Below, in pieces: positions 1-64,000 of a stretch of DNA of 64,000 nt. The position numbers and the translations under genes are program-made. The notes beneath the pieces are model-generated. The model did not search any database. It was not told where the DNA came from and worked only from the letters and a program-made list of their open reading frames with translations. Position 1 is the first letter of the stretch. Each line of letters begins with the position of its first letter. The stretch is from Planctomycetota bacterium (lineage in GTDB: Bacteria > Planctomycetota > UBA1135 > UBA2386): NCBI GenBank assembly GCA_020849665.1, contig JADLFX010000013.1, positions 1 through 64,000 of the forward strand. Direction: 5' to 3'.

Positions 1-185
1 CGCCCCGCTTGCCAGTGCTCCGGGGGATGCAGCGGTGACGTGCGCTAGCGGAATCTGGGAGCGGAACCTGCTCCCGTGACCGTGGCGCGGGCCCCGGGGC
101 CCTCTTGTCCAGAATCTAGGTGGGTCGAGACGCCGAAATCTGTTTGGCCAGCATCTTTGGGTGGTGACGGCACAATCGTCCCGCC

Positions 186-746
186 ATGACGACCACCCCG
201 TCCCCCCTCCAGCTCCGCATCGACTCCCTCGAACACACCTGCCGTCGGATGCGGCGCGCCGGCGCAACAGCCCTGCTGCTGTGCGCGGCCCTGCCGCTCC
301 TGGCGTTCCTGCCCGCGCGCAACGCGCAGGACCCCGCACGCGGACCGGAGGTGCTGCGTGCCGGCTCCTTCGAGCTGACCGACAAGTCCGGAGCGGTCCG
401 GGCGCGGCTGGGCTTCGACAAGGAAGGCGGGCCGGAGCTCCGCCTCTTCGACGCGCGCGGCCGGGTGCGCGTCCGCGTGTGCATCCACAAGGACGAGCAG
501 CCCCTCGTCACGCTCGTCGATGAGGAGGACAAGAACCGCCTCTCGCTGGCCTACGACGGCAATCCGCACCTGGTGCTCTCCCAGCCGGGCGGCAAGCCGG
601 TCGCGCATCTCACGGCGGGCGCGACCGGGGCGGCCAGTCTCCTGTTCACCCACAAGGACGGCATGCACAACGCCGGCCTCGGGATCCACGTGAACGGCGA
701 CGGCTTCCTGATCCAACGGAAGCAGGAAGCCAAGCAAGGCAAGTAG
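186..746 (+). CDS. Membrane-anchored protein of unknown function
   Basis: 186-residue protein that I do not recognise as a named family. A basic N-terminal segment of about 25 residues precedes a hydrophobic stretch (residues about 26-45) that reads as a signal anchor. The rest is polar and built from short repeated beta-type phrases of the form F-E-L-x-D-x-x-G-x-V-R-A-R-L followed by P-x-L-x-L-x-D. This suggests a repetitive beta structure outside the cytoplasm. The ATG at 186 is the first good start, but no strong ribosome binding site is visible. The gene is monocistronic, ends before a pair of hairpins and converges on the next gene. Function unknown. Confidence 0.7.
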   Translation: MTTTPSPLQLRIDSLEHTCRRMRRAGATALLLCAALPLLAFLPARNAQDPARGPEVLRAGSFELTDKSGAVRARLGFDKEGGPELRLFDARGRVRVRVCIHKDEQPLVTLVDEEDKNRLSLAYDGNPHLVLSQPGGKPVAHLTAGATGAASLLFTHKDGMHNAGLGIHVNGDGFLIQRKQEAKQGK

Positions 747-806
747 CTGGCGGCCTGCACGGCGCCGCCGCGCGCGGCGAGGACGTGCCGCGCCGCCAGG
801 ATCCTG

Positions 807-861
807 GCCGCGCCGCTCAGGCGGCGCGGCGAGGGAGCCGGGGCCCTCGCGCGGGCCCCGG
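807..861. terminator. Two back-to-back hairpins between convergent genes
   Basis: Two perfect inverted repeats lie side by side. The first has 10-bp arms at 807-816 and 821-830 around a TCAG loop. The second has 9-bp arms at 838-846 and 853-861 around a 6-base loop. They fill the gap between the 186-residue protein gene and the convergent secreted-protein gene, so a bidirectional terminator is the simplest reading. There is no T-tract, which is common in GC-rich genomes. Confidence 0.5.
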
Positions 862-866
862 GTGGA

Positions 867-3434
867 TCACAGGTCGCCGCCGAACGTGGACCGCAGGCCG
901 TTCGAGTGCGGCAGCGGCAGGTTGTACGGCGCGCCGATGTCGATGTAGGCCCACTGCGAGTAGAGGCTCGCGCCGATCAGGCCAGGATCATTCGGCGGAG
1001 TCGGGAACGTCAGCTGCCCCACGCCCGAGGCGTTGGTCGTCGTCGCGATGTTGATGTCCACCGACACGCGCAGGAAGCAGTTGTTGATGCCGATGAACCC
1101 GAGGTTCAAGGGCAGCGGGAACGCGTTCCAGGTCGTGTTGGACACGCCGACGTAGAGCGCCGCACCCGTGTTGGGGCGGGCGTTGGTCAGGCGCAGAGTC
1201 CAGGTGTCTCCGGAGAACGGATAGCCCTTCGGGGCCACGCCCGTGTGCGACGAGAGGCCCGTCGTGCCCGCGCACGAGGTGCCGAAGGTCGCGAACGAGC
1301 CCACCGTGCGCACGTAGTACACCGCGTTCGCGGTACGCGTGGCGGTCATCGCCACGTTCAGCGTGGTCACGCCCAGCGGCTGGTTCACGCCGTTGAGCAC
1401 CCAGCGCTTGAACGGCACGCCACTCACCGAGGCGGGGGCCGTCAGGGTCAGGGCCACACCGTCCTTGTAGGTCCGGTCGAAGGAGGTGCTGCCGTTCTGG
1501 GCGCCACTCAGGTCGGCGAGCGACACCGTGATGGGCACTCCGGAAGCGGGGTTGGTGGAGCGCACCTGCAGCAGGCGCTCGAGCTTGTACTGCGCCTCGG
1601 CGGTGTCATCGGCCACGCCGATGTCGTCGACCACGAGCACGCGCTGGTCGACGGGCTGTCCGATGCCGTTCGTGAGCCACCGGTCGAAGCGGTAGGTGTT
1701 GGCGCCCGACACGAAGGTCAGCGGGGCCGTCAGTTCGTACCCCTGGCGCGGCGAGTAGACGCGGTTGAAGTTGGTGTTGCCGTTCTTCAGGCCGTTGCGG
1801 TCCGTGACGTCGATGGTGATCGGGATCCCCGTCACCGGGGTCGAGCTGACGGCGAGATTGACGTACGTGGGCTGGTTGGACTCGCGCCCGAACCAGATGT
1901 AGTGCGGCTCGGAGTTGCCGTTGGCGCCACCGTCCCTGCAGGTCATGCCCGTGGCCACGAAGGTGGCCGGCAAGTGGCTGTGGCGCTGCAGGCTGAAGTA
2001 GTCGCCCCAGCGGCTGGCGGTCGTGGGGCTGGCGTTGCCGCTGAACCAGCTGACCGACTGGCCGTGGAAGTTGGGCAGGCAGCTGTCCACGATCATGTAG
2101 CAGGTCGTCGGATGGACCGTGGCGGCGTCGCCGACCGCCAATGCACAGCCGATGTCGCCCAGGTTGTTGACCGCGGCGGCCGGGTACATGAACTGCAGCG
2201 TGCTGCTCCACGTGTCCTCGGTGGCGATCAGCGCGTTGGTGCCCGAGTTGATGCGGATGGTGCGCACGTACACCTGGGCCCGACCCGAGCGGGGGCCGCA
2301 GTGCCACATGAACCCGTATTCGCCGCTCTTGTAGTAGGCGCCGGTGATGCGGCTGTCCGCGCGGCCGGCCCAGTTGACGCCGTTCGGGGCCGAGGCGACG
2401 TAGCCCGTGGTGGAGGACCAGTCCGGCACCGTGATGTCGGTCCAGGAGATGGTGCCCGAGGCGTCCGGCCAGCGGTACGCGCGCGTCACCGTGGTCGAAC
2501 GGTGCTCGGCGAAGTACATGGTCCCCGTCGCGTTCTGGGTCAGGCGGTAGGAGGCGCCGCCACTCAGGCCGGTGGTGCTGCGCGAGTAGCTGTAGCTCAC
2601 CGACCCGCCCGCGGCGAGTTCCGTCAGGGGCATGCGCCACACGACGGCGTCGGTGAACGAGCTCGAGGCGTTGAACATGTTCGACGCCACGTACAGGAAG
2701 CCGTTCGAGTAGGCGATGTCCGGGAAGTCCATCCACTCGCCCAGGCCGCGGCCGAAGTTCTGCGGCGAGAGGTAGTAGCTGTGCCACGAGCCGTTGGCGC
2801 CCGCCTGGAGATCCACGCGGCCGTTGGCGATCGCGATGCGCTGGCCGGCCTTCTGCGTCGTGGAGCTGTAGCTGTACTGCAGCAGCCACACCGTGATGTC
2901 CGCGGACGGGATGTAGATGGCGCGCTGGTCGCAGCAGAAGCCGCCGTCCGTGGCCGGGAAGGTGGTGTACGGACTGATGTGGGTCCAGGTCTCGCCGCTG
3001 TCGATCGAGCGGGCCGCATACCAGTTGCCGGTCTGCAGCACGGTGTCGCGGAGCTGCGCCACCGACGGCTCGCCGACCAGCGAGGTGCTGGCGCCCGTCG
3101 GCTTCACCACCGAGTTCTGGAAGAAGCGCAGGTCGCAGGGCGCCGTCGGAACGGGGCCGGCCGCGAGGCCACCGGATTGCGGGCTGTTCGGCTGCGGCAG
3201 CGTGCCCGTGCCGAGCGGAATCGGCGGCAGGTTCTTGCGGTGGTCGTGCGGCGTGGCGTCCTCGCCGATGACGCGCGGCGGCGGCGGAACCGAGGGGCCA
3301 TCCGCGCTCAACCGCGGCTCGGGAAAGAGGATCCCGGTCTCGGCGACAGCGCTGCCGACACCCTGGGCGAGGAGAGCTTGGCCACACCACAGAGATGCAG
3401 CGAGGCCGATTGCAACGGCGGAGCGAAGGTGCAT
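867..3434 (-). CDS. Large secreted beta-propeller-like protein with C-terminal planctomycete-type module
   Basis: 855 residues when started at the ATG at 3434, which directly gives a signal peptide (MHLRSAVAIGLAASLWCGQ, cleavage near ALLAQ). A reading frame extends 23 codons further upstream but would bury that signal. Residues about 95-520 resemble sialidase/BNR-type propeller proteins, with phrases such as SIDSGETWT and repeated aromatic strand motifs. No sialidase catalytic set was confirmed. Two similar repeats follow (about 525-700), each with V-x-S-x-P-x-x-G-x-P-I-x-V, then Y, then F-x-R-W. The last ~140 residues form a module with two conserved Cys and a WNAFPLPLNLG motif, shared with the proteins at 39909-42047 and 57401-58909. 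Probably extracellular or cell-surface; substrate unknown. Confidence 0.8.
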   Translation of the reverse strand: MHLRSAVAIGLAASLWCGQALLAQGVGSAVAETGILFPEPRLSADGPSVPPPPRVIGEDATPHDHRKNLPPIPLGTGTLPQPNSPQSGGLAAGPVPTAPCDLRFFQNSVVKPTGASTSLVGEPSVAQLRDTVLQTGNWYAARSIDSGETWTHISPYTTFPATDGGFCCDQRAIYIPSADITVWLLQYSYSSTTQKAGQRIAIANGRVDLQAGANGSWHSYYLSPQNFGRGLGEWMDFPDIAYSNGFLYVASNMFNASSSFTDAVVWRMPLTELAAGGSVSYSYSRSTTGLSGGASYRLTQNATGTMYFAEHRSTTVTRAYRWPDASGTISWTDITVPDWSSTTGYVASAPNGVNWAGRADSRITGAYYKSGEYGFMWHCGPRSGRAQVYVRTIRINSGTNALIATEDTWSSTLQFMYPAAAVNNLGDIGCALAVGDAATVHPTTCYMIVDSCLPNFHGQSVSWFSGNASPTTASRWGDYFSLQRHSHLPATFVATGMTCRDGGANGNSEPHYIWFGRESNQPTYVNLAVSSTPVTGIPITIDVTDRNGLKNGNTNFNRVYSPRQGYELTAPLTFVSGANTYRFDRWLTNGIGQPVDQRVLVVDDIGVADDTAEAQYKLERLLQVRSTNPASGVPITVSLADLSGAQNGSTSFDRTYKDGVALTLTAPASVSGVPFKRWVLNGVNQPLGVTTLNVAMTATRTANAVYYVRTVGSFATFGTSCAGTTGLSSHTGVAPKGYPFSGDTWTLRLTNARPNTGAALYVGVSNTTWNAFPLPLNLGFIGINNCFLRVSVDINIATTTNASGVGQLTFPTPPNDPGLIGASLYSQWAYIDIGAPYNLPLPHSNGLRSTFGGDL

Positions 3435-3637
3435 GGGAATCGTGTGCGTGAGAGAGGCGAGTTCGGAGCGACGTGCTCCGATGCAGGTGCGCACGGTAGG
3501 CACGCACGCCGATTTGGAAAGGCCCCCCTCCCGGCCACCGGCCGCCCCGCATTCGGTCGGCCGTCGCCGACCTCAGGGTCGCCGGCGCATGCCGTCACGG
3601 CGCCGGCGTGCATCCGGCCCAAGCATCCGCGGCAGGT

Positions 3638-3652
3638 CCCGATGCCATCGGG
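3638..3652 (-). terminator. Candidate hairpin downstream of rodA
   Basis: CCCGATG-C-CATCGGG is a perfect 7-bp inverted repeat, more realistically a 5-bp stem with a 5-base loop. It lies about 47 bases downstream of the rodA stop and upstream of the next minus-strand gene. It is short and has no T-tract, so the terminator role is tentative. Nothing else is evident in the 264-base gap 3435-3698. Confidence 0.25.
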
Positions 3653-3698
3653 TGCGTGAACGCCGTGGCCAGGAACAGTGCGAATGGCGGGGCCCTGC

Positions 3699-4841
3699 TC
3701 ACAGGAAGGCCTCGCCACCCAGGACGGGTTCGCGCCGCGCGCCGATGTTCAGGACCAGCGCCAGCCCCAGGCACACCACCAGGATCGCCGAGCCGCCGTA
3801 GCTCACGAGGGGCAGGGGCTGGCCCGTGGACGGCAGCAGCCATGCGCACACGTACGCGTGCACGAGGCCCTGGGTCGCGAGCCATGCGGCGACGCCGACG
3901 CACACGAGGCGGCCGAAGCGCTCGCGCACCAGGAACGCCGCACGCAGGCATGCGAACACGATTCCCGCGAGCAGGCCGAGCACGGTGAGCGCTCCCAGCA
4001 GCCCGGTCTCCTCGCACACGACCGCGAAGATGTAGTCCTCGGAGCGGTACGGCAGGAAGCCGTACACGTTCTGCGGTCCCTGGCCGAGGCCCGCACCGGT
4101 CCAGCCACCGCTGCCGATCGCGATCAGGGAGTTCATCGGCTGCAGTCCGGCATCGAGGAACGCGGCACGCGCCTCCCGCTGGTCCCAGTCCGCCCAGGTG
4201 AAGTGCGCGAGCCAGGTGTCGATGCGCTCGCTCTGGTATCCGTGCAGGAAGAAGAAGTAGCCCGCCACCAGCACCGCGAGCCCGACGGCCACGAGCCCCA
4301 GCAGCGTGCGGCCCGGAGTGCCCGCCGCCCAGCACATGGCGAGCAGGATCGGCCACAGCACGAGGAAGCTCGACAGGTTCGGCTGGCGCAGGATCAGCAC
4401 GCCGGGCACCAGCGCGAGGAGCACGGGCACCACGAGGCCCTCGAACGTGGCCGCCTTGGCCCGGAAGCGCAGCCACGACGCCAGGACCAGGATCAGCGCC
4501 AGCTTCGCGAACTCCGCGGGTTGCAGGCTGAAGCCGCCCACCGAGTACCAGCGGCGCGCGCCGTTGCGCGGGTCGGCGCCGAACCAGGGGAGCAGCACGA
4601 GGGCCAGCAGCACCGCGCCGTAGATCGGCCACGCACCGCGCAGGACGCGCGCGTAGGGCAACAGGATCAGGATCGCGCCCGTGCCCACGCCCAGGGCCAG
4701 GAACCCGGCCTGGCGCAGGTGCCTGCCTTCGAACTCTGTCTGCGTGGCCGAGCGCAGGTAGAGGAGTCCGAGACCGGACAGGGTCGCGGCGAGGAGCACG
4801 AGCCACCAGTCGAGACGCGCGAGGACCTGGAGCGGCTTCAT
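3699..4841 (-). CDS. rodA: RodA, SEDS-family peptidoglycan glycosyltransferase
   Basis: 380 residues from the ATG at 4841 (MKPLQVLARLDWW). RodA polymerises lipid II into glycan strands during cell elongation, working with PBP2 in the inner membrane. The sequence is almost entirely hydrophobic with about ten membrane segments. It carries SEDS hallmarks: RRWYSVGGFSLQPAEFAKLA, LRQPNLSSFLV and, near the end, G-x-P-L-P-L-V-S-Y-G-G-S. It is the last gene of the mreBCD-mrdA-rodA operon, starting 37 bases after mrdA stops. The frame is open for 82 more codons upstream, but that stretch overlaps mrdA in another frame and lacks SEDS character. Confidence 0.95.
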   Translation of the reverse strand: MKPLQVLARLDWWLVLLAATLSGLGLLYLRSATQTEFEGRHLRQAGFLALGVGTGAILILLPYARVLRGAWPIYGAVLLALVLLPWFGADPRNGARRWYSVGGFSLQPAEFAKLALILVLASWLRFRAKAATFEGLVVPVLLALVPGVLILRQPNLSSFLVLWPILLAMCWAAGTPGRTLLGLVAVGLAVLVAGYFFFLHGYQSERIDTWLAHFTWADWDQREARAAFLDAGLQPMNSLIAIGSGGWTGAGLGQGPQNVYGFLPYRSEDYIFAVVCEETGLLGALTVLGLLAGIVFACLRAAFLVRERFGRLVCVGVAAWLATQGLVHAYVCAWLLPSTGQPLPLVSYGGSAILVVCLGLALVLNIGARREPVLGGEAFL

Positions 4842-4878
4842 CGTGCACTCCGCGCCGGCAGGGTGGCGGCACGACGCT

Positions 4879-7224
4879 TCACGGCACCCCCGGGAGGTAG
4901 CGCGCGCGCAACTCGGGTGCGCCGTGCACGCGTCGCAGGAAGTCTTCGACCATCGCGCCGCCGACCTCGGCGCCGTGCTGGCCATCGGGGACGCCGTAGG
5001 CGACGGCCACGACCACCAGGGTCGGCGCCGCGCGCGTGGTGTAGCCGGCGAACCACGCGTTGTTGAACACGCCGGGCTCGCCGGCACGCCGCACCTCCGC
5101 GGTGCCGGTCTTGCCCAGCACGCCCAGGCGTTTCAGGCCGCGCACCTTGCGCGCGGAGCCCACGGTGACGACCAGCTCCATGCCGTCCCGCACGAGCTCG
5201 AGGTCTTCGGCAGGCACGCCCAGGGGGACGGGTGCAGGAGCCGCCGCGTCCTGGATCAGCCGCAGCCGCGGCAACGCGCCCGTGGCCAGGGCGCAGTAGG
5301 CCCGGGCCACGTGCAGCGGGCTGGTGACCATGTCGTAGCCGATGCCGTTCTGCTCCACGGTGAGGCCGCCGAGACGGACCCGCGGCCGGGGCAGGCCCTG
5401 GATCCCCGGGATCCGCCAGGAAGCCGGGTCATCGAGCGTCCCGGGTGCTGCCGGCTCGCCGGGAGCCGGCAGCCAGAGGCCCGCCCGCTGGAACGCGGCG
5501 CGCAATCCGTCGGGGCCGAGCCCGCCTGCCAGCTGGGCGAAGTAGCGGTTGCAGGAGTGCGCCAACGCCAGCCGTGGGTCACGCGCCTCCTCGCCATGCG
5601 GGTGGGTGCAGCGGATCGGCGTACCGAAGCCCGGCACGTGGTAGATCCCACGGCACGGGCCAAGCGCCTCGGGGCCCACGTGCGGTGCGCCGGTGCGCGC
5701 GGCATCGAGATGCTGGAGCAGGACGAAGGGCTTCACCACGGATCCGGGAGCGGGGTTGGCGCGATGCGGAGCGACCAGCGCGTCGCTCCATTCCGCGCGC
5801 ACCGGGCGCGATGCCAGTGCCAGGATCTCGCCGGTGGCCGGCTCCGCCACGACCATGGCGCGCTGCACGGCCCCGCCCCCTGCCTCCGGGTCGGCGTCGA
5901 GGAGGTCCTCGACCAGCGCCTGCAGGCGCAGATCCACCGTGAGCCGCACGGGCCGCCCCGGCTCGGCCGCGGCGTACCCGACCAGGCCGGTCTCCGCGCG
6001 GGCGCGCGTGCGCTCCACCCAGCGCAGCCCGGGCCGCTCGCGCAGCGCCGCGTCGGCCGCCGCCTCGACGCCGCTCAGGCCGACGCGGCCCCGACTCGAG
6101 AAGTACGCCGCCATGGCCCGCCGCGCCCGGCGCAACGCCGCCCGCTCCAGGTCCGAGTCCCCCTCGTCGTCCTCGGCGCCGCTCGCGGACGCGACGCCGT
6201 CTGGCTCGCCCGCGGCGGACGCCGCGTACGGGTCCTCGCCCTCCCTGCCGTCCTCGCCGAGCGCGAGCTGCAGCTCGCGCTCGACTTCGTCGAGCCGATC
6301 CTCGACCTGCGCCGCGCCCGCGTCCGCCGCCGCGGCCGGCCGCTGCCCCACGCGTCCCAGGAACCGGGTCAGGCATCCGAGATCGGGACGTCCCGGCAAT
6401 GAGGCGCTGATCCGCCGCTCGATCTCCTGCACCACGAGGAGTCCCGCGAGCCGCTCCTTGCGCAGCTGCAGCGCGAGCGCCAGCTCGTACGGGATGCGCC
6501 GGGCGATGCGGCGGTTGAGTCCGGGCCGGGTTCCGCCCCAGCACTCGAGCGCCGCCTGCAGATGCGTGGCGAGGTCGACCCCGCAGGCGAGGCGCAGGTC
6601 GGCGCCGACGCGCGCCAGCTCCTCCGCGGAGGCCTGCAACGCCGCGCGCACGGCGTCCAGCTGGCTCGCGCGCAGCACGCTGCGCAGGGAGGCGGACGGC
6701 GTGTCCCTTCGCGCAGCGATCAGGCGGGCGGCCACGTCCCGCCGCGTGCCTGCGCCGAGCCGGACCAGGAGATCGACGATCTGCGCCCGGACCGCGCGAT
6801 TCTGCTCGCGGTCGATGTCGCCCGGCGGCGTGTCGGCCAGGGGTTGGGCGAGCAGCCACTCGAAGAGGCCGTCCGGACGGGTGGCGGGCGCGACGAAGCG
6901 CGCGCGCGGCTCCTCGCCGCGCGCCGCGCGCACGCGCCGCTCCAGCAGCACGAGAACTCCGACCGGGTGCTGGCCGAAGAACGTCTCGCCCTCGATGTGC
7001 AGCGACCAGGACGGATCGTCGCGCACCAGCAGGTTGCCCTCGCGATCCAGGATCGGGCCCCGCTCGGCGCCATGGCCGTGGTAGCCCCAGCGGTTGGCCC
7101 AGCTCCGCTCCTGGTACACCGACCCGCGCAGGATCATCTGGTGGAAGAGCGCCACGGCCAGCACGCCGAGGAGCAGGGCGAACCCGACCCCCAGCAGGGC
7201 GATGCGCCGCTGCAGCGCACTCAC
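4879..7224 (-). CDS. mrdA: Penicillin-binding protein 2, elongation transpeptidase
   Basis: 781 residues, longer than the usual 600-700 for PBP2. It cross-links new peptidoglycan during elongation as the partner of RodA. One N-terminal membrane segment (about 7-28) is followed by a pedestal region and a C-terminal transpeptidase domain. The three catalytic motifs are present: S495-V-V-K498, S557-C-N559 and K705-T-G. An Asp/Glu/Ala-rich stretch around residues 310-350, absent from typical PBP2, contributes to the extra length. The gene starts 19 bases after mreD ends, within the mre operon. The DPGDG/WNH-type variation of other PBPs was not examined. Confidence 0.93.
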   Translation of the reverse strand: MSALQRRIALLGVGFALLLGVLAVALFHQMILRGSVYQERSWANRWGYHGHGAERGPILDREGNLLVRDDPSWSLHIEGETFFGQHPVGVLVLLERRVRAARGEEPRARFVAPATRPDGLFEWLLAQPLADTPPGDIDREQNRAVRAQIVDLLVRLGAGTRRDVAARLIAARRDTPSASLRSVLRASQLDAVRAALQASAEELARVGADLRLACGVDLATHLQAALECWGGTRPGLNRRIARRIPYELALALQLRKERLAGLLVVQEIERRISASLPGRPDLGCLTRFLGRVGQRPAAAADAGAAQVEDRLDEVERELQLALGEDGREGEDPYAASAAGEPDGVASASGAEDDEGDSDLERAALRRARRAMAAYFSSRGRVGLSGVEAAADAALRERPGLRWVERTRARAETGLVGYAAAEPGRPVRLTVDLRLQALVEDLLDADPEAGGGAVQRAMVVAEPATGEILALASRPVRAEWSDALVAPHRANPAPGSVVKPFVLLQHLDAARTGAPHVGPEALGPCRGIYHVPGFGTPIRCTHPHGEEARDPRLALAHSCNRYFAQLAGGLGPDGLRAAFQRAGLWLPAPGEPAAPGTLDDPASWRIPGIQGLPRPRVRLGGLTVEQNGIGYDMVTSPLHVARAYCALATGALPRLRLIQDAAAPAPVPLGVPAEDLELVRDGMELVVTVGSARKVRGLKRLGVLGKTGTAEVRRAGEPGVFNNAWFAGYTTRAAPTLVVVAVAYGVPDGQHGAEVGGAMVEDFLRRVHGAPELRARYLPGVP

Positions 7225-7243
7225 GCGTCTCCTCCCGCACCGG

Positions 7244-7729
7244 TCATTCCGATCGCTCCTGGAAGGTCCGGAACGGCGGCAGGCGGCGCAGCGCCGCCAG
7301 CGCGAGGGGCATGGTCACCGCGAGCACGAGCAGGTCGGCGAGCGCCGGCGCCGGGACCGCCGCGGCGCCCGGCGCCAGCGGCACGAGGAGCCCGCCGACG
7401 CGGGGCAGGGCCACGCCGAGGAGGATCGTCGCCACGCAGTTCCAGAGGACGTGGTGGCGCGCGAACACGCGCCGGAACGGCACCAGTGCCGCCACCGGGA
7501 TCCCCAGGACCAGCACGTGCAGCGCGGTGTCGCCCTCGACCAGGACGCTGCGGCAGAGTCCTGCCGCCACGAGGAGGGGCGGGATCCAGCCTGGACGCAC
7601 GAAGAGCGCCAGGTAGAGCCCCAGCAGGATCTGGGCATCCAGCAGCACGCCGACGTGCGCGGCCAGCACACCATCGAGCAGGTAGAGGTGGAGGACCAGC
7701 GCCACCCAGACGACGAACGCCAGGATCAT
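7244..7729 (-). CDS. mreD: MreD, rod-shape-determining membrane protein
   Basis: 161-residue, strongly hydrophobic protein with about five predicted membrane helices (first: MILAFVVWVALVLHLYLLDG). MreD proteins are short, poorly conserved integral membrane partners of MreC in the elongasome. The call rests on size, topology and position between mreC and mrdA rather than on motifs. Its ATG (7727-7729) overlaps the mreC stop as ATGA, so translation is probably coupled. Confidence 0.85.
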   Translation of the reverse strand: MILAFVVWVALVLHLYLLDGVLAAHVGVLLDAQILLGLYLALFVRPGWIPPLLVAAGLCRSVLVEGDTALHVLVLGIPVAALVPFRRVFARHHVLWNCVATILLGVALPRVGGLLVPLAPGAAAVPAPALADLLVLAVTMPLALAALRRLPPFRTFQERSE

Positions 7730-9060
7730 GACCCGCCCTCCCGCACGGGCAGCAGGACGGCCATGCCCGCCTCGGGACGCGTGCGCTCCAGCACGACGGT
7801 GCTGCCGTCGCCCGGACGCACCCGGCCGAGCAGCAGGCCAGGCGGCACGAGCCCGCCCTGGCCCGCGGTGAGCAGGTGGCCCCGGCCCACGAGCCCCTCC
7901 CGGGGCGCGACCACCTCCAGCACGACTTCGGTCGCCGACGCGGCCCGCACGACCAGCACCGCGTCCTGGAGCGGCTGGCCGGGCTCCTCGGGCACGAGCG
8001 TGGCCTGCCAGGCCTGTCCGGCCACGCCCACCGGATCGGCCAGGGCATAGCCCGTGCCGGCGCGATCGATCAGGCCGAGGAGGCGGTGCCCGCGGACCAG
8101 CGGCAGGCCCGGGACCAGACCTGCCTCCGCCGCGACGCTGACGAACCAGCGCTCCGCACCGCCCGGCGCGGCCAGCGCGCTCCAGCGCACGGGCTGGCGG
8201 CGCCGGCGTGGTGGCAGCGCGGCCGGCACGGTCCCCTGCGTCGCATCCCGCCACAGCGCGACGGTCGCGAGCACCGCGGGATCGGCGTCCGGGCGCACGA
8301 ACCAGCCGATGGGCACGACGTGGCCGCCGGTCTCGTAGCCCAGCGCCAGGAGCGTGCCGAGCGGCAGCCCCGCGGACACCAGTTCCGGCTCGCCCTCCGG
8401 CGGCGGCGCCACGCGCACGGGCAGGTCGCGGCTCACCCAACGGCGCAGGGCGAACGGGTCCTCGGGCAGCACGAGGCGCAGCGGCCATGGGTCGATGGCC
8501 TTGGCCGGTTCGACCAGGGCCCGCATGGTCGCACCGTCGCCGAGCACGACCTCCACCGGCAGGCGCCGCGGCGCCAGGCCCCGCGGCACGTGGTGCAGCA
8601 GCTCCACCTCGGCGCGGCCGTCACCGCCCCGGGCGAGGTAGCCCACGAGCACGCCGCCGGCGGTGACCTCGGGCCGGCACGCGGCCACCTCGGCATGCGG
8701 GCGCTCCAGCACCAGCACGTCCGGACGTCGCGCGCCGCGCGCGCTGCGCCGGTCCACCACGCGACACACCTCGGGAGCCGCGGCACGCGCCTGCAGTGGC
8801 GCGGGTGGCCGCGCGGCCTGTGCGGCGCTGGCGGCGAGGAATCGGTCCACCACCGCGGCGTCCGCCCCGTCCTCGACCCGTGCCGTTGCGTGCACCTCGC
8901 TGGCCATCGCGCTGTAGGCACGCAGCGGGATGACCACGAGGCCGCGCAGCAGGTCCTCCACGCGCCGCGGCACCTGCGGCGCCAGCAGGCAGGCCAGCGC
9001 CGCGACCAGCGTGGCGTAGAGGCCGACCGGCAGCACCGACCGACGCGGCGCGTAGGCCAT
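7726..9060 (-). CDS. mreC: MreC, rod-shape-determining protein (long, divergent)
   Basis: 444 residues from the ATG at 9060, six bases after mreB stops. Family members are usually nearer 280-330. One N-terminal membrane helix (about 10-30) precedes a periplasmic part rich in beta strands. The C-terminal third has the MreC pattern of G-x-x-V/L-P-G-L-P-L-V and G-H-L-L-T-A-G-Q-G-G-L-V-P-P-G-L-L-L-G-R-V. MreC links MreB, MreD and PBP2/RodA at the inner membrane. The middle third (about 100-300) does not match the usual two-barrel layout by eye. Identification depends on operon position plus these C-terminal features. Confidence 0.85.
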   Translation of the reverse strand: MAYAPRRSVLPVGLYATLVAALACLLAPQVPRRVEDLLRGLVVIPLRAYSAMASEVHATARVEDGADAAVVDRFLAASAAQAARPPAPLQARAAAPEVCRVVDRRSARGARRPDVLVLERPHAEVAACRPEVTAGGVLVGYLARGGDGRAEVELLHHVPRGLAPRRLPVEVVLGDGATMRALVEPAKAIDPWPLRLVLPEDPFALRRWVSRDLPVRVAPPPEGEPELVSAGLPLGTLLALGYETGGHVVPIGWFVRPDADPAVLATVALWRDATQGTVPAALPPRRRRQPVRWSALAAPGGAERWFVSVAAEAGLVPGLPLVRGHRLLGLIDRAGTGYALADPVGVAGQAWQATLVPEEPGQPLQDAVLVVRAASATEVVLEVVAPREGLVGRGHLLTAGQGGLVPPGLLLGRVRPGDGSTVVLERTRPEAGMAVLLPVREGGS

Positions 9061-9065
9061 GGCCG

Positions 9066-10124
9066 CTAGCCGACGTCTTCGCCGCCCTCGAGGAACTTCG
9101 AATAGAGCGGCAGGTTCTCCAGGAAGATGCCGGTGCCGCGCGCCACGCTCTCGAGCGGCTTGTCGGCGATCCGGGTCGGCAGCTCGGTCTCGCGCTCGAT
9201 CATCTCCGGCAGGCCGCGCAGGAGCGCGCCGCCCCCGCACAGGGTGATGCCGCTGTTCACCAGGTCGGCGGACAGTTCCGGGGGGGTCCGCTCCAACACG
9301 GTCTTGATGGCATTGACCACCTTGCGCACCGGCTCGAGCAGCGCCTCGCGCACGTCCTCGGAGGTGATGATGGCCTTGCGCGGCAACCCGCTGAGCGAGT
9401 CGCGGCCGCGCACCTCGACCTCGATCTCCTGCTGCAGGGGCAGGCACGAGCCGGAGGCGATCTTGAGGCGTTCGGCGGTGATCTCGCCGATGAGCAGGTT
9501 GTACTTGTTGCGGATGAACTGGGCGATCGCGTCGCTGAAGTCGTCGCCGGCGACGCGCACGCATTCCGCCTCCACGACGTTGGCCAGGGAGATCACCGCG
9601 ACCTCGGAGGTGCCGCCGCCGATGTCCACGACCATGTGGCCGTGCGGCTCGTGCACCGGCAGGTCGGCGCCGATCGCCGCGGCGGTGGGCTCGTCGACCA
9701 GGAACACGCGGCGCGCGCCGGCGCGCTCGGCCGAGCCGATCACCGCGCGCTTCTCCACCATCGTGATGCCCCACGGCACGGCGATCACCACCTGCGGCTT
9801 GACGAAGGTGCGCCCGCCCTGGGCCTTGCGCATGAAGTAGCGCAGCATCTTCTCGGTGATCTCGAAGTCCGCGATCACGCCCTTCTTCATGGGGCGGATC
9901 GCCTGGAACACCGCGGGGGTGCGCCCGAGGTATTCGAGCGCGGCATGGCCCACCGCCTCGCCGTCCAGCAGGACTTCATTGGTGCCGCGCTTCACGGCGA
10001 CCACCGAGGCCTCGTTCACGACGATGCCCCGGTCGCGCACGCACACCAAGGTGTTCGCCGTCCCGAGGTCGATCCCCATGTCGACCGAGAAACGACTCAA
10101 GAACCAATCCACCGGCCGGATCAT
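9066..10124 (-). CDS. mreB: MreB, actin-like rod-shape protein
   Basis: 352 residues, normal length for MreB. It forms membrane-bound ATP-dependent filaments that organise lateral wall synthesis. The actin-fold motifs are clear: phosphate-1 GIDLGTANTLV, phosphate-2 VVDIGGGTSEVAVIS, the adenosine motif around GITLCGGGALLRGLP, and VDEPTAAAIGA. The N-terminus (MIRPVDWFLSRFSVD) adds a hydrophobic, amphipathic-looking segment suited to membrane attachment. It is the first gene of the mreBCD-mrdA-rodA operon, with a 305-base non-coding region upstream that must hold its promoter. Confidence 0.97.
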   Translation of the reverse strand: MIRPVDWFLSRFSVDMGIDLGTANTLVCVRDRGIVVNEASVVAVKRGTNEVLLDGEAVGHAALEYLGRTPAVFQAIRPMKKGVIADFEITEKMLRYFMRKAQGGRTFVKPQVVIAVPWGITMVEKRAVIGSAERAGARRVFLVDEPTAAAIGADLPVHEPHGHMVVDIGGGTSEVAVISLANVVEAECVRVAGDDFSDAIAQFIRNKYNLLIGEITAERLKIASGSCLPLQQEIEVEVRGRDSLSGLPRKAIITSEDVREALLEPVRKVVNAIKTVLERTPPELSADLVNSGITLCGGGALLRGLPEMIERETELPTRIADKPLESVARGTGIFLENLPLYSKFLEGGEDVG

Positions 10125-10429
10125 GACCCCTCCGCTCTGGTACTACCGCTCGTTGCCGCCGCTACAGCGAAGAACGCGCGGCACGATAGCGCAGCCCGCC
10201 TCGGAAGGAAGCCCGCCCGGTCCGGCAGGCCAGGAAACGCTTGGCCTGGCGCGGTGGAGAACTCTGCACATCGCGGGACCTCGCACTTGCCGCGATCGCC
10301 CACGGCACACGCTCCCGAAAGCACCGCGGGGGACGACCTCGGTCGTCCCCCGCGGGGTCCTGCACAGGGAGCCGGTCGCGCCGGCTCGGCTTTCGCCCAC
10401 CGTCGCCGCCAGGCGGCGGCGCGGCAGAG
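10125..10429. other. Non-coding region upstream of mreB
   Basis: 305 bases between the 58-residue microprotein gene and mreB, all transcribed leftward. It holds one perfect hairpin (10324-10355, listed separately). The rest must include the mreB promoter, but I see no convincing -35/-10 pair and no coding frame with family character. Confidence 0.5.
10324..10355 (-). terminator. Perfect 14-bp hairpin downstream of the microprotein gene
   Basis: Arms 10324-10337 and 10342-10355 are exact reverse complements (CCGCGGGGGACGAC and GTCGTCCCCCGCGG) around a CTCG tetraloop. It begins about 75 bases after the stop at 10430 on the minus strand and precedes mreB. A strong stem without a U-tract could be a GC-rich terminator or attenuator separating the two transcription units. 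A palindromic operator is the alternative. Confidence 0.5.
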
Positions 10430-10606
10430 CTAGGTGTAGTTCTGCAGGGCCATCACCGTCAGGGCGATGGCGATCACGAGCAGGAGGCTGGTGGTGAACA
10501 CGATGCCCGAGTCGAGGCTACCGGAGGTCGAGGCGACTTCCTCGACCACGGCGGCGTCGGCCGGCGCGGCGCCACGGGCGCGGGGAGCGGGGTTGGTCTT
10601 GGCCAC
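10430..10606 (-). CDS. 58-residue single-pass membrane microprotein
   Basis: This small gene reads GTG (10604-10606) to TAG (10430-10432). The product has a polar, Ala/Pro/Arg-rich N-terminus of about 33 residues. One clear membrane helix follows (IVFTTSLLLVIAIALTVMAL), and the protein ends QNYT. An excellent Shine-Dalgarno (AGGAGGTG, 10611-10618) overlaps the stop codon of the upstream coiled-coil gene, which strongly supports real, coupled translation. Family unknown to me. Partnership with the coiled-coil membrane protein is inferred from the 11-base spacing. Confidence 0.75.
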   Translation of the reverse strand: MAKTNPAPRARGAAPADAAVVEEVASTSGSLDSGIVFTTSLLLVIAIALTVMALQNYT

Positions 10607-10610
10607 GGGT

Positions 10611-10618
10611 CACCTCCT
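10611..10618 (-). promoter_or_regulatory. Strong ribosome binding site for the microprotein
   Basis: AGGAGGTG read on the minus strand, 4 bases before the GTG start, or 6 when measured from AGGAGG. Its first base is the last base of the upstream TGA stop. This decides the GTG start and implies reinitiation coupling. Confidence 0.7.
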
Positions 10619-11472
10619 CAGCGGCTCAGGTTGGTCTTGGCCCGGTCGCCCTGCTTGACCGAGGCGTTGGCCGGCTTGGCCGTGATCCGGGCGAAGGCGA
10701 ACTCGCCCTTCACGTCGGTGACCACGGCCTCGCCCAGGTAGGCGCGGTCGTTGTAGAGGGCGAGGCGGTGCCCCGGCTGGCAGTCCTTCTGCCCGTCGGT
10801 CAGCATGATGGTCACGAGGTTGCCGAGCGCATCCACGTTCTCGACGCGGCCGGCGATGTCCGGCTGGGCATCCGTGAAGATGCTCGGCATGCGGGTCTTG
10901 GCGACCTGGATCAGGATGTCGCGCTGGCGCACCTCACCCTGGAGGGTGGCGAGGCTGCCGTTGAGGTCGGCGATCGACTTCTCCTGCCCGCTGATCTTGG
11001 CGTTGGCCTCGGCCAGCTTGGCCTCGAGGTCGACCTTGGCGTTGAGCGCCTTGTTCTTCTCCTCTTCCGCCGCCAGGGCCATCTGGATGGCCTTCGCCGA
11101 ATCATCGCTGGCCTTCTCGACCTTGCTCGCGACAGTGGCGTAGCTGCTGTTGAGGCTCTTGATGTCGCCGGTCAGATCCGAGACCTGCTTCTCCAGGCCC
11201 TCGTTGGTGCGGCGGGCCTCGTCGAGGGAGTTCTGGGTCTGGCGCTGCAGCGAGTCCAGGCGGGTCACCTCGCGCTGGGCAGTACCCAGCTCGGTGTCCT
11301 TCTGCTGGATCAGCTGGTTGAGAGCCACCTTCTCCTTGTCGGTGTTCTCCTTCAACTGGTTGTACTGCGTCTGCCAGTTGGTGTGCTTCTGGAGGAACGT
11401 TCCGGCGAAGCCGACGAACGTGCCTGCCAGGACCAGGTTCAACACGATGAAGACGCGACCGATGGGGCTCAT
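10618..11472 (-). CDS. Membrane-anchored coiled-coil protein
   Basis: 284 residues. An N-terminal membrane segment (about 7-28, GRVFIVLNLVLAGTFVGFAG) is followed by a long heptad-rich coiled coil (about 32-200, rich in E, K, Q, L and A). A small globular C-terminal domain (about 200-284) contains GRVENVDALGNLVTIMLTDG and a G-H-R-L-A-L-Y phrase. Its shape recalls cell-envelope scaffold proteins, but I cannot assign a family. The stop overlaps the Shine-Dalgarno of the 58-residue membrane protein, so the two are probably made together. An AGGAG lies 12 bases before the ATG. Confidence 0.85.
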   Translation of the reverse strand: MSPIGRVFIVLNLVLAGTFVGFAGTFLQKHTNWQTQYNQLKENTDKEKVALNQLIQQKDTELGTAQREVTRLDSLQRQTQNSLDEARRTNEGLEKQVSDLTGDIKSLNSSYATVASKVEKASDDSAKAIQMALAAEEEKNKALNAKVDLEAKLAEANAKISGQEKSIADLNGSLATLQGEVRQRDILIQVAKTRMPSIFTDAQPDIAGRVENVDALGNLVTIMLTDGQKDCQPGHRLALYNDRAYLGEAVVTDVKGEFAFARITAKPANASVKQGDRAKTNLSR

Positions 11473-11768
11473 CTTGACGAGTTACTCCTCGAAATCGTGC
11501 ACCGGTCGGAGCGCGTTGCGAAAGCCTTGTGCAGGAGCTGACGCGTTCTTGGCCTCGGCCGGGCTCTAGGACGAAGTTGGGCGGGGGCTACAGGATCTGA
11601 GGGGGTCTCTCTGGCTCGCTTCCGGCCTCCACGCGAGACCGGTTGCACGAGGACGGGGGCGGCGAGGGCAACCGCTCCCGAGCCAGCGGGTTGCGGATGC
11701 TAACTGCGTGCCCATCCTCGTCAAGGACTACGAACCAGCAGTCCGGGACGGCCCGGCTTCCCGAGGGC
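11473..11768. other. Non-coding gap between lnt and the coiled-coil gene
   Basis: 296 bases, visibly less GC-rich and less codon-biased than the neighbouring genes. It presumably holds the promoter of the coiled-coil operon. A 94-codon frame (11588-11872, minus) crosses it and runs into lnt in another frame. It has no recognisable family and I do not call it a gene. Confidence 0.4.
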
Positions 11769-13376
11769 TCAACGCCCCCGGTCGGAACGGGTCGATCGAA
11801 GTCTAGCCCACGCACGGCCCAGATGCGGGAGCAGGAAGATGGCGGAACCCAGGCAGCACAGGGCCAGGGCACGAGTCAGCCATGCCAGGGGCGGCAGCCT
11901 CCCCGGTCCGGGGACCAGCTCCGCCAGCAGGACCCGTGCACCCGGGTTCCCGGCCGCCGGGAGGCTCTGCACGATCCGTCCGGCGGCGTCGATCGCCACG
12001 CTGCGCCCGTCCACCGTGCTGCGCACCATGGGGGTGGCCGTCTCCAGGCAGCGGAACACGCTCATGGCCACCATCTGCTCCAACTCGGCCCCGCCGCGGT
12101 ACCACGACTCGTTGCTGAGCACGGCCAGGAGCCGGGCGCCGCGCGCCACGTGTCCGGCGACCACGTCGTCGAAGGCGTTGTCGTAGCAGAGCAGGGCCCC
12201 GAACGACACGCCGGCGGCCGTCGCCAGCGGTGGGCGCGGCGTGCCCGGCCGGAAGTCGGGCGCGAGCCCCATGCGCGCCCGCACGGCGTCGAGCAACGCT
12301 GCCTGCCAGGCCGCGGGCAGCCAGGACAGGAAGGGAATCCGCTCCCCCGCGGGCACGAGAGCGAGCTTCTCGTGCACACCCCGCACGCGGCCCGCCGCGT
12401 CCACGAGCACGGCCGCGGGCGTCCGGGAACCGTCCTCGCGCACGAGCAGCGATCCTGCGACCAGGAGGGTGCGGGTCGGGCCCGGCGTCCACCACCGCTC
12501 GGGGAGGCCACGCGAGTCGCGCCAGTCCACGCGCGCGCCCCGCTCCTCCACGGCCAGCGGGAGGGACGTCTCGGGCCAGAGCACGAGATCGACGCCGGGG
12601 TGGCGCTCCAGCGCCTCGCGCGTCGGCTGGAGGAGCCGCTCCTGGAGCAATCCCGCGGTGTAGCGCGCATCGCGCTGGAAGCCCGGGTCGAAGCCCGGCT
12701 CCACGGCCACGACCCGCACCGGCGCAGCCCCCTCGCGTGGCGGCGCGGAGCCGGGCGGCGCCACGACCGCCGTGCCCGCCCAGAGGATGGCGAAACCCAG
12801 CAGGGTGCCCCACGCGCGGTTCCAGGACGGCTGCGCGACGCGCCAGGAGCGTGCCAGGTCCACGAGCGCGGCGCCGAGCCCGGCCACCAGGAAGTTGACC
12901 AGCACCTCGCCCCCCCACCGCGCGCCGCCGAGCAGCCCGGGGAAGAGGTAGAGGGCGTGCGCGGGCTGGTTGTGCGGGTAGCAGATCTCGGGGGCGTGGG
13001 CGCGTACCCACTCGGTCGCGGTCACCCCCAGGGCGAACGCCAGGGGGCGCGGCAGGATGGCCGGCAGCCCCCTGGTCCACAGGGTCACGAGCGTCGGATA
13101 GACAGCCCCCGCGACGCCGATGGCCACATACCCGGCAAAGAACACGTGGCGCACCGACCAGGAGAACCAGAGGAAGTGCACCAGGCCGATGGCATACGCG
13201 AGGCGGTATGGCCGGCGGCTGGTGGTCGCCCCCGCGTAGAACGCCATCGACCCGGGCAGGACGAGGAGTCCGGCGCCGGGCAGCAGGCCGGGAGGTGAGG
13301 CCGCGATCCAGCACGCCAGCGCCAGCAGGTAGCAGCCGCTGCGCAGCGGGGCCGGGGCGGAAGCGCCTACGCTCAC
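11769..13376 (-). CDS. lnt: Apolipoprotein N-acyltransferase
   Basis: 535 residues, close to the family norm of about 510. Lnt transfers the third acyl chain from phospholipid to the N-terminal Cys of lipoproteins in the inner membrane. Six or so membrane helices (about 10-230) precede a nitrilase-like domain. The catalytic triad is visible: E269 (WPETS), K337 (EKLALVPAGERIP) and C397 (LLCYDNAFDD). A last hydrophobic helix lies near the C-terminus. The GTG start (13374-13376) overlaps the moeA stop as GTGA. Several lipoprotein substrates are encoded nearby (14670, 29476, 29902). Confidence 0.95.
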   Translation of the reverse strand: MSVGASAPAPLRSGCYLLALACWIAASPPGLLPGAGLLVLPGSMAFYAGATTSRRPYRLAYAIGLVHFLWFSWSVRHVFFAGYVAIGVAGAVYPTLVTLWTRGLPAILPRPLAFALGVTATEWVRAHAPEICYPHNQPAHALYLFPGLLGGARWGGEVLVNFLVAGLGAALVDLARSWRVAQPSWNRAWGTLLGFAILWAGTAVVAPPGSAPPREGAAPVRVVAVEPGFDPGFQRDARYTAGLLQERLLQPTREALERHPGVDLVLWPETSLPLAVEERGARVDWRDSRGLPERWWTPGPTRTLLVAGSLLVREDGSRTPAAVLVDAAGRVRGVHEKLALVPAGERIPFLSWLPAAWQAALLDAVRARMGLAPDFRPGTPRPPLATAAGVSFGALLCYDNAFDDVVAGHVARGARLLAVLSNESWYRGGAELEQMVAMSVFRCLETATPMVRSTVDGRSVAIDAAGRIVQSLPAAGNPGARVLLAELVPGPGRLPPLAWLTRALALCCLGSAIFLLPHLGRAWARLRSTRSDRGR

Positions 13377-14608
13377 GAGCGCCGTTCCGGGTAGGGATGG
13401 AAGGCGAGGCGCAGACCCGGGTCCGGCTCGGCCGCCTCGGGGACCAGGGCCAGCCCGTCGGCCTCCGCGAGACAGAAGGGGTCGCCGCTGGGTCGTACGG
13501 GCTGCACCTCGGCGAGCAGCCGACCGTCGGCATCGATGCGCTGGGCGGCCGGGATCGCCTGCAGGCGCGGGTTCGCGCGCCAGGCCTTGCCCGCGGGGTG
13601 CGCGGACCAGGGCGCCGCCGGGTCTGGCGCCCCCGCGATCCGCTCCAGCAGCGGCCGCACGAGCAGCTCGAACACGGTGAAGCAGGACGCCGGGTTGCCG
13701 GGGAGCCCGAACACGAACCCCTTGGTGCCCGAGCGGGCATGCACGCCGAAGTACGTGGGCTTGCCCGGCTTGACCTGGATGCCGTGGAACACCCGCGTCA
13801 CGCCCTGGGCGGCCAACGCGGGTTGCACCAGGTCGTGCGTGCCCTCGGAGATCCCGCCGATCGTGAGCAGCACGTCGGACGAACCCAGCCCGCGCGCGAG
13901 GAGCGCCGCCAGCGCGTCGCTGGCGTCCGGCGCGATGCCGAGGAGTTCGGGCACGCCGCCGGCCTCGAGCACCTGGGCGGCCAGCGCATGCGCGTTGCTG
14001 TCGCGCACCTGGTGGGGCTGCGGCACGCGTCCGATCGGGACCACCTCGTCGCCGGTCGAGAGGATCGCCACGCGCGGCCGGCGGAACACCGGCACGGGGT
14101 CGATGCCGAGCACCGCGAGCGCCCCGACCTCCGCCGCGCGGATCCGCCGGCCCGCCGGCAGGAGCAGATCCCCGACCCGGTGCTCGGAGCCTGCCGGGCG
14201 GACATTCTGTCCGGATCGGACCGCCGCCCGCAGCGTGACCTCACGGTCGGAATAGCCGCTGGTCTGCTCCACGGGGACCACGGCATCGGCGCCTCGCGGC
14301 ACGACGGCCCCGGTCATGATCCGGATCGCCTGGCCGGGGGCCAGCGACCCTGGGAAGGGGTGCCCGGCGAGACTCTGTCCCACCACCGGGAGGGCGACGC
14401 CCTGGGAGAGCCCGGCGCCGCCCGCGTAGACTGCGTACCCGTCCATCGCGGAGCGATCCGTGGCGGGCCACGGGGTGTCGGCACGGAACTCATCGGCCAG
14501 GCGACGGCCGAGGCTCTGCAACAACGCGACGTTCTCCGGTTCGAGGAGCACGTCGGCGTGCTGCAGCACGAGCGCTCGGGCGTCGCGCAACGAGAGGGTC
14601 GCTGCCAT
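13373..14608 (-). CDS. moeA: Molybdopterin molybdenumtransferase MoeA
   Basis: 411 residues from the ATG at 14608 (MAATLSLRDARALVLQHADV), the normal length. MoeA inserts molybdate into adenylated molybdopterin in the last step of Mo-cofactor synthesis. Family motifs appear in order: TPWPATDRSAMDGYA, IMTGAVVPRGADAVVPVEQ, ILSTGDEVVPIG, the MoCF motif GGISEGTHDLVQ, and the C-terminal PGKPTYFG and GLPGNPASCF. The frame stays open 93 codons upstream, but that part is antisense to the efflux adaptor gene. It shares GTGA with lnt. No other Mo-cofactor gene is in the window. Confidence 0.96.
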   Translation of the reverse strand: MAATLSLRDARALVLQHADVLLEPENVALLQSLGRRLADEFRADTPWPATDRSAMDGYAVYAGGAGLSQGVALPVVGQSLAGHPFPGSLAPGQAIRIMTGAVVPRGADAVVPVEQTSGYSDREVTLRAAVRSGQNVRPAGSEHRVGDLLLPAGRRIRAAEVGALAVLGIDPVPVFRRPRVAILSTGDEVVPIGRVPQPHQVRDSNAHALAAQVLEAGGVPELLGIAPDASDALAALLARGLGSSDVLLTIGGISEGTHDLVQPALAAQGVTRVFHGIQVKPGKPTYFGVHARSGTKGFVFGLPGNPASCFTVFELLVRPLLERIAGAPDPAAPWSAHPAGKAWRANPRLQAIPAAQRIDADGRLLAEVQPVRPSGDPFCLAEADGLALVPEAAEPDPGLRLAFHPYPERRS

Positions 14609-14669
14609 GGCCACTCCATCCAACCATCCCGGCCGTCGCGCTTCGCCCGGAAAATCCCAAGAGCCTGAG

Positions 14670-15920
14670 ATGCCCCGGACCCACATCCGCCCCTGCCGCG
14701 CGGCCGCTCCCCTCGCCGTGCTCGCCGTCCTGCTCGCCGCCTGCGGGCCGGGGGGCGGCGCCAGCCGGGCCGACGCCAAGGCCAAGGACGACCGGCCACC
14801 GCTGGTGCGCGTGGCCAAGGTCGAGGTCCGCCCCGTGCAGCGCGAGATCGAGACCACCGCGTTCCTCGAGTCCGAACACGAGGTCATCGTCTACTCCAAG
14901 ATCTCCGGGCGGATCACCGAGGTGCCAGTCGACGAGGGCCAGCGGGTGAAGAAGGGCCAGCTCCTGGCCCGCCTCGACGACCGCGAGGCCACCACCACCT
15001 TGCGTCAGGCCGAGATCCAGCTCGAGGAGCGCCAGCTGCGCCAGCAGCTGGCCAAGCTCGACGCCGAGGCCTCGCTGCGCAAGGTCGAGCAGGCGCGCAT
15101 CGATCGGGACCGGGCCAAGGCCGAGTTCGTGCGCCAGTCGCAGATCGACCCCAACCTGGTCTCGCCCAAGGTGGTGGAAGAGAGCAAGTTCGCCCTCGAC
15201 GCGGCCGAGGAGGCGATGCGCGTGGCCGAGTTCGCCGCGCGTCGCGCCGAGCTCGACGTCGGCACGTCGGCGAACGCGATCCGCGAGCTGCAATCGAAGA
15301 TCGAGGAGACCCGCCTGCGCCTGGCCGAACACGAGATCCTGGCGCCGCTCGACGGCGTGGTGGTGCGCCGCGACGTCAAGGGCGGCGAGACCGTGGGCGT
15401 GAACACCAGCCTGTTCCGGGTCACGGATCCCGACAACCTGATCTCGTACCTGAGCCGCCCGCAGCGCGAGCTGCCCCTGGTGCGGCGCGCCAGGGAGGTG
15501 CGCTTCACGGTGGATGGCTTCCCGGCGCGCGAGTTCAAGGGCGCCATCGACCTGGTCAGCCCCGTGGTCGAACAGGCCACGGGGTCGTTCCGCCTGCGCA
15601 TCCGCGTCGATCCGGAAGACGCCGACGAGCTGCGGCCGGGCATGTTCCTGCGGGCCCGCATCCTCACCGAGGAGCGGCGCGACGCCCTGATGGTCCCCAA
15701 GGCGGCGGTGATCGCCGAAGGCGAGCGCTCGATCGTGTATGCGGTGCGCAACGGCCAGACCCACAAGGTGGTCGTCGATCCCGGGCTGGAGGAACGGCTC
15801 TTCCTGGAGTGCCGCAACCGCGGCGACGAGGGCCTGGCCACCGACGACGTCGTCGTGGTGAGCGGCCACTCGGACCTGCGCGACAAGATGCTGGTCGAGG
15901 TGCACAAGGAAGGGCCGTGA
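14670..15920 (+). CDS. RND efflux periplasmic adaptor (HlyD/MFP family lipoprotein)
   Basis: 416 residues from the ATG at 14670. A lipoprotein signal ends in the lipobox LLAAC, so the adaptor is lipid-anchored. Next come a lipoyl-like half-motif (SKISGRITEVPVDEGQRVKKGQLLARLDDRE), a coiled-coil hairpin (about 110-215), the second lipoyl half (EILAPLDGVVVRRDVKGGETV) and the beta-barrel and membrane-proximal domains. The stop overlaps the GTG of the first RND permease as GTGA, making an adaptor-permease-permease operon. It is divergent from moeA across a 61-base gap. Confidence 0.93.
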   Translation: MPRTHIRPCRAAAPLAVLAVLLAACGPGGGASRADAKAKDDRPPLVRVAKVEVRPVQREIETTAFLESEHEVIVYSKISGRITEVPVDEGQRVKKGQLLARLDDREATTTLRQAEIQLEERQLRQQLAKLDAEASLRKVEQARIDRDRAKAEFVRQSQIDPNLVSPKVVEESKFALDAAEEAMRVAEFAARRAELDVGTSANAIRELQSKIEETRLRLAEHEILAPLDGVVVRRDVKGGETVGVNTSLFRVTDPDNLISYLSRPQRELPLVRRAREVRFTVDGFPAREFKGAIDLVSPVVEQATGSFRLRIRVDPEDADELRPGMFLRARILTEERRDALMVPKAAVIAEGERSIVYAVRNGQTHKVVVDPGLEERLFLECRNRGDEGLATDDVVVVSGHSDLRDKMLVEVHKEGP

Positions 15921-18900
15921 CCAGCTCGTTCTTCGGGTTCACGACCACGCGGCCGGTGGCGATCCTGATGGTGCTGGCCGCCACCGTGGTGTTCGGCTTC
16001 GTCGGCCTGGCCCGGCTGCCGGTGAACCTGCTGCCCGACCTCTCCTACCCCACCGTCACGATCCGCACGGTGTACGAGGGCGCCAGCCCCCAGGACGTGG
16101 AGGAGCGGATCAGCGAGCGCATCCAGGAGTCGGTGTCGGTGGTGCCCGGCGTGCGGCGCGCGCTGTCGGTGAGCCGCCCGGGGGTCAGCGACGTGATCCT
16201 GGAGTTCGCGTGGGGCACCAAGATGGTGTTCGCGGTGTCCGACATCCGCGAGCGCCTCGACCGCGTGTTCCTGCCGGCCGAGGCCGAGCGCCCGGTGGTG
16301 CTGCGCTACGACCCCAACCTCGACCCGGTGATCACCCTCGGTCTCTCCGGGGAACAGAGCCTGGTGGAGCTGCGCCGGATCGCCGACGAGGAGCTCAAGA
16401 TCGAGCTGGAGAAGATCGACGGCATCGCCGCGGTGAAGGTGCGCGGCGGCGACGAGGAGGAGATCCGCATCCTGGTGGACGAGGCCGCGCTGGCCAGCTA
16501 CGGCCTCGACGTGGGCACGCTCGGCCAGCGCCTGCGCGCCGAGAACCTCAACGCCGCGTCGGGCACGATCGAGGAGGGCAACACCGAGTTCCTGGTGCGC
16601 GCCCTGGGCGAGTTCCGCAATCTCGTCGAGATCGAGGACGTGATCGTCGATCGGCGTGGCGAGGTGTCGGTGCGCCTGCGCGACGTGGCACGGGTGGTGC
16701 GCACCGCCAGGGACCGCGAGGTGATCAGCCGGGTGGACGGCGTGCCGTGCGTGCTCGTGGACGTGTATCGCGCCGCGGGGGCCAACGTGGTGGCCCTGTG
16801 CGCGGCCACCCGCACGCGCATGTTCGGCACCGAACGCCAGCGCGCGTACGTGGCCGCGGGCCGCCACCTCGCGCCGTTCCCCGCGGCGGCGGCGGGACCG
16901 GGCGGCACCCCGGATCCGGCCGTCCTGCGGGCGGCCAGCGAGCGCCGCCAGATGACCGACTACCTGGGCTTCCAGATGCAACGCCTGGGCGTGGATACCA
17001 CGCTGCTCCAGGACCAGTCGCGGTTCATCGAGTCGGCGGTGGACGACGTCGAGTCGAGCGCGCTGCAGGGCGGGTTCCTGGCGATCGCCATCATCTACCT
17101 GTTCCTGCGCCGGTTCTCCGCCACCGCCATCCTCTCGGTCTCGATCCCGGTCAGCCTGATCGCCAGCTTCGCGCCGATGTACCTGAGCGACGTGTCGATC
17201 AACATCATGTCGCTCGGCGGACTGGCGCTCGGCGTCGGCATGCTCGTCGACAACTCGATCGTGGTGCTCGAGTCGATCACGAAGGCGCGCGAAGACGGTC
17301 ACGCGCCGGCGCAGGCCGCCGTGCTCGGAACCTCGCGCGTGGCGGGCGCGGTCGTGGCGAGCACGCTCACCACGCTGGCGGTGTTCTTCCCGATCGTGTT
17401 CGTCGAGGGCGTGGCGGGCCAGCTCTTCCGCGACCTCTCGCTGACGGTCGTGTACTCGCTCGCGATGTCCCTGCTGGTGGCCCTCTTCGTGGTGCCGATG
17501 CTGGCCAGCCGCGGGCTGGGCACGGGGGGAGCCGTCGAACGGCCGCGCACGTGGCTGGGACGCGGCGTGCAGGCGGCGGGCGCGGCCCTGCTGCGGCTCG
17601 TGCTGGTCGCGGTCGCGGGCCTGGGCTGGCTGCTGCACCATGCCCTGTGGCCCCTGCGCTGGGCCTTCGACCGGGTGTACGGCGCCGTCGACCGCACGTA
17701 TCCGACGCTCCTGCGCGGTGTGCTGCGCCATCGCTTCGTGGCGATCGGGCTCGGCCTGATCCTCCTGGTCGGCGCGCTCCTGCGCGCGCCCGCGCTGGGC
17801 AGCGAGCTGATCCCCGAGACCCACCAGGGCGAACTCTTCCTCGACGCCTACCTGCCGCGCGACGCCACCGTGGAGCGCACCGATGCCGTCCTCGCGCCGC
17901 TCGAGCGCAGCATCGCCGCCCTGCCGGAAGTGGCCAGCACGTTCCTCGCGGTCGGCGTCGACAAGAAGGAGCTGAACGACTCCGACCAGGGCGAGCACTC
18001 GGCGCGGATCCTGATCCGCCTGCACCCTGCGCGCGACCGCCCGGCGCAGGAGGAACGCGTGCGCAACGCGATCCGCGAACTGGTCCGCGTCCGGCCCGAG
18101 ATCCAGACGTACCGCTTCGCCCAGACCGGCGTGCTCTCGTTCCAGGCCCCCCTCGTGGTGGAGATCCTGGGGCGCGATCTCGGCGCACTGCGCGAGGCCA
18201 GCGTCGCGATCGAGGCCGGCCTGCGGCGCATTCCGGGCCTGCGCGACGTGCGCTGCACCCTGCAGCGCGGCAACCCCGAGATCTCGATCCGCCTGGACCG
18301 TGACAAGATGGCCGCGCTGGGCCTCGACTCCGGAGTGGTGGCGCGCATCCTGCAGACCAAGGTGCAGGGCGACGTGCCCACGCGCTTCGCCGAGCGCGAG
18401 CGCAAGATCGACATCCGCGTGCGCCGCGACCAGGAGGAGCTGGCGACGCTGGACCGCCTCCTGGGCGTGAACGTGAACCCCAAGGGCACGCCCGAGATCC
18501 CGCTCGGCTCCGTGGCCGAGGTGAAGCGGGTCGAGGGTCCGAGCGAGATCCGGCGCATCGGCAACGTGCGCGGCGCCGAGGTGCAGGCGGCCCGCGCCAC
18601 CCTGGACCTGGGCGGCGTGCAGCGCGGCGTGGACGCGTTGCTCTACGGCCTCGACCTGCCGGCCGGGATCGACGCGCGGCTGGGCGGCCAGAAGGAGGAG
18701 ATGGAGCGCTCGCGCGACAGCCTCAATCTCGCCCTCGTGCTGGCGATCTTCCTCGTCTACATCGTCATGGCCAGCCAGTTCGAGAGCCTGATCCAGCCCC
18801 TGGTCATCCTGGCCTCCCTGCCCCTCGCCCTGGTGGGCGTCGTGTTCACCCTCGATGTGCTGGGCGTGCCGGTGTCGGTGATGGTCCTGCTCGGCGGCAT

Positions 18901-19231
18901 CGTGCTCGCGGGGGTGGTGGTCAACAACGCGATCGTGCTGATCGACCAGGTCAACCAGCTGCGGCGCGCCGGGTTGGGCAAGGCGGAGGCGATCGTGCAG
19001 GGCGCGCATGGCCGCCTGCGCCCCGTGCTGATGACCACGCTGACCACGCTGCTGGGCCTCCTGCCGATGACCGGGTGGCTGGCCGACCTGCCCCTGGTGG
19101 GCGGCCTCCCGGAGGGCCTGGAGCTGCGCGCGCCGATGGCGATCACCCTGATCGCCGGGCTGGCGTCCTCCACGCTGCTCACCTTGCTGGTGATCCCCGC
19201 CGTGTACTCCTTTGCGGATAGGAGAGTGTGA
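15917..19231 (+). CDS. RND efflux permease, first subunit
   Basis: 1104 residues, usual size for a resistance-nodulation-division permease, which exports substrates using the proton gradient. TM1 (PVAILMVLAATVVFGFVG) is followed by a first porter domain, a TM2-6 block with GMLVDNSIVVLESI in TM4, a second porter domain, and a TM8-12 block with GVVVNNAIVLIDQVNQLR in TM10. Two irregular stretches occur: one before TM2 (about residues 280-360) and a hydrophobic segment in the central loop (about 535-580). The Lys expected in TM10 of AcrB is Asn here. The start GTG overlaps the adaptor stop, and the stop overlaps the next ATG (TGATG). Confidence 0.93.
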   Translation: MTSSFFGFTTTRPVAILMVLAATVVFGFVGLARLPVNLLPDLSYPTVTIRTVYEGASPQDVEERISERIQESVSVVPGVRRALSVSRPGVSDVILEFAWGTKMVFAVSDIRERLDRVFLPAEAERPVVLRYDPNLDPVITLGLSGEQSLVELRRIADEELKIELEKIDGIAAVKVRGGDEEEIRILVDEAALASYGLDVGTLGQRLRAENLNAASGTIEEGNTEFLVRALGEFRNLVEIEDVIVDRRGEVSVRLRDVARVVRTARDREVISRVDGVPCVLVDVYRAAGANVVALCAATRTRMFGTERQRAYVAAGRHLAPFPAAAAGPGGTPDPAVLRAASERRQMTDYLGFQMQRLGVDTTLLQDQSRFIESAVDDVESSALQGGFLAIAIIYLFLRRFSATAILSVSIPVSLIASFAPMYLSDVSINIMSLGGLALGVGMLVDNSIVVLESITKAREDGHAPAQAAVLGTSRVAGAVVASTLTTLAVFFPIVFVEGVAGQLFRDLSLTVVYSLAMSLLVALFVVPMLASRGLGTGGAVERPRTWLGRGVQAAGAALLRLVLVAVAGLGWLLHHALWPLRWAFDRVYGAVDRTYPTLLRGVLRHRFVAIGLGLILLVGALLRAPALGSELIPETHQGELFLDAYLPRDATVERTDAVLAPLERSIAALPEVASTFLAVGVDKKELNDSDQGEHSARILIRLHPARDRPAQEERVRNAIRELVRVRPEIQTYRFAQTGVLSFQAPLVVEILGRDLGALREASVAIEAGLRRIPGLRDVRCTLQRGNPEISIRLDRDKMAALGLDSGVVARILQTKVQGDVPTRFAERERKIDIRVRRDQEELATLDRLLGVNVNPKGTPEIPLGSVAEVKRVEGPSEIRRIGNVRGAEVQAARATLDLGGVQRGVDALLYGLDLPAGIDARLGGQKEEMERSRDSLNLALVLAIFLVYIVMASQFESLIQPLVILASLPLALVGVVFTLDVLGVPVSVMVLLGGIVLAGVVVNNAIVLIDQVNQLRRAGLGKAEAIVQGAHGRLRPVLMTTLTTLLGLLPMTGWLADLPLVGGLPEGLELRAPMAITLIAGLASSTLLTLLVIPAVYSFADRRV

Positions 19232-22200
19232 TGGAAGCGCCGGCCCCGACCAAGGCACGCAGCGGGCTCTACTCACTCTTCGTCGACCGCCCGGTGCTCA
19301 CCCTGATGGTGAGCTTCGCGCTGCTGGTCGTCGGGGTGATCGCATTGCTGCGCCTGCCGCTCCGGCTGACGCCCGAAGGGCTGGTCCGCAACCAGATCAA
19401 CGTGTGGATCCCGATCGCCCGGCCGATGGCGCCGCGCGAGGTCGAGGAGGACGTGCTCAAGCCGTTCGAGGCGCTCCTGCGCACGATCCCCGGGATCAAG
19501 TCCGTGACCGCGAACGCCAGCGCCACCTCGGCATTCGTGTCGGTCGAGCTGAGCCAGGACCTCGACGTGAACCTCGCCGCCGCCGAGGTGCGCGACAAGG
19601 CGCAGCGCGCACGCCTGGAGTGGCCCCAGGAGGTGGACCGCTACTTCACCTGGCGCGAGGACGGCTCGGCCATGCCGCTGGCCTTCTTCCAGATGCTGAC
19701 GCCGGCCCGCAACGCGGACTGGGACTACCGCATCGACCAGATCGTGCGGCCGCGCCTGGAGGCGGTGGACGGGGTGGGGCGCGTGGAGATGTGGGGACTG
19801 CTGGACGAGACCCTGCGCATCTGGTTCGACACCGACAAGCTGCGCGGCGCGAGCGTCAACTACCGCGAGCTGGTCGAGCGCCTGGCACGCGACAACTTCG
19901 CCGAGCCGGTGGGCGAACTCGACGACGGCAGCTCGCGGGTGCTGCTGCGCGTCGACACCAAGTTCCGCACCGCCAGCCAGATCGAGGAGTATCCGGTGCG
20001 GCCCGGCCTGCGCCTGGCCGACGTGGCCCGCGTGGAACGCGTGCCCACCGTGCGCAGCGAGCTGTCGCGCTACAACCAGAAGTACACCTACTCCGGCGCG
20101 GTGCGGCTGGCGGCGAGCGCGAACCCGGTCGACTCCAGCGAGCGGCTGCGCGCCGCGTGCGCCGCGCTGCAGGCCGAGCCGACCCTGGAGGGCATCGAGT
20201 TCCGGTTCCTCTTCGACCAGGGCGAGTTCATCCGCGGCAGCCTCGAGACGCTGGTGAGTTCCGCGCTGCAGGGCGGCGCGCTGGCGATCGTGGTCTTGTG
20301 GCTCTTCCTGCGCGACCTGCGCTTCACGCTGGTGATCGCGCTCTCGATCCCGATCACCATGCTGATCGTGGGCGGCTGGCTCTACTTCACCGGCGACACG
20401 CTGAACGTGCTCACCATGGCCGGGATGACGATCGCCATCGGCATGGTGGTCGACAACTCGGTGGTGGTGCTGGAGAACATCCGGCGCCTGCGCGCCGCAG
20501 GCCACTCGCTGCGCGACGCCTGCGTGGCCGGGGCGCGCGAGGTCGGTCTGGCGGTGACGCTGGCCACGCTCACCACCGTCGTGGTGTTCCTGCCGATGGT
20601 GTTCATGAGCGGCAGCACCATGACCCGGACCCTGCTGGGCGCCGTGGGCATCCCGCTCTCGGTGGCCCTGATCGGCAGCCTCCTGGTGGCGCTGCTGCTC
20701 CTGCCCTCGGGCGTGCGCCAGCTCGCCGCGGGCGTGACCAGCACGCGCGCCGAGGCCGCCCGGGGCATCGGCTGGCTCACGCCGATCCGCTGGCTGATGG
20801 CCGTGAACGCCGTGCTCCTGCGCTGGTCCCTGCGGCACCGCGTCCTGGCGCTGGTCGCCTGCACGGCGGTGCTCGGCACCACCGCGATCGCCTGGGGCCG
20901 GCTCGACACGCGCTTCCAGGTCGACGCGTTCAACCCGTTCCGCGGCGGCGACGTGACCGTGCGCCTGCAGATCCCCGGCAGCCTGACCCTGGCCGAGGTC
21001 GACGCCGAGGTGAAGCTCCTGGAGGAGTTCGCACTCGCCAACAAGGAGCGCTGGCGGATCGCCGGCGTCTCGTCGCGCTTCAGCCGCACCTCGATCCGCA
21101 TCGACCTCGTGCTCGAACGCGGACTCGAACCCAAGCAGGTCGCCGAGATCCGCACCGCGGTCCTGGCGGAGTGGCCGCGCCGGCCCGGGCTGCGCCCCAC
21201 CCTGCGAGAGTCGGGCCGCGGCATGGGTGGCGGAGGCGGCGGCGAACAACAGGACCTGTCCAACTTCGTGCTGCGCCTCTACGGCCGCGACAGCGAGTAC
21301 CTCGCCAACCTGGCCGTAGACGTGGTCGAGGACCTGCGCCGCCAGCCCGAAGTGGCCTCGGTGGAGGCCGGGGAGCTGGAGCGCAACAAGGAGGTGGTGG
21401 TCGAGGTCAACCGCGACCGTGCGCAGGAGCTCGGCATCCCACCCGAGAACCTCTTCGGCGTGATGACCTCCGGGCTGCGCGGGCGCGAACTGACCCGCTT
21501 CGAGGAGGAGGGCCGGGAGATCCGGTTGATCGCGCAGTACGAGGGCGGCAACAAGTACGCCCTCAAGGACCTGAAGGAGGCGCAGGTGTTCGCCAGCCGC
21601 GGCACGTTCCAGCGGCTCGGCGACGTCGGCACCGTGCGCTTCCAGCCGATGCTGCCCGCGATCGAGCGCAAGGACGGCAAGACCAGCCTGGTGATCGTGG
21701 GCAAGCGCGCCCCCGACGTGGGCGCCAACGCGTTCGGCGAGGTCCTGAAGCGGGTCATGGACCGCTACGTGCTGCCACGCGGCTACTCGTGGGCCGAGGA
21801 CAGCGCATCCCGCGACACCCAGATGCAGATCCGGGAGCTGCTGCAGGCCATGCTGCTCTCGGTCACCCTCGTGTTCCTGCTGATGGGCGTGCTCTTCGAG
21901 TCGCTCATCCTGCCGCTCGCCACCCTGGTGACCATCCCGTTCGCGCTCTTCGGCGCAGTGTGGGGCCTGCTGCTGTTCCGCGGCTCGATCGACGTGATGG
22001 CCGTCGTGGGGCTGGTCCTGCTCTGCGGCGTGGTGGTGAACAACGGCATCGTGCTGCTCGATTGCGTGCAGCAGCGCCGGCGTGAGGGATTGGACCGGGA
22101 GGCGGCGCTCCTGGAGGCGGTGCACCAGCGGCTGCGGCCGATCCTGATGACCGCGGCCACCACCATCGTCGGCCTCCTGCCGATGATCCTGTTCGGCGAT

Positions 22201-22407
22201 CCCGGCGCGCAGGGCCTCAGCTACATCGGCATGGCCCTGGTGGTCGCGGGCGGACTGGCGGTGTGCACGTTCTTCACCGCGTACGCGGTGCCGCTCGCCT
22301 ACACGTGGATGGACGACCTCTCGCTCTGGCTGCGCGGGATCTGGCTGCGGGCGATCGCGCGCCGCGCTCAGGTCCCGGCCAGCAACGCGAACCCGCAGAG
22401 CTTGTAG
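19231..22407 (+). CDS. RND efflux permease, second subunit
   Basis: 1058 residues, homologous in layout to the preceding permease but clearly different in sequence, so the pair is not a recent duplication. TM4 carries GMVVDNSVVVLENI and TM10 carries GVVVNNGIVLLD. The second half has a glycine run (GRGMGGGGGG) near residue 665. The ATG at 19231 overlaps the previous stop, with GGAGAG four bases upstream; a GTG one codon earlier is also possible. Two tandem permeases with one adaptor suggest a heteromeric pump of the MdtBC type. No outer-membrane channel gene follows. The 3' end overlaps the convergent ureohydrolase gene by 40 bases. Confidence 0.92.
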   Translation: MEAPAPTKARSGLYSLFVDRPVLTLMVSFALLVVGVIALLRLPLRLTPEGLVRNQINVWIPIARPMAPREVEEDVLKPFEALLRTIPGIKSVTANASATSAFVSVELSQDLDVNLAAAEVRDKAQRARLEWPQEVDRYFTWREDGSAMPLAFFQMLTPARNADWDYRIDQIVRPRLEAVDGVGRVEMWGLLDETLRIWFDTDKLRGASVNYRELVERLARDNFAEPVGELDDGSSRVLLRVDTKFRTASQIEEYPVRPGLRLADVARVERVPTVRSELSRYNQKYTYSGAVRLAASANPVDSSERLRAACAALQAEPTLEGIEFRFLFDQGEFIRGSLETLVSSALQGGALAIVVLWLFLRDLRFTLVIALSIPITMLIVGGWLYFTGDTLNVLTMAGMTIAIGMVVDNSVVVLENIRRLRAAGHSLRDACVAGAREVGLAVTLATLTTVVVFLPMVFMSGSTMTRTLLGAVGIPLSVALIGSLLVALLLLPSGVRQLAAGVTSTRAEAARGIGWLTPIRWLMAVNAVLLRWSLRHRVLALVACTAVLGTTAIAWGRLDTRFQVDAFNPFRGGDVTVRLQIPGSLTLAEVDAEVKLLEEFALANKERWRIAGVSSRFSRTSIRIDLVLERGLEPKQVAEIRTAVLAEWPRRPGLRPTLRESGRGMGGGGGGEQQDLSNFVLRLYGRDSEYLANLAVDVVEDLRRQPEVASVEAGELERNKEVVVEVNRDRAQELGIPPENLFGVMTSGLRGRELTRFEEEGREIRLIAQYEGGNKYALKDLKEAQVFASRGTFQRLGDVGTVRFQPMLPAIERKDGKTSLVIVGKRAPDVGANAFGEVLKRVMDRYVLPRGYSWAEDSASRDTQMQIRELLQAMLLSVTLVFLLMGVLFESLILPLATLVTIPFALFGAVWGLLLFRGSIDVMAVVGLVLLCGVVVNNGIVLLDCVQQRRREGLDREAALLEAVHQRLRPILMTAATTIVGLLPMILFGDPGAQGLSYIGMALVVAGGLAVCTFFTAYAVPLAYTWMDDLSLWLRGIWLRAIARRAQVPASNANPQSL

Positions 22408-23390
22408 AGGACGCGCGCGCCGACGTTGGCGTCCCACTCGTCGCCGTCCGCGCCGGGCGCCACCTCGTTGAGATCGAAGCCGACGATGCGCCGGCCGCTG
22501 CGCATCACCTCGTCCAGGAGCAGCGCCGCCTGCGCGAAGCCGAGTCCGCCGGGCACGGGCGTGCCGGTGTTCGGACAGAGGGCCGGGTCGAGCCCGTCGA
22601 TGTCGAAGCTCACGTAGACCTCCCGCGGCAGGGCGCCGACCGCCTCCCTGGCCAGGTCGAGCCAGCGCTCGCCCTGGAGCAGGCGCCGCTGCCAGTCGAG
22701 GTCGAAGTGGGTGATCACCCGGCCCGCGCTCTCCTGGATCGCCGCCAGCTCCTCCTCGCAGAAGTCGCGGACTCCCACCTGCACGATCCGCGCCACTTCC
22801 GGGACCTCGCGCAGGACGTTGTCCATGATCGAGGCGTGGCTCCATGCGAAGCCTTCGAACGCATGGCGCAGGTCGGCATGCGCGTCGACATGCAGGATGC
22901 CGAGGCCGGGGTGGTGCCGGGCCAAGGTCCGGATCGCGCCGAACGGGACGGAGTGGTCGCCCCCCACCACGCCCACCAGCTTGCCCCGCGCGAGCAGCTC
23001 CTCGACGGTGGCCTCCAGGACCTCGTTCACGCGCCGCCCGGCAGCGTCCACCTCAGCCACCGCAGCGCCGTCCCCGGGCCCCGCGCCGCCGCGCTCGAGG
23101 ATCGGCAGCGCGAGCGCGCGCGCCCGCCGCGACAGCTCCCGCAGGCCGTGGCGCTCCGGCAGCAGGTGGATGCCCTGCTCGTACGGACGCCCGGTCTGCA
23201 GGTCGAAGAGGTCGACCTGATGGCTCGCCGCCAGGATCGCCTCGGGGCCCTCGGCCGCCCCGCCGCCGTAGGAGGTCGTGGCGTCGAAGGGCACCGGCAC
23301 CAGCACGAGGCGCGCCTCCTCGCGGGAGTGCGGGAGGCCGAAGATGCCGGACTCGGGTGCGGCGGCGGCGTTGGGATCGAAGGGCGTCAT
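22368..23390 (-). CDS. Arginase/agmatinase-family ureohydrolase
   Basis: 340 residues from the ATG at 23390 (MTPFDPNAAAAPESG). Members hydrolyse guanidino compounds (agmatine, arginine, guanidinobutyrate, formiminoglutamate) with a dinuclear Mn centre. The metal-binding motifs are intact: GGDHSVPFG, HVDAHADLR and SFDIDGLDPALCP. The CPNTGTPVPGG segment is typical of agmatinase-like members, so agmatinase is the best guess, but substrate cannot be read from sequence. The last 40 bases overlap the 3' end of the RND permease on the other strand. Divergent from the S46 peptidase gene across 182 bases. Confidence 0.9.
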   Translation of the reverse strand: MTPFDPNAAAAPESGIFGLPHSREEARLVLVPVPFDATTSYGGGAAEGPEAILAASHQVDLFDLQTGRPYEQGIHLLPERHGLRELSRRARALALPILERGGAGPGDGAAVAEVDAAGRRVNEVLEATVEELLARGKLVGVVGGDHSVPFGAIRTLARHHPGLGILHVDAHADLRHAFEGFAWSHASIMDNVLREVPEVARIVQVGVRDFCEEELAAIQESAGRVITHFDLDWQRRLLQGERWLDLAREAVGALPREVYVSFDIDGLDPALCPNTGTPVPGGLGFAQAALLLDEVMRSGRRIVGFDLNEVAPGADGDEWDANVGARVLYKLCGFALLAGT

Positions 23391-23572
23391 CGGATGATCC
23401 GGCCCGCGGCGGTGCGCGACGCGGGACCGCGAAGTGTCGGCGATGCACCGGCGGCGATCCATGGCCGGCGCGCGGCGGGCTGGCGAGCGGCGCCGGAACA
23501 GGCCGTGCTTGCCACGGGCCACCTGGAATCCGCAAACTGCGGCCCCTTCGCGGTGGTCCGCGCACCCAACCC

Positions 23573-25606
23573 ATGATCCGTACCTTCCTCCTGGCGTCCA
23601 CGTTCCTCGCGGCCCTCGCCGCCCGCCCCGCCGACACGGCCCAGCCCGACGAGGGCATGTGGCGCTTCGACAAGCCGCCGCGCAAGGTGCTCAAGGAGCG
23701 CTACGGCTTCGAGCCCGATCAGGCCTGGCTCGACCATCTGCGCGTCGCCTCGGTGCGCTTCAACAGCGGCGGCTCGGGCTCGTTCGTGAGCCCGCACGGC
23801 CTGGTGATGACCAACCACCACGTCGCCCTGGAATCGATCCAGAAGCTCTCCGGCGCGGGCCGCGACCTGGTGAAGAACGGCTTCCTGGCGCGCACGAACG
23901 CCGAGGAGCTGCGCTGCAAGGACCTCGAGCTGAACGTGCTCATGTCGATCGAGGACGTCACCAGGCGCGTGCGCGAGGCCGCGGACGCGCGCGAGGAGAT
24001 GCGCCAGATCGAGGCCGAGGAAGCCAAGAAGAGCGGGCTGCGTTGCGACGTCGTCACGCTCTACAACGGCGGCGTCTACGCGCTGTACCGCTACCAGCAG
24101 TACACGGACGTGCGCCTGGTGATGGCTCCCGAGCTCGCCGTGGGCTTCTACGGCGGCGATCCGGACAACTTCACCTATCCGCGCTACAACCTCGACTTCT
24201 CGTTCTTCCGGGTCTACGCCGACGGCCAGCCGCTGCAGGGCAACCCGCACCTGCGCTGGGCCAGGAGCGGCGTGCAGGAGGGCGACCTGGTGTTCGTGTC
24301 CGGACACCCCGGCGACACCGCGCGCCTGGAGACCGTCGCCCAGCTCGAGGCCTACCGCGACGTGATCTATCCGATGGTGCTGCGCCGCCTGGACCGCTTC
24401 CGGGCCGCGCTGCGCGAGTATTCCGCCAAGGGCGAGGAACAGGGCCGGCAGATCCAGGACGAGGTGTTCGGCCTGGAGAACTCGTTCAAGGCGCTCAGCG
24501 GCGAGCTCGACGCGCTGCGCGACTCGGTGATCATGAAGGCCAAGGCCGACCAGGAGGCCGCGTTCCTCGCCACCGAAGCAGGCACCAAGGTGAAGGACGC
24601 GTTCGGCCGGATCGCCGCCGGCCGCGAGCGCCTGCGCGCCGTGTACCCCACGCTGATCCACGCCAACCTGCCCGGCAAGCTGGGCAGCCTCACCCAGGAG
24701 CTGCTGCAGTACCACGAGGTGCCGGCCGAGAACGAGGCGGCGCGCAAGACCGCCGAGCTGGCGCTGTTCTCCACGGCGCCGATCCATCTCGAGATGGAGG
24801 AGGTGCAGCTCCGGGCCTGCTTCGCCGCGGCGCTGCAGGACCTCGGCAAGGACAACCCGCTGGTCCAGGCGATGCTGGCCGACCCGACCGCCGGCGAGGA
24901 GGAGAAGCTGCTGAGCCCCGAGGCCGCCGCGCGGGCGATCGTTGCCGGCACCAAGGTGCACGATCTGGAGACGCGCCAGAAGCTGGCCAAGGGCAGCATC
25001 GAGGACCTGATCGCGACCAAGGACCCGATGGTGAACCTGATCGTGCGCATCGAGCAGGCGGTGGCCCCTCTGCGCGGACAGCTGGCGCCGATCTTCGCCG
25101 CCGAGCGCAAGCTCGAGGGCGAGATCGCCGACGCCCGCTTCGCGGCGTACGGCGAGGACGTGTACCCCGACGCCACGTTCACCCTGCGCCTGTCGTTCGG
25201 CGTGGTGAAGGGCTACGAGCTGGGCACCACGTTCGTGCCGTACAAGACCACCTTCGGCGGGCTCTTCGACCGCCACGACTCGTTCGACGGCAAGCCCCCC
25301 TACCACCTGCCGGAGCGGATGCTGCAGGCGCGCACGAAGATCGACCTGCGCACGCCTCTGAACTTCGTGTGCACCGCCGACATCATCGGCGGCAACTCCG
25401 GCAGCCCGGTGGTCAACCGCGCCAGCGAAGTGGTCGGCCTGATCTTCGACGGCAACATCCAGTCGCTCTCGGGCCGCTTCCAGTACGACGAGCGGATCGG
25501 CCGTTCGGTGGCCGTCGACGCCCGCGGCATCGTCGAGGCCCTGCGCAAGGTCTACGACGCCGGGGCGCTGGCCGACGAGCTCACCGGCCACGGCGGCACG
25601 CGCTGA
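23573..25606 (+). CDS. S46-family exported dipeptidyl-peptidase
   Basis: 677 residues from the ATG at 23573, slightly shorter than DPP7/DPP11 (about 710-720). S46 enzymes remove dipeptides from peptide N-termini in the periplasm. A signal peptide (MIRTFLLASTFLAALAARPAD) precedes the conserved GMWRFDKPP start. The chymotrypsin-like elements are present: GSGSFVSPHGLVMTNHH (H82/H83), the YGGDPDNFTYPRYNLDFSFFR block with the catalytic Asp, and GGNSGSPV with S609. The helical middle domain (about 270-500) fits the family. The residue that separates DPP7 from DPP11 specificity was not resolved. A structured repeat lies 110 bases downstream. Confidence 0.94.
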   Translation: MIRTFLLASTFLAALAARPADTAQPDEGMWRFDKPPRKVLKERYGFEPDQAWLDHLRVASVRFNSGGSGSFVSPHGLVMTNHHVALESIQKLSGAGRDLVKNGFLARTNAEELRCKDLELNVLMSIEDVTRRVREAADAREEMRQIEAEEAKKSGLRCDVVTLYNGGVYALYRYQQYTDVRLVMAPELAVGFYGGDPDNFTYPRYNLDFSFFRVYADGQPLQGNPHLRWARSGVQEGDLVFVSGHPGDTARLETVAQLEAYRDVIYPMVLRRLDRFRAALREYSAKGEEQGRQIQDEVFGLENSFKALSGELDALRDSVIMKAKADQEAAFLATEAGTKVKDAFGRIAAGRERLRAVYPTLIHANLPGKLGSLTQELLQYHEVPAENEAARKTAELALFSTAPIHLEMEEVQLRACFAAALQDLGKDNPLVQAMLADPTAGEEEKLLSPEAAARAIVAGTKVHDLETRQKLAKGSIEDLIATKDPMVNLIVRIEQAVAPLRGQLAPIFAAERKLEGEIADARFAAYGEDVYPDATFTLRLSFGVVKGYELGTTFVPYKTTFGGLFDRHDSFDGKPPYHLPERMLQARTKIDLRTPLNFVCTADIIGGNSGSPVVNRASEVVGLIFDGNIQSLSGRFQYDERIGRSVAVDARGIVEALRKVYDAGALADELTGHGGTR

Positions 25607-26014
25607 CCCGGGCCAGGGGTTCCCGCGCGTGGCCGGAGTACAGGCCCGGATGCGCGCGGGGGAGACGAAGGGTTCCTACCGGGGAGGCGCAGCCGTTGCG
25701 GCGCGCGGGATAAATGGCTCCCCGGCTGGGACAGCTCAGAAGTATCGTCAGGAGGAAACTTCGAGTCAGGAGGGGAGGAAGGCCCAGCCGGGGAACCCAC
25801 CTCGTCTCGTGCCACAGACCCATGCAGTCCGTGACGACCGCCTCTAGGCGCCCCCGCCGAGAAAGTTTCACGCTCGCGTGGCTTCCCGTTCCCAGGCGCG
25901 GAGCGAGCGCCATCCGAAGGGCCCGGTGGTCGCCCCGCCGGTGCGAGCGCGGGAATCCCGCCCCGCGCGGCTTGCCTTGGCTCCGGCCTTCTGGTGTATT
26001 CCCGCCCCCCGTGC
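25607..26014. other. Non-coding region upstream of tRNA-Met, with repeat copy 1
   Basis: 408 bases between the S46 peptidase and the tRNA. It contains the repeat at 25716-25873. The remaining flanks show no coding frame with family character and no clear promoter. Confidence 0.5.
25716..25873 (+). repeat. Structured repeat, copy 1
   Basis: About 158 bases, matched by an inverted copy at 26358-26519. A long stem (25716-25730 with 25783-25797, 14 of 15 paired) encloses a 52-base purine-rich loop with several GGAGG motifs. A conserved tail follows (CACCTCGTCTCGTGCC, from 25797) with a second hairpin (25813-25818 with 25828-25833) around a loop containing CCATGCA. Similarity to copy 2 runs on to AGTTTCACGC. 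It lies 110 bases 3' of the S46 gene on the same strand. RNA element or mobile repeat; not resolved. Confidence 0.7.
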
Positions 26015-26091
26015 GGCGGGATAGCTCAGCTGGTTAGAGCGAAGGCTTCATAAGCCTTAGGTCGCCGGTTCAAGTCCGGCTCCCGCTACCA
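26015..26091 (+). tRNA. tRNA-Met(CAU), elongator type
   Basis: The cloverleaf folds fully by eye. The acceptor stem pairs GGCGGGA with TCCCGCT (one G-U). The D arm is GCTC/GAGC. The anticodon stem is AAGGC/GCCTT with loop TTCATAA (CAT at 26049-26051). The T arm is GCCGG-TTCAAGT-CCGGC, then discriminator A and an encoded CCA. There are no three G-C pairs in the anticodon stem and no C1-A72 mismatch, so it is not the initiator. The remaining alternative is tRNA-Ile2 with lysidine-modified CAU. Confidence 0.9.
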
Positions 26092-26592
26092 CCCGCGCCC
26101 CGGAACGAGGCCCCAGGCCGGTCCCGCCCGCGCCTGTCCAGATCCGCCGGCGGCGCGAGGCCGCCTTCCGCGAGGTGCCGGGCGCGCCCTCGGCCGGCGC
26201 GCCCGCTGCCCCGCCTGCCACCGCAGGGGAGCCATCCCGCAACGCCCTGGGGCACCCCGTGTTCGCGTCGGGGCCCCCGCGCACGGCCCTGCGCGGCGCA
26301 CGGCCAGCCCGGGAGGTTCTCCTGCCGCGGCCCGAATCCGCAGGTCCCGGCGACCCGGCATGAAACTCGCTGGATCGCCGGGCATAGAAGACCGTGTCGT
26401 GGATTGCATGGGTCCACGGCACGAGACGAGGTGGGTTCCCGGCTGGGGCCCGACTTACTCCTCCCCGATCCTCCCGACTCCTTCCAGATTCCGATACACG
26501 GGGTCCCAGCCGGGGAACCTTTTTTCTCCCCTTCGTCCGCGCGGTGCGATGCCGCCCGCGCCAAGGCCTGCGAGACCCGGGAAGAGTCCGCG
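26092..26592. other. Non-coding region between tRNA-Met and folE, with repeat copy 2
   Basis: 501 bases. It contains the inverted repeat copy at 26358-26519, immediately followed on the plus strand by a run of six T (26520-26525). No frame here has recognisable family character. About 260 bases after the tRNA show nothing I can name. Confidence 0.5.
26358..26519 (-). repeat. Structured repeat, copy 2 (inverted)
   Basis: Reverse-complement copy of 25716-25873. The long stem is 26434-26447 with 26505-26519 (one bulged base). The purine-rich loop again carries repeated GGA/GGAGG. The tail hairpin is 26398-26403 with 26413-26418, perfectly paired. Relative to copy 1, two base pairs of this hairpin changed on both sides (A-T to G-C and C-G to T-A), which preserves the fold. 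Read on the minus strand it begins 74 bases after the folE stop, so both copies follow a gene in sense orientation. Confidence 0.7.
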
Positions 26593-27159
26593 TCAGCGCT
26601 GCACGAGATCGAGGAACTCGGCCCGCGTGCCCTTGTCGCTGCGGAAGAGCCCGAGCAGGCAGGACGTGACGGTGGACGAGTTCTGCTTCTCCACCCCGCG
26701 CATCATCATGCACAGGTGCGCCGCCTGGACCACCACGCCCACGCCCTTGGGCTGCAGCGCCTCGTTCAGCGCGTAGGCGATCTGCTGGGTGAGACGCTCC
26801 TGGACCTGGAGGCGGCGGGCGAACGCGTCCACCACGCGGGCGATCTTCGACAGCCCCACGATCCTGCCGTTGGGGATGTAGGCCACATGGGCCTTGCCGA
26901 AGAACGGCGCGAGGTGGTGCTCGCACATCGAGTAGAGCTCGATGTCCCGCACCAGGACCATCTCGTCGGTGGCCTGCTCGAACATGGCGTCCCCGATGAT
27001 CCGCTTCGGGTCCAGGCTGTAGCCCTGGGTGTAGAACCGGAACGCCTTCTCCACGCGTCGCGGCGTGTTGCCCAGGCCGTCGCGGTCCGGCTCTGGATCC
27101 AGCTCCCGCAGGATCTGGTACACCGCTTCCTGGAAGGGCGACTCGTGCTTCTTGCTCAT
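26593..27159 (-). CDS. folE: GTP cyclohydrolase I
   Basis: 188 residues, typical FolE length. It converts GTP to 7,8-dihydroneopterin triphosphate, the first step of folate and pterin synthesis, as a zinc-dependent decamer in the cytoplasm. Diagnostic segments are present: [14 protein letters not shown], the zinc ligands in [19 protein letters not shown] and [18 protein letters not shown], and [19 protein letters not shown]. It starts 91 bases after the permease gene ends and may share its transcript. No other folate gene is nearby. Confidence 0.97.
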
Positions 27160-27250
27160 CGGCGTGGGGCGGGCGGGCGGGACGGGCTCGGGCAGGAGCT
27201 ATCGATACGACGCCTCGCGGGGCCGGAAAACCGCCGGCGCGACCCGGGCC

Positions 27251-28624
27251 TCACTTTTTCTCGCGGGAGCGGCGGAACCACCGGTAGGCCAGCGCGCCCA
27301 GGCCGCAGACCGCCAGGCCGACCAGGGACGGCCGCGGTGCCGTCCAGACCGCGCCCGCGGTGATCGCCACCCCGAACGCCGCGAAGAGGACCCCGAGGCC
27401 GCTGCCGTACCGCCAGAGGCCGCGGCCGGCTCCGGCACGCCGGCGCACGACCACCACGGCGGCGCCGGTGAGCGCGAAGAAGAGCCAGTCGACGAACACC
27501 ACCCCGTCGAGCAGGAACCCCAGGGCCCCAAGCTCGTCGCCGCGGGCCAGCACGGCGGCACCCAGCACGAGCAGGATCCCCCACCCCCCCTGGACCAGGA
27601 CCGCGAGCACGGGGGTGCCGAAGCGTGAGTGCAGCTCCCCGGCGCTCGCCAGGAAGAGCCCCCGGCGCGCCATGGTGTGCAGCACGTAGGGTGGGGCCAG
27701 GCAGATCGTGTTGAGGATGCCGAGCGCGGACACCGACACCATGCCGGCCAGGAGCCGCGCCGCCATCTCGCCGTGCCCGTGCGGCGCGAGGGCCGCGCGA
27801 GCGGCGTCCGCGGCGATCGTGCGCGAGGTCGCGGCGCCGTGGTGGCCGAGCAGGCTCAGGAACGCCAGGTTCACCGTGAGGTAGGCCACCACCACCACCG
27901 CCACGCCGCCGAGGATGCCGAGCGGCACGTCGCGCCGCGGACGGCGCGCGGCGCCGGCCACGAACGAGCCCTGCTGCCACCCGCCGAACGAGAAGAGCAC
28001 CGGCAGCATCGCGGCGGCCACGGCCTGCAGCCACGGACGCGGCGCGGGCACGGCGGCGGACGCCGGCAGCTGCGCACCGCCTGCGTACCAGGCCAGGCCG
28101 ACCAGCGAGAACACCGCGAAGGTCTTCAGCAGCGTGAGCAGGTTCTGCACCGACTTGCCCAGGCGCAGTCCCAACGCGTTGATGAGGGTGAACGCCGCGA
28201 TCGCGCCCACCGCCACCGCGAGCCGCGTCCCCGCGCCGAGGCGCGGATCGCCGTGCAGCACCACGTCCAGGTTCTCGGCGAGGATCCAGCCGATCACCCC
28301 CAGCGCCCCCGACTGAATCGCGAGCCAGTTGGCCCAGCCGTAGAGGAACGCCGGCATCGGACCGAACGCCTCGGCCAGGTAGAGGAACGTGCCGCCGTGC
28401 CCCGGCACCAGCCGCGCGAGATCGGCGAACACCAGGGCACCCACGATCGCCACCACGCCACCCAACGCCCAGGCCACGAGCACCTGGTCGACGCCGTCCA
28501 CGGCGGCGGCGACCTTCGCCGGAGTGAAGAAGATCCCCACGCCGACGATCCCGCCCACGACCACGCAGCCGATGTCGAAGGCCCCGAGGCGGACCGGCGC
28601 GGGGGAACCGGCGTCAGAAGTCAT
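27251..28624 (-). CDS. APC-family amino acid permease
   Basis: 457 residues from the ATG at 28624, with about twelve membrane helices. APC transporters move amino acids or polyamines with H+ or Na+, or by exchange. The TM1 unwound-helix motif GGIVGVGIFFTPAKVA and the TM6 phrase LFSFGGWQQGSFVAGAARRP are family hallmarks, closest in style to the LAT/exchanger-like subgroup. The substrate is not readable. The ATG overlaps the end of the propeller gene by 11 bases, so the two are co-translated. The C-terminus ends in a short basic tail. Confidence 0.9.
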   Translation of the reverse strand: MTSDAGSPAPVRLGAFDIGCVVVGGIVGVGIFFTPAKVAAAVDGVDQVLVAWALGGVVAIVGALVFADLARLVPGHGGTFLYLAEAFGPMPAFLYGWANWLAIQSGALGVIGWILAENLDVVLHGDPRLGAGTRLAVAVGAIAAFTLINALGLRLGKSVQNLLTLLKTFAVFSLVGLAWYAGGAQLPASAAVPAPRPWLQAVAAAMLPVLFSFGGWQQGSFVAGAARRPRRDVPLGILGGVAVVVVAYLTVNLAFLSLLGHHGAATSRTIAADAARAALAPHGHGEMAARLLAGMVSVSALGILNTICLAPPYVLHTMARRGLFLASAGELHSRFGTPVLAVLVQGGWGILLVLGAAVLARGDELGALGFLLDGVVFVDWLFFALTGAAVVVVRRRAGAGRGLWRYGSGLGVLFAAFGVAITAGAVWTAPRPSLVGLAVCGLGALAYRWFRRSREKK

Positions 28625-29477
28625 GCAGGAACTCGGCGAGGTCGAACACCACGGTGGCGCAGTGCAGGTCGCGATGCAGACGTTGCACGCGCTCGCCGTC
28701 CCGGTCCAGCACGTAGAGGCTGCCTCGCGCGTCGCGGCACAGGGCCTGGGGCCGGTCGCACGCGGGCTCCGGCCCCGGCCACCCGAGCGGCCGCCCGTCC
28801 AGGCCGAAGAGCCGCAGCCCCGGCCGGTCGCCTGCGTCGGCCACCAGGATCCTGCCGTCGGAGAGCGGCTGCACCGCCACCGGGCGCGCCGCCTCCGCAT
28901 CGCCGACGGCGACCCGGAACGAGCTGACGTAGCGGCCCTGGGTCGTGAACCGCTGCACCTCGCCGTGCAGGGTGTCGGCCACGAACACGCCCTCGGGCCC
29001 CGCCGCGATCCCGCGCGGCGCGCCGAAGCTGCGTTCCGGATCGCCGTGCGCCAGCAGCGCGCGCATCACCCGGCCGTCGCGATGGAAGCGTTGCACGCCG
29101 TGGCGCCAGCCCACCTCGCCGCAGGCCACGTGCACCACGTCGTCGAGGATCGCCACGCCGCTGGGCCGGTGCAGGACGCCGACGCGGTCGCGCAGCACGC
29201 CTCCGGGCACGGCCTGCACCGGCAGGCCCAGGTGGCCGAGCTCCTTGCCGAAGAGCGTGAAGCGGCGCACCACGTGGTTGGCGGGGTCGGCCACGAAGAT
29301 CGAGTGCTCGCCGTCCATGGCGATGCCGGCGGCCTCCGCGTAGCCTCCGCCGGGCCCGGTGTAGTCGAACCGCGAGACCGGCCGACGCTCTTCGAGGTCG
29401 ACCAGGATCACCCTCCCACGCGCGTCCGAGCACGCCACGCAGAGCAGGTTGCCGGCCACGGCGCACCCACCGAACAT
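28614..29477 (-). CDS. NHL-repeat-like beta-propeller protein
   Basis: About 287 residues if started at the ATG at 29477. It consists of repeated blade phrases such as GIAMDGEHSIFVADPANHVVRRF, GIAAGPEGVFVADTLHGEVQRF and QALCRDARGSLYVLDRDGERVQRL. These are NHL-type motifs (G-I-A-V-x-x-x-G-x-V-Y-V-A-D-x-x-N-x-R-V). No signal peptide is seen, so it is probably cytoplasmic. The start is uncertain: the frame is open further upstream, and a later GTG (V-A-G-N-L-L) is also plausible. With the ATG, its start codon shares two bases with the ATG of the divergent lipoprotein gene. Coupled to the APC permease; function unknown. Confidence 0.75.
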   Translation of the reverse strand: MFGGCAVAGNLLCVACSDARGRVILVDLEERRPVSRFDYTGPGGGYAEAAGIAMDGEHSIFVADPANHVVRRFTLFGKELGHLGLPVQAVPGGVLRDRVGVLHRPSGVAILDDVVHVACGEVGWRHGVQRFHRDGRVMRALLAHGDPERSFGAPRGIAAGPEGVFVADTLHGEVQRFTTQGRYVSSFRVAVGDAEAARPVAVQPLSDGRILVADAGDRPGLRLFGLDGRPLGWPGPEPACDRPQALCRDARGSLYVLDRDGERVQRLHRDLHCATVVFDLAEFLHDF

Positions 29478-29889
29478 GATCCGCACGATATCGCTCGCGC
29501 CCGCCTTCGCGGCGCTCCTGCTCGCCGCCTGCGGGACGCTTCCCAGCCGCAGCATGCCGCCGCACGAGGAGTGGGAGGTGGTGCTCGCGTACGCGGAGCA
29601 CCGGCCCGACGGCCACGCGTTCCCTGCCTCGGGACCCGCGCTGACCATCCTGGAGCTCGTCGCCGTGCAGGGCGCTTGGCGGGAGCGCTTCGCGGACGGC
29701 AGGCGCTACCTGGTCGTCGATCCTGGCGCCGGCGCGCTCCAGGTGCGCTGCCGCTACCGGATCTACCCGGCGCACGGCGGCGCCGAGGACCCTCCGCCGC
29801 ACGAGCCGGAGTCGCTCTTCCCCGGGGCGCGCCTGGTGCGCAGCCAGCGTCTGCGGCGCCGCGTTGCCGGCGGGCGGACCGCGCCGTAA
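29476..29889 (+). CDS. Small lipoprotein of unknown function
   Basis: 137 residues from the ATG at 29476. The signal MIRTISLAPAFAALLLAACG ends in a lipobox (L-A-A-C), so lipid anchoring is likely. The mature part has mixed alpha/beta character with no motif I recognise. The frame also allows a start at 29449. It heads a plus-strand group with the cytochrome-like lipoprotein (12-base gap) and the GalT-like enzyme. The start codon overlaps the divergent propeller gene's start in a CATG. Confidence 0.65.
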   Translation: MIRTISLAPAFAALLLAACGTLPSRSMPPHEEWEVVLAYAEHRPDGHAFPASGPALTILELVAVQGAWRERFADGRRYLVVDPGAGALQVRCRYRIYPAHGGAEDPPPHEPESLFPGARLVRSQRLRRRVAGGRTAP

Positions 29890-29901
29890 GAGAACCCGGC
29901 C

Positions 29902-30354
29902 ATGCGCCTCCTCCTCCTGGCCTGTCTCGCCGCGTTCCTGCCGGCCGCCTGCAGCAGTGGTCGCGCCGATCCGGCCGCCGGCGGTTCCGGAGCCGCGCGG
30001 CACGCGTCGCTGGAGGAGGCGATGGAGGAGGTGATCCAGCCCGCATTCGAAGACGTGCTGCTCGCGCAGCTCAGGAGGACGGACGCCGAACTCGACCATC
30101 CCGCCATGGCCGCCGCCGCGCGCCGGGCAGGGGAAGCCCTGGCCCGGCTGCACGGACCCCTGGCGCTCGACTGGGTGCCGGGCTTCGCCGAGCGCGCCCG
30201 TGCCGCCGAGGCCTGGATGGCGCAGGTGGCGGCGTTGGCCGACGCAAGGGCGGGCGCGCCCCTGCGCGAGCTGGTGCGCTCGGGCGAGCGCGAACACTGC
30301 GACGCCTGCCACAAGGCCCACGACGACGCCAAGAAGGTCCGGCGCAGGACATGA
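29902..30354 (+). CDS. Cytochrome c'-like (class II) lipoprotein
   Basis: 150 residues. A signal peptide ends in P-A-A-C (lipobox), so the protein is likely lipid-anchored outside the cytoplasm. The mature part is all-helical and carries one C-terminal heme motif, C133-D-A-C136-H137-K. A helical bundle with CxxCH near the C-terminus is the signature of class II cytochromes (c'/c556 type), which bind heme covalently and act in electron transfer or NO binding. The gene lies 12 bases after the small lipoprotein and its stop overlaps the next ATG (ATGA). The redox partner is unknown. Confidence 0.8.
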   Translation: MRLLLLACLAAFLPAACSSGRADPAAGGSGAARHASLEEAMEEVIQPAFEDVLLAQLRRTDAELDHPAMAAAARRAGEALARLHGPLALDWVPGFAERARAAEAWMAQVAALADARAGAPLRELVRSGEREHCDACHKAHDDAKKVRRRT

Positions 30355-31259
30355 CCCCGCCGCGGCCGCGCATCGAATTCGACCCGCTCACCGGCCGGCC
30401 CGTGCTGGTGGCGCCGCACCGGCGGCTGCGGCCGCAGGACACCCATGCACGCTCGCCCGGCACCTGCCCCTTCTGCCCCGGACAGGAGGCGGAGACTCCG
30501 CCGGAGGTCGACGCGATCCGCGCCCCGGACAGCCTTCCGGACCGGCCGGGCTGGCGGATGCGCGCGTTCGCCAACCTCTTCCCGGCCACCGACGCGCACG
30601 AGGTGGTCGCGGAGGGGCCGGAGCACCTCACCCAGCCGGCCGCGCTCGGTCAGGACGCGTGGCGCGAAGCCCTGGTCCTGCACGCGCGCCGGATCGCCGC
30701 ACTCGAGGCGCGCCCGGACACCAGGATCGCCTTCTGGTTCAAGAACGTCGGCGCCGCCGCGGGCGCGTCGCTGGCCCACAACCACTCGCAGATCCTGGGC
30801 CTGCCGATGCTGCCGCCGCGCCTCGAGCTGATCGGCGCACGCGTCCGCGCCGCGCCGGCCTGTCCCTACTGCCAGGAGGTCGCGAGCGCGGCCGCGGACG
30901 GCCGCGTGATCTGGGAGGACCCACGCTTCGTCGTCCTGAGCCCGCGCACTCCCAAGCTGCCGTACGAGACCTGGCTGCTGCCCAAGGACCACGACGAGGA
31001 CTTCCTCGCCGCGGCGTTCCAGCCCGAGCTGGGCGGCGCGGTGCACCGCCTCTACCTCGCGGTGCAGCGCGCGTTCGGCGAGCCGGCGTTCAACGTGTAT
31101 CTGCACCGCCTGCCCGAGCGCGGCCTGCACTGGCACTACGAGCTGCAACCCCGCACCGGGCAGGTCGCCGGACTGGAGCTGGGCGGCGACATGTACATCA
31201 ACGCGGTGCTGGCCGCGGAGAGCGCCGAACGCCTGCGGCGCGCCCTGGCTGGCGGCTGA
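30351..31259 (+). CDS. galT: Galactose-1-phosphate uridylyltransferase-like nucleotidyltransferase
   Basis: 302 residues from the ATG at 30351. GalT-type enzymes of the HIT superfamily swap UMP between UDP-glucose and galactose-1-P through a uridylyl-His. Family landmarks are F-D-P-L-T-G-R-P-V-L-V-A-P-H-R-R, the first zinc pair C-P-F-C-P-G, VRAAPACPYC, the active-site loop ASLAHNHSQILG, and the C-terminal GLHWHYELQPRTG. The active loop is H-N-H-S-Q rather than the classical H-P-H-x-Q. A related specificity, such as ADP-glucose or another sugar phosphate, is therefore possible. No galK or galE lies nearby. Coupled to the cytochrome c'-like gene by ATGA, and 3 bases from the convergent protease gene. 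Confidence 0.85.
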   Translation: MTPPRPRIEFDPLTGRPVLVAPHRRLRPQDTHARSPGTCPFCPGQEAETPPEVDAIRAPDSLPDRPGWRMRAFANLFPATDAHEVVAEGPEHLTQPAALGQDAWREALVLHARRIAALEARPDTRIAFWFKNVGAAAGASLAHNHSQILGLPMLPPRLELIGARVRAAPACPYCQEVASAAADGRVIWEDPRFVVLSPRTPKLPYETWLLPKDHDEDFLAAAFQPELGGAVHRLYLAVQRAFGEPAFNVYLHRLPERGLHWHYELQPRTGQVAGLELGGDMYINAVLAAESAERLRRALAGG

Positions 31260-31262
31260 GGC

Positions 31263-32423
31263 TCAGCGCGTGCCGGTGGCCAGGACCTCCAGGGCCCGCT
31301 CCAGGAGCGGATCCGCGCCCGCGGCGAACGCCAGCGCGTCCCGTGCGGGCACGTCGGGCTCGACCCCCACGCCCTCGATCTCCCGGGTCCAGGTGCCGAG
31401 GCTGCTGGCGGGGTACATCAGCACGAAGCCCTGTCCCACGTCGGCAAACGACGCCGGCAGGACTGCACCGGCGGTGCGCTCCCCCACCAGCACGCCCAGG
31501 CGGCGCTTACGTACCTCGTAGGCGAACGCCTCCTTGGCGCTGCGCGTGCCTTGGTCCACGACCAGGGCCACGGGGGCCTGCGGGAGCCCGGGATCCTCGA
31601 GCACGCGCAGCAGGGCCGCCACGGTGAAGGCGCTGCCGCCGCGGCCGCGGATGTCGAGGACCACGCCGTCCACGCCGGCGAACGGGCCGCGCAGCGCGGC
31701 GCGCAGGAGCTCCGGCAGGCCGGTGGCGTGCATGAACCGGATGCGGAGCACGCCGATCCGGCGCCCGCCGCGTTCCTCGACGCGCTGGCTGGCGCGTGCC
31801 GCCTGCAGCCCCGAGTACGGCGCCGCGCGCACGAGCACTTCGTGGACCTCGCCCGGCCGCCGCTCGACGCGCAGGCGCACCTCCTGGCCCTCCGCGACCA
31901 GGATCCGATGCACGGGCGGATCGGGCAGCGCCGCGTCGTCGCAGCGCCAGTCGAGGAGCCGGCTCGTGCCGGGCGCGACGCCGTCCAGGGCCGCCAGACG
32001 GTCGCCCCGCAGCACTCCGGCCTGCGCGGCCGGCCCGCCCTCGACGACGTCGTGCACGAAGAAGCGGCCGCCGGCCGCCACCACCTCGCAGCCCAGGGTG
32101 GCGGTCGTGCGGTTGGCCAGCTCGTCCAGCAGGCCGCGCTGCGTGGTCCGCGAGTAGAGGGCGAGGTGGCTGGCCGGCACCTGGGCCAGGAACCCGTGCA
32201 CGACGGCCGCCTCCTCGCGCAGGTCGCGCGCGGCCGACGCCTGCGGCCGGTACACGGCCACGAGGTCGGGCAGGCGCTCGCGCGCGAACGCGCGGTCGTG
32301 AAAGCGCCCGGCCAGGACCTCGGCGACGCGATCGAGGAGTTCGCCGCGCGCCTGGGCCCGCACTCCGGCCAGCGCCAGGACGCTCACGATGACGGTCCGG
32401 GACCAGTACGGCGGGGGTCGCAC
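31263..32423 (-). CDS. PDZ-containing S41-like (C-terminal processing) peptidase
   Basis: 386 residues with a GTG start at 32423 and an N-terminal hydrophobic segment ending in VRAQA, likely a signal peptide. A PDZ-like domain (about 110-200: VVEGGPAAQAGVLRGDRLAALDG) precedes the S41 core. The core has GVLRIRFM, VVLDIRGRGGSAF and the nucleophile region DQGTRSAKEAFAYEVRKRRLGVLVGERTAGA, where S and K fit the Ser-Lys dyad of the family. Probably a periplasmic processing or stress protease. It is convergent with galT at a 3-base gap and lies just downstream of the DUF4388/TPR gene on the same strand. Confidence 0.85.
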   Translation of the reverse strand: MRPPPYWSRTVIVSVLALAGVRAQARGELLDRVAEVLAGRFHDRAFARERLPDLVAVYRPQASAARDLREEAAVVHGFLAQVPASHLALYSRTTQRGLLDELANRTTATLGCEVVAAGGRFFVHDVVEGGPAAQAGVLRGDRLAALDGVAPGTSRLLDWRCDDAALPDPPVHRILVAEGQEVRLRVERRPGEVHEVLVRAAPYSGLQAARASQRVEERGGRRIGVLRIRFMHATGLPELLRAALRGPFAGVDGVVLDIRGRGGSAFTVAALLRVLEDPGLPQAPVALVVDQGTRSAKEAFAYEVRKRRLGVLVGERTAGAVLPASFADVGQGFVLMYPASSLGTWTREIEGVGVEPDVPARDALAFAAGADPLLERALEVLATGTR

Positions 32424-32468
32424 GCGGCCATCCTAGCCCGCGGAGCCGGTCGCGCGCGGCGCCGGCGC

Positions 32469-34637
32469 TCAGCGTCCCTGCGGCCCGGGCGCCGCGGGGG
32501 TGCCGCGCAGCCATTCCAGGGTCTGCGCGGCGCGCAGCGCCAGCTCCTGGCGCTCCAGGGAGCGCTCGAGCTCCGGATAGACGTGGCGCCACTCCGCGTC
32601 CTGCCCCGCCTCGCGATGGCGGCCGGCGCCGGCCAGGATCGTGCGCAGCACCTTGTCCACCTCGGGATCGAGGCTGGTGAGGAAGAGCCGCGCGGCCACC
32701 GGGATGGTGCGCGGACTGTCCAACACGGCCAGGGCGCGCAGCAGCGCCTTGCGGGCATGCGGGCCGGCGCTGGCCACGTGGCCGAGGTGGAAGTCCAACA
32801 GCGAGGGGTGGGTCATGCGCGCGAGCGCCTCCACCGCCGCCTCGTCGGGCACGGGCATCTGCTCGGCGCGGGCCAGCAGCCCGGCCGCGGCGATCTCGAG
32901 CTGGGCCCGCTCCTGCATGGCCGCTGCGCGCGCCAGGTGGTCGGCCCGCTGCACGTGCGCCGTGCCGCCGTCGAGCGCCGCCAGCGCCTCCGATGCGCGG
33001 CCCTCGCGCAGCAGGCGCTCGACCCCGCTCAGGTGCAGTTCGACCAGTTCCTCGGCCACCCGGCTGGCGGTCCGCCCGGCCCGGGTGAGCGGATGCTCCT
33101 GGGCCAGGAGCCGCAGGCCGGTGGCGGGGGCGGCAGGGCGCCCCGCGGCCACGTCGGCGAACGCCGCCTCGAGCGCCGCCAGAGCGGCGTGTGCCGAGCG
33201 GATCTCGCGCGACGCGAACACGCTCGCGCCACTGATCAGGCAGACGAGCGCCCCGGCTCCGGTCCACAGGAGGCGGCGCCGGCGGCGCCGTTCCACGGCG
33301 CCCGTCTCGGCGTCGCGCACCCTGCGCTCCAGGGCCTGATCGTTCGGGTCCATGCCCAGGGCCTCGCGGCACAGTGCCAGGGAGCGCTCGGGCTCCTGGC
33401 CCTCCAGCAGGTCGGCCGCCTCCACCAGGAGCTGTGCGGCGCGACGGCTCTGTCCGGTCTCGTGGTGCACGGCCGCCAGATGCTCGAGGTATGCCGGATC
33501 GCGGCGATGCCGCGCCACTGCCGCCTCCAACACCTCACGTGCCTTCTCGCGCGAGCCGAGCTTCATCAGCACGTCGGCCAGCTCGCGCACGGCGCTGCTG
33601 TGCTCGGCGTCGTCGCCGCTCTTCTCCACCAGGGCGAGGCGACGCTCCAGCAGGCGCGGGTCGCCGGCATCGAGCTCGGTGGCGCGTGCGTAGCGCAGCT
33701 TGGCCTCCTTGAGGTCGCCGCGCTCCTCGGCCAGACGGCCCAGGAACGCGTACTCCGCCGCCGCGTCGCGGCCCCGACCCATCTCCTCGTAGAGCTCGGC
33801 GAGCCGCACGCGCAGGCGGATGTCGTTGCGGTTGAGGGCGAGGGCCTGGTCCAGGAACCGCACCGCCGCCTCGAACTCGCCTTCACCCGCCGCGGACTCG
33901 GCCAGCTCGGTCAACTCCTCCGGCGTGCAGGGCCGGGCCAGGCCCTGGGTGACGAGGTCGTACACCGCCTTGTGCAGGGCGAAGCGCGACAGCGGCACCC
34001 GGCTGGCGAGCGTGCCCAGGTCGGTGTGCATGTCGAGGTGCTCGGCCACGGCCCGCGCCTCGTCGCCGAGCTCCGCCTCGGCGTAGCCCTCCAGGGCCAC
34101 GAAGAGGTCGCGGTCGCTGGCCACCACCTTGCCGATCCGCTCCCACTCGTCCTTGCGCCGCATGCTCTCCATGAGCAGGGCCGACGTGTCGAGACGCAGC
34201 TGCAGGCGCAGCACGTCGGGATCGAAGTCCGTTGCGGCGGGCTCCCCCTCCGCGAACGCGAACGTGGCCTGGGTGAGCAGGAACAGGTCGTACACCTGCT
34301 CCATCACGTACTCGGCAACGGCATCCTTCGCGGCCTCCGCCGTCATCAGACCCGCCTCGACCACGCGCTCGACGATGCCCTTGCGCGAGCGCCTGGTCTT
34401 CTCCGCCAGCCGTGCGAGCCGCTCGCGATTCACGTGGCCCCGCTGGCAGAGATGCTCGGCCAGCGGCAGCGGCTCGCCCGCGGCGAGCGCGACCGCCACC
34501 ACCGCGCCCTCCTGGAAGCCCACGATCCGCGTGCGCTCGCGATCGGTGATGCGCAGCGAACCGGTCAGCCGGTTGGCCTGGATGTTCTGGAAGACGTCTC
34601 CCAGACCGAGGTTCTTGAGATCGCCCGAGAAGGCCAT
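32469..34637 (-). CDS. DUF4388 (PatA-like) and TPR membrane protein
   Basis: 722 residues from the ATG at 34637. The N-terminus (MAFSGDLKNLGLGDVFQNIQ, about 1-110) matches DUF4388, the PatA-type domain found in gliding and signalling proteins of Cyanobacteria, Myxobacteria and Planctomycetes. A helical region is followed by a tetratricopeptide array (about 270-440), a basic stretch and one membrane helix (about 452-472, LLWTGAGALVCLISGASVF). An alpha-helical extracytoplasmic part follows with HEAT-like phrasing. The frame is open another 167 codons upstream, antisense to the TPR gene. Probably a scaffold or signalling adaptor; no enzymatic motif. Confidence 0.82.
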   Translation of the reverse strand: MAFSGDLKNLGLGDVFQNIQANRLTGSLRITDRERTRIVGFQEGAVVAVALAAGEPLPLAEHLCQRGHVNRERLARLAEKTRRSRKGIVERVVEAGLMTAEAAKDAVAEYVMEQVYDLFLLTQATFAFAEGEPAATDFDPDVLRLQLRLDTSALLMESMRRKDEWERIGKVVASDRDLFVALEGYAEAELGDEARAVAEHLDMHTDLGTLASRVPLSRFALHKAVYDLVTQGLARPCTPEELTELAESAAGEGEFEAAVRFLDQALALNRNDIRLRVRLAELYEEMGRGRDAAAEYAFLGRLAEERGDLKEAKLRYARATELDAGDPRLLERRLALVEKSGDDAEHSSAVRELADVLMKLGSREKAREVLEAAVARHRRDPAYLEHLAAVHHETGQSRRAAQLLVEAADLLEGQEPERSLALCREALGMDPNDQALERRVRDAETGAVERRRRRRLLWTGAGALVCLISGASVFASREIRSAHAALAALEAAFADVAAGRPAAPATGLRLLAQEHPLTRAGRTASRVAEELVELHLSGVERLLREGRASEALAALDGGTAHVQRADHLARAAAMQERAQLEIAAAGLLARAEQMPVPDEAAVEALARMTHPSLLDFHLGHVASAGPHARKALLRALAVLDSPRTIPVAARLFLTSLDPEVDKVLRTILAGAGRHREAGQDAEWRHVYPELERSLERQELALRAAQTLEWLRGTPAAPGPQGR

Positions 34638-34741
34638 GCACTGGCTGGATCGGCAACACCTGCCGCTTCTCTCGACACGCCCCGCCAAGGCGCCGTGGCA
34701 ACGGAACCAGGCGCCCGCTAGACAAGGGCCGCGAACTCCAC

Positions 34742-35527
34742 GTGACACCCCGCCTCGCCTTCGCCTGCCTGCTCTGGCTCGCCGCACTGCTGCCCCTCGT
34801 GGGCTGGGTGCTCCACCGCCGCGATCCCGTGGGCGTGGTGCGCGTCGCGGTGGCGTTCGAGCAGATGCTGGCCGGCGCGGTGGGCTGGGGCGCCGTGGGC
34901 GCGCTGCTCCTGGTGCTGTGCTGGCCGCCGTTCCTGCCGTGGCTGCGCCTCGCGTGGCGCGCCATGCGCAGCCGCATGCAGGTCGACCGGCGCCCGCTCC
35001 GCGAGGCGTTCGAGCGCCTGCGCCACTTCGAGAACGCCCACGACCACCACGTCGCCGGGCGCGTTCTGCGCCGCCTGGGCGACCGGCGCACCGCCCTGCC
35101 GCACCTCGCGCGTGCGGTCGAGCTCGACCCCGCCGCACCCGGCCCGCGCGCCGAGCTGGGCGAGGCCCTGCTCGACGCCGGCCGCGCGGCGGACGCCGCG
35201 GCCGTCCTGGCCCCGCTGGTGGCCCGCGAACCGGACCACGCCTACGGCGAGACCCTGCTGCTCCTCGTGCAGGCCCTGTTGCGGCACGGCGACGCGGCCG
35301 CGGGCCTCGCGCAGCTGGAAGTGCACCACGCGCGCTTCGGTCCGGTGCGGCGTGCGGCCTGGCTGCGCGCCGAGGCCCACGGCCGGCTCGGCGACCGCGC
35401 CGCGCGCGTGCAGGCGCTGCGCGAGGCCGCGGAGGCCCCGGCCAAGGGCACGCGCATGCCGCCGGCCGACGCGTACGTACGCGCCCGTGCGCGCGTGGCG
35501 CTGTGGTTCACGCGAGGTGCGCCGTGA
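34742..35527 (+). CDS. TPR-containing membrane protein
   Basis: 261 residues with a GTG start. Two N-terminal membrane helices (about 5-22 and 42-64) precede tetratricopeptide-like repeats (about 90-240) with phrases such as ALPHLARAVELDPAAPGPRAELGEALLDAGRAADAAAVL. It was probably a protein-protein interaction platform facing the cytoplasm. The stop overlaps the GTG of the rhomboid gene (GTGA), so the two are co-translated, which suggests the TPR protein assists or delivers substrate to the rhomboid. Divergent from the DUF4388/TPR gene across 104 bases. Confidence 0.8.
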   Translation: MTPRLAFACLLWLAALLPLVGWVLHRRDPVGVVRVAVAFEQMLAGAVGWGAVGALLLVLCWPPFLPWLRLAWRAMRSRMQVDRRPLREAFERLRHFENAHDHHVAGRVLRRLGDRRTALPHLARAVELDPAAPGPRAELGEALLDAGRAADAAAVLAPLVAREPDHAYGETLLLLVQALLRHGDAAAGLAQLEVHHARFGPVRRAAWLRAEAHGRLGDRAARVQALREAAEAPAKGTRMPPADAYVRARARVALWFTRGAP

Positions 35528-36363
35528 CCCCCCTGCTCGAGCGCCTCGGGCACGCGCCGGTGACGGGCTGCGTGCTGATCGCGATCCTCACGCTCGCCGC
35601 GCTCACCGACTTCGTCGCCCCCACTCCCCAGCAGCTGCTCGGCCACGGCGCGGCCATGGGGTTCCTCGTGCAGGATGGCGAGCCATGGCGGCTGCTGACC
35701 TACGCGTTCCTGCACGGCGGCCTGATCCACCTGGCCTTCAACACGATCTTCCTGCTGCAACTCGGGCCGCAGATCGAGGCCGTGCTGGGTTCACCGCGCT
35801 TCGCGCTGGTCTACCTGTGCAGCGCCGCCGGCGGCGGGCTCGTGGCCGTGCTCTGGCAGGATCCGCACACCCTGCTGGTCGGCGCCTCGGGCGCCATCTT
35901 CGGCATCCTCGGCGCGGCCCTGGCCTGGAACGTGCGCTCGGGCCGCTCGCCGCTCGACTTCTGGAACTACGAGGGGCCGCGCCAGCTGGTGGGGTTGATC
36001 GTGGTCAACCTTGCGCTCGGCTTCCTGTTTCCGATGGTGAGCAACGCCGGGCACATCGGCGGGTTGATCGCCGGCTTCGTGACCACGCACACCTTCCTGC
36101 TTCCTCCGCGGGACGGCGCGCGGCGGGTGGACCGCTGGATCCGCGCCGGCTGGCTGGCGCTCGCCGCGTCGCTGACGTTCTACGCCTGCGAGCCCTTCCT
36201 GCGCTGGGACCATCTGCTCACCAAGGCCCGGGATGCCAGCACGCCGGCCGAGCAGATGCGCTGGCTCGCGGCGATCCAGGAGCTCCCCGCCGGGGCGCGA
36301 CCGCCGGTCGCGTGGCCCGGCGCCGGAATCGCGCCCCCGGCGAAGGACCGCCGCGGCCGCTAA
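35524..36363 (+). CDS. Rhomboid-family intramembrane serine protease
   Basis: 279 residues from the GTG at 35524. Six core membrane helices plus one near residue 220 are visible. The catalytic dyad is present: S122 in GASGAIFG and H177 in NAGHIGGLIAG. The first-loop phrase W-R-L-L-T-Y-A-F-L-H-G-G-L-I-H-L-A-F-N is the standard rhomboid landmark with the conserved H-x-x-x-N. It cleaves membrane-protein substrates within the bilayer. Coupled to the TPR gene by GTGA. Its TAA stop shares three bases with the TAG stop of convergent gltX. Confidence 0.92.
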   Translation: MTPLLERLGHAPVTGCVLIAILTLAALTDFVAPTPQQLLGHGAAMGFLVQDGEPWRLLTYAFLHGGLIHLAFNTIFLLQLGPQIEAVLGSPRFALVYLCSAAGGGLVAVLWQDPHTLLVGASGAIFGILGAALAWNVRSGRSPLDFWNYEGPRQLVGLIVVNLALGFLFPMVSNAGHIGGLIAGFVTTHTFLLPPRDGARRVDRWIRAGWLALAASLTFYACEPFLRWDHLLTKARDASTPAEQMRWLAAIQELPAGARPPVAWPGAGIAPPAKDRRGR

Positions 36364-37910
36364 CCCGCGGCGGCCAGCAGCCGCGCCAGGGCCTGCTCGC
36401 GTCCGAGCAGGAAGAGCGTGTCGAAGAGGCCGAACCCCGCCGTCGTGCCGGTCAGCGCGGCGCGCACCGGGTGCACGAACGCGCCGAACTTCACCCCCAG
36501 GCGCTCGGCGAACGCGCGCGCGTCGTGCTCCAGGTCCACGGGCGTGGCGCACGGCAGGCCCGTCGGCGCCGCGTGCGGTTCGTACTTCGAGACCGGCAGG
36601 CGCACCGCCGTGTCGCACGCGCCACGCGGCCCGGGATACGAGGGCGGCAGCGCCACCTGCCGCAGGTGCTCGGCGTAGGCGCGCAGCCACGCCCGCGCAC
36701 CCGGCTCCTTGTCGAGGTTGCGCCGGGCCGCCTCGTCGAGGGCGATGCCGTCCTGGAACAGGAAGCGCATCTTGTCCGGCAGCTCCGAGTACACCCGCAC
36801 CCGCTCCTGCAGGCAGGCCAGCACGTTGCGCAGCCAGTCGCGGTGCGAGTGCAGCGCGCCGCCCGGGATCCCGCCGCGGACCAGGTGCGGCGCTGCCTCC
36901 TCGAGCACGCGCTCGAGCGACATGCGGCGGATGTAGTCGCCGCTCATCCACAGGAACTTCTCCTCGTCGAACTTCGAGCCGGCCTTGCCGATGTCCGCGA
37001 TGCGGAACCTGGCGACCATCTCGTCGCGCGAGAACACGTCCTGGTCGCCGGAGTAGCTCCAGCCGAGCAGCGCGATGTAGTTGAACACCGCGTCGGCGGG
37101 GAACCCGCGGTCGCGGTACTCGAGCACCGCCACGGCCGCCTCGCGCTTGCTGAGCTTGCGGCCGTCCTTCCCCAGGATCAGCGGGATGTGGGCGTAGGCG
37201 GGGGCCGGCCAGCCCATGGCCTCGAAGCACAGGATCTGCTTGATGCCGTTGAGGAAGTGCTCCTCGCCGCGCACCACGTGGGTGATGCGCATCGCGTGGT
37301 CGTCGACGACGCAGGCGAAGTTGTAGAGCGGCATGCCGTCGGGACGCAGCATCACCCAGTCGTCGAGCTCGGCGGTGTTCACCTCCACCTCGCCCTTGCA
37401 CAGGTCGTGGACCCGCACCACGCGGTCCAGCGGCAGGGCGAAGCGCAGGCTCGGACGCGGCGTCCTGGCCAGGCGTGCCTGCCGTTCCGCCTCGCTCAGG
37501 TTGCGGCAGCGCCGGTCGTACATGGTGCGCGCGCCGCGCGCCTCCTGCGCCGCGCGCATGGCGTCGACTTCCTCGGGCGTGCAGAAGCACGGGTAGGCGG
37601 CGCCGCGCCGCACCAGCTCCTCGCCGTGGCGCGCGTAGAGCGCCAACCGCTCGCTCTGGAAGTACGGCCCGTGCTCGCCGCCGCGTCCCGGGCCCTCGTC
37701 CCAGTGGAGCCCCAGCCAGGACAGCGCCTCCAGGATGTTGTCCAGGGAGGCCTTGGTCGACCGCGCCACGTCGGTGTCCTCGATGCGCAGCAGGAACTTG
37801 CCGCCGAGCGCGCGCGCCGCCGCCCAGTTGTAGAGCGCGGTCCTGGCTCCGCCGATGTGCAACGGTCCGGTCGGCGAGGGCGCGAAGCGCAGCCGGGGAG
37901 TCTGGCTCAT
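36360..37910 (-). CDS. gltX: Glutamyl-tRNA synthetase
   Basis: 516 residues, normal bacterial length. It charges tRNA-Glu (and tRNA-Gln if non-discriminating). Class I signatures are clear: FAPSPTGPLHIGGARTALYN near the N-terminus (HIGH equivalent HIGG) and K252-L-S-K-R256 (KMSKS equivalent). A zinc-knuckle region is suggested by YPCFCTPEEVD and YDRRCR. The C-terminal anticodon-binding helices end in LFLLGREQALARLLAAAG. Third gene of a minus-strand group with the coiled-coil and phosphatase genes (33-base gap). It is convergent with the rhomboid gene, sharing stop-codon bases. Confidence 0.96.
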   Translation of the reverse strand: MSQTPRLRFAPSPTGPLHIGGARTALYNWAAARALGGKFLLRIEDTDVARSTKASLDNILEALSWLGLHWDEGPGRGGEHGPYFQSERLALYARHGEELVRRGAAYPCFCTPEEVDAMRAAQEARGARTMYDRRCRNLSEAERQARLARTPRPSLRFALPLDRVVRVHDLCKGEVEVNTAELDDWVMLRPDGMPLYNFACVVDDHAMRITHVVRGEEHFLNGIKQILCFEAMGWPAPAYAHIPLILGKDGRKLSKREAAVAVLEYRDRGFPADAVFNYIALLGWSYSGDQDVFSRDEMVARFRIADIGKAGSKFDEEKFLWMSGDYIRRMSLERVLEEAAPHLVRGGIPGGALHSHRDWLRNVLACLQERVRVYSELPDKMRFLFQDGIALDEAARRNLDKEPGARAWLRAYAEHLRQVALPPSYPGPRGACDTAVRLPVSKYEPHAAPTGLPCATPVDLEHDARAFAERLGVKFGAFVHPVRAALTGTTAGFGLFDTLFLLGREQALARLLAAAG

Positions 37911-37943
37911 CCCGTCACGAATACGCGCCGCGCGCGCGGCGCG

Positions 37944-38573
37944 CTACGCCTCGGGCGGGAGCACGTTCCAGCGCACCAGCTCGGCGCTCCCGCCCAGGCT
38001 CACCTCGGTGACCGAGCCGAGCGCCACGCCGCGCCGGGCGGCTTCGGCCTCGTCCCAGCCGAGCAGGTAGCGCAGGCCCCACTTGATCACGCCGCGATGC
38101 GCCACCACCAGGAGGTCGCCGGCCTGGTGGCGCGCGAGCATCGCGCGGAATCCGGACTCGACCCGTGCGGCGAACCCGGCGAACGTCTCGCCGCCGGGAT
38201 AGCCGTGCACCGCCCCGCGCTTCCACGCCGCGTACCAGTCCGGATGCGCGGCCGCGATCTCGGGCTCGCTCAGGCCCTCGATGGCCCCGAACCACACCTC
38301 TGCGAACGCGGGCTCCTCCTCGAACACCGCCGGCGGCAGCCGCAGGCCGGCGCGCAGCAGCTCGCCGGATTCGCGCGCGCGGGACAGCGGCGAGGCGACC
38401 AGGGCCGCGAAGCGCTCCTCGCGCAGCAGGGGCACGAGGCGGCGGATCTGTGCGCGCCCGAGATCCGAGAGCGGCACGTCGTTGCGGCCGTGGAAGCGGA
38501 TCGAGGACTGCCCTTCGGTCTCGCCGTGCCGGACCAGCACGATCCGCCGGCCTGCGCCGTCCCGCGCCCGCAC
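37944..38573 (-). CDS. Histidine phosphatase (phosphoglycerate-mutase superfamily)
   Basis: 209 residues, GTG start at 38573. It carries the catalytic LVRHGETEGQ motif, LSDLGRAQIRRL, SPLSRARESGELL, a conserved E in FAEVWFGAIEGL, and the second catalytic His in VVAHRGVIKWGLRYLLG. This fits cofactor-dependent mutases and phosphatases such as the CobC/GpmB-like members. Substrate specificity is not readable. It begins 4 bases after the coiled-coil gene ends and precedes gltX by 33 bases. Confidence 0.9.
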   Translation of the reverse strand: MRARDGAGRRIVLVRHGETEGQSSIRFHGRNDVPLSDLGRAQIRRLVPLLREERFAALVASPLSRARESGELLRAGLRLPPAVFEEEPAFAEVWFGAIEGLSEPEIAAAHPDWYAAWKRGAVHGYPGGETFAGFAARVESGFRAMLARHQAGDLLVVAHRGVIKWGLRYLLGWDEAEAARRGVALGSVTEVSLGGSAELVRWNVLPPEA

Positions 38574-38577
38574 GCCG

Positions 38578-39495
38578 CTACTTCACCGCCAGCGCGATCA
38601 GCGCCGCGACGATCGCCGTACCCAGCACCACGAGGAAGGTCAGCACGAGCCGCTGCGAGCGATGGCTCTGCTCGGCCATCCTGGTCAGGCGCGTGGCCTG
38701 ATCCTGCTGCGCCCGGCGCAGGTCTTCGAGGCCGCGCGCCGTGGCCTGCTCGAGCTGCCGGGCGGACTCGCGTTGCGCGACGGCGACCTGCTCCCCGACC
38801 TTGTGCATCGCCTCGCCCTGGCGCTCGCCCTCGCGCGCGATGGCCTCGGCGATGTGCCGGTTGCCCTGACGCTGCTCCTGCACCAGTTCGGCCGTGCTGC
38901 CGGCCTGCTCCCTGCTGGCCTGCACCATGGTCGAGATGGAGGCCTGGATCCGGTCCATGTTGCCGCGGAACTCGTCCAGGGTGCGCGCGGCGCGCTCGTC
39001 GGTCACCGCGGCGCGATGCAGCGCGGCGCGCACGTCGGTGAGCAACGCGGGCACGTCGCCGAGGGTCTTGCGCACCAGCTCGGCGGACTCGTTCTGGCGT
39101 TCCATCTGCGCGGCCAGGGCCTGCAGGGCCTGCAGCTGCGCCTGCGCCAGGGCCGGCAGCTGCGTCAGCCTCGCGCCCAGCTCGGCCACGTGCTCGCCCT
39201 GACCCTCCATCCGCACCTGCACGCCGCGCAGCAGCGACGAGAGCTCGGAGAACCCTTCGCCCATCGCGAGCAGGGCCTCCTCCTTGGGCGAGAGCTTGCG
39301 TCCCGGCAGGCTCTCGGGGCGTGGCTCGACCGGGACCTGGTCCACCGCCACGCGCGACGCGCCATGGGCGCCGCCGTTTCCGGGCGCAGCCGTGCTCGGG
39401 CCCGTGACCCGCTCCACGCCCTGCTCCACGTGTACCCCCGATGCGCCGCGCCAGCGGTTCATCAACTTGTCGAACAGCGATGCCTTCTTGACCAC
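38578..39495 (-). CDS. Tail-anchored coiled-coil protein
   Basis: 305 residues when started at the GTG at 39495, chosen because GGGAGG lies 5 bases upstream. A longer frame to 39534 lacks such a site. After a basic N-terminus (KKASLFDKLMNRWRG) and a low-complexity linker, residues about 80-280 are heptad-rich (A, L, Q, E, R). One C-terminal membrane helix follows (about 283-303, LVLTFLVVLGTAIVAALIAL). The layout (cytoplasmic coiled coil, C-terminal anchor) resembles methyl-accepting or Apolipoprotein-A-like scaffolds, but I cannot name a family. First gene of the phosphatase-gltX group. Confidence 0.8.
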   Translation of the reverse strand: MVKKASLFDKLMNRWRGASGVHVEQGVERVTGPSTAAPGNGGAHGASRVAVDQVPVEPRPESLPGRKLSPKEEALLAMGEGFSELSSLLRGVQVRMEGQGEHVAELGARLTQLPALAQAQLQALQALAAQMERQNESAELVRKTLGDVPALLTDVRAALHRAAVTDERAARTLDEFRGNMDRIQASISTMVQASREQAGSTAELVQEQRQGNRHIAEAIAREGERQGEAMHKVGEQVAVAQRESARQLEQATARGLEDLRRAQQDQATRLTRMAEQSHRSQRLVLTFLVVLGTAIVAALIALAVK

Positions 39496-39500
39496 GTTCG

Positions 39501-39506
39501 CCTCCC
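39501..39506 (-). promoter_or_regulatory. Ribosome binding site deciding the GTG start at 39495
   Basis: GGGAGG on the minus strand with 5-base spacing to GTG (39493-39495). It favours this start over the in-frame start 13 codons upstream. Confidence 0.6.
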
Positions 39507-39729
39507 AGTGGCTCGCGGGAACCGCCTCCCGCACCCCATTCGGGGACGGCCGCGCCGGCTCCGGCCTGGACCGCCCGAGGCCCGGCGCGCGACGACGACC
39601 GATGGGCGGAGAGCTTAGCGTGGCACGCGGGCGCCGCCAGGAGGCGCGCCGCCAGGAAACCCCGCGCCGCGGCTTGACCCCGCCGGAGTGCGCGCTACCT
39701 TCCCGCCCTCTCGCGACCCGACTCCCGGT

Positions 39730-39805
39730 GGGGAGTTAGCTCAGTTGGTAGAGCGCGACAATGGCATTGTCGAGGTCAGGGGTTCGACTCCCCTACTCTC
39801 CACCA
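39730..39805 (+). tRNA. tRNA-Ala(GGC)
   Basis: Folds by eye. The acceptor stem pairs GGGGAGT with ACTCTCC (one G-U). The D arm is GCTC/GAGC, and the anticodon stem is CGACA/TGTCG with loop ATGGCAT (GGC at 39763-39765). The T arm is AGGGG-TTCGACT-CCCCT, then discriminator A and an encoded CCA. Confidence 0.93.
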
Positions 39806-39840
39806 CTCTTCGCGCCAGACGAGCCATCCCCGGCCCGCCG

Positions 39841-39863
39841 CCCTCGCCCGCAGGGGCCGAGGG
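39841..39863. terminator. Hairpin between tRNA-Ala and the convergent gene
   Basis: CCCTCG-CCC pairs with GGG-(C)-CGAGGG around a GCAG loop with one bulged base. It sits 36 bases after the tRNA and 46 bases before the end of the convergent secreted-protein gene. A terminator role for one or both is likely but lacks a T-tract. Confidence 0.4.
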
Positions 39864-39908
39864 AGACGCGCCGGGGATGCTTCGTTCGGGGGTGTCGCGC
39901 CCTGGACC

Positions 39909-42047
39909 TCACTGCGCGCCGCCGAGCAGCGTGGTGACGCCGTCGGAGGTGGTCAGGCCGAGCTGGTTGACGCCGGGGTCGAGGCACAGGAACTGGCTGT
40001 GGAAGCTGGCGCCGATCAGCGCCGGCTGGTTCGGGAACACCAGCGGCAGGGTGGCCTGGCCGGCACCGTTGGTCGCCAGCCCGAGGCTCACGTCGGGAGA
40101 GACGCGCAGGCTGCAGCCCGGCGCGCCGAAGGCGGCGAGGCTCAGCGGCAGGGCCAGGGCATTCCACTGGGTCTTGGAGGCGCCGACGAACATCGTCACC
40201 GGCCTGGCGGCCGGACCGTGGAAGAGGCGATACGTGGCCAGCTGGCCGATGGTCGGATTGCCGACCGTCGACTGCACGGGCACGCCACCGCTGCCCTGGC
40301 ACCCGCTGCCGAAGCTGGTGAACGAACCGAACGTCACGCCCACCCAGGTCTGCAGGGCCGCGCGCACCTCGTCCCGCAGGACCTCGATGGCGCCCACGCC
40401 CACCGCGGCGCTGGCCTGGCCGCCATCGCTGGCGCCGTGGGCGAACGCGCCGGTCACGAAGTTCCGGGACGAGACCTGGCCCAGCACCACCACGGGCAGG
40501 CTCACGTACCCGCCGATGCTGCGGTACTGCTTGCCGTCCACGGTGTACGAGCCGCCCTTGTAGGCGAGCTCGCAGTTGGCCTTGAACGTGGCGACCATCC
40601 CCGCGGGCAGGTTCAGCGCCGCGGCCTCGGCGTCGATCAGGTCGTCGAGCTTGAGCGTGCCGCTGGCCGGGTACCCGCCCAGCGAGTTGAGCATCAGGTC
40701 GTAGAAGTTCTGGCGCTGCACGCCCAGGTAGCCTTGGGCCACCTCTTCGTGCAGGCGGCCGAGGTCGACCAGGGTGAGCTCGTTCGCGACCGGGCCGCCG
40801 CAGCCGATGTGGTGGTTCAGCGCCGTGCCGGTCATCCCCAGGGCCTGGGCGGTCTGGTTCAGGGCCGCCATGCCGTACTGGTTGGTGACCCGCATCGTGC
40901 GCGTGTTGGAGGAGTTCTCCATCATCTGGCGCAGCACGTCGCGCACGGTCTCGTTCACGAACGGTGCGCCGCCGGTCGGGCAGGAACCGTTCGTCGAGGT
41001 CGCCACGTTCCACACCGCGTCGAGGGAGAGCTGGCCCTGCGACACACGGCGCATGGCGTGCACGTGGTGCAGGGTCTTCAGCATGCTGGCCGGCTCGAAC
41101 GACCAGTCGCCGAGCAGCGAGGCCCGCACGCCGCCGCCGACCTGCTTGAGGTACACACCCACGACGCCGTCCGTGGCGTCCCGCATCAGCTCGCCGACGC
41201 GCGCGGTGAGGGCGTTGGCGCTGTTGAGCATGATCCCGGCGTAGCGCGTGACGCCGTTGACCTCGTAGCGCTCGATGTCGATCAGCCGCGCACCGTTCTG
41301 CCTGGCCTTGAACCAGATCTCCGAGAGCGTCTGGCCGTAGTACCACCAGAAGGCCTTGCCCTGGCGCGCCTGCATCACGACCGCGAAGTTGCCGTTCTCC
41401 AGCACCTCCAGGTCGCGCAGGTAGGCGTTGTTGGCCGTCAGCGCGTTGGCGACCGCGGCGGCGCCGATGTTGCTGTAGACCCACCAGGCGCGCTGGTCCT
41501 CGCCCGTGTTGCGCACCATGACGGCGGTGTAGTAGCGGACGCCGTTCACCAGCTCGGTGTCGAGGTCCACGATGCGCGCCTGGTGGCTGGAGCAGAAGTC
41601 CAGCAGCGCGTTCCAGGTGATGCCGGTCTGGTACCACCAGGCCTTGGCGTTCGCGCCGGTGTTCGACTCCATCACGCAGGCGAAGCGGGTCTGGCCGTTC
41701 ACCTCGTAGCGCTCCAGGTCGGTGAGCCGGGCCTGGTTGCTGCTCACGTACGAGCCCACCTGCTGCAGGGTGAGGCCGTAGTACCACCACCACGTGCGCG
41801 CGAACGAGCCCGAGTTGGGGACCAGGGAGACCGTGAACGGCCCCGCCTGGGCCGGGTCGACCTCCAGGTCGACGATCCGGTAGCCGTTGTTCAGCAGGTT
41901 GCCGACCTGCTGGGCGTCGAGCCCGGCATAGAGGGCATGCCCGGTCGGGGCGGAGTTCTCCCGGTCGTCCTGGGCCGGGATGGAGAGGGCGAGGGCGAGA
42001 AGGGCGCTGGAGGCCGCCAGCAGGCGGCGGGAAGGTGAGTTGCTCAT
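39909..42047 (-). CDS. Secreted polyglycine-hydrolase-like serine hydrolase (tandem-repeat + beta-lactamase-like)
   Basis: 712 residues from the ATG at 42047, with a signal peptide ending near ALSIPAQ. Residues about 45-285 hold four to five copies of a repeat with R-x-x-D-L-E, then Y-x-x-V-M-x-x-N-x-G, then W-W-x-Y-x-G-x-T. This matches the bacterial tandem repeat domain (BTRD1) of fungal polyglycine hydrolases. A class-A-like serine hydrolase domain follows, with S321-M-L-K324, S379-S-N381 and a later H-G-A-S-D-G in the KTG position. The last ~130 residues are the two-Cys module shared with 867-3434 and 57401-58909. Probably secreted and surface-associated; substrate unknown. Divergent from the kinase gene across 91 bases. 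Confidence 0.82.
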   Translation of the reverse strand: MSNSPSRRLLAASSALLALALSIPAQDDRENSAPTGHALYAGLDAQQVGNLLNNGYRIVDLEVDPAQAGPFTVSLVPNSGSFARTWWWYYGLTLQQVGSYVSSNQARLTDLERYEVNGQTRFACVMESNTGANAKAWWYQTGITWNALLDFCSSHQARIVDLDTELVNGVRYYTAVMVRNTGEDQRAWWVYSNIGAAAVANALTANNAYLRDLEVLENGNFAVVMQARQGKAFWWYYGQTLSEIWFKARQNGARLIDIERYEVNGVTRYAGIMLNSANALTARVGELMRDATDGVVGVYLKQVGGGVRASLLGDWSFEPASMLKTLHHVHAMRRVSQGQLSLDAVWNVATSTNGSCPTGGAPFVNETVRDVLRQMMENSSNTRTMRVTNQYGMAALNQTAQALGMTGTALNHHIGCGGPVANELTLVDLGRLHEEVAQGYLGVQRQNFYDLMLNSLGGYPASGTLKLDDLIDAEAAALNLPAGMVATFKANCELAYKGGSYTVDGKQYRSIGGYVSLPVVVLGQVSSRNFVTGAFAHGASDGGQASAAVGVGAIEVLRDEVRAALQTWVGVTFGSFTSFGSGCQGSGGVPVQSTVGNPTIGQLATYRLFHGPAARPVTMFVGASKTQWNALALPLSLAAFGAPGCSLRVSPDVSLGLATNGAGQATLPLVFPNQPALIGASFHSQFLCLDPGVNQLGLTTSDGVTTLLGGAQ

Positions 42048-42138
42048 GATTCTGGGTTCCTCGAACATGGGTTCGCCGGGCACCAGCGCCGGCCCGGGCC
42101 GGATCCCGGTACCGAAACCCAGGAATCCGCGAGGTGCG

Positions 42139-44646
42139 ATGGCAGCCCCCCACCCCCCTGACCGCGAGGCCGAGATCCTGGCGCTGCTGCGGCAGGCCCT
42201 CGACCGCATGGAGTCGGGGCACCCTGTGGACCTGGAGGAGCTGTGCCGCGGGCGGCCGGATCTGGCGGCCCCGGTGGCGGAGGCGCTGCAACTGCACGGC
42301 GGGCTGCGAGGGCTGACCCGGCGGGCCCAGCGGGTCGACCCGCGCACGGGCACCCTGCTCGCCGGGCGCTACCGGCTGGGCGCGCGGCTCGGGCAGGGCG
42401 CCATGGGCGTGGTCTACGAGGCGGAGGACCAGGAGCTGCGCCGCCCGGTGGCAGTGAAGCTCTTCTCCCCCGCATTGCTGGGCGACGCGGTCGCGGAGCA
42501 GCGCTTCCTGCGCGAGGCGGAGATCCTGGCGAGCCTGCACCACCCGCACGTGGTGACCGTGTTCGACCGCGGCCACGACGGCGACCAGCTCTTCCTGGTG
42601 ACCGAGCTGCTGGTGGGCGCGCCGCTCGCCGCCCTGGCGGACGTCCTGCGCGAGGGGCCGGCGGCGTGGCCCGCGGCGCTGCGCGAGCTGCCGCCGCCGG
42701 AGGCCAGCCCCCTGCGCCTCGCGGTGCGCTGGTGCGCCGAGCTGGCCGCGGGCCTGGGCGCGGCCCATGCGGCGGGCGTGTACCACCGCGACGTGAAGCC
42801 GGGCAACGTGTTCGTGTGCCGCGACCACCGCGCGGTGCTGCTCGACTTCGGCATCGCCGCGCGCCACGGCGAGGCGACGCTGACCGCGGCCTCGACGACG
42901 CTCGGCACGCCGTTCTACATGGCGCCCGAGCAGGCCGGGGGACGCGAACGGCGCGCCGCGTCGGTGGACGTCTACGGCCTCTGCGCGACCCTCTACCACC
43001 TGCTCGCCGGCCGGCCGCCCTACGTCGGCGATGCCGCCGCGGTGCTGGCGCGCCTGCAGCGCGAGGATCCGGCGCCGCTGCGCCGGCTCCGCCCCGACCT
43101 GCCACGCGACCTGTGCGCGATCGTCGAGCGAGGCATGGAGCGCGATCCCGCGCGGCGCTACGCCACCTGCGCGGGGCTCGAGGCCGACCTGCGTGCCTTC
43201 CTCGAGCACCGGCCGGTGGTCGCGCGGCCGATCGGCCGCCTCGGGCGCGCCGCACGGCGCGTGCGCCGGGCCCCCGCGGCCAGCGCCGCGGTGGCGCTCG
43301 CCGTGCTGGCGGTCCTGCTCCTCGTGGTGGTCGTGCCCCTGCATCGCGCCTGGCAGGCGCAGCGCGTGCGCGTGGCGGTGGCGGACCTCGACGCGCGGAT
43401 CCCGCCACTCCTCGGCTTCGAGGGCACCGCGGCGCAGCGGGCCCGCATCCCGGCGGAGGAGCAGGCGCAGCACCTCGAACTCCTCGACCGGATCCTCGCC
43501 CTGGACCCCGCCCACGGACTCGCGCGGATCCTGCGCGGGGCGGTCCACGCCGACCGCGGTGCCGGTCCGCTCGCGGCCGGCGACACGGCGGCGCTGGCCG
43601 CCGATCCGCCGGATCCGTTCCTCGCCGCACTGTCCACGCGCCTCGCGTCGCGACCCTCCCCCGGCGGCGTCGCGGGACTCCCCGAGCCAGCCTCGCTGCC
43701 GGCCCGCTGTGCCGCAGCGGCCGTGCTCCTGCGCGAGCGCGGCGAGGGCTTCGCCGCCGCGGCGCTGCGCCTGCTGGAGCCGGTGCGCGACGCACCCCTG
43801 GCGCGCGAGGTGCGCATCGTGGCGCTGCTCGCGCACGGCGAGCGCGGCGGCGGCACACCCGCGTTCGAAGAGGTCCTCGACGAGGTCCGGACCCTGCGCG
43901 CGCGCCATGGCAACGACACCGCGCGCTGGCTCGCCGCCGAGGGCACCGCCCTGCTGGTCCTGCGCCGGCATCAGGAGGCGGTGGCGCCGCTGGCCGCGGC
44001 GGACCGCCTCGCGCCCGGGCGCCATGGCACACTCACCAACCTGGGCGTGGCCTACCGGCGCATGAACCGCCTCGACGACGCGCGCCGCGTCCTCGAGGCC
44101 GCGGCACGGATCCGCCCCTGGCAGACCAACACCACGGTCACGCTCGCCCAGGTGCACGCGGATGCCGGCCGCTTCGCGGACGCGCTGGCCGTGGCGGCCG
44201 CCCTGCCCGACTCCGGCGACGAGGCACGCCAGCGCTTCGACCTGGTCGGCACGCTGCTGCTGCGCCGCGCCCTGCAGGAGTTCCAGGACAGCGAGCGTGG
44301 CGTCGCGGTCGCCACCGCTGCGGAGGCGCTCGGCCTCCTGGAGCGGGCGCTGGAAGTGCCGGGGCCGGGCCGGGCGCGGATCGCCTTGCGGGCGGAGATC
44401 GCGCGCGCCCTGCGCGACGGCACGCGGAGTCTCGCCACGGCGCGCTTCCTGGACTTCCTGCGCGAGGACCCCGCCAACCCCTACCAGATCGCCAACCTCG
44501 CGACCGTGCTCCCCGACGCAGCCCTCGATGCCGAGGGCACCACCGCGCTGCGGACCTACCTGCGCGCCCTGGCCGAGACGCTCGCCCCGGGCGATGCGGC
44601 GTTCCGCGAGCGCCAGGCCCGCCTGCGCTCGACCGAGCGGCGTTGA
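42139..44646 (+). CDS. Membrane Ser/Thr protein kinase with extracytoplasmic TPR region
   Basis: 835 residues from the ATG at 42139, with GAGG a few bases upstream. A ~70-residue N-terminal helical segment of the type common in planctomycete kinases precedes a PknB-like catalytic domain (about 78-355). It has the G-loop LGQGAMGVVYEA, K107 in VAVK, H216-R-D218-V-K-P-G-N, D236-F-G and APE in YMAPEQAGG, so all key residues are present. One membrane helix (about 380-402) is followed by TPR-like helices to the end. It likely senses through the TPR part and phosphorylates cytoplasmic targets. The secreted-protein and sigma-factor genes follow on the same strand. Confidence 0.92.
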   Translation: MAAPHPPDREAEILALLRQALDRMESGHPVDLEELCRGRPDLAAPVAEALQLHGGLRGLTRRAQRVDPRTGTLLAGRYRLGARLGQGAMGVVYEAEDQELRRPVAVKLFSPALLGDAVAEQRFLREAEILASLHHPHVVTVFDRGHDGDQLFLVTELLVGAPLAALADVLREGPAAWPAALRELPPPEASPLRLAVRWCAELAAGLGAAHAAGVYHRDVKPGNVFVCRDHRAVLLDFGIAARHGEATLTAASTTLGTPFYMAPEQAGGRERRAASVDVYGLCATLYHLLAGRPPYVGDAAAVLARLQREDPAPLRRLRPDLPRDLCAIVERGMERDPARRYATCAGLEADLRAFLEHRPVVARPIGRLGRAARRVRRAPAASAAVALAVLAVLLLVVVVPLHRAWQAQRVRVAVADLDARIPPLLGFEGTAAQRARIPAEEQAQHLELLDRILALDPAHGLARILRGAVHADRGAGPLAAGDTAALAADPPDPFLAALSTRLASRPSPGGVAGLPEPASLPARCAAAAVLLRERGEGFAAAALRLLEPVRDAPLAREVRIVALLAHGERGGGTPAFEEVLDEVRTLRARHGNDTARWLAAEGTALLVLRRHQEAVAPLAAADRLAPGRHGTLTNLGVAYRRMNRLDDARRVLEAAARIRPWQTNTTVTLAQVHADAGRFADALAVAAALPDSGDEARQRFDLVGTLLLRRALQEFQDSERGVAVATAAEALGLLERALEVPGPGRARIALRAEIARALRDGTRSLATARFLDFLREDPANPYQIANLATVLPDAALDAEGTTALRTYLRALAETLAPGDAAFRERQARLRSTERR

Positions 44647-44727
44647 CCGGGACCGTGCCGCGCGGGAAGCGTGCGGATTCCCCGATTCCCCACAGGGATC
44701 CGGTCTGCGACTACGCTCGTGGCGAGC

Positions 44728-46164
44728 ATGCGAACCCGCGCCATGAAACCCACCCTCCTCGCCCTCCTCGCCCCGGCCGCCGGGCTGGCCGCGCAGTGTC
44801 CGACCTCGGAAGGCACGTTCCTGGGCGCCCCCGTCGCGCTCTCGCTGAGCAGCGCGGGCCCCGGCACGCTCACCGCGTCCCGGGTCTACGGCAAGCGCGT
44901 CGGATTCCACGCCGTCGCCCCCGGCACGGCGGCGTTCGCGAACGGATTCCACTTCGACCTGCACGCGATCCTCTCCGCCTGCACCTCCACCCCGCCGCCG
45001 GACGTCGATGCGTTCAGCGTGGGGCTCGACTGGATCCTCGCCGACAACGCCACCGGCAAGGTGCAGGTGCCCGCGAATCGCTGGGGCGCCCTGACCTTCT
45101 CGGTGTCGCTCGCCACCCAGGGGCGCGCCGGCGGCGCGATCCGCGCCGAGCAAGCCCGTGCCGACGGCGCGGCTGCCGACGTGTTCTCGTTCTTCCTGCC
45201 CGGCAGCGCGATCCCCGCGGAGCTGGTCGGGCGCACCCAGCGCGCTGTGGACAGCGAGGAGATCGACCTCGGCCTCGGCCGCGATCGCCGCGACCTCGAC
45301 GGCCTCGACCTGATCGTGCCGCTCTTCGGCCTCGAGCCCGGGATGCTGAGCCTCCTCGGCCACGAGCCGCGGCTCTTCTTCTCGGTCGCGGCGGCGAGCC
45401 TCGACCAGTGTCCGGCGACCTGGTTCGGCAGCGGCCCGAAAAGCGCCGCCACGATCCTCGAGGTGCGCTGGAACGCGGCGACCGGCGCGTGGACCTGCCC
45501 GCAGGTGTTCCTGCGCTACGACGCGCTCGGCCTGAAGGTCGAGGAGGACGTCGACGCGCTGGCCATCGACCTCGCGCAGCAGCGAGTGCTCTTCTCCACG
45601 AAGACCCCGACGCGCAACCCGATCCTGTTCCTCTACTACGGCACCGACGCGGCCCAGCCGCTGCCCTACACGGATGTCGACGACGTGCCGATCTCGACCA
45701 AGATCGGCCTGCTCGAGACCGACGACGTCGACGCGATCTGCGCGCTGGATCCCTCGATCCGCGGCGGCCCCGGCGGCGCCAACCCCCAGTACTTCGCGTT
45801 CGCCACGCCCGCCGCGACCGCGATCGTGCCGCCCACCGCCGGGCTCTCCGCCAGCGCGTTCCGCGAGTACGTCGGCGGGCAGCCGGCGATCCGGACCTTC
45901 GTGGCCGGCTGGCCCAAGACCGGAGCCGGACCCGGGGTCGGCGCGCTCTTCCTCACCCTGCCGGGCGGCTTCAACCCCATCGTCGGGCTCGGCCAGAAGG
46001 CGCGGAACCCCATGCCCGCCTTCTGCGGCGACCCGCTCACGCTCGCCCTGCCGGTGCCCGCCGACGTGACCCTCAAGGGCGCCGCGGTCTACCTGCGCTG
46101 GGCGGTGGCCGACCAGGCCCTCACCACGCTCGGGGAGGCCCACCCGCTCCAGGTCCGCCTGTGA
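44728..46164 (+). CDS. Secreted protein of unknown function
   Basis: 478 residues if started at the ATG at 44728; an ATG five codons later (44743) is equally possible. Both give a signal peptide (KPTLLALLAPAAGLAAQ). The mature protein is beta-rich, with repeated phrases such as DVDAFSVGLDWILAD and EDVDALAIDLAQQRVLFST. I associate these with exported planctomycete proteins of unknown role. The final ~40 residues (L-K-G-A-A-V-Y-L-R-W) resemble the end of the two-Cys module in the other secreted proteins. The stop overlaps the sigma-factor GTG (GTGA), which ties an exported protein to a regulator. Confidence 0.72.
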   Translation: MRTRAMKPTLLALLAPAAGLAAQCPTSEGTFLGAPVALSLSSAGPGTLTASRVYGKRVGFHAVAPGTAAFANGFHFDLHAILSACTSTPPPDVDAFSVGLDWILADNATGKVQVPANRWGALTFSVSLATQGRAGGAIRAEQARADGAAADVFSFFLPGSAIPAELVGRTQRAVDSEEIDLGLGRDRRDLDGLDLIVPLFGLEPGMLSLLGHEPRLFFSVAAASLDQCPATWFGSGPKSAATILEVRWNAATGAWTCPQVFLRYDALGLKVEEDVDALAIDLAQQRVLFSTKTPTRNPILFLYYGTDAAQPLPYTDVDDVPISTKIGLLETDDVDAICALDPSIRGGPGGANPQYFAFATPAATAIVPPTAGLSASAFREYVGGQPAIRTFVAGWPKTGAGPGVGALFLTLPGGFNPIVGLGQKARNPMPAFCGDPLTLALPVPADVTLKGAAVYLRWAVADQALTTLGEAHPLQVRL

Positions 46165-46793
46165 ACGACGCCGGGTGGCAGGCGCGCGTGCGCGCGGCGG
46201 CCGCCGGTGACGCCGCGGCACAGACCGCGCTGGTGGACGAGTTCTACGACCCCGTGCAGCGGCTCGTGCACCAGCGCCTGCAGCTCGACTTCCGGCGCCG
46301 CCACCCGTGGATCCTGCCGCTCTTCAGCACGCGCGACGTCGTGCACGACGTGCTGGTCGACGCCATCCGCCGCCTGGACTGCACCGACTTCCCCGAGCCG
46401 GGGGCGTTCGCCGCCTATCTGGCCACCGTGGTGCGCCATCATCTGCTCGACCTGGTCCGCTTCCACGAGGCAGAGCGTCGCGACGCGCGGCGCAACCGCA
46501 CCGAGGACCCCGGGCAGACCTCGGCCGGGGAGCGCACCCCCGGCGCGGAACCGTCCCCGGAGCTGAGCGCCGCGCTGCGCGAGCGGGCCGCGCTCCTGCG
46601 CGCCGCCATGGCCGAGCTGGGCCAGCGCCAGGCCACGCTGCTGGAGCTGCGCATGGTCGAGGAGCAGAGCTTCCCGGAGATCGCCCGGGCCCTGGGCTAC
46701 GCCTCCGAGGACACGGCGCGCCAGGCATTCCTCGACGCCCAGGCCCGCCTGCTGCTCAAGCTGCGCACGCGCGGGCTGCGCCCGGAGCCCTAG
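46161..46793 (+). CDS. ECF-like RNA polymerase sigma factor
   Basis: 210 residues from the GTG at 46161. A sigma-2-like region (about 20-105) has TRDVVHDVLVDAIRRLDC and AYLATVVRHHLLDLVRFHEAE. A linker and a sigma-4-like helix-turn-helix region follow (about 145-205: RQATLLELRMVEEQSFPEIARALGYASEDTARQAF). This is the layout of planctomycete ECF-type factors genetically linked to Ser/Thr kinases. The kinase lies two genes upstream on the same strand. Translation is coupled to the secreted-protein gene through GTGA. The target promoter is unknown. Confidence 0.88.
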   Translation: MNDAGWQARVRAAAAGDAAAQTALVDEFYDPVQRLVHQRLQLDFRRRHPWILPLFSTRDVVHDVLVDAIRRLDCTDFPEPGAFAAYLATVVRHHLLDLVRFHEAERRDARRNRTEDPGQTSAGERTPGAEPSPELSAALRERAALLRAAMAELGQRQATLLELRMVEEQSFPEIARALGYASEDTARQAFLDAQARLLLKLRTRGLRPEP

Positions 46794-46803
46794 CGCCGCG
46801 TGC

Positions 46804-47982
46804 TCAGCGCGCCAGCGGCAGCGAGAGCTCCTGCATGCACCGGGCGCGGACCCGCGCCATCACCGGCCCCGCGGTCCCGGTGTTGAACGCGCCCAGGGCG
46901 CCGGTTCCCGACGCCATGTGCAGGTAGAAGAAGGACACGAAGTCGCGCTGGCCGCCGGTGTGGGTCAGGAAGCGCTGGCCGCCGACCTCCTGGACGAAGA
47001 GCGTGAGACCCATGTGGTTGCGACCGCTCGGATCCGTGGGCACGGCCGGTTCCCCCATCTCGGCCACCGACGCGCGCGCCAACACTCCGGCGGCGTCGGA
47101 ACCGGGTTCCACCGCGCCGAGGAGGAAGGAGACGTAGCGCGCCATGTCGCCGAGCGGCGCGTTCAGGCCACCGTTGCTGACGGTGATCCCGGTGTCGAAC
47201 TCCGGCCCGTGATCGACCACGGTGCCGTCCCTCACGCCGTAGCTGTGCGAACGGTGCCGCTGCAGGTGGTACGGGGTGGAGTCGAAGTAGCTGCGGTGCA
47301 TGCCGAGCGGCCGCAGGACGTTCTTCTCCATGTAGACCTCGTAGTCCTCCCCCGTCAGCGTCTCGATCGCGCGGCCCAGGAAGACGATGCCCGGGTTCGA
47401 GTACGAGTAGCGCGTCCCCGGCACGAACTCGAGCTCGGTGTACGGCATCATCGCCACGAGCTGCTCCCAGCGCGTGGGCTCGTGCGGATGCCACGCCTTG
47501 CCGCCCCAGGGCCAGGTCGACGGGCGGAAGCCGCCGGAATGGCTGAGCAGGTGCCGGATGGTGACCGCGCCGATCTTGGCGAACGGGTCGTGCACCGCGC
47601 GCAGCTCGGGCACGAGCTCGACGATCGGCTGGTCCAGGCGGAGGCGGCCGCGGTCGCGCAGCTGCAGCACCGCGACACCCGTGAGGGTCTTGGTGCAGCT
47701 CGCCCAGTGGAAGATCGTGTCGGCGTCGACGACCCGGCCGCGGGCCCGATCGGCGAGGCCGTGGGTGGCGAACCCGTGGACATGCGCGCCACGCACGAAC
47801 CAGAGGCTCGCCCCCACCACCCCCGCCTCCTGGCATGCGCGGCGGAATCCCGCGGCGACCTCCCGCCACGCGGACTCGAACGCGACCTCGCGCTGCGGCC
47901 GGGTGGCGGCCGCGCCGTCCTGCGCCGCCAGGGCGGCACCACCCACGAGCACCCACGCGAGCACCGGCAGCCGTCCGACCAT
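46804..47982 (-). CDS. Exported class-C beta-lactamase-fold serine hydrolase
   Basis: 392 residues with a signal peptide (MVGRLPVLAWVLVGGAALAAQ). The beta-lactamase/transpeptidase-like triad motifs are present: S95-C-T-K98, Y194-S-N196 and H-T-G-G near residue 355. Conserved surroundings include FHWASCTKTLTGVAVLQL, HLLSHSGGF and GTRYSYSNPGIVFLGRAIE. Such proteins act as esterases, D-amino acid amidases or DD-peptidases rather than resistance enzymes. The gene ends 10 bases from the convergent sigma-factor gene and starts divergently from the E1 fusion gene across 139 bases. Confidence 0.9.
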   Translation of the reverse strand: MVGRLPVLAWVLVGGAALAAQDGAAATRPQREVAFESAWREVAAGFRRACQEAGVVGASLWFVRGAHVHGFATHGLADRARGRVVDADTIFHWASCTKTLTGVAVLQLRDRGRLRLDQPIVELVPELRAVHDPFAKIGAVTIRHLLSHSGGFRPSTWPWGGKAWHPHEPTRWEQLVAMMPYTELEFVPGTRYSYSNPGIVFLGRAIETLTGEDYEVYMEKNVLRPLGMHRSYFDSTPYHLQRHRSHSYGVRDGTVVDHGPEFDTGITVSNGGLNAPLGDMARYVSFLLGAVEPGSDAAGVLARASVAEMGEPAVPTDPSGRNHMGLTLFVQEVGGQRFLTHTGGQRDFVSFFYLHMASGTGALGAFNTGTAGPVMARVRARCMQELSLPLAR

Positions 47983-48121
47983 GGCGCGAGTCTAGCCGGC
48001 CTGCCGGGGCGCCCCGGCCCCGCCCCCCGGCGCCCTTGGCAACGGCGCCTGGGCACGGGAAACACGGCCCCGCCCGCTCCGTTGCCGAAACACCCCCGGG
48101 CGAACCCGCGAGCCACCTCGA

Positions 48122-50122
48122 ATGACCATCCTGGAACCCGGCGCCACCCCCCATCCGCCCTCGCCCGCGGCGGCCCTGCGCCTCTACGGCGAGATGCTGC
48201 GCATCCGGCGCTTCGAGGAGGAGCTGCAGCGGCTGGTCGGCGAGGGCAAGGTCGGCGGCACCACGCACCTGTGCATCGGCCAGGAGGCGGTCCCGGTGGG
48301 CGTGAGCGCCGAACTCGACCGGACCGACCTGGTGGTCAGCACGCACCGCGGCCACGGCCACCTGCTGGCCAAGGGCGCCCGCGCCGACCGGGCCCTGGCC
48401 GAGATCGCCGGGCGGGCCACCGGCTACTGCCAGGGCAAGGGCGGCAGCCAGCACGTGGCCGTGCCGGAGATCGGCCACATGGGCAGCAACGGCATCACGG
48501 GGGGCGGACTGCCGATCGCCGCGGGTCTGGCGCTCGCGCAGCGGCTGCGCGGCACCGGACGCTGCGTGGTTGGCTACCTGGGCGATGGTGCGGCGTGCAC
48601 GGGCAACTTCCACGAGACCCTCAACCTCGCGGCGCTGTGGCGGCTGCCGGTGGTCTTCGTCCTCGAGAACAACGGCTACGCGATGTCGATGCCCGTGGCG
48701 CGCGAGGCGGCATGCGCCAGCTTCGCCGACTGGGCCGGCCGCTACCGCGGGCTCGTCGCGCGCCAGGTGGACGGCAACGACGTGCTCGCGGTGCGCGCGG
48801 CGGCCGGACCACTGCTGGCGCGCGCGCGTGCCGGCGAGGGACCCGCGCTGCTCGAGTGCCTCACCTACCGCGCCTGCGGCCATTCGAAGAGCGACGCGCG
48901 CGTGTACCGCACCCGCGAGGAGGAGGCACTGTGGGCGGCGCGCGACCCTCTGCTCGTGCTCGCCGCACGCGCCGGGCTGGACGAGGGGGAGATCCAGCGC
49001 GCCCGCGCCGCGGCAGACGCGGAGATCGCCGCGGCCGTGACCTTCGCCCTCGGCTCGCCGGTGCCCGCGCCGGAGCTCGCGACCGCCCACCTCGACGTCC
49101 CCGCCGTGCCTGCGGCGGCGGCGCCGAGCGCCATCCCGCCCGGCACCCAGACCACGTTCACCGAGGCCCTGCGCGCCACGCTGCAGGGCGAGCTGGAACG
49201 CGATCCCGCGGTGTTCCTCATCGGCGAGGACATGGGCGCCTATGGCGGCGCCTTCGGCGTGACGCGCGGCCTGTTGCACCGCTTCGGCCAGGAGCGGATC
49301 CGCGAGACGCCGATCAGCGAGAACGGCTTCGTGGGGCTGGCGGTGGGCGCCGCCATGGGCGGCCTGCGCCCGGTCGCCGAGCTGATGTTCGGCGACTTCG
49401 TGACCTGCTGCATGGACGCCCTGGTCAACCATGCCGCCAAGATCCGCTACATGTACGCCGGCCAGGTGCAGGTGCCCTTCGTCCTGCGCATGCCGGTGGG
49501 CCGCCGCAACGGCTACGGCGCCACGCACTCGCAGAGCCCCGAGGGCTGGTTCCTGAACGTCCCCGGCCTCCAGGTCGTGTTCCCGGCCACGGTCGAGGAC
49601 GCCGTGGGCCTGCTGCGCACGGCGATCCGTGGCTCGGTGCCGGTGCTCTTCCTGGAGCACAAGCTGCTCTACCCCGCGCGCGGCGCGATGCCCGCAGCCG
49701 ACCACCTGGTGCCGCTGGGCCGCGCACGCATCGACCGCGAGGGCCGCGACCTCACCCTGATCACCTATGGCCACGCGCTGGGACTCTGCCGCACGGCCGC
49801 CGACCAGCTCGCGGCGCGCGGCCACTCGGTGGAGATCGTGGACCTGCGCAGCCTGGCCCCGCTCGACGTCGCCACCTGCGCGGCCTCGGTGCGCCGCACC
49901 GGCCGGGCCGTGGTGGTCCAGGAGGCCTCGCCGATCGGCGGCGTCGCGGACCGCGTGGTGGGCGCACTCGTGGCCGAGGTCTTCGCCTGGCTGCGCGCCC
50001 CGATCCTGCGGGTGGGCGCGGCCCACACGCCGGTGCCCTCGGCTCCGGCGCTGGAGGACGCGATGATGCCCGACGTCGCGTCGCTCCTGCGCGTGGCGTT
50101 GCCGCTCCTCACGGAGTATTGA
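48122..50122 (+). CDS. Fused alpha-beta E1 subunit of a 2-oxoacid dehydrogenase
   Basis: 666 residues joining two normally separate subunits. Residues about 15-320 are E1-alpha: RIRRFEEELQRLVGEGKVGG, HRGHGHLLAKG, and the TPP motif from GDGAACTGNFHE to LENNGYAMSM. Residues about 345-666 are E1-beta: FTEALRATLQGELERDPAVFLIGEDMG, ETPISENGFVGLAVGAAMGG and MPVGRRNGYGATHSQSPEG. A ~25-residue Ala/Pro-rich linker joins them. It would decarboxylate a 2-oxoacid and reductively acylate a lipoyl group. The substrate is not readable; pyruvate, branched-chain and acetoin types share these motifs. The lipoyl/acyltransferase gene starts 7 bases later. No classical E2 or E3 gene is adjacent. Confidence 0.92.
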   Translation: MTILEPGATPHPPSPAAALRLYGEMLRIRRFEEELQRLVGEGKVGGTTHLCIGQEAVPVGVSAELDRTDLVVSTHRGHGHLLAKGARADRALAEIAGRATGYCQGKGGSQHVAVPEIGHMGSNGITGGGLPIAAGLALAQRLRGTGRCVVGYLGDGAACTGNFHETLNLAALWRLPVVFVLENNGYAMSMPVAREAACASFADWAGRYRGLVARQVDGNDVLAVRAAAGPLLARARAGEGPALLECLTYRACGHSKSDARVYRTREEEALWAARDPLLVLAARAGLDEGEIQRARAAADAEIAAAVTFALGSPVPAPELATAHLDVPAVPAAAAPSAIPPGTQTTFTEALRATLQGELERDPAVFLIGEDMGAYGGAFGVTRGLLHRFGQERIRETPISENGFVGLAVGAAMGGLRPVAELMFGDFVTCCMDALVNHAAKIRYMYAGQVQVPFVLRMPVGRRNGYGATHSQSPEGWFLNVPGLQVVFPATVEDAVGLLRTAIRGSVPVLFLEHKLLYPARGAMPAADHLVPLGRARIDREGRDLTLITYGHALGLCRTAADQLAARGHSVEIVDLRSLAPLDVATCAASVRRTGRAVVVQEASPIGGVADRVVGALVAEVFAWLRAPILRVGAAHTPVPSAPALEDAMMPDVASLLRVALPLLTEY

Positions 50123-50129
50123 GCGGACG

Positions 50130-51707
50130 ATGGCCACCCTCCTGCGCGTCCCCCACCTGGGCACGGCCGAAGACGAGGTGCTGCTCGCGGCATGGAACGT
50201 CACGCCCGGGCAGACGTTCGCCAAGGGGCAGGCGCTGTGCTGCGTCGAGACCCTGAAGGCGTCGTTCGAGGTCGAGGCGGAGGCGGCCGGCGTCCTGGCC
50301 GAGGCCCTGGTCGCCGCCGGCGAGCGCGTCGCCGTGCACGCGCCCCTGGCGATCCTCACGGCGCCGGGCGAGACGTGCGACGCCCGCCAGCGCGCGGCGC
50401 TGCTGGCGGCGCAGCCCACGGCCCCTGCCCCGGAGGCCCCTGCCGCACCCGCGGCGGCGGCCGCTCCGGCGGCGGCGGCGCCCGGCGCCGCCCCCGCCGC
50501 GCGCACGCGGGCCCGCGAACTCGGCGTGGACCTCGCCACGGTGCGCGGCACCGGCCCGGGCGGCATGGTGCGCGTCGCGGACGTCGAGGCGGCCCACGCC
50601 CGCGGCGCCGCCGCCGGCACGGCGGGCGACGGCCGGCTCGACCCCGGGTTCGTGTCCTGGCTGCGGCGCGACGGCGAGGCGTTCGCCCGCCTCGCCTCGG
50701 GCTTCAAGATCGAGCTCTACCGCCGTCACGGCGCGCAGCTCGCCGGCGACGTCCACCTGGGGCCGGGCGCGCTCCTCCGCGTCGAGCGGCTGGTGCTCGG
50801 GCCCGAGGCGTACTTCGGCGCAGACACCACGGTCGACGCCGTGGAGTTCACGGCCGGGCCGCTGGCACACTTCGGCGCCCGCTGCCGGGTGCGCTGCCGG
50901 CGCATCGCGCTGGGCGAGAACGCGTTCTTCGCCGACGACGTGGAGATCGGCGGCGGCGGCGCCATGGACCCCGAGGCCGAGCTCGTGGTCGGCAGCCACG
51001 GCTTCGTGGGCGAACACGTGCACCTGAACCCCTGCCGCAGCCTGCGCCTGGGCGACGAGGTGGTGGTGTCGCGGGGCGCGGTGCTGATGACCCACTCGTT
51101 CGGCGGCAGCGTGCTGGCCGGCTTCCCCAATCGCTTCGCGCCGGTCACCGTCGCCGACCGCTGCCAGATCGGGATCGGGGCGGTGCTCTTCCCCGGCACG
51201 GAGATGGGCGAGGGCGCGATCCTCCTGAACGGCTCCTCCCTGGTCACCGCGGTTCCCGCGGGCCGCCTGTACGGCGGGGTGCCGGCCAGGGACCTGAAGG
51301 CCGCCGCCCAGCCGCTCTCCCCGGAGCGGCGCCAGGCGCTGGCCGGCGAGCTGGTGCGCGAGTTCGCGCGCCAGCTCCGCCTGCGCGGCCGGCAGGTCGA
51401 GGTCGAGGAACTCGGCGCGCGGCTCGAGGTGCGCGTGCACGCCGAGGACGGCGTGCATCGCCTGGGCTTCGCGCCGCGGCTCGGCGACCTCCCGGCCGCT
51501 GCGGCGGCCGAGACCGTGCTCGTGGCGATGGCCGCGTCCGCGGCCGAGCTCGCCGCGCTGCCGGCGGGCAGCCACGCGATCGAGCTGGCCACGCCCCGGA
51601 TCCACGGCGGCGGCGGTCCGCTCTGCGACGCGTTCCGCGAGTTCGTGCGCAAGCGTGGCGTGCGCCTGCACCCGCGCGGCTTCGCGTACCGGGGAGGGTG
51701 GCTGTGA
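50130..51707 (+). CDS. Hybrid lipoyl / subunit-binding / left-handed beta-helix acyltransferase
   Basis: 525 residues with an unusual domain order. Residues 1-75 are a lipoyl domain with the modifiable Lys in CVETLK43ASFEVEAEAAG. An Ala/Pro-rich swinging linker (about 82-120) is followed by a peripheral subunit-binding domain (about 122-157, RARELGVDLATVRGTGPGG), as in an E2. The usual E2 catalytic core and its HxxxDG motif are absent. Instead, residues about 185-392 are a hexapeptide left-handed beta helix ending GGVPARDLK, with the expected catalytic His at 322 (MTH322SFGG). The final ~130 residues form a mixed alpha/beta domain. The stop overlaps the next GTG (GTGA). Likely role: taking an acyl group from its own lipoyl arm to a sugar. 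Confidence 0.85.
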   Translation: MATLLRVPHLGTAEDEVLLAAWNVTPGQTFAKGQALCCVETLKASFEVEAEAAGVLAEALVAAGERVAVHAPLAILTAPGETCDARQRAALLAAQPTAPAPEAPAAPAAAAAPAAAAPGAAPAARTRARELGVDLATVRGTGPGGMVRVADVEAAHARGAAAGTAGDGRLDPGFVSWLRRDGEAFARLASGFKIELYRRHGAQLAGDVHLGPGALLRVERLVLGPEAYFGADTTVDAVEFTAGPLAHFGARCRVRCRRIALGENAFFADDVEIGGGGAMDPEAELVVGSHGFVGEHVHLNPCRSLRLGDEVVVSRGAVLMTHSFGGSVLAGFPNRFAPVTVADRCQIGIGAVLFPGTEMGEGAILLNGSSLVTAVPAGRLYGGVPARDLKAAAQPLSPERRQALAGELVREFARQLRLRGRQVEVEELGARLEVRVHAEDGVHRLGFAPRLGDLPAAAAAETVLVAMAASAAELAALPAGSHAIELATPRIHGGGGPLCDAFREFVRKRGVRLHPRGFAYRGGWL

Positions 51708-52483
51708 ACGCGCCCTGCGGGTACTCGCTGCCGCACTACCGCGACATCCTGCGCACGGCCAAGGCACGCTACTGGCTGCCACGCGTCCAGGACGTCGCCT
51801 TCGGCCTGCCCGAGCGCGACTTCTTCCTGGTGCGCCACGACGTGGACCTCACGCCGTGGGCCGCGCTGCGCATGGCCGAACTCGAGCATGCGGAGGGCGT
51901 GTGCACCACGTACTACTTCCGCCTGCACGCGCCGTTCTACAACGGCCTCGACGCCGCGGTGATCGAGGTGGTGCGCGCCATCGCGGACCTGGGCCACGAG
52001 GTGGGGCTGCACTACGAACCCGGCCACTTCCTGGCTCTCGGCCAGGACCCGGTCGAAGGCACGCGTCGCGACATCGCCACGTTCGAGGCGGCCACCGGCC
52101 TGCGCACCCGGACCATCGCCCAGCACCAGCCGGCGCAGGGCCCGCTGCTGGAGGCGATCGACCCGGACCGGCCCTGCGCCTACCAGGCCGAGCTGGTGCG
52201 CGCGATCCCGTACTTCGGCGACAGCGGGCACCACTGGCGCGAGGGCTGCATCTGCACCAAGCTCGGCGTGCACCGCCGGCTGCACACGCTGATCCACCCG
52301 CACGCCTGGGTGTACCCGGACCGGCCCTGGCAGGAGCTGCTGCGCGCCCACGCCGCCGACCTCGGCGCGCGGATCACGGCGGAGATGGAGCGCTACATCG
52401 CGGAGGTGGAGCGCTACCTCGCGCGGCGCGCCGAGCTGGACCGGGCGCGCGAGGCCCGCTACCGCACGCCGCCTACTGTTTGA
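51704..52483 (+). CDS. Polysaccharide-deacetylase-like protein (WbmS type)
   Basis: 259 residues from the GTG at 51704. The N-terminal strand motif FFLVRH45D46V47D48LTP corresponds to the metal/catalytic Asp pair region of NodB-type (CE4) deacetylases. GHEVGLHYEPGHF supplies further active-site His residues, and IAQHQPAQGP and HPHAWVYP follow. The phrasing is closest to WbmS-like proteins of O-antigen loci. It probably removes an acetyl group from an amino sugar or glycan, in the cytoplasm because no signal peptide is present. Coupled by GTGA to the hybrid acyltransferase. The last 11 bases overlap the convergent symporter gene. Confidence 0.82.
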   Translation: MNAPCGYSLPHYRDILRTAKARYWLPRVQDVAFGLPERDFFLVRHDVDLTPWAALRMAELEHAEGVCTTYYFRLHAPFYNGLDAAVIEVVRAIADLGHEVGLHYEPGHFLALGQDPVEGTRRDIATFEAATGLRTRTIAQHQPAQGPLLEAIDPDRPCAYQAELVRAIPYFGDSGHHWREGCICTKLGVHRRLHTLIHPHAWVYPDRPWQELLRAHAADLGARITAEMERYIAEVERYLARRAELDRAREARYRTPPTV

Positions 52484-53801
52484 GCTGCACGCCCTGGCTG
52501 CGGGCGATCCACAGGCTGCACACCAGGTCCGAGGTCACGTTCGGGATCGTGCGGGTCATGTCCACGAGGCGGTCCACGCCGAGGATCAGGGCCAGCATGC
52601 CCGCGGGCACCCCCACCTGCTCCAGCACGACCGCCAGGAGGGGGAGCGAGCCGCCGGGCACGCCCGCGGTGCCGATCGCGCTCAGCACCGCCAGCAGGAT
52701 CACCAGGAGCTGGGCGGCGAGCGAGAGCTCGACGCCCGCCACCTGGGCGAGGAAGAGCACGCTCACGCCCTCGAAGAGCGCGGTGCCGTTCATGTTCAGC
52801 GTGGCGCCGAGGGGCATCACGAACCCGGCCACCTCGCGCGGCACCCCGAACTCCTCGGTGGCGGTGCGCATCGTGGTGGGCAGGGTGGCGTTCGACGAGG
52901 AGGTGGAGAACGCCGTGACCATCAGCCCGCGGATCTTGGCGAAGAAGAGCAGGGGCGAGTAGCGCGCGAACACCGACACCAGGAGGCCGAGGACCACGAA
53001 CTGGTGGAAGAGCAGCCCCCCCAGGACGGCCACCAGGTAGTAGCCCAGCGAGCCGAGCACCGGCAGGCCCAGCTTGAACGTGGTGGCGAAGATCAGTCCC
53101 GCCACGCCGTACGGCGCGATGGCCATGGCGAAGCCCAGGACCACGATCACCACCTCGTAGATGCCCTGCAGGAGGTCGCGCAGGCCCTGCGTGCGCTCCT
53201 TGGGCACCAGGGTCATCGCGATCCCGAACACGATCGCGAAGAAGATCAGGCCCAGCGCGTCGCGCGGGTCGGCGGCCGAGGCCACCACGTTGCGCGGGAT
53301 GATCGCCACCAGCGTGTCGACCGAGAACCCGGGGCTCTCCTTGCCGAGCTGGATCTTGGAGCTCGCCTCCTTCTCGAAGAGCGCGCGCACCTCGCCGGCC
53401 ACCTGCGGGTCCATCGACCGGCCCGGGGCCAGGGTGTTGGTGAGCACGAGGCCGAGCATCACGGCGCAGGCCGTGGTCAGGACGAACCAGGCGACGCTGC
53501 GCCCGCCGATCCGGCCCAGGGCGCGCAGGTTGCCGATCCCCGCCACGCCCAGCACCAGCGAGGTGAGCACGAGGGGCACCACCACCATGAAGAGCATGCG
53601 CAGGAACACCTGCCCCACCGGGTAGGCGATCGTGTCGGCGAACTCGAGCCCCAGCCGGTACGCCTCGCCCGGCGCCTCGCCCTTCGCCGGCGAGAGCAGC
53701 AGGTTGCCCAGGACGCCGAGCGCCGCGCCGATCAGCAGTCCCAGGAGGATGCGGGTGGAGAGCGGCATGCGGCCGCGCGCGCGATCGGCAGCGGGTTCCA
53801 T
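52473..53801 (-). CDS. Dicarboxylate/amino acid:cation symporter (DAACS family)
   Basis: 442 residues from the ATG at 53801; an ATG 11 codons later is possible. The family imports glutamate, aspartate or C4-dicarboxylates with Na+ or H+. Hallmarks in order are LRMLFMVVVPLVLTSLVLGV, the serine-rich hairpin STSSSNATLPTTM, TM7 LGATLNMNGTALFEG, the second hairpin GTAGVPGG, and TM8 LGVDRLVDMTRTIPNVTSD. In the TM7 motif Asn replaces the more common Asp (NMDGT). The long hydrophilic loop between TM4 and TM5 contains a Lys/Glu-rich segment. Convergent with, and overlapping by 11 bases, the deacetylase gene. Confidence 0.93.
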   Translation of the reverse strand: MEPAADRARGRMPLSTRILLGLLIGAALGVLGNLLLSPAKGEAPGEAYRLGLEFADTIAYPVGQVFLRMLFMVVVPLVLTSLVLGVAGIGNLRALGRIGGRSVAWFVLTTACAVMLGLVLTNTLAPGRSMDPQVAGEVRALFEKEASSKIQLGKESPGFSVDTLVAIIPRNVVASAADPRDALGLIFFAIVFGIAMTLVPKERTQGLRDLLQGIYEVVIVVLGFAMAIAPYGVAGLIFATTFKLGLPVLGSLGYYLVAVLGGLLFHQFVVLGLLVSVFARYSPLLFFAKIRGLMVTAFSTSSSNATLPTTMRTATEEFGVPREVAGFVMPLGATLNMNGTALFEGVSVLFLAQVAGVELSLAAQLLVILLAVLSAIGTAGVPGGSLPLLAVVLEQVGVPAGMLALILGVDRLVDMTRTIPNVTSDLVCSLWIARSQGVQLKQ

Positions 53802-53861
53802 GGGCGGCGCAGAGGCTACCCAGGCACCGCACGCCGGGCAGGGCCGATTCCCGGGCAATCG

Positions 53862-55604
53862 TCAGCGCGGGCGCCGCAACTGCTCCCCCGGCTCCACCCA
53901 CCACCGCTCCGGCACCAGCCCCAGCAGATCGGGCTCGGCGCCGCGGAAGCGCCGGTGCACGAGGAGCGAGGAGCGCGGATGGACCAGGAGGGTCACCGGC
54001 TCGTCACGCACGAAGAGCTCGTGGAAGCGCCGCCAGAGCCGCAGGCGCAGCGTGTCGTCGGGCTCGCGCCGCGCCTGCTCGAGGACCGCGTCCATCTCGG
54101 GGTCGGCGTAGCCCATGAAGTTGAGGCCCTTGCCGCCGGCCTGGGAGGAGTGGAACCAGACGTACGGATCGACCCAGACGCCGGGGGTCCACTTCTGCAG
54201 GTAGCCGTCGAACTCGCCCCGGTCGCGGCGTGCCACCACCGCGCCCCAGTCCATCACCTCGGCCTGCAGCTCGACGCCGGCCTGCTCGAAGCGCGGCAGG
54301 GAGATCTCCAGGATCCGGCGGAAGAGCTCCTGGCCGCTGGCGGCGAGGATCGACACGCGCAGCGGCGCCCGGTCCGGGCCGCAGCCGGCGGCGGCGAGCA
54401 GCGCGCGGACCTCGGCGATGTCGGCACGCCCGGCGCCGGCGTCGCCCGCGTATTCCGGGGTCCCGGGGCGGAACCAGGAACGCGCGACGCGCGCCTTGCC
54501 GTGCAGGAGGCCCCCGGCGATCGCCTCGCGGTCGAAGAGACCGGAGAGCGCGCGCCGCACGCGCGGATCCGCCAGCCCGGGCCGGCGGTGATTCCACACC
54601 ACCATGTAGTGGCCGTCGCCGATCTGGTCGTAGACCCGCGCCACGTAGTGGGCCGCGACGTCGGGGTTGTCCGCCAGGACCTTCTCCGGCTCGGCGGCGA
54701 AGTACCAGTCGATCTCCTGGGTCCGCAGGAGCGCGAAGAGCGCGCTCGGGTCGCTGACGAAGCGCAGCACCAGGGCGTCGAGGTTCCAGCACTCGGGCTG
54801 GGCGGCGAGGCGCCAGGAGCGCGGGTTGCGCGGCAGGACCAGACGGTCCGCCGACGCGATCCGCGCCCTGGCGTCCGCGGCCGGCAGGTCCAGCCGGTAG
54901 GGGCCGGAGCCCGGTCCGGGATGCGCCACCTGGGTGAGGAGCCTGCCGAATCCGGGCGCGTCCTCGTCGGCGGGCACGCTGCCCCCCGCGGCCTGCGCCA
55001 GACGCGCGACCTCGGCCAGGAACCACGCGCGGCTCGCCACGGTGAAGCTGGTCACCACCTCGGGCAGGGCTGCGAAGTGCGGCTCGCGCAGCCGCAGGCG
55101 GAAGCGCTTGGCATCCAGGACCTCCAGGGCGGCGATCCGATCCAGCACGGCGCGCACGCTGCCCCCCGGCACCTCGGGATGGACGCAGGCGCGCCACGAG
55201 AACCGCACGTCCGCGCTGGTCACCGGCGTGCCGTCGGCGAACGCCGCATCGTCGCGCAGGCGGAGCGTCCAGGTGAGCGGCTCGGGTCCGGTGCTCTCCA
55301 CCGCGGCGAGCCCGGGACGGAGCGAGAGGTCGCGACCGTCCAGGTCGAGCAGGGTGTCGTGCGTGTAGCGCAGGACCATGCGCCGGCTCACCTGATCGCT
55401 GGTGGTGAATGGATTCAGGTCCAGCGGGCGCGGCACCGGGCTGACATACGCGTCGCCCTGCGGCCGGACCCGGCCGGCGAGGGCCGGACCCGGGGCCGGA
55501 CGCTGTTCCGGGTGCAGGCGCAGCACCTGCCAGCCGAGACCGGCCACCGCGGCCGCCACGACCAGGACCAGGAGGAACCGCTTCATGCGCGTGGGACGGA
55601 TCAT
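53862..55604 (-). CDS. Family-5 (peptide/oligopeptide-type) extracellular solute-binding protein
   Basis: 580 residues from the ATG at 55604, chosen because GAGGA lies 5 bases upstream. A Met six codons later is an alternative. An N-terminal hydrophobic helix (MKRFLLVLVVAAAVAGLGW) without lipobox suggests a signal anchor or uncleaved signal. The SBP_bac_5 fold is indicated by RPLDLNPFTTSDQVSRRMVLRYTHDTLL, LTWTLRLRDDAAFADGTPVTSADVRFSW and NHRRPGLADPRVRRALSGLFDREAI. Such proteins bind peptides or other small ligands for an ABC importer. No ABC permease or ATPase genes are adjacent, so partners must lie elsewhere or the protein has another role. Confidence 0.88.
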   Translation of the reverse strand: MIRPTRMKRFLLVLVVAAAVAGLGWQVLRLHPEQRPAPGPALAGRVRPQGDAYVSPVPRPLDLNPFTTSDQVSRRMVLRYTHDTLLDLDGRDLSLRPGLAAVESTGPEPLTWTLRLRDDAAFADGTPVTSADVRFSWRACVHPEVPGGSVRAVLDRIAALEVLDAKRFRLRLREPHFAALPEVVTSFTVASRAWFLAEVARLAQAAGGSVPADEDAPGFGRLLTQVAHPGPGSGPYRLDLPAADARARIASADRLVLPRNPRSWRLAAQPECWNLDALVLRFVSDPSALFALLRTQEIDWYFAAEPEKVLADNPDVAAHYVARVYDQIGDGHYMVVWNHRRPGLADPRVRRALSGLFDREAIAGGLLHGKARVARSWFRPGTPEYAGDAGAGRADIAEVRALLAAAGCGPDRAPLRVSILAASGQELFRRILEISLPRFEQAGVELQAEVMDWGAVVARRDRGEFDGYLQKWTPGVWVDPYVWFHSSQAGGKGLNFMGYADPEMDAVLEQARREPDDTLRLRLWRRFHELFVRDEPVTLLVHPRSSLLVHRRFRGAEPDLLGLVPERWWVEPGEQLRRPR

Positions 55605-55609
55605 CGCCG

Positions 55610-55614
55610 TCCTC
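55610..55614 (-). promoter_or_regulatory. Ribosome binding site deciding the start at 55604
   Basis: GAGGA on the minus strand, 5 bases before the ATG (55602-55604). It favours this start over the Met at 55586. Confidence 0.5.
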
Positions 55615-55683
55615 GGCGCCGCCGTCGATGCCGGCGGGCCGCGCCATTCCCCGCGTCTCCGCGATGGGCGAAGATCCGGGCGC

Positions 55684-56520
55684 ATGGCCGCCGCGCCCGG
55701 TGCCGAGATCGTGCTCAAGGACGAGCCATGGACCAGGGTGGTCCGCCGCCCGCTCTGCGGCCTCGACGTCGTGCACAAGACCTACCTGGTCCCGCCCTGG
55801 ACGCGCTGGCGCACCTTCCTGCTCACCTCGCGCGCGGGACGCGAGTACCGCAACCTCTCGCGGATCCACGCCTCCGGGGTGCCCTGCGTGCGCCCCCTGG
55901 GATTCGCGGAGGAGCGCCGCCTCGGCGTGGTGCGGCGCTCCGCGCTGCTCACCGAGTTCGCCCCCGGCACGCGCTCGTGGAAGCAGGAACTGCTCGACCG
56001 CCCCAGCGGCGATCGACGTCACGCGCGCGCGCGTCGCGTGCTGGCGGCCACCTTCGGCGCGCTGCTCCGCCGCCTGCACCAGGCCGGCTTCCTGGGCGCA
56101 CGGATCTCGCCCCGCAACGTACTGGTGCGCTGGCAGGACCCGGACCGGGCCGAGGCCTGCGCCATGCTGCTCTGCGACCTCCCCGCCGCCAGCGGGTTCT
56201 CCGCCAGCATCCTCGACCGGCCGACCGCCGGCATAGACCTCTTCGACGCCGCCTTCTCGCCGGGCCGGCGCGCCCAATTGACGGCGGCGGAGCGCTTCCG
56301 CCTGGTCCTGGCCTACGCCGCGGGGGATCGGAACCGCGCCCGCCAGCTCTGGCGCTGGCTGGCGCGGCGCAGCAAGCGCGGCAACGAGCTGCGCAAGGCG
56401 CTGCGCACCACGCTGGACAGCTACCTCGGACTCCTGGCACAGTGCCTGCGCCGCGGCCGCCTGCACCTGCCCCCGACGCGGGTGCCAGAGCTGGGCTGCG
56501 CCGGCGACCTCCTGCCATGA
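55684..56520 (+). CDS. WaaP/Kdo-kinase-like protein, probable pseudokinase
   Basis: 278 residues from the ATG at 55684. The family phosphorylates LPS core sugars with a eukaryotic-kinase-like fold. A VVHKTYL motif provides the ATP-Lys candidate, followed by RAGREYRNLSRIHASGVPCVRPLGF and a LLTEF hinge. The catalytic loop starts normally (L-H132-Q-A-G-F). Where the family has H-x-D, this protein reads G138-A-R140, while N145 is kept. A DFG-like D remains in LLCDLPAASGF. Loss of the catalytic Asp suggests an inactive or divergent kinase. It is divergent from the solute-binding gene (79-base gap) and coupled to the methyltransferase by ATGA. Confidence 0.78.
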   Translation: MAAAPGAEIVLKDEPWTRVVRRPLCGLDVVHKTYLVPPWTRWRTFLLTSRAGREYRNLSRIHASGVPCVRPLGFAEERRLGVVRRSALLTEFAPGTRSWKQELLDRPSGDRRHARARRVLAATFGALLRRLHQAGFLGARISPRNVLVRWQDPDRAEACAMLLCDLPAASGFSASILDRPTAGIDLFDAAFSPGRRAQLTAAERFRLVLAYAAGDRNRARQLWRWLARRSKRGNELRKALRTTLDSYLGLLAQCLRRGRLHLPPTRVPELGCAGDLLP

Positions 56521-57194
56521 GCGATCCGACCGCCTCCGGGCCGCGACCGATGTCGCAGGCCAAGCTCGACAACTACAACTCGCCGCGCGGCGCCACGGCC
56601 TACAAGTCCGACTACGAGCGCAAGCTGCACCGCAAGGTGTCCGACCGCTGGGAGCGGCAGATCTTCACGCGCTTCTTCGCGGTGGTCGGGCCCGTGCGCT
56701 CGATCCTCGACCTGCCCTGCGGCGCGGGGCGGCTGTACCCGCTCTTCCAGGACCACGCGGCCACCGTGATCGAGGGCGACTGGTCGTGGTCGATGCTCAA
56801 GCTGAACCGCGACGACCACTCGGCCGGGGCGCGCGGCTATGTGCGCGCCACGGGGCTCGCGATCCCGTTGCGTGACCGCGCGGTCGACATGGTGGTGTCG
56901 GTGCGGCTCTCGCACCACCTGGAGCGCGAGCCCGACCGCGAGCAGCATCTGCGCGAGCTGTGCAGGGTGGCCGACAAGGCGGTGATCCTCACCTTCTTCT
57001 CGCACTGGTCGTTGAAGAACGTGCTCCGCCGCCTCCGCTCGCCGTTCAACCGCAAGCAGCCCAAGAACACGCTGCGCAGCACCCAGGTGCGCAGGGTGGC
57101 GGCCGAGTGCGGGTTCGCGGTGCAGGCCCTGGTTCCGCTCTCGCGCATCGGCTCGGGGCACGTCTTCGCGCTGCTGCAACGCCGGCCGGGCTGA
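56517..57194 (+). CDS. Class I SAM-dependent methyltransferase
   Basis: 225 residues from the ATG at 56517. Motif I is SILDLPCGAGRLYPLF, followed by motif II VIEGDWSWSMLKLNR and motif IV-like RDRAVDMVVSVRLSHHLE, then LREL-C-R-V-A-D-K-A-V-I-L-T-F-F. The fold is that of UbiE/generic small-molecule methyltransferases. The N-terminus (KLDNYNSPRGATAYKSDYERKLHRKVSDRWE) resembles methyltransferases found with lipid or glycan modification genes, but the substrate is unknown. Coupled by ATGA to the WaaP-like gene, so both may act on the same envelope glycolipid. Confidence 0.85.
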   Translation: MSDPTASGPRPMSQAKLDNYNSPRGATAYKSDYERKLHRKVSDRWERQIFTRFFAVVGPVRSILDLPCGAGRLYPLFQDHAATVIEGDWSWSMLKLNRDDHSAGARGYVRATGLAIPLRDRAVDMVVSVRLSHHLEREPDREQHLRELCRVADKAVILTFFSHWSLKNVLRRLRSPFNRKQPKNTLRSTQVRRVAAECGFAVQALVPLSRIGSGHVFALLQRRPG

Positions 57195-57207
57195 CGACCC
57201 GCGCCGC

Positions 57208-57250
57208 TGCCCGGGATCCGGACAGCGGCGTGCCCGGACTCCGGACAGCG
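57208..57250. repeat. Tandem direct repeat of a CCGG-N3-CCGG palindrome
   Basis: Two 20-base copies (57208-57227 and 57231-57250) differ at two positions and are spaced 23 bases apart. Each contains a short palindrome of the form CCGG-N3-CCGG followed by ACAGCG. They lie just after the methyltransferase stop and 150 bases before the CHRD gene. They could be an operator pair or a degenerate terminator. The rest of the 206-base gap shows nothing clear. Confidence 0.45.
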
Positions 57251-57400
57251 CGGGCGGAGGGGTCCGCCAGGGAAGCACTGCGGCGCAACGGGTTGCGCCA
57301 GGTCCGCCGGCAGCGGGCCCGGGACTCCCGGCAGTGGCGCGCCGCTTGCACTAGGATCCGGCACCTCACGCAACCATCCGTCTCACCTCTCGAGGTCCCC

Positions 57401-58909
57401 ATGCACCCACGCCTCTTCCTGGGCGCCGCCCTGCTCTGCGGCGCCACGACGCTTCTCTCCGCCCAGACGTCCTACTTCTCGGCCGCGCTCGACGGCGCGC
57501 AGGAGGTCCCGGCCAACGCCTCCACGGCCCGCGGCTGGGCCATCGTGAAGCTGGTCCAGCCCGCCAACACGGTCACGGTCCTGGTGGAGTCCACCATGGC
57601 GGCCGCCACCGCCGCGCACATCCACATCGGTGCCTCGGGCGTGAACGGCGCCGTCATCCTGCCGCTCGCCGGTGGCCCGGGTCGCTGGACCGGCGCCGGG
57701 GCGCTGAGCGCGGCCAACGCGGCGGCTCTCGCGTCCGGCGGCTGCTATGTGAACATCCACAGCGCGGCGTTCCCCGGCGGCGAGATCCGCGGGCAGGTGG
57801 TCGCCGCCGCGAGCACCCGCTTCTTCGGCGCGCTGAACGGCGCCAACGAGGTGCCGCCCAACGCGTCGACCGCACGGGGCACCGCGGTGGCGTTCCTGCA
57901 CGAGCCCGACAACGTCCTGGTCTACGACGTCTCCAGTTCGGGGCTGGTGAACGTGACCGCGGCGCACGTGCACGACGGCGTGGCGGGCGCCAATGGTCCC
58001 GTGCTCTTCCCCCTGGTCGGGAGCGCGGGCAACTACTGCGGCGTGAGCCGCCGCCTCAGCGCCGCCGAGCTGACCAAGCTGAGGTCCGGCGCGCTGTACG
58101 TGAACATCCACACCGCCGCGTTCCCGGGCGGCGAGATCCGCTCGCAGCTCGACGCCACGCCGGTGGACTACCGTGCCAGTCTCGACGGCCTGCAGGAGGT
58201 GCCGCCGACGCCCAGCGCCGCGCTGGGCAGGGCGACCCTCACGATCCGGCCGGATGGCACGGTCGCGTACCTGGTGAACGTGACCGGGCTCGCCCCGACG
58301 CAGGCGCACGTACACCGCGGCGCACCGGGGGTGAACGGCGGCGTCGTGTTCGCCCTGGCCGGCGGACCGGGCGTGTACAGCGGGATCTCGCCGGTGCTCA
58401 CGACCGCCCAGCTCGCCGACCTGCGCGGCGGCTTGATGTACGTGAACGTCCACACGGCCGCGTTCCCGGGCGGCGAGATCCGCGGCCAGATCCTCCCGGC
58501 GACGCTCCCCACCACCTTCGGCGGACCCTGCGGTGGGACCACCGATGAGGCCGGCGCCGAGGGCTTCCCGCAGCCGGGCAGCGCCGTCGCGGTGCGGCTC
58601 TTCGGTTCGCGCCCGGCCAGCAGCTCGCTCCTGATCCTGGGCACGAGCCGCGACGCGTTCGCGGCGCTCCCCCTGCCCCTGGACCTCGCCCTGATCGGCA
58701 TGCCGCGCTGCTTCCTGCTCTGCGACGACCTGGGCCTGGGCCTGACGGCGCCAACCGACGGCAACGGATGCGCGGCCATGAAGCTCGGCCTGCCCTTCCT
58801 CCCGGTGCTGACCGGACTGGACCTCTGCGCCCAGTGGTTCACGCTCGCGCCCGGCACGAATCCGCTGGGCCTGCGCGCCAGCAACGGACTCACGATGCGC
58901 GTCCAGTGA
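57401..58909 (+). CDS. Secreted protein with three CHRD domains and the shared C-terminal module
   Basis: 502 residues from the ATG at 57401, with GAGG five bases upstream and a signal peptide ending LLSAQ. Three CHRD (chordin-type) repeats cover about 22-135, 138-250 and 255-370. Each has L-x-G-x-x-E-V-P-P, A-H-x-H-x-G-x-x-G-x-N-G, and Y-V-N-I-H-T-A-A-F-P-G-G-E-I-R. In bacteria CHRD domains occur in exported proteins of mostly unknown function. The last ~125 residues form the two-Cys module shared with 867-3434 and 39909-42047 (CGGTTDEAG, ALPLPLDLALIG, LCAQW). Probably a surface or matrix protein. Convergent with the rhamnosidase gene. Confidence 0.9.
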   Translation: MHPRLFLGAALLCGATTLLSAQTSYFSAALDGAQEVPANASTARGWAIVKLVQPANTVTVLVESTMAAATAAHIHIGASGVNGAVILPLAGGPGRWTGAGALSAANAAALASGGCYVNIHSAAFPGGEIRGQVVAAASTRFFGALNGANEVPPNASTARGTAVAFLHEPDNVLVYDVSSSGLVNVTAAHVHDGVAGANGPVLFPLVGSAGNYCGVSRRLSAAELTKLRSGALYVNIHTAAFPGGEIRSQLDATPVDYRASLDGLQEVPPTPSAALGRATLTIRPDGTVAYLVNVTGLAPTQAHVHRGAPGVNGGVVFALAGGPGVYSGISPVLTTAQLADLRGGLMYVNVHTAAFPGGEIRGQILPATLPTTFGGPCGGTTDEAGAEGFPQPGSAVAVRLFGSRPASSSLLILGTSRDAFAALPLPLDLALIGMPRCFLLCDDLGLGLTAPTDGNGCAAMKLGLPFLPVLTGLDLCAQWFTLAPGTNPLGLRASNGLTMRVQ

Positions 58910-58917
58910 CCGCGCAC

Positions 58918-58946
58918 GCCCGGTGCCGGCGCGGCCGGCGCCGGGC
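58918..58946. terminator. Hairpin between convergent CHRD and rhamnosidase genes
   Basis: Arms GCCCGGTGCCGG (58918-58929) and CCGGCGCCGGGC (58935-58946) pair over 12 positions with one G-T wobble, around a 5-base loop. It fills most of the 43-base gap between two convergent stops, so a bidirectional terminator is likely. No T-tract. Confidence 0.5.
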
Positions 58947-58952
58947 CGCGCG

Positions 58953-61900
58953 CTAGCCGCGCCGTTGGGCGAAGAGCCACGTCCACAGCTCCGGATCGGC
59001 GTACGCCGGCCGCCAGCTCGCGTGCCCCGCGTCGCGGAACTCCGTGTAGCGCGGCGCCGCGCCCAGCCCGCGCAGCGCCTCGACCATGGCCCGGCTCCGC
59101 TCCACCGGCACGGTCCGGTCATCGGCGCTGTGGAACACCCAGAGCGGGAGGGCGCGCAGCCGTTCCGCCTGGGTGGGATCGCCGCCGCCGCACACCGGCA
59201 CCGCCGCGGCGAAGCGCTCCGGCGCGCGGCACGCGAGGTCGAAGGTGCCGTAGCCGCCCATCGAGAGCCCGGTCACGTACACGCGCCCCAGGTCGATCGG
59301 CAGCTCCTCGGCGAGCCGGTCCAGGAGCTCCAGCACCATGCGCAGCGCAGGCGAGGGGCCGGCTGGCATGGCGCCGCCCTTGGACCAGTCGACCTCGACC
59401 CAGAGCTGGTCCTTGGGACACTGCGGCGCGACCACGAAGCAGGGGAAGCGCGTCCGGCCCTCGTCCTGGAGCAACGGCGTGGGCAGGAGGTGGATGAGCT
59501 GGCGATGGTTGTCCTGGCCGCGCTCGCCCGCACCGTGCAGGAAGAGCAGGAGCGGGTAGCGCGCGCCCTCCGCCACGGACCTGGGGCGCAGGAGCCGGTA
59601 CGGCAGCTCCTGGTCCCGAGGACCCCGATGCCGGCGCCACTCGAACTCCGCCGCCTGCACGGCACGCGCGGGTCCGGCCTGGCGCGCGGGCGTCGGGGCA
59701 GGCAGGACGGTCGAGAACGCGTAGCGGCCCGCCTGCACCTCGCAGCGGACCGTCCCCGGGCCGGTCTCGACCACGCGCACGCCGCGACCCTGCACGAGGG
59801 GGAGGCCGCCTTCCCGCGCGGCGTCGACGCCGGTCGCCGGCAGATGCAGGTCCGCGACCGCACCCGGCGGCACCACGAGGTCGAGTTCCCAGGCCGTGCC
59901 CGAGCGGCGCCAGGCGACCGCGATCCGGCCGCGCACGGTGTCCACGTGGCCCTGCGCCCAGTGCACTCCGCCCCAAAGGCGCGGCGCCACGCGGAAGCGC
60001 GCGAAGCCCGGGTGCCCGGCATCGGGGCGCACGCCCAGGGCGTGCGCGAAGAGCCACTCCCCCACCGCGCCGTAGGCGTAGTGGTTGAACGAGTTCATCC
60101 CCGCGTCCTGGAACCCGCGGCCGGGCACGAATCCGTCCCAGCGTTCCCACATGGTCGTCGCGCCCTGGTTCACCGCGTGCAGCCACCCCGGCACGTCCTC
60201 GCGCAGGAGCAGCCGCCACGCCAGATCGGCGTGGCCATGTCCGACCAGCTGGTCGAGGAGCGGGATCGTGGCGTGGAAGCCCGTGCTCAGGCGGCCGCCG
60301 TAGGCGTCGATGGCCGCCACCATGCGCTCGACCACGCGCGGCACCAGCGCCGGCGGCACGAGGTCGAACGCCAGCGCCAGCGCGTAACCGGCCTGCGTGT
60401 CGCCCTGCACGACGCCGTCGGCCGCCACGTAGGCGCGCTGGAACGCCGCGCGCACGTCCTGGTGCAGGCGCGCGTAGCGCTCCGCCTCCGCCTGCCGTCC
60501 GAGGGCGCGGGCCATCCGCCCCACCAGCTCGGCCGAACGCGCGAAGAACGCCGTGGCGAAGAGTTCCTTGGCCACCTCGCCTCCCCGGCGCGGCCAGCCC
60601 GGGAGATCGAGCGAATCGCCGTTCAGCCAGTCACCGTAGTCATTGCCGCGCCGGTGGCGCCAGAGGCGGTCGGGGTTGTGGCTGGCGATCCAGTCCACCC
60701 ACCGGCTGGCGGAGGGGAACGCGTCCGCGAGGAAGCGCGCGTCCCCGTAGTGCACATAGGCGGCCCACGGCACGAACACCCCCGCGTCGCCCCAGCCGGG
60801 CGTGCCCGTGAAGCGCTCGTCCTTGCCATACGGGTGCGGGGCGAAGTCCGGGAGACGGCCGTCCGCCGCCTGTGCGTCGCGCACGTCGCGCAGCCACTTG
60901 TCGAGCAGCGCGCGCAGGTCGCGCTGCAGCATCGCGGTGGGCGCGAACACCAGCAGGTCGCCCATCCAGCCCAGGCGCTCGTCGCGCTGCGGGCAGTCGG
61001 TGGGCACGCCGAGCAGGTTGCCGCGCAGCGACCAGTCGGCGTTCTGCCACAGCCGCGTGAGGCGCGGGTCCGAGCACGCGAAGGCGCCCGCGCGCGCGAC
61101 GTCGCTGTGCAGCACCTCGGCGTACAGGGGCTCGAACGGGGCGGAGTCCGGCACCGCCAGGTAGCGGAAGCCGTGGAAGGTGAACGGCGGGGCGACGGTG
61201 GCCGCGATCCCCGGCACGAGGTGCAGGATGTCGCGCTGCGGCGCCCCGCGCAGGTTGGCGGTGTAGAGCCGCCCCTCGGCGTCGAGCGCCTCGCCATGGC
61301 GCAGCGTGACCGAGACCGGAGTCCCGGGCACGAGGCCGCGCACCCGCCCCACGAGATTCTGGCCGAAGTCGTGGATCCACTCGCCGTCCGGCGACCGCGT
61401 GCGCGCCCGCACGGGGACGCGCTCGGTGACCACGATCGGCTCCTCGACCTGCGCGACCAGGCGTGCGGCTGGCGCCGGGAACACGCGCACCGGACGCCAC
61501 GCCTCCGGGCCGGGCATCCGGCGCAGATCGAGCTCGGTGCCGTCGAGCAGATCGGCGCGGCGCACCGGACCCTGCAGCGTGCTCGACCACGATCCGTCGC
61601 TCACCACCCGCACGGTCGAGCCGCCGGCGCGCTCCAGTTCCAGCTGCAGGAGCAGGCGTGGCTGGCGGCCGTAGATGCCCCGCGGCGGTCCGCCGGGCAC
61701 CAGCGTGGCCGCCATGCCCAGGCGCCCCGCGTACCAGCCGTCGGCGAGCTGGACCTCGAGCTCGTTGCGCCCCGCGCGCAGCAGGCCGGTGACGTCGAGC
61801 GTCTGGTACGGGATCCGGACGCCGTAGTCGACCCACGACGGCGCGAGGGCGGCGGGCGAGACCGGCGCGCCGTTCAGCCGGGTCTCGTGCAGGCCGAGGG

Positions 61901-62930
61901 CCGCGACGTGCAGCCGTGCGTGGCGCACGCCGGCGGGCGCGTCGAAGACCTTGCGCAGCAACGGGGCGGGCGCCGCGTCGGCGCCGCGCACGCCGTGCGA
62001 CACCAGGTCGCCGTCCACCAGGAAGCGCGTCGACCACGCCTCGGTCTCGATCGAATCGCTGGCCCGGACCGCCGCGCCCGCGGAGACCACCCGGTCGCCC
62101 TGCAGGACCTCGAGTTCGGCCAGCGCCACGCCGTGCTCGCCGGCGCGCCGCGCCCGCTGGCGCAGCGTGGTGAGCTCGACCCGGCGCGCGCGGGCGCGCG
62201 GGAAGCGCAGCGTCACGGCCTGCGTGCCGGGGCCGGGCTCGTCCGCCGCGCCGCGATCCACGACCACCACGGCCGCTGCGCCGTCCTCCCCCGCGAGGGC
62301 CACGCGGTAGCGGAGCGGGAAGAGGAAGCCCGGCGTGTCGCGCCAGTCGTACGGGCGGGCCGGGTGCAGGCGCACCCCGTCGACTTCGATCGCACGCCCA
62401 AGGTCGAGGCTGAGGCGATGCTCCCGCTCCACCTCCCGGCGCAGCTCGCTGTGGTAGCCGTTGCGGGCCGCCTGCAGCGGCGGGGCGGCCTCCGGATCGC
62501 CGATCCACTGCGCGCTCCAGTCGGCCGGGTCGAGCAGGCCCATGGTCCACGTCGCGGTCGCACTCCAGGGCGACGGCACGCCCCCGGCGTCGAAGGTGCG
62601 CACCCGCCAGAAGCAGCGCTGGCGCGAGCGCAGGGGCGCGCCGCCGTACTCGACGGGTGCGCCGCCCGACCAGGCGATGCGCCCGGAGTCCCACAGGTCC
62701 CCGCTGCCGCGGGCCAGCTCCTCGGCGCTGCCCGCCACGAGCACCTGCGCGCCCGTGGGTGCCGCGCCGCGGCGCGCATCCACGGCGACGAACGCCAATC
62801 GCGGCCGGAGCGCGTCGACGCAGCCGGGATCGACCCGGCCCTCCACGCGCAAGTGCACCGGGGGGCCGGCCTGGGCACGAACCGGAACGGTCGCAGCGAC
62901 GGCCAGGAGCAGGGCGAGGACCACGCGCAT
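58953..62930 (-). CDS. Secreted GH78 alpha-L-rhamnosidase fused to an alpha/beta-hydrolase esterase
   Basis: 1325 residues from the ATG at 62930 (signal peptide MRVVLALLLAVAATVPVRAQ). The first ~1050 residues follow the GH78 layout: beta-sandwich modules, a galactose-binding-like insertion (about 145-290), and the (alpha/alpha)6 barrel. The catalytic region reads PTDCPQRD650-E651-RLGWMGD and the second acid lies in TMWE929RWDGF. GH78 enzymes cut terminal alpha-L-rhamnose. A C-terminal domain (about 1080-1325) is an alpha/beta hydrolase with LLLFLHGAGERGQDN, nucleophile GLS1223MGGYGTF, and an acid/His pair in HSADDRTVP and DAGHASW. It resembles feruloyl/acetyl esterase or PHB-depolymerase-like enzymes. 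Likely deacylates and de-rhamnosylates the same polysaccharide. Confidence 0.92.
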   Translation of the reverse strand: MRVVLALLLAVAATVPVRAQAGPPVHLRVEGRVDPGCVDALRPRLAFVAVDARRGAAPTGAQVLVAGSAEELARGSGDLWDSGRIAWSGGAPVEYGGAPLRSRQRCFWRVRTFDAGGVPSPWSATATWTMGLLDPADWSAQWIGDPEAAPPLQAARNGYHSELRREVEREHRLSLDLGRAIEVDGVRLHPARPYDWRDTPGFLFPLRYRVALAGEDGAAAVVVVDRGAADEPGPGTQAVTLRFPRARARRVELTTLRQRARRAGEHGVALAELEVLQGDRVVSAGAAVRASDSIETEAWSTRFLVDGDLVSHGVRGADAAPAPLLRKVFDAPAGVRHARLHVAALGLHETRLNGAPVSPAALAPSWVDYGVRIPYQTLDVTGLLRAGRNELEVQLADGWYAGRLGMAATLVPGGPPRGIYGRQPRLLLQLELERAGGSTVRVVSDGSWSSTLQGPVRRADLLDGTELDLRRMPGPEAWRPVRVFPAPAARLVAQVEEPIVVTERVPVRARTRSPDGEWIHDFGQNLVGRVRGLVPGTPVSVTLRHGEALDAEGRLYTANLRGAPQRDILHLVPGIAATVAPPFTFHGFRYLAVPDSAPFEPLYAEVLHSDVARAGAFACSDPRLTRLWQNADWSLRGNLLGVPTDCPQRDERLGWMGDLLVFAPTAMLQRDLRALLDKWLRDVRDAQAADGRLPDFAPHPYGKDERFTGTPGWGDAGVFVPWAAYVHYGDARFLADAFPSASRWVDWIASHNPDRLWRHRRGNDYGDWLNGDSLDLPGWPRRGGEVAKELFATAFFARSAELVGRMARALGRQAEAERYARLHQDVRAAFQRAYVAADGVVQGDTQAGYALALAFDLVPPALVPRVVERMVAAIDAYGGRLSTGFHATIPLLDQLVGHGHADLAWRLLLREDVPGWLHAVNQGATTMWERWDGFVPGRGFQDAGMNSFNHYAYGAVGEWLFAHALGVRPDAGHPGFARFRVAPRLWGGVHWAQGHVDTVRGRIAVAWRRSGTAWELDLVVPPGAVADLHLPATGVDAAREGGLPLVQGRGVRVVETGPGTVRCEVQAGRYAFSTVLPAPTPARQAGPARAVQAAEFEWRRHRGPRDQELPYRLLRPRSVAEGARYPLLLFLHGAGERGQDNHRQLIHLLPTPLLQDEGRTRFPCFVVAPQCPKDQLWVEVDWSKGGAMPAGPSPALRMVLELLDRLAEELPIDLGRVYVTGLSMGGYGTFDLACRAPERFAAAVPVCGGGDPTQAERLRALPLWVFHSADDRTVPVERSRAMVEALRGLGAAPRYTEFRDAGHASWRPAYADPELWTWLFAQRRG

Positions 62931-63002
62931 GCCCCGGAGTATCCCGGCCCGGCCGCCCGCCGGCATGCCTGCACCGCGGGGAGTCGCGCGGACCGCGCGG
63001 CC

Positions 63003-64000
63003 TCAGTTCGTGGAGGTCGGGGCGCCGAGGCGGCGGGAGGCCGGAAGGTGGTTGCGCACGAGGCTCACCAGGCGCTCCCGTCCGATCGGCTTCGTCGCGT
63101 AGTCGGTGCAGCCGGCGGCCATGCATCGCTCGCGGTCGCTCTCCATCGCGTGCGCAGTCAGGGCCACGATCGGCAGGGCGAAGCCGTTGGACCTGAGCCA
63201 GCGCGTCGCGGCGCACCCGTCCAGCTCGGGCATCTGGATGTCCATCAGGATCAGGTCGTAGGGCTTGCCCTCGGCCACCGCCTGCCTGGCCCGCTCGATC
63301 GCGAGCCGGCCGTTCTCGGCGATGTCGACCTCGAGGCCGGCCTTGCGCAGGATGCTGCTGACCAGCCGCTGGTTGTCGGGGGCATCTTCGGCGTAGAGCA
63401 CGCGCCCGGTGAGTACCTGGACCGGGGCCGGCCGCGCGCCCGCCGTGGCGGGGCGGGCCTCCTGCGCTTCGCCGGCTGCGACGGAGGCGTCCGGCGCCTC
63501 CGCAGTCGTCGGCAGCCGCAGGACGAAGGTCGAGCCCTTGCCGGGCGCGCTGGTGGCCTGGATGTCTCCGCCGAGGCGTTCGCAGAGCCGCTTGCAGATC
63601 GCGAGGCCCACGCCCGTGCCGCCGTTGCGCCGCGACGTGCTGATGTCCGCCTGCCAGAAGGGCGCGAAGAGCGAGCTGAGCGCCTCCGGCTCGATGCCGA
63701 TGCCCGTGTCGCGCACCTCGATCCGCAGCCAGAGCGCACCCCGTGCATCCCGCTGGCCACCCGCCAGGACGCGCACCTCGCCCTGGGGAGTGAACTTGAT
63801 CGCGTTGCCGACCAGATGCAGCAGCATCTGGCGCAGGCGCTGCGGATCGGTGCGCACGGTGTCGGGCACCTCCGGCGTCACCTCGCAGCGCAGCTCCAGC
63901 TGCTTCTCGGCGGCGCGCGGCCCGAGGAACGCCTGCAGGTCGGCGAGCAGACGGCGCACGGAGCAGGGCTGGCACTCCACCAGCAGATCGCCCGACTCCA
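63003..64000 (-). CDS. Hybrid sensor histidine kinase, 3' part (truncated by window edge)
   Basis: About 332 codons of a longer gene, open to the window end at 64000. The visible part has the end of a dimerisation region, then a HATPase_c domain with the N box (LLHLVGNAIKFTPQGEV), G1 (VRDTGIGIEPEAL), F box (LFAPFWQADISTSRRNGGTGVGLAICKRL) and G2 (SAPGKGSTFVL). An Ala/Pro-rich linker leads to a receiver domain with the phospho-acceptor in LILMDIQMPELDG, T in ALTAHAM and K in ATKPIGRE. The H box and sensor lie outside. An in-frame GTG at 63978-63980 is not the true start. It may act by phosphorelay. Confidence 0.93.
   Translation of the reverse strand, partial: ESGDLLVECQPCSVRRLLADLQAFLGPRAAEKQLELRCEVTPEVPDTVRTDPQRLRQMLLHLVGNAIKFTPQGEVRVLAGGQRDARGALWLRIEVRDTGIGIEPEALSSLFAPFWQADISTSRRNGGTGVGLAICKRLCERLGGDIQATSAPGKGSTFVLRLPTTAEAPDASVAAGEAQEARPATAGARPAPVQVLTGRVLYAEDAPDNQRLVSSILRKAGLEVDIAENGRLAIERARQAVAEGKPYDLILMDIQMPELDGCAATRWLRSNGFALPIVALTAHAMESDRERCMAAGCTDYATKPIGRERLVSLVRNHLPASRRLGAPTSTN

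Follow-up and report, generated by a model that had tools for sequence, protein, structure and literature searches.

The gene set described here, conserved among some planctomycetes, suggests a route by which acyl groups of keto acids are put directly on a sugar and not on CoA, to which the known 2-oxoacid dehydrogenase complexes deliver them. Its three genes probably encode a 2-oxoacid-driven acyl-transfer system in which a lipoyl arm would pass its acyl group to an exposed sugar amine by means of a left-handed beta-helix domain. The interest of the set lies in a conserved operon in which the catalytic domain of an E2 is replaced by a sugar-type beta-helix and which is furnished with an E1 and a deacetylase of its own. 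The genes lie in a 64,000-nucleotide stretch of planctomycete DNA (the window, meaning the whole stretch analysed), with the following features:

48122-50122, + strand: E1 component with alpha and beta fused, a predicted ThDP-dependent 2-oxoacid decarboxylase (666 aa; PF00676, 2.2e-70; PF02779; PF02780)
50130-51707, + strand: lipoyl-PSBD-beta-helix acyltransferase-C-terminal domain protein (525 aa)
50142-50357, + strand: lipoyl domain (residues 5-76; Pfam Biotin_lipoyl PF00364, E 3.9e-14)
50256-50258, + strand: codon of K43, the predicted lipoylation site (motif E-T-(L/I)-K-A)
50370-50486, + strand: Ala/Pro-rich flexible linker (residues 81-119; mean identity 26%; mostly low pLDDT)
50487-50588, + strand: peripheral subunit-binding (E3_binding) domain, PSBD (residues 120-153; PF02817, E 1.1e-11)
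50745-51302, + strand: left-handed beta-helix (hexapeptide) acyltransferase core (residues 206-391; assigned from Hexapep matches, profile homology and model strands)
51093-51095, + strand: codon of H322, the predicted catalytic base (MTH motif)
51312-51704, + strand: C-terminal alpha/beta domain, probably part of the catalytic module (residues 395-525; pLDDT mostly 80-95 in the model)
51704-52483, + strand: CE4-fold (NodB-like) putative polysaccharide/sugar N-deacetylase (259 aa; AlphaFold pLDDT 86.8)

The open reading frame at 50130-51707 translates into the 525 residues reported originally, and its GC content by codon position (0.82/0.56/0.96) supports the + strand frame. A long antisense ORF was ruled out as a true gene by the codon-position GC and by conservation, and represents a shadow of the high GC content. 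The original prediction of an E2-like front end, comprising a lipoyl domain with K43, a linker and a PSBD, was borne out by the Pfam matches given above and by the invariance of K43 in 15 of 15 members. Foldseek matched the lipoyl domain with E2 lipoyl domains, e.g. 3crk_C at an rmsd of 1.3, and the AlphaFold model of the whole protein as a monomer (pLDDT 77) comprises a lipoyl barrel, disordered linkers and PSBD helices, then a series of short strands spaced like hexapeptide repeats and, at the C-terminus, an alpha/beta domain that is well modelled. K43 and H322 are conserved while the Ala/Pro linker diverges, and the front end is predicted to work like that of an E2. The PSBD is present in 14 of the 15 members and missing only in L034 (on the same contig as G018), which has kept the lipoyl domain, the beta-helix and the C-terminal domain; given this loss the PSBD appears to be dispensable, and PSBD-mediated docking of E3 or E1 would not be essential. 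At this PSBD-less member (L034:9980-11401) a gene for a PLP-dependent enzyme (PALP) follows the deacetylase gene.

Pfam detects no 2-oxoacid_dh core (PF00198) in the 525-aa protein, the HxxxDG motif is absent in all 15 family members and, because this defining catalytic core was searched for and found lacking, the protein is, as judged from its sequence, not an E2; a degenerate ordinary E2 was ruled out on the same two grounds. Residues 185-400 yielded no profile of a normal 2-oxoacid dehydrogenase fold, and the model displays hexapeptide-type strand turns. The proposal that the E2 core had been exchanged for a hexapeptide acyltransferase carrying H322 thus held up, as Hexapep matches were obtained for every member of the family (15/15, best 1.7e-11; the repeats at residues 338-370 are sub-threshold, at 3.6e-5, in a Pfam search with the query protein alone) and as H322 is invariant (15/15), its MTH motif aligning with the TH of maltose O-acetyltransferases. 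The core also shows profile homology to standalone LbH acyltransferases, and in NCBIfam the front of the protein matches E2 proteins while residues 285-391 match WcaF-type polysaccharide acetyltransferases. With the whole model as Foldseek query the lipoyl domain fills the top matches, and no independent beta-helix match was obtained. By its repeats and catalytic His the protein belongs to the hexapeptide acyltransferase superfamily, and its homology is better captured by speaking of a family of sugar-type beta-helix acyltransferases to which the front end of an E2 and a partner E1 were added. Residues 395-525 have no match in Pfam or the PDB. These last ~130 residues, kept in all members with a FREF-x-RK-x-G-x-RL...GGWL block, had been regarded as an additional domain; they are probably part of the catalytic module, and not a domain added to the fusion, because standalone Streptomyces acyltransferases appear to share them, the C-terminal profile alone being weak there.

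Relatives of the protein comprise 14 full-length sequences, 48-58% identical, from other planctomycete MAGs and one, 43% identical, from a distant planctomycete genome. Conservation counts out of 15 refer to the main set, and the distant genome, G143, is counted apart as a sixteenth locus. Among 21 related genomes six encode the lipoyl/beta-helix protein, which is full-length in five and interrupted by a contig end in one. A scan of the GTDB collection returned 14 full-length loci, all in MAGs and 12 of them titled Planctomycetota; four of these 14 are the same contigs as relatives among the 21 related genomes. In a sampled search of the phylum the protein was found in 3 of 149 genomes, including G143, which belongs to another part of the phylum, and because of these few and distant occurrences it appears to be rare but old and widely scattered in the phylum. 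Searches of plasmids, phages and viruses gave no homologue with the full architecture.

The operon runs from the E1 fusion through the 525-aa protein to the CE4-fold gene, with a gap of 7 bp between the first two genes. The E1 fusion retains an intact ThDP motif (GDG-x-NN) and its nearest solved relatives are PDH E1 proteins, yet it scores below both curated PDH-specific cut-offs (299 bits against 393.85 for TIGR03182 and 317.7 against 321 for NF006667); with an E1 nearest to that of PDH yet under the PDH-specific scores, the acyl group is probably short. Nine of the 15 loci have an E1 gene immediately before that of the lipoyl protein (the contig of L027 retains just the end of E1) and two others have one at a distance of 5-7 kb upstream, while the remaining four are without it in the available upstream stretch (2.5, 10, 10 and 4.5 kb), L026/G017 and L030 having none within 10 kb. 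In G143 a distant version of the operon (L046:7626-12213) has a pair of overlapping genes, one for the alpha and one for the beta part of E1, so that the gene order (alpha, beta, lipoyl protein, deacetylase) is kept even where the subunits are not fused. Of the 21 related genomes, the six that encode the lipoyl protein are also the only ones with an E1 orthologue (at least 64% identical), an overlap with a chance of 1 in 54,264 (the ways to draw 6 from 21) if phylogeny is ignored; in G017 the two still co-occur, though each has a contig to itself. The identities of the three proteins, compared pair by pair, are correlated (r 0.71-0.74), which shared species history alone could explain. The operon contains no sugar-nucleotide genes. 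Since E3, an E2 core and a lipoate gene are all missing from the three-gene unit, both E3 and lipoylation must be supplied from outside it. In the genome, LipA, E1, E2 (HRIVDG) and E3 stand together in a canonical PDH locus on contig C64, and a Kgd-type fused OGDH is encoded on contig C53.

Some further neighbours were recorded. At L028:3158-7760 indolepyruvate:ferredoxin oxidoreductase-like and ADP-forming acyl-CoA ligase-like genes are divergent from the unit, and at L032:3859-7863 a Pls/PosA-type NRPS-like gene ends 21 bp before the E1 gene. In the window a methyltransferase gene comes after a Kdo/WaaP-family kinase gene (55684-57194), and the two may form a pair for the modification of glycolipids.

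The CE4-fold gene has a GTG start and overlaps the preceding stop by 4 bp, and it lies directly downstream in all 16 loci (the 15 of the main set and G143), usually with an overlap of 4-10 bp, the gene in L024 being interrupted by the contig end. Its product has no Pfam match, PF01522 included, and the putative CE4 assignment rests on the predicted fold and not on a sequence family: the top Foldseek matches of the model are nearly all CE4 deacetylases (best E 1.5e-4, TM 0.4-0.6), and the invariant motifs R-H-D-V-D, G-H-E-x-G-L-H and T-L-I-H-P are CE4-like but differ in spacing. In L025, L031 and L032 the stop codon of the deacetylase gene is followed within 5 bp by the start of a glycosyltransferase gene, and L022 and L023 have glycosyltransferase genes in the neighbourhood. 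Distant plasmid relatives of the CE4-fold protein have genes for hexapeptide acyltransferases, LpxD-like or other, in their vicinity, within polysaccharide clusters from Halorientalis, Haloprofundus and Sphingomonas; at L006, L007 and L008, in such haloarchaeal and Sphingomonas clusters, the relatives are annotated only as hypothetical proteins. The acyltransferase module in turn is homologous to standalone Streptomyces proteins, which in two inspected cases adjoin a PIG-L de-N-acetylase gene. Because CE4 relatives lie near hexapeptide acyltransferases, and relatives of the module beside PIG-L deacetylases, the pairing of a deacetylase with a beta-helix acyltransferase recurs with different combinations of folds. 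The Streptomyces plasmid clusters at L002:9092-10942 and L005:9139-10990, where the PIG-L deacetylase is beside a homologue of the beta-helix module that stands alone, also include genes of the AMP-ligase and aldo/keto reductase types.

In the proposed mechanism E1 would use ThDP to decarboxylate a 2-oxoacid (by similarity a pyruvate-like one) and would reductively acylate the lipoyl group on K43 of its partner, while the CE4-fold protein would strip the N-acetyl group from a sugar or glycan precursor and so expose an amine. The beta-helix domain, with H322 as base, would then transfer the acyl group from the dihydrolipoyl arm straight to this amine, and not to CoA, after which a housekeeping E3 docked on the PSBD would re-oxidise the dihydrolipoyl group. 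This model draws on the domains, the conservation of K43 and H322, the linkage with E1, the constant CE4-fold neighbour, the adjoining glycosyltransferases and the clusters of CE4 relatives with LpxD-like genes. The deacetylase as operon partner lends support to the change of acceptor put forward in the original prediction; direct transfer from the lipoyl arm is a proposed step. Whether the unit represents a class of complexes, built around a beta-helix and bypassing CoA on the way from 2-oxoacid through ThDP and lipoyl arm to a deacetylated amino sugar or similar amine, is a question on which we consider the chances evenly balanced.

The model of transfer to a sugar amine leaves one observation unexplained, namely that in two well-separated lineages (L023 and L034) the three-gene unit adjoins a benzoyl-CoA degradation cluster, i.e. 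genes of a pathway of CoA thioesters. These genes (L023:12454-20131 and L034:3-7599) include had and oah above curated cut-offs in both loci, and bcrC and bcrB above theirs in L023, where they were tested; the cluster is downstream of the unit in one locus and divergently upstream in the other. CoA could still be the donor because solved beta-helix relatives use acyl-CoA, and the neighbouring cluster speaks for a reading in which CoA is the acceptor, the beta-helix being a convergent E2 core that takes the acyl group from the lipoyl arm to CoA to form a special acyl-CoA within an alternative 2-oxoacid dehydrogenase complex. In known complexes CoA receives its acyl groups by way of this combination of E1, lipoyl domain and PSBD, and many beta-helix acyltransferases bind CoA; we nevertheless regard this reading as unlikely, as the constant partner is a CE4-fold deacetylase and not a CoA-using enzyme, the nearest named families are sugar and polysaccharide acetyltransferases, and the genome already has a normal PDH.

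It is slightly less probable again that the beta-helix acylates a sugar from ordinary acetyl-CoA, as typical beta-helix sugar acetyltransferases do, with the lipoyl domain and PSBD merely a scaffold that holds the protein near a PDH-like complex for local channelling. The PSBD could indeed tether the protein to E1 or E3, but L034 retains the lipoyl domain and not the PSBD, and the invariance of K43 within its motif implies a working lipoylation site; moreover, a dedicated E1 with an intact ThDP motif co-occurs, in an operon that has no E2 core to make CoA esters. On a par with the scaffold is a reading in which the acceptor is another nucleophile, such as a sugar hydroxyl or the amine of a lipid, peptide or natural product, and the CE4 protein an amide or ester hydrolase acting on the same molecule. 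Both CE4 and beta-helix enzymes take varied substrates, Streptomyces homologues of the module are found in natural-product-like clusters with AMP-ligases or aminotransferases, and L032 has its NRPS-like gene directly upstream, yet glycosyltransferases adjoin the operon in several loci and the CE4 relatives sit in polysaccharide clusters. The possibility that unrelated genes were joined into this ORF by an assembly error or a frameshift, raised by its unusual architecture and by the original prediction itself, is refuted and has a negligible likelihood because 15 further genomes, from several families, encode the same architecture at full length, with identities of 43-58% and no internal stops.

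Should transfer from the lipoyl arm to a sugar amine prove true, the lipoyl swinging arm would serve biosynthetic acylation directly, as ACP does for LpxA and LpxD, and the operon would offer a modular donor system. The model predicts CoA-independent acylation of glycans in planctomycetes, a prediction that is testable.

No description of the lipoyl plus beta-helix architecture, and nothing usable on lipoyl-to-ACP precedents, was found in the open-access literature, and novelty of the architecture is provisional within that scope. The E2 of pyruvate and other 2-oxoacid dehydrogenase complexes resembles the 525-aa protein in its lipoyl domain, Ala/Pro linker, PSBD and upstream E1 gene; here, however, the CAT core (PF00198, HxxxDG) gives way to a beta-helix, the E3 gene is elsewhere and a deacetylase gene comes next, whereas 2-oxoacid dehydrogenase complexes are stated to be invariably built around the E2 catalytic domain (PMC10156792). 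E3BP, or protein X, of mammalian and fungal PDC is similarly E2-like, with a lipoyl domain and PSBD and without an active E2 core, but the core of fungal E3BP is a reduced, structural E2 fold (PMC10156792) and the core found here an unrelated and apparently catalytic one. The hexapeptide acyltransferases WcaF, maltose O-acetyltransferase and NeuD/PglB share the repeats, the position of the catalytic His and a GGVPA-type ending, whereas the present protein has its own lipoyl arm, a PSBD and a conserved 130-residue C-terminal domain. In the C2-unit loading of naphthyridinomycin (NapB/NapD) and quinocarcin (QncN/QncL), PDH-like proteins pass a ThDP-derived unit to a non-CoA acceptor; that acceptor is an acyl carrier protein, and these systems are not known to have a beta-helix core. 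With LpxC/LpxD an N-acetyl sugar is deacetylated and then re-acylated by a beta-helix enzyme fed by a swinging-arm carrier, and the system proposed here, compared by its genes and its inferred chemistry, would follow the same order of deacetylation and beta-helix re-acylation, with a CE4 fold in place of LpxC and with a lipoyl arm and a 2-oxoacid in place of acyl-ACP.
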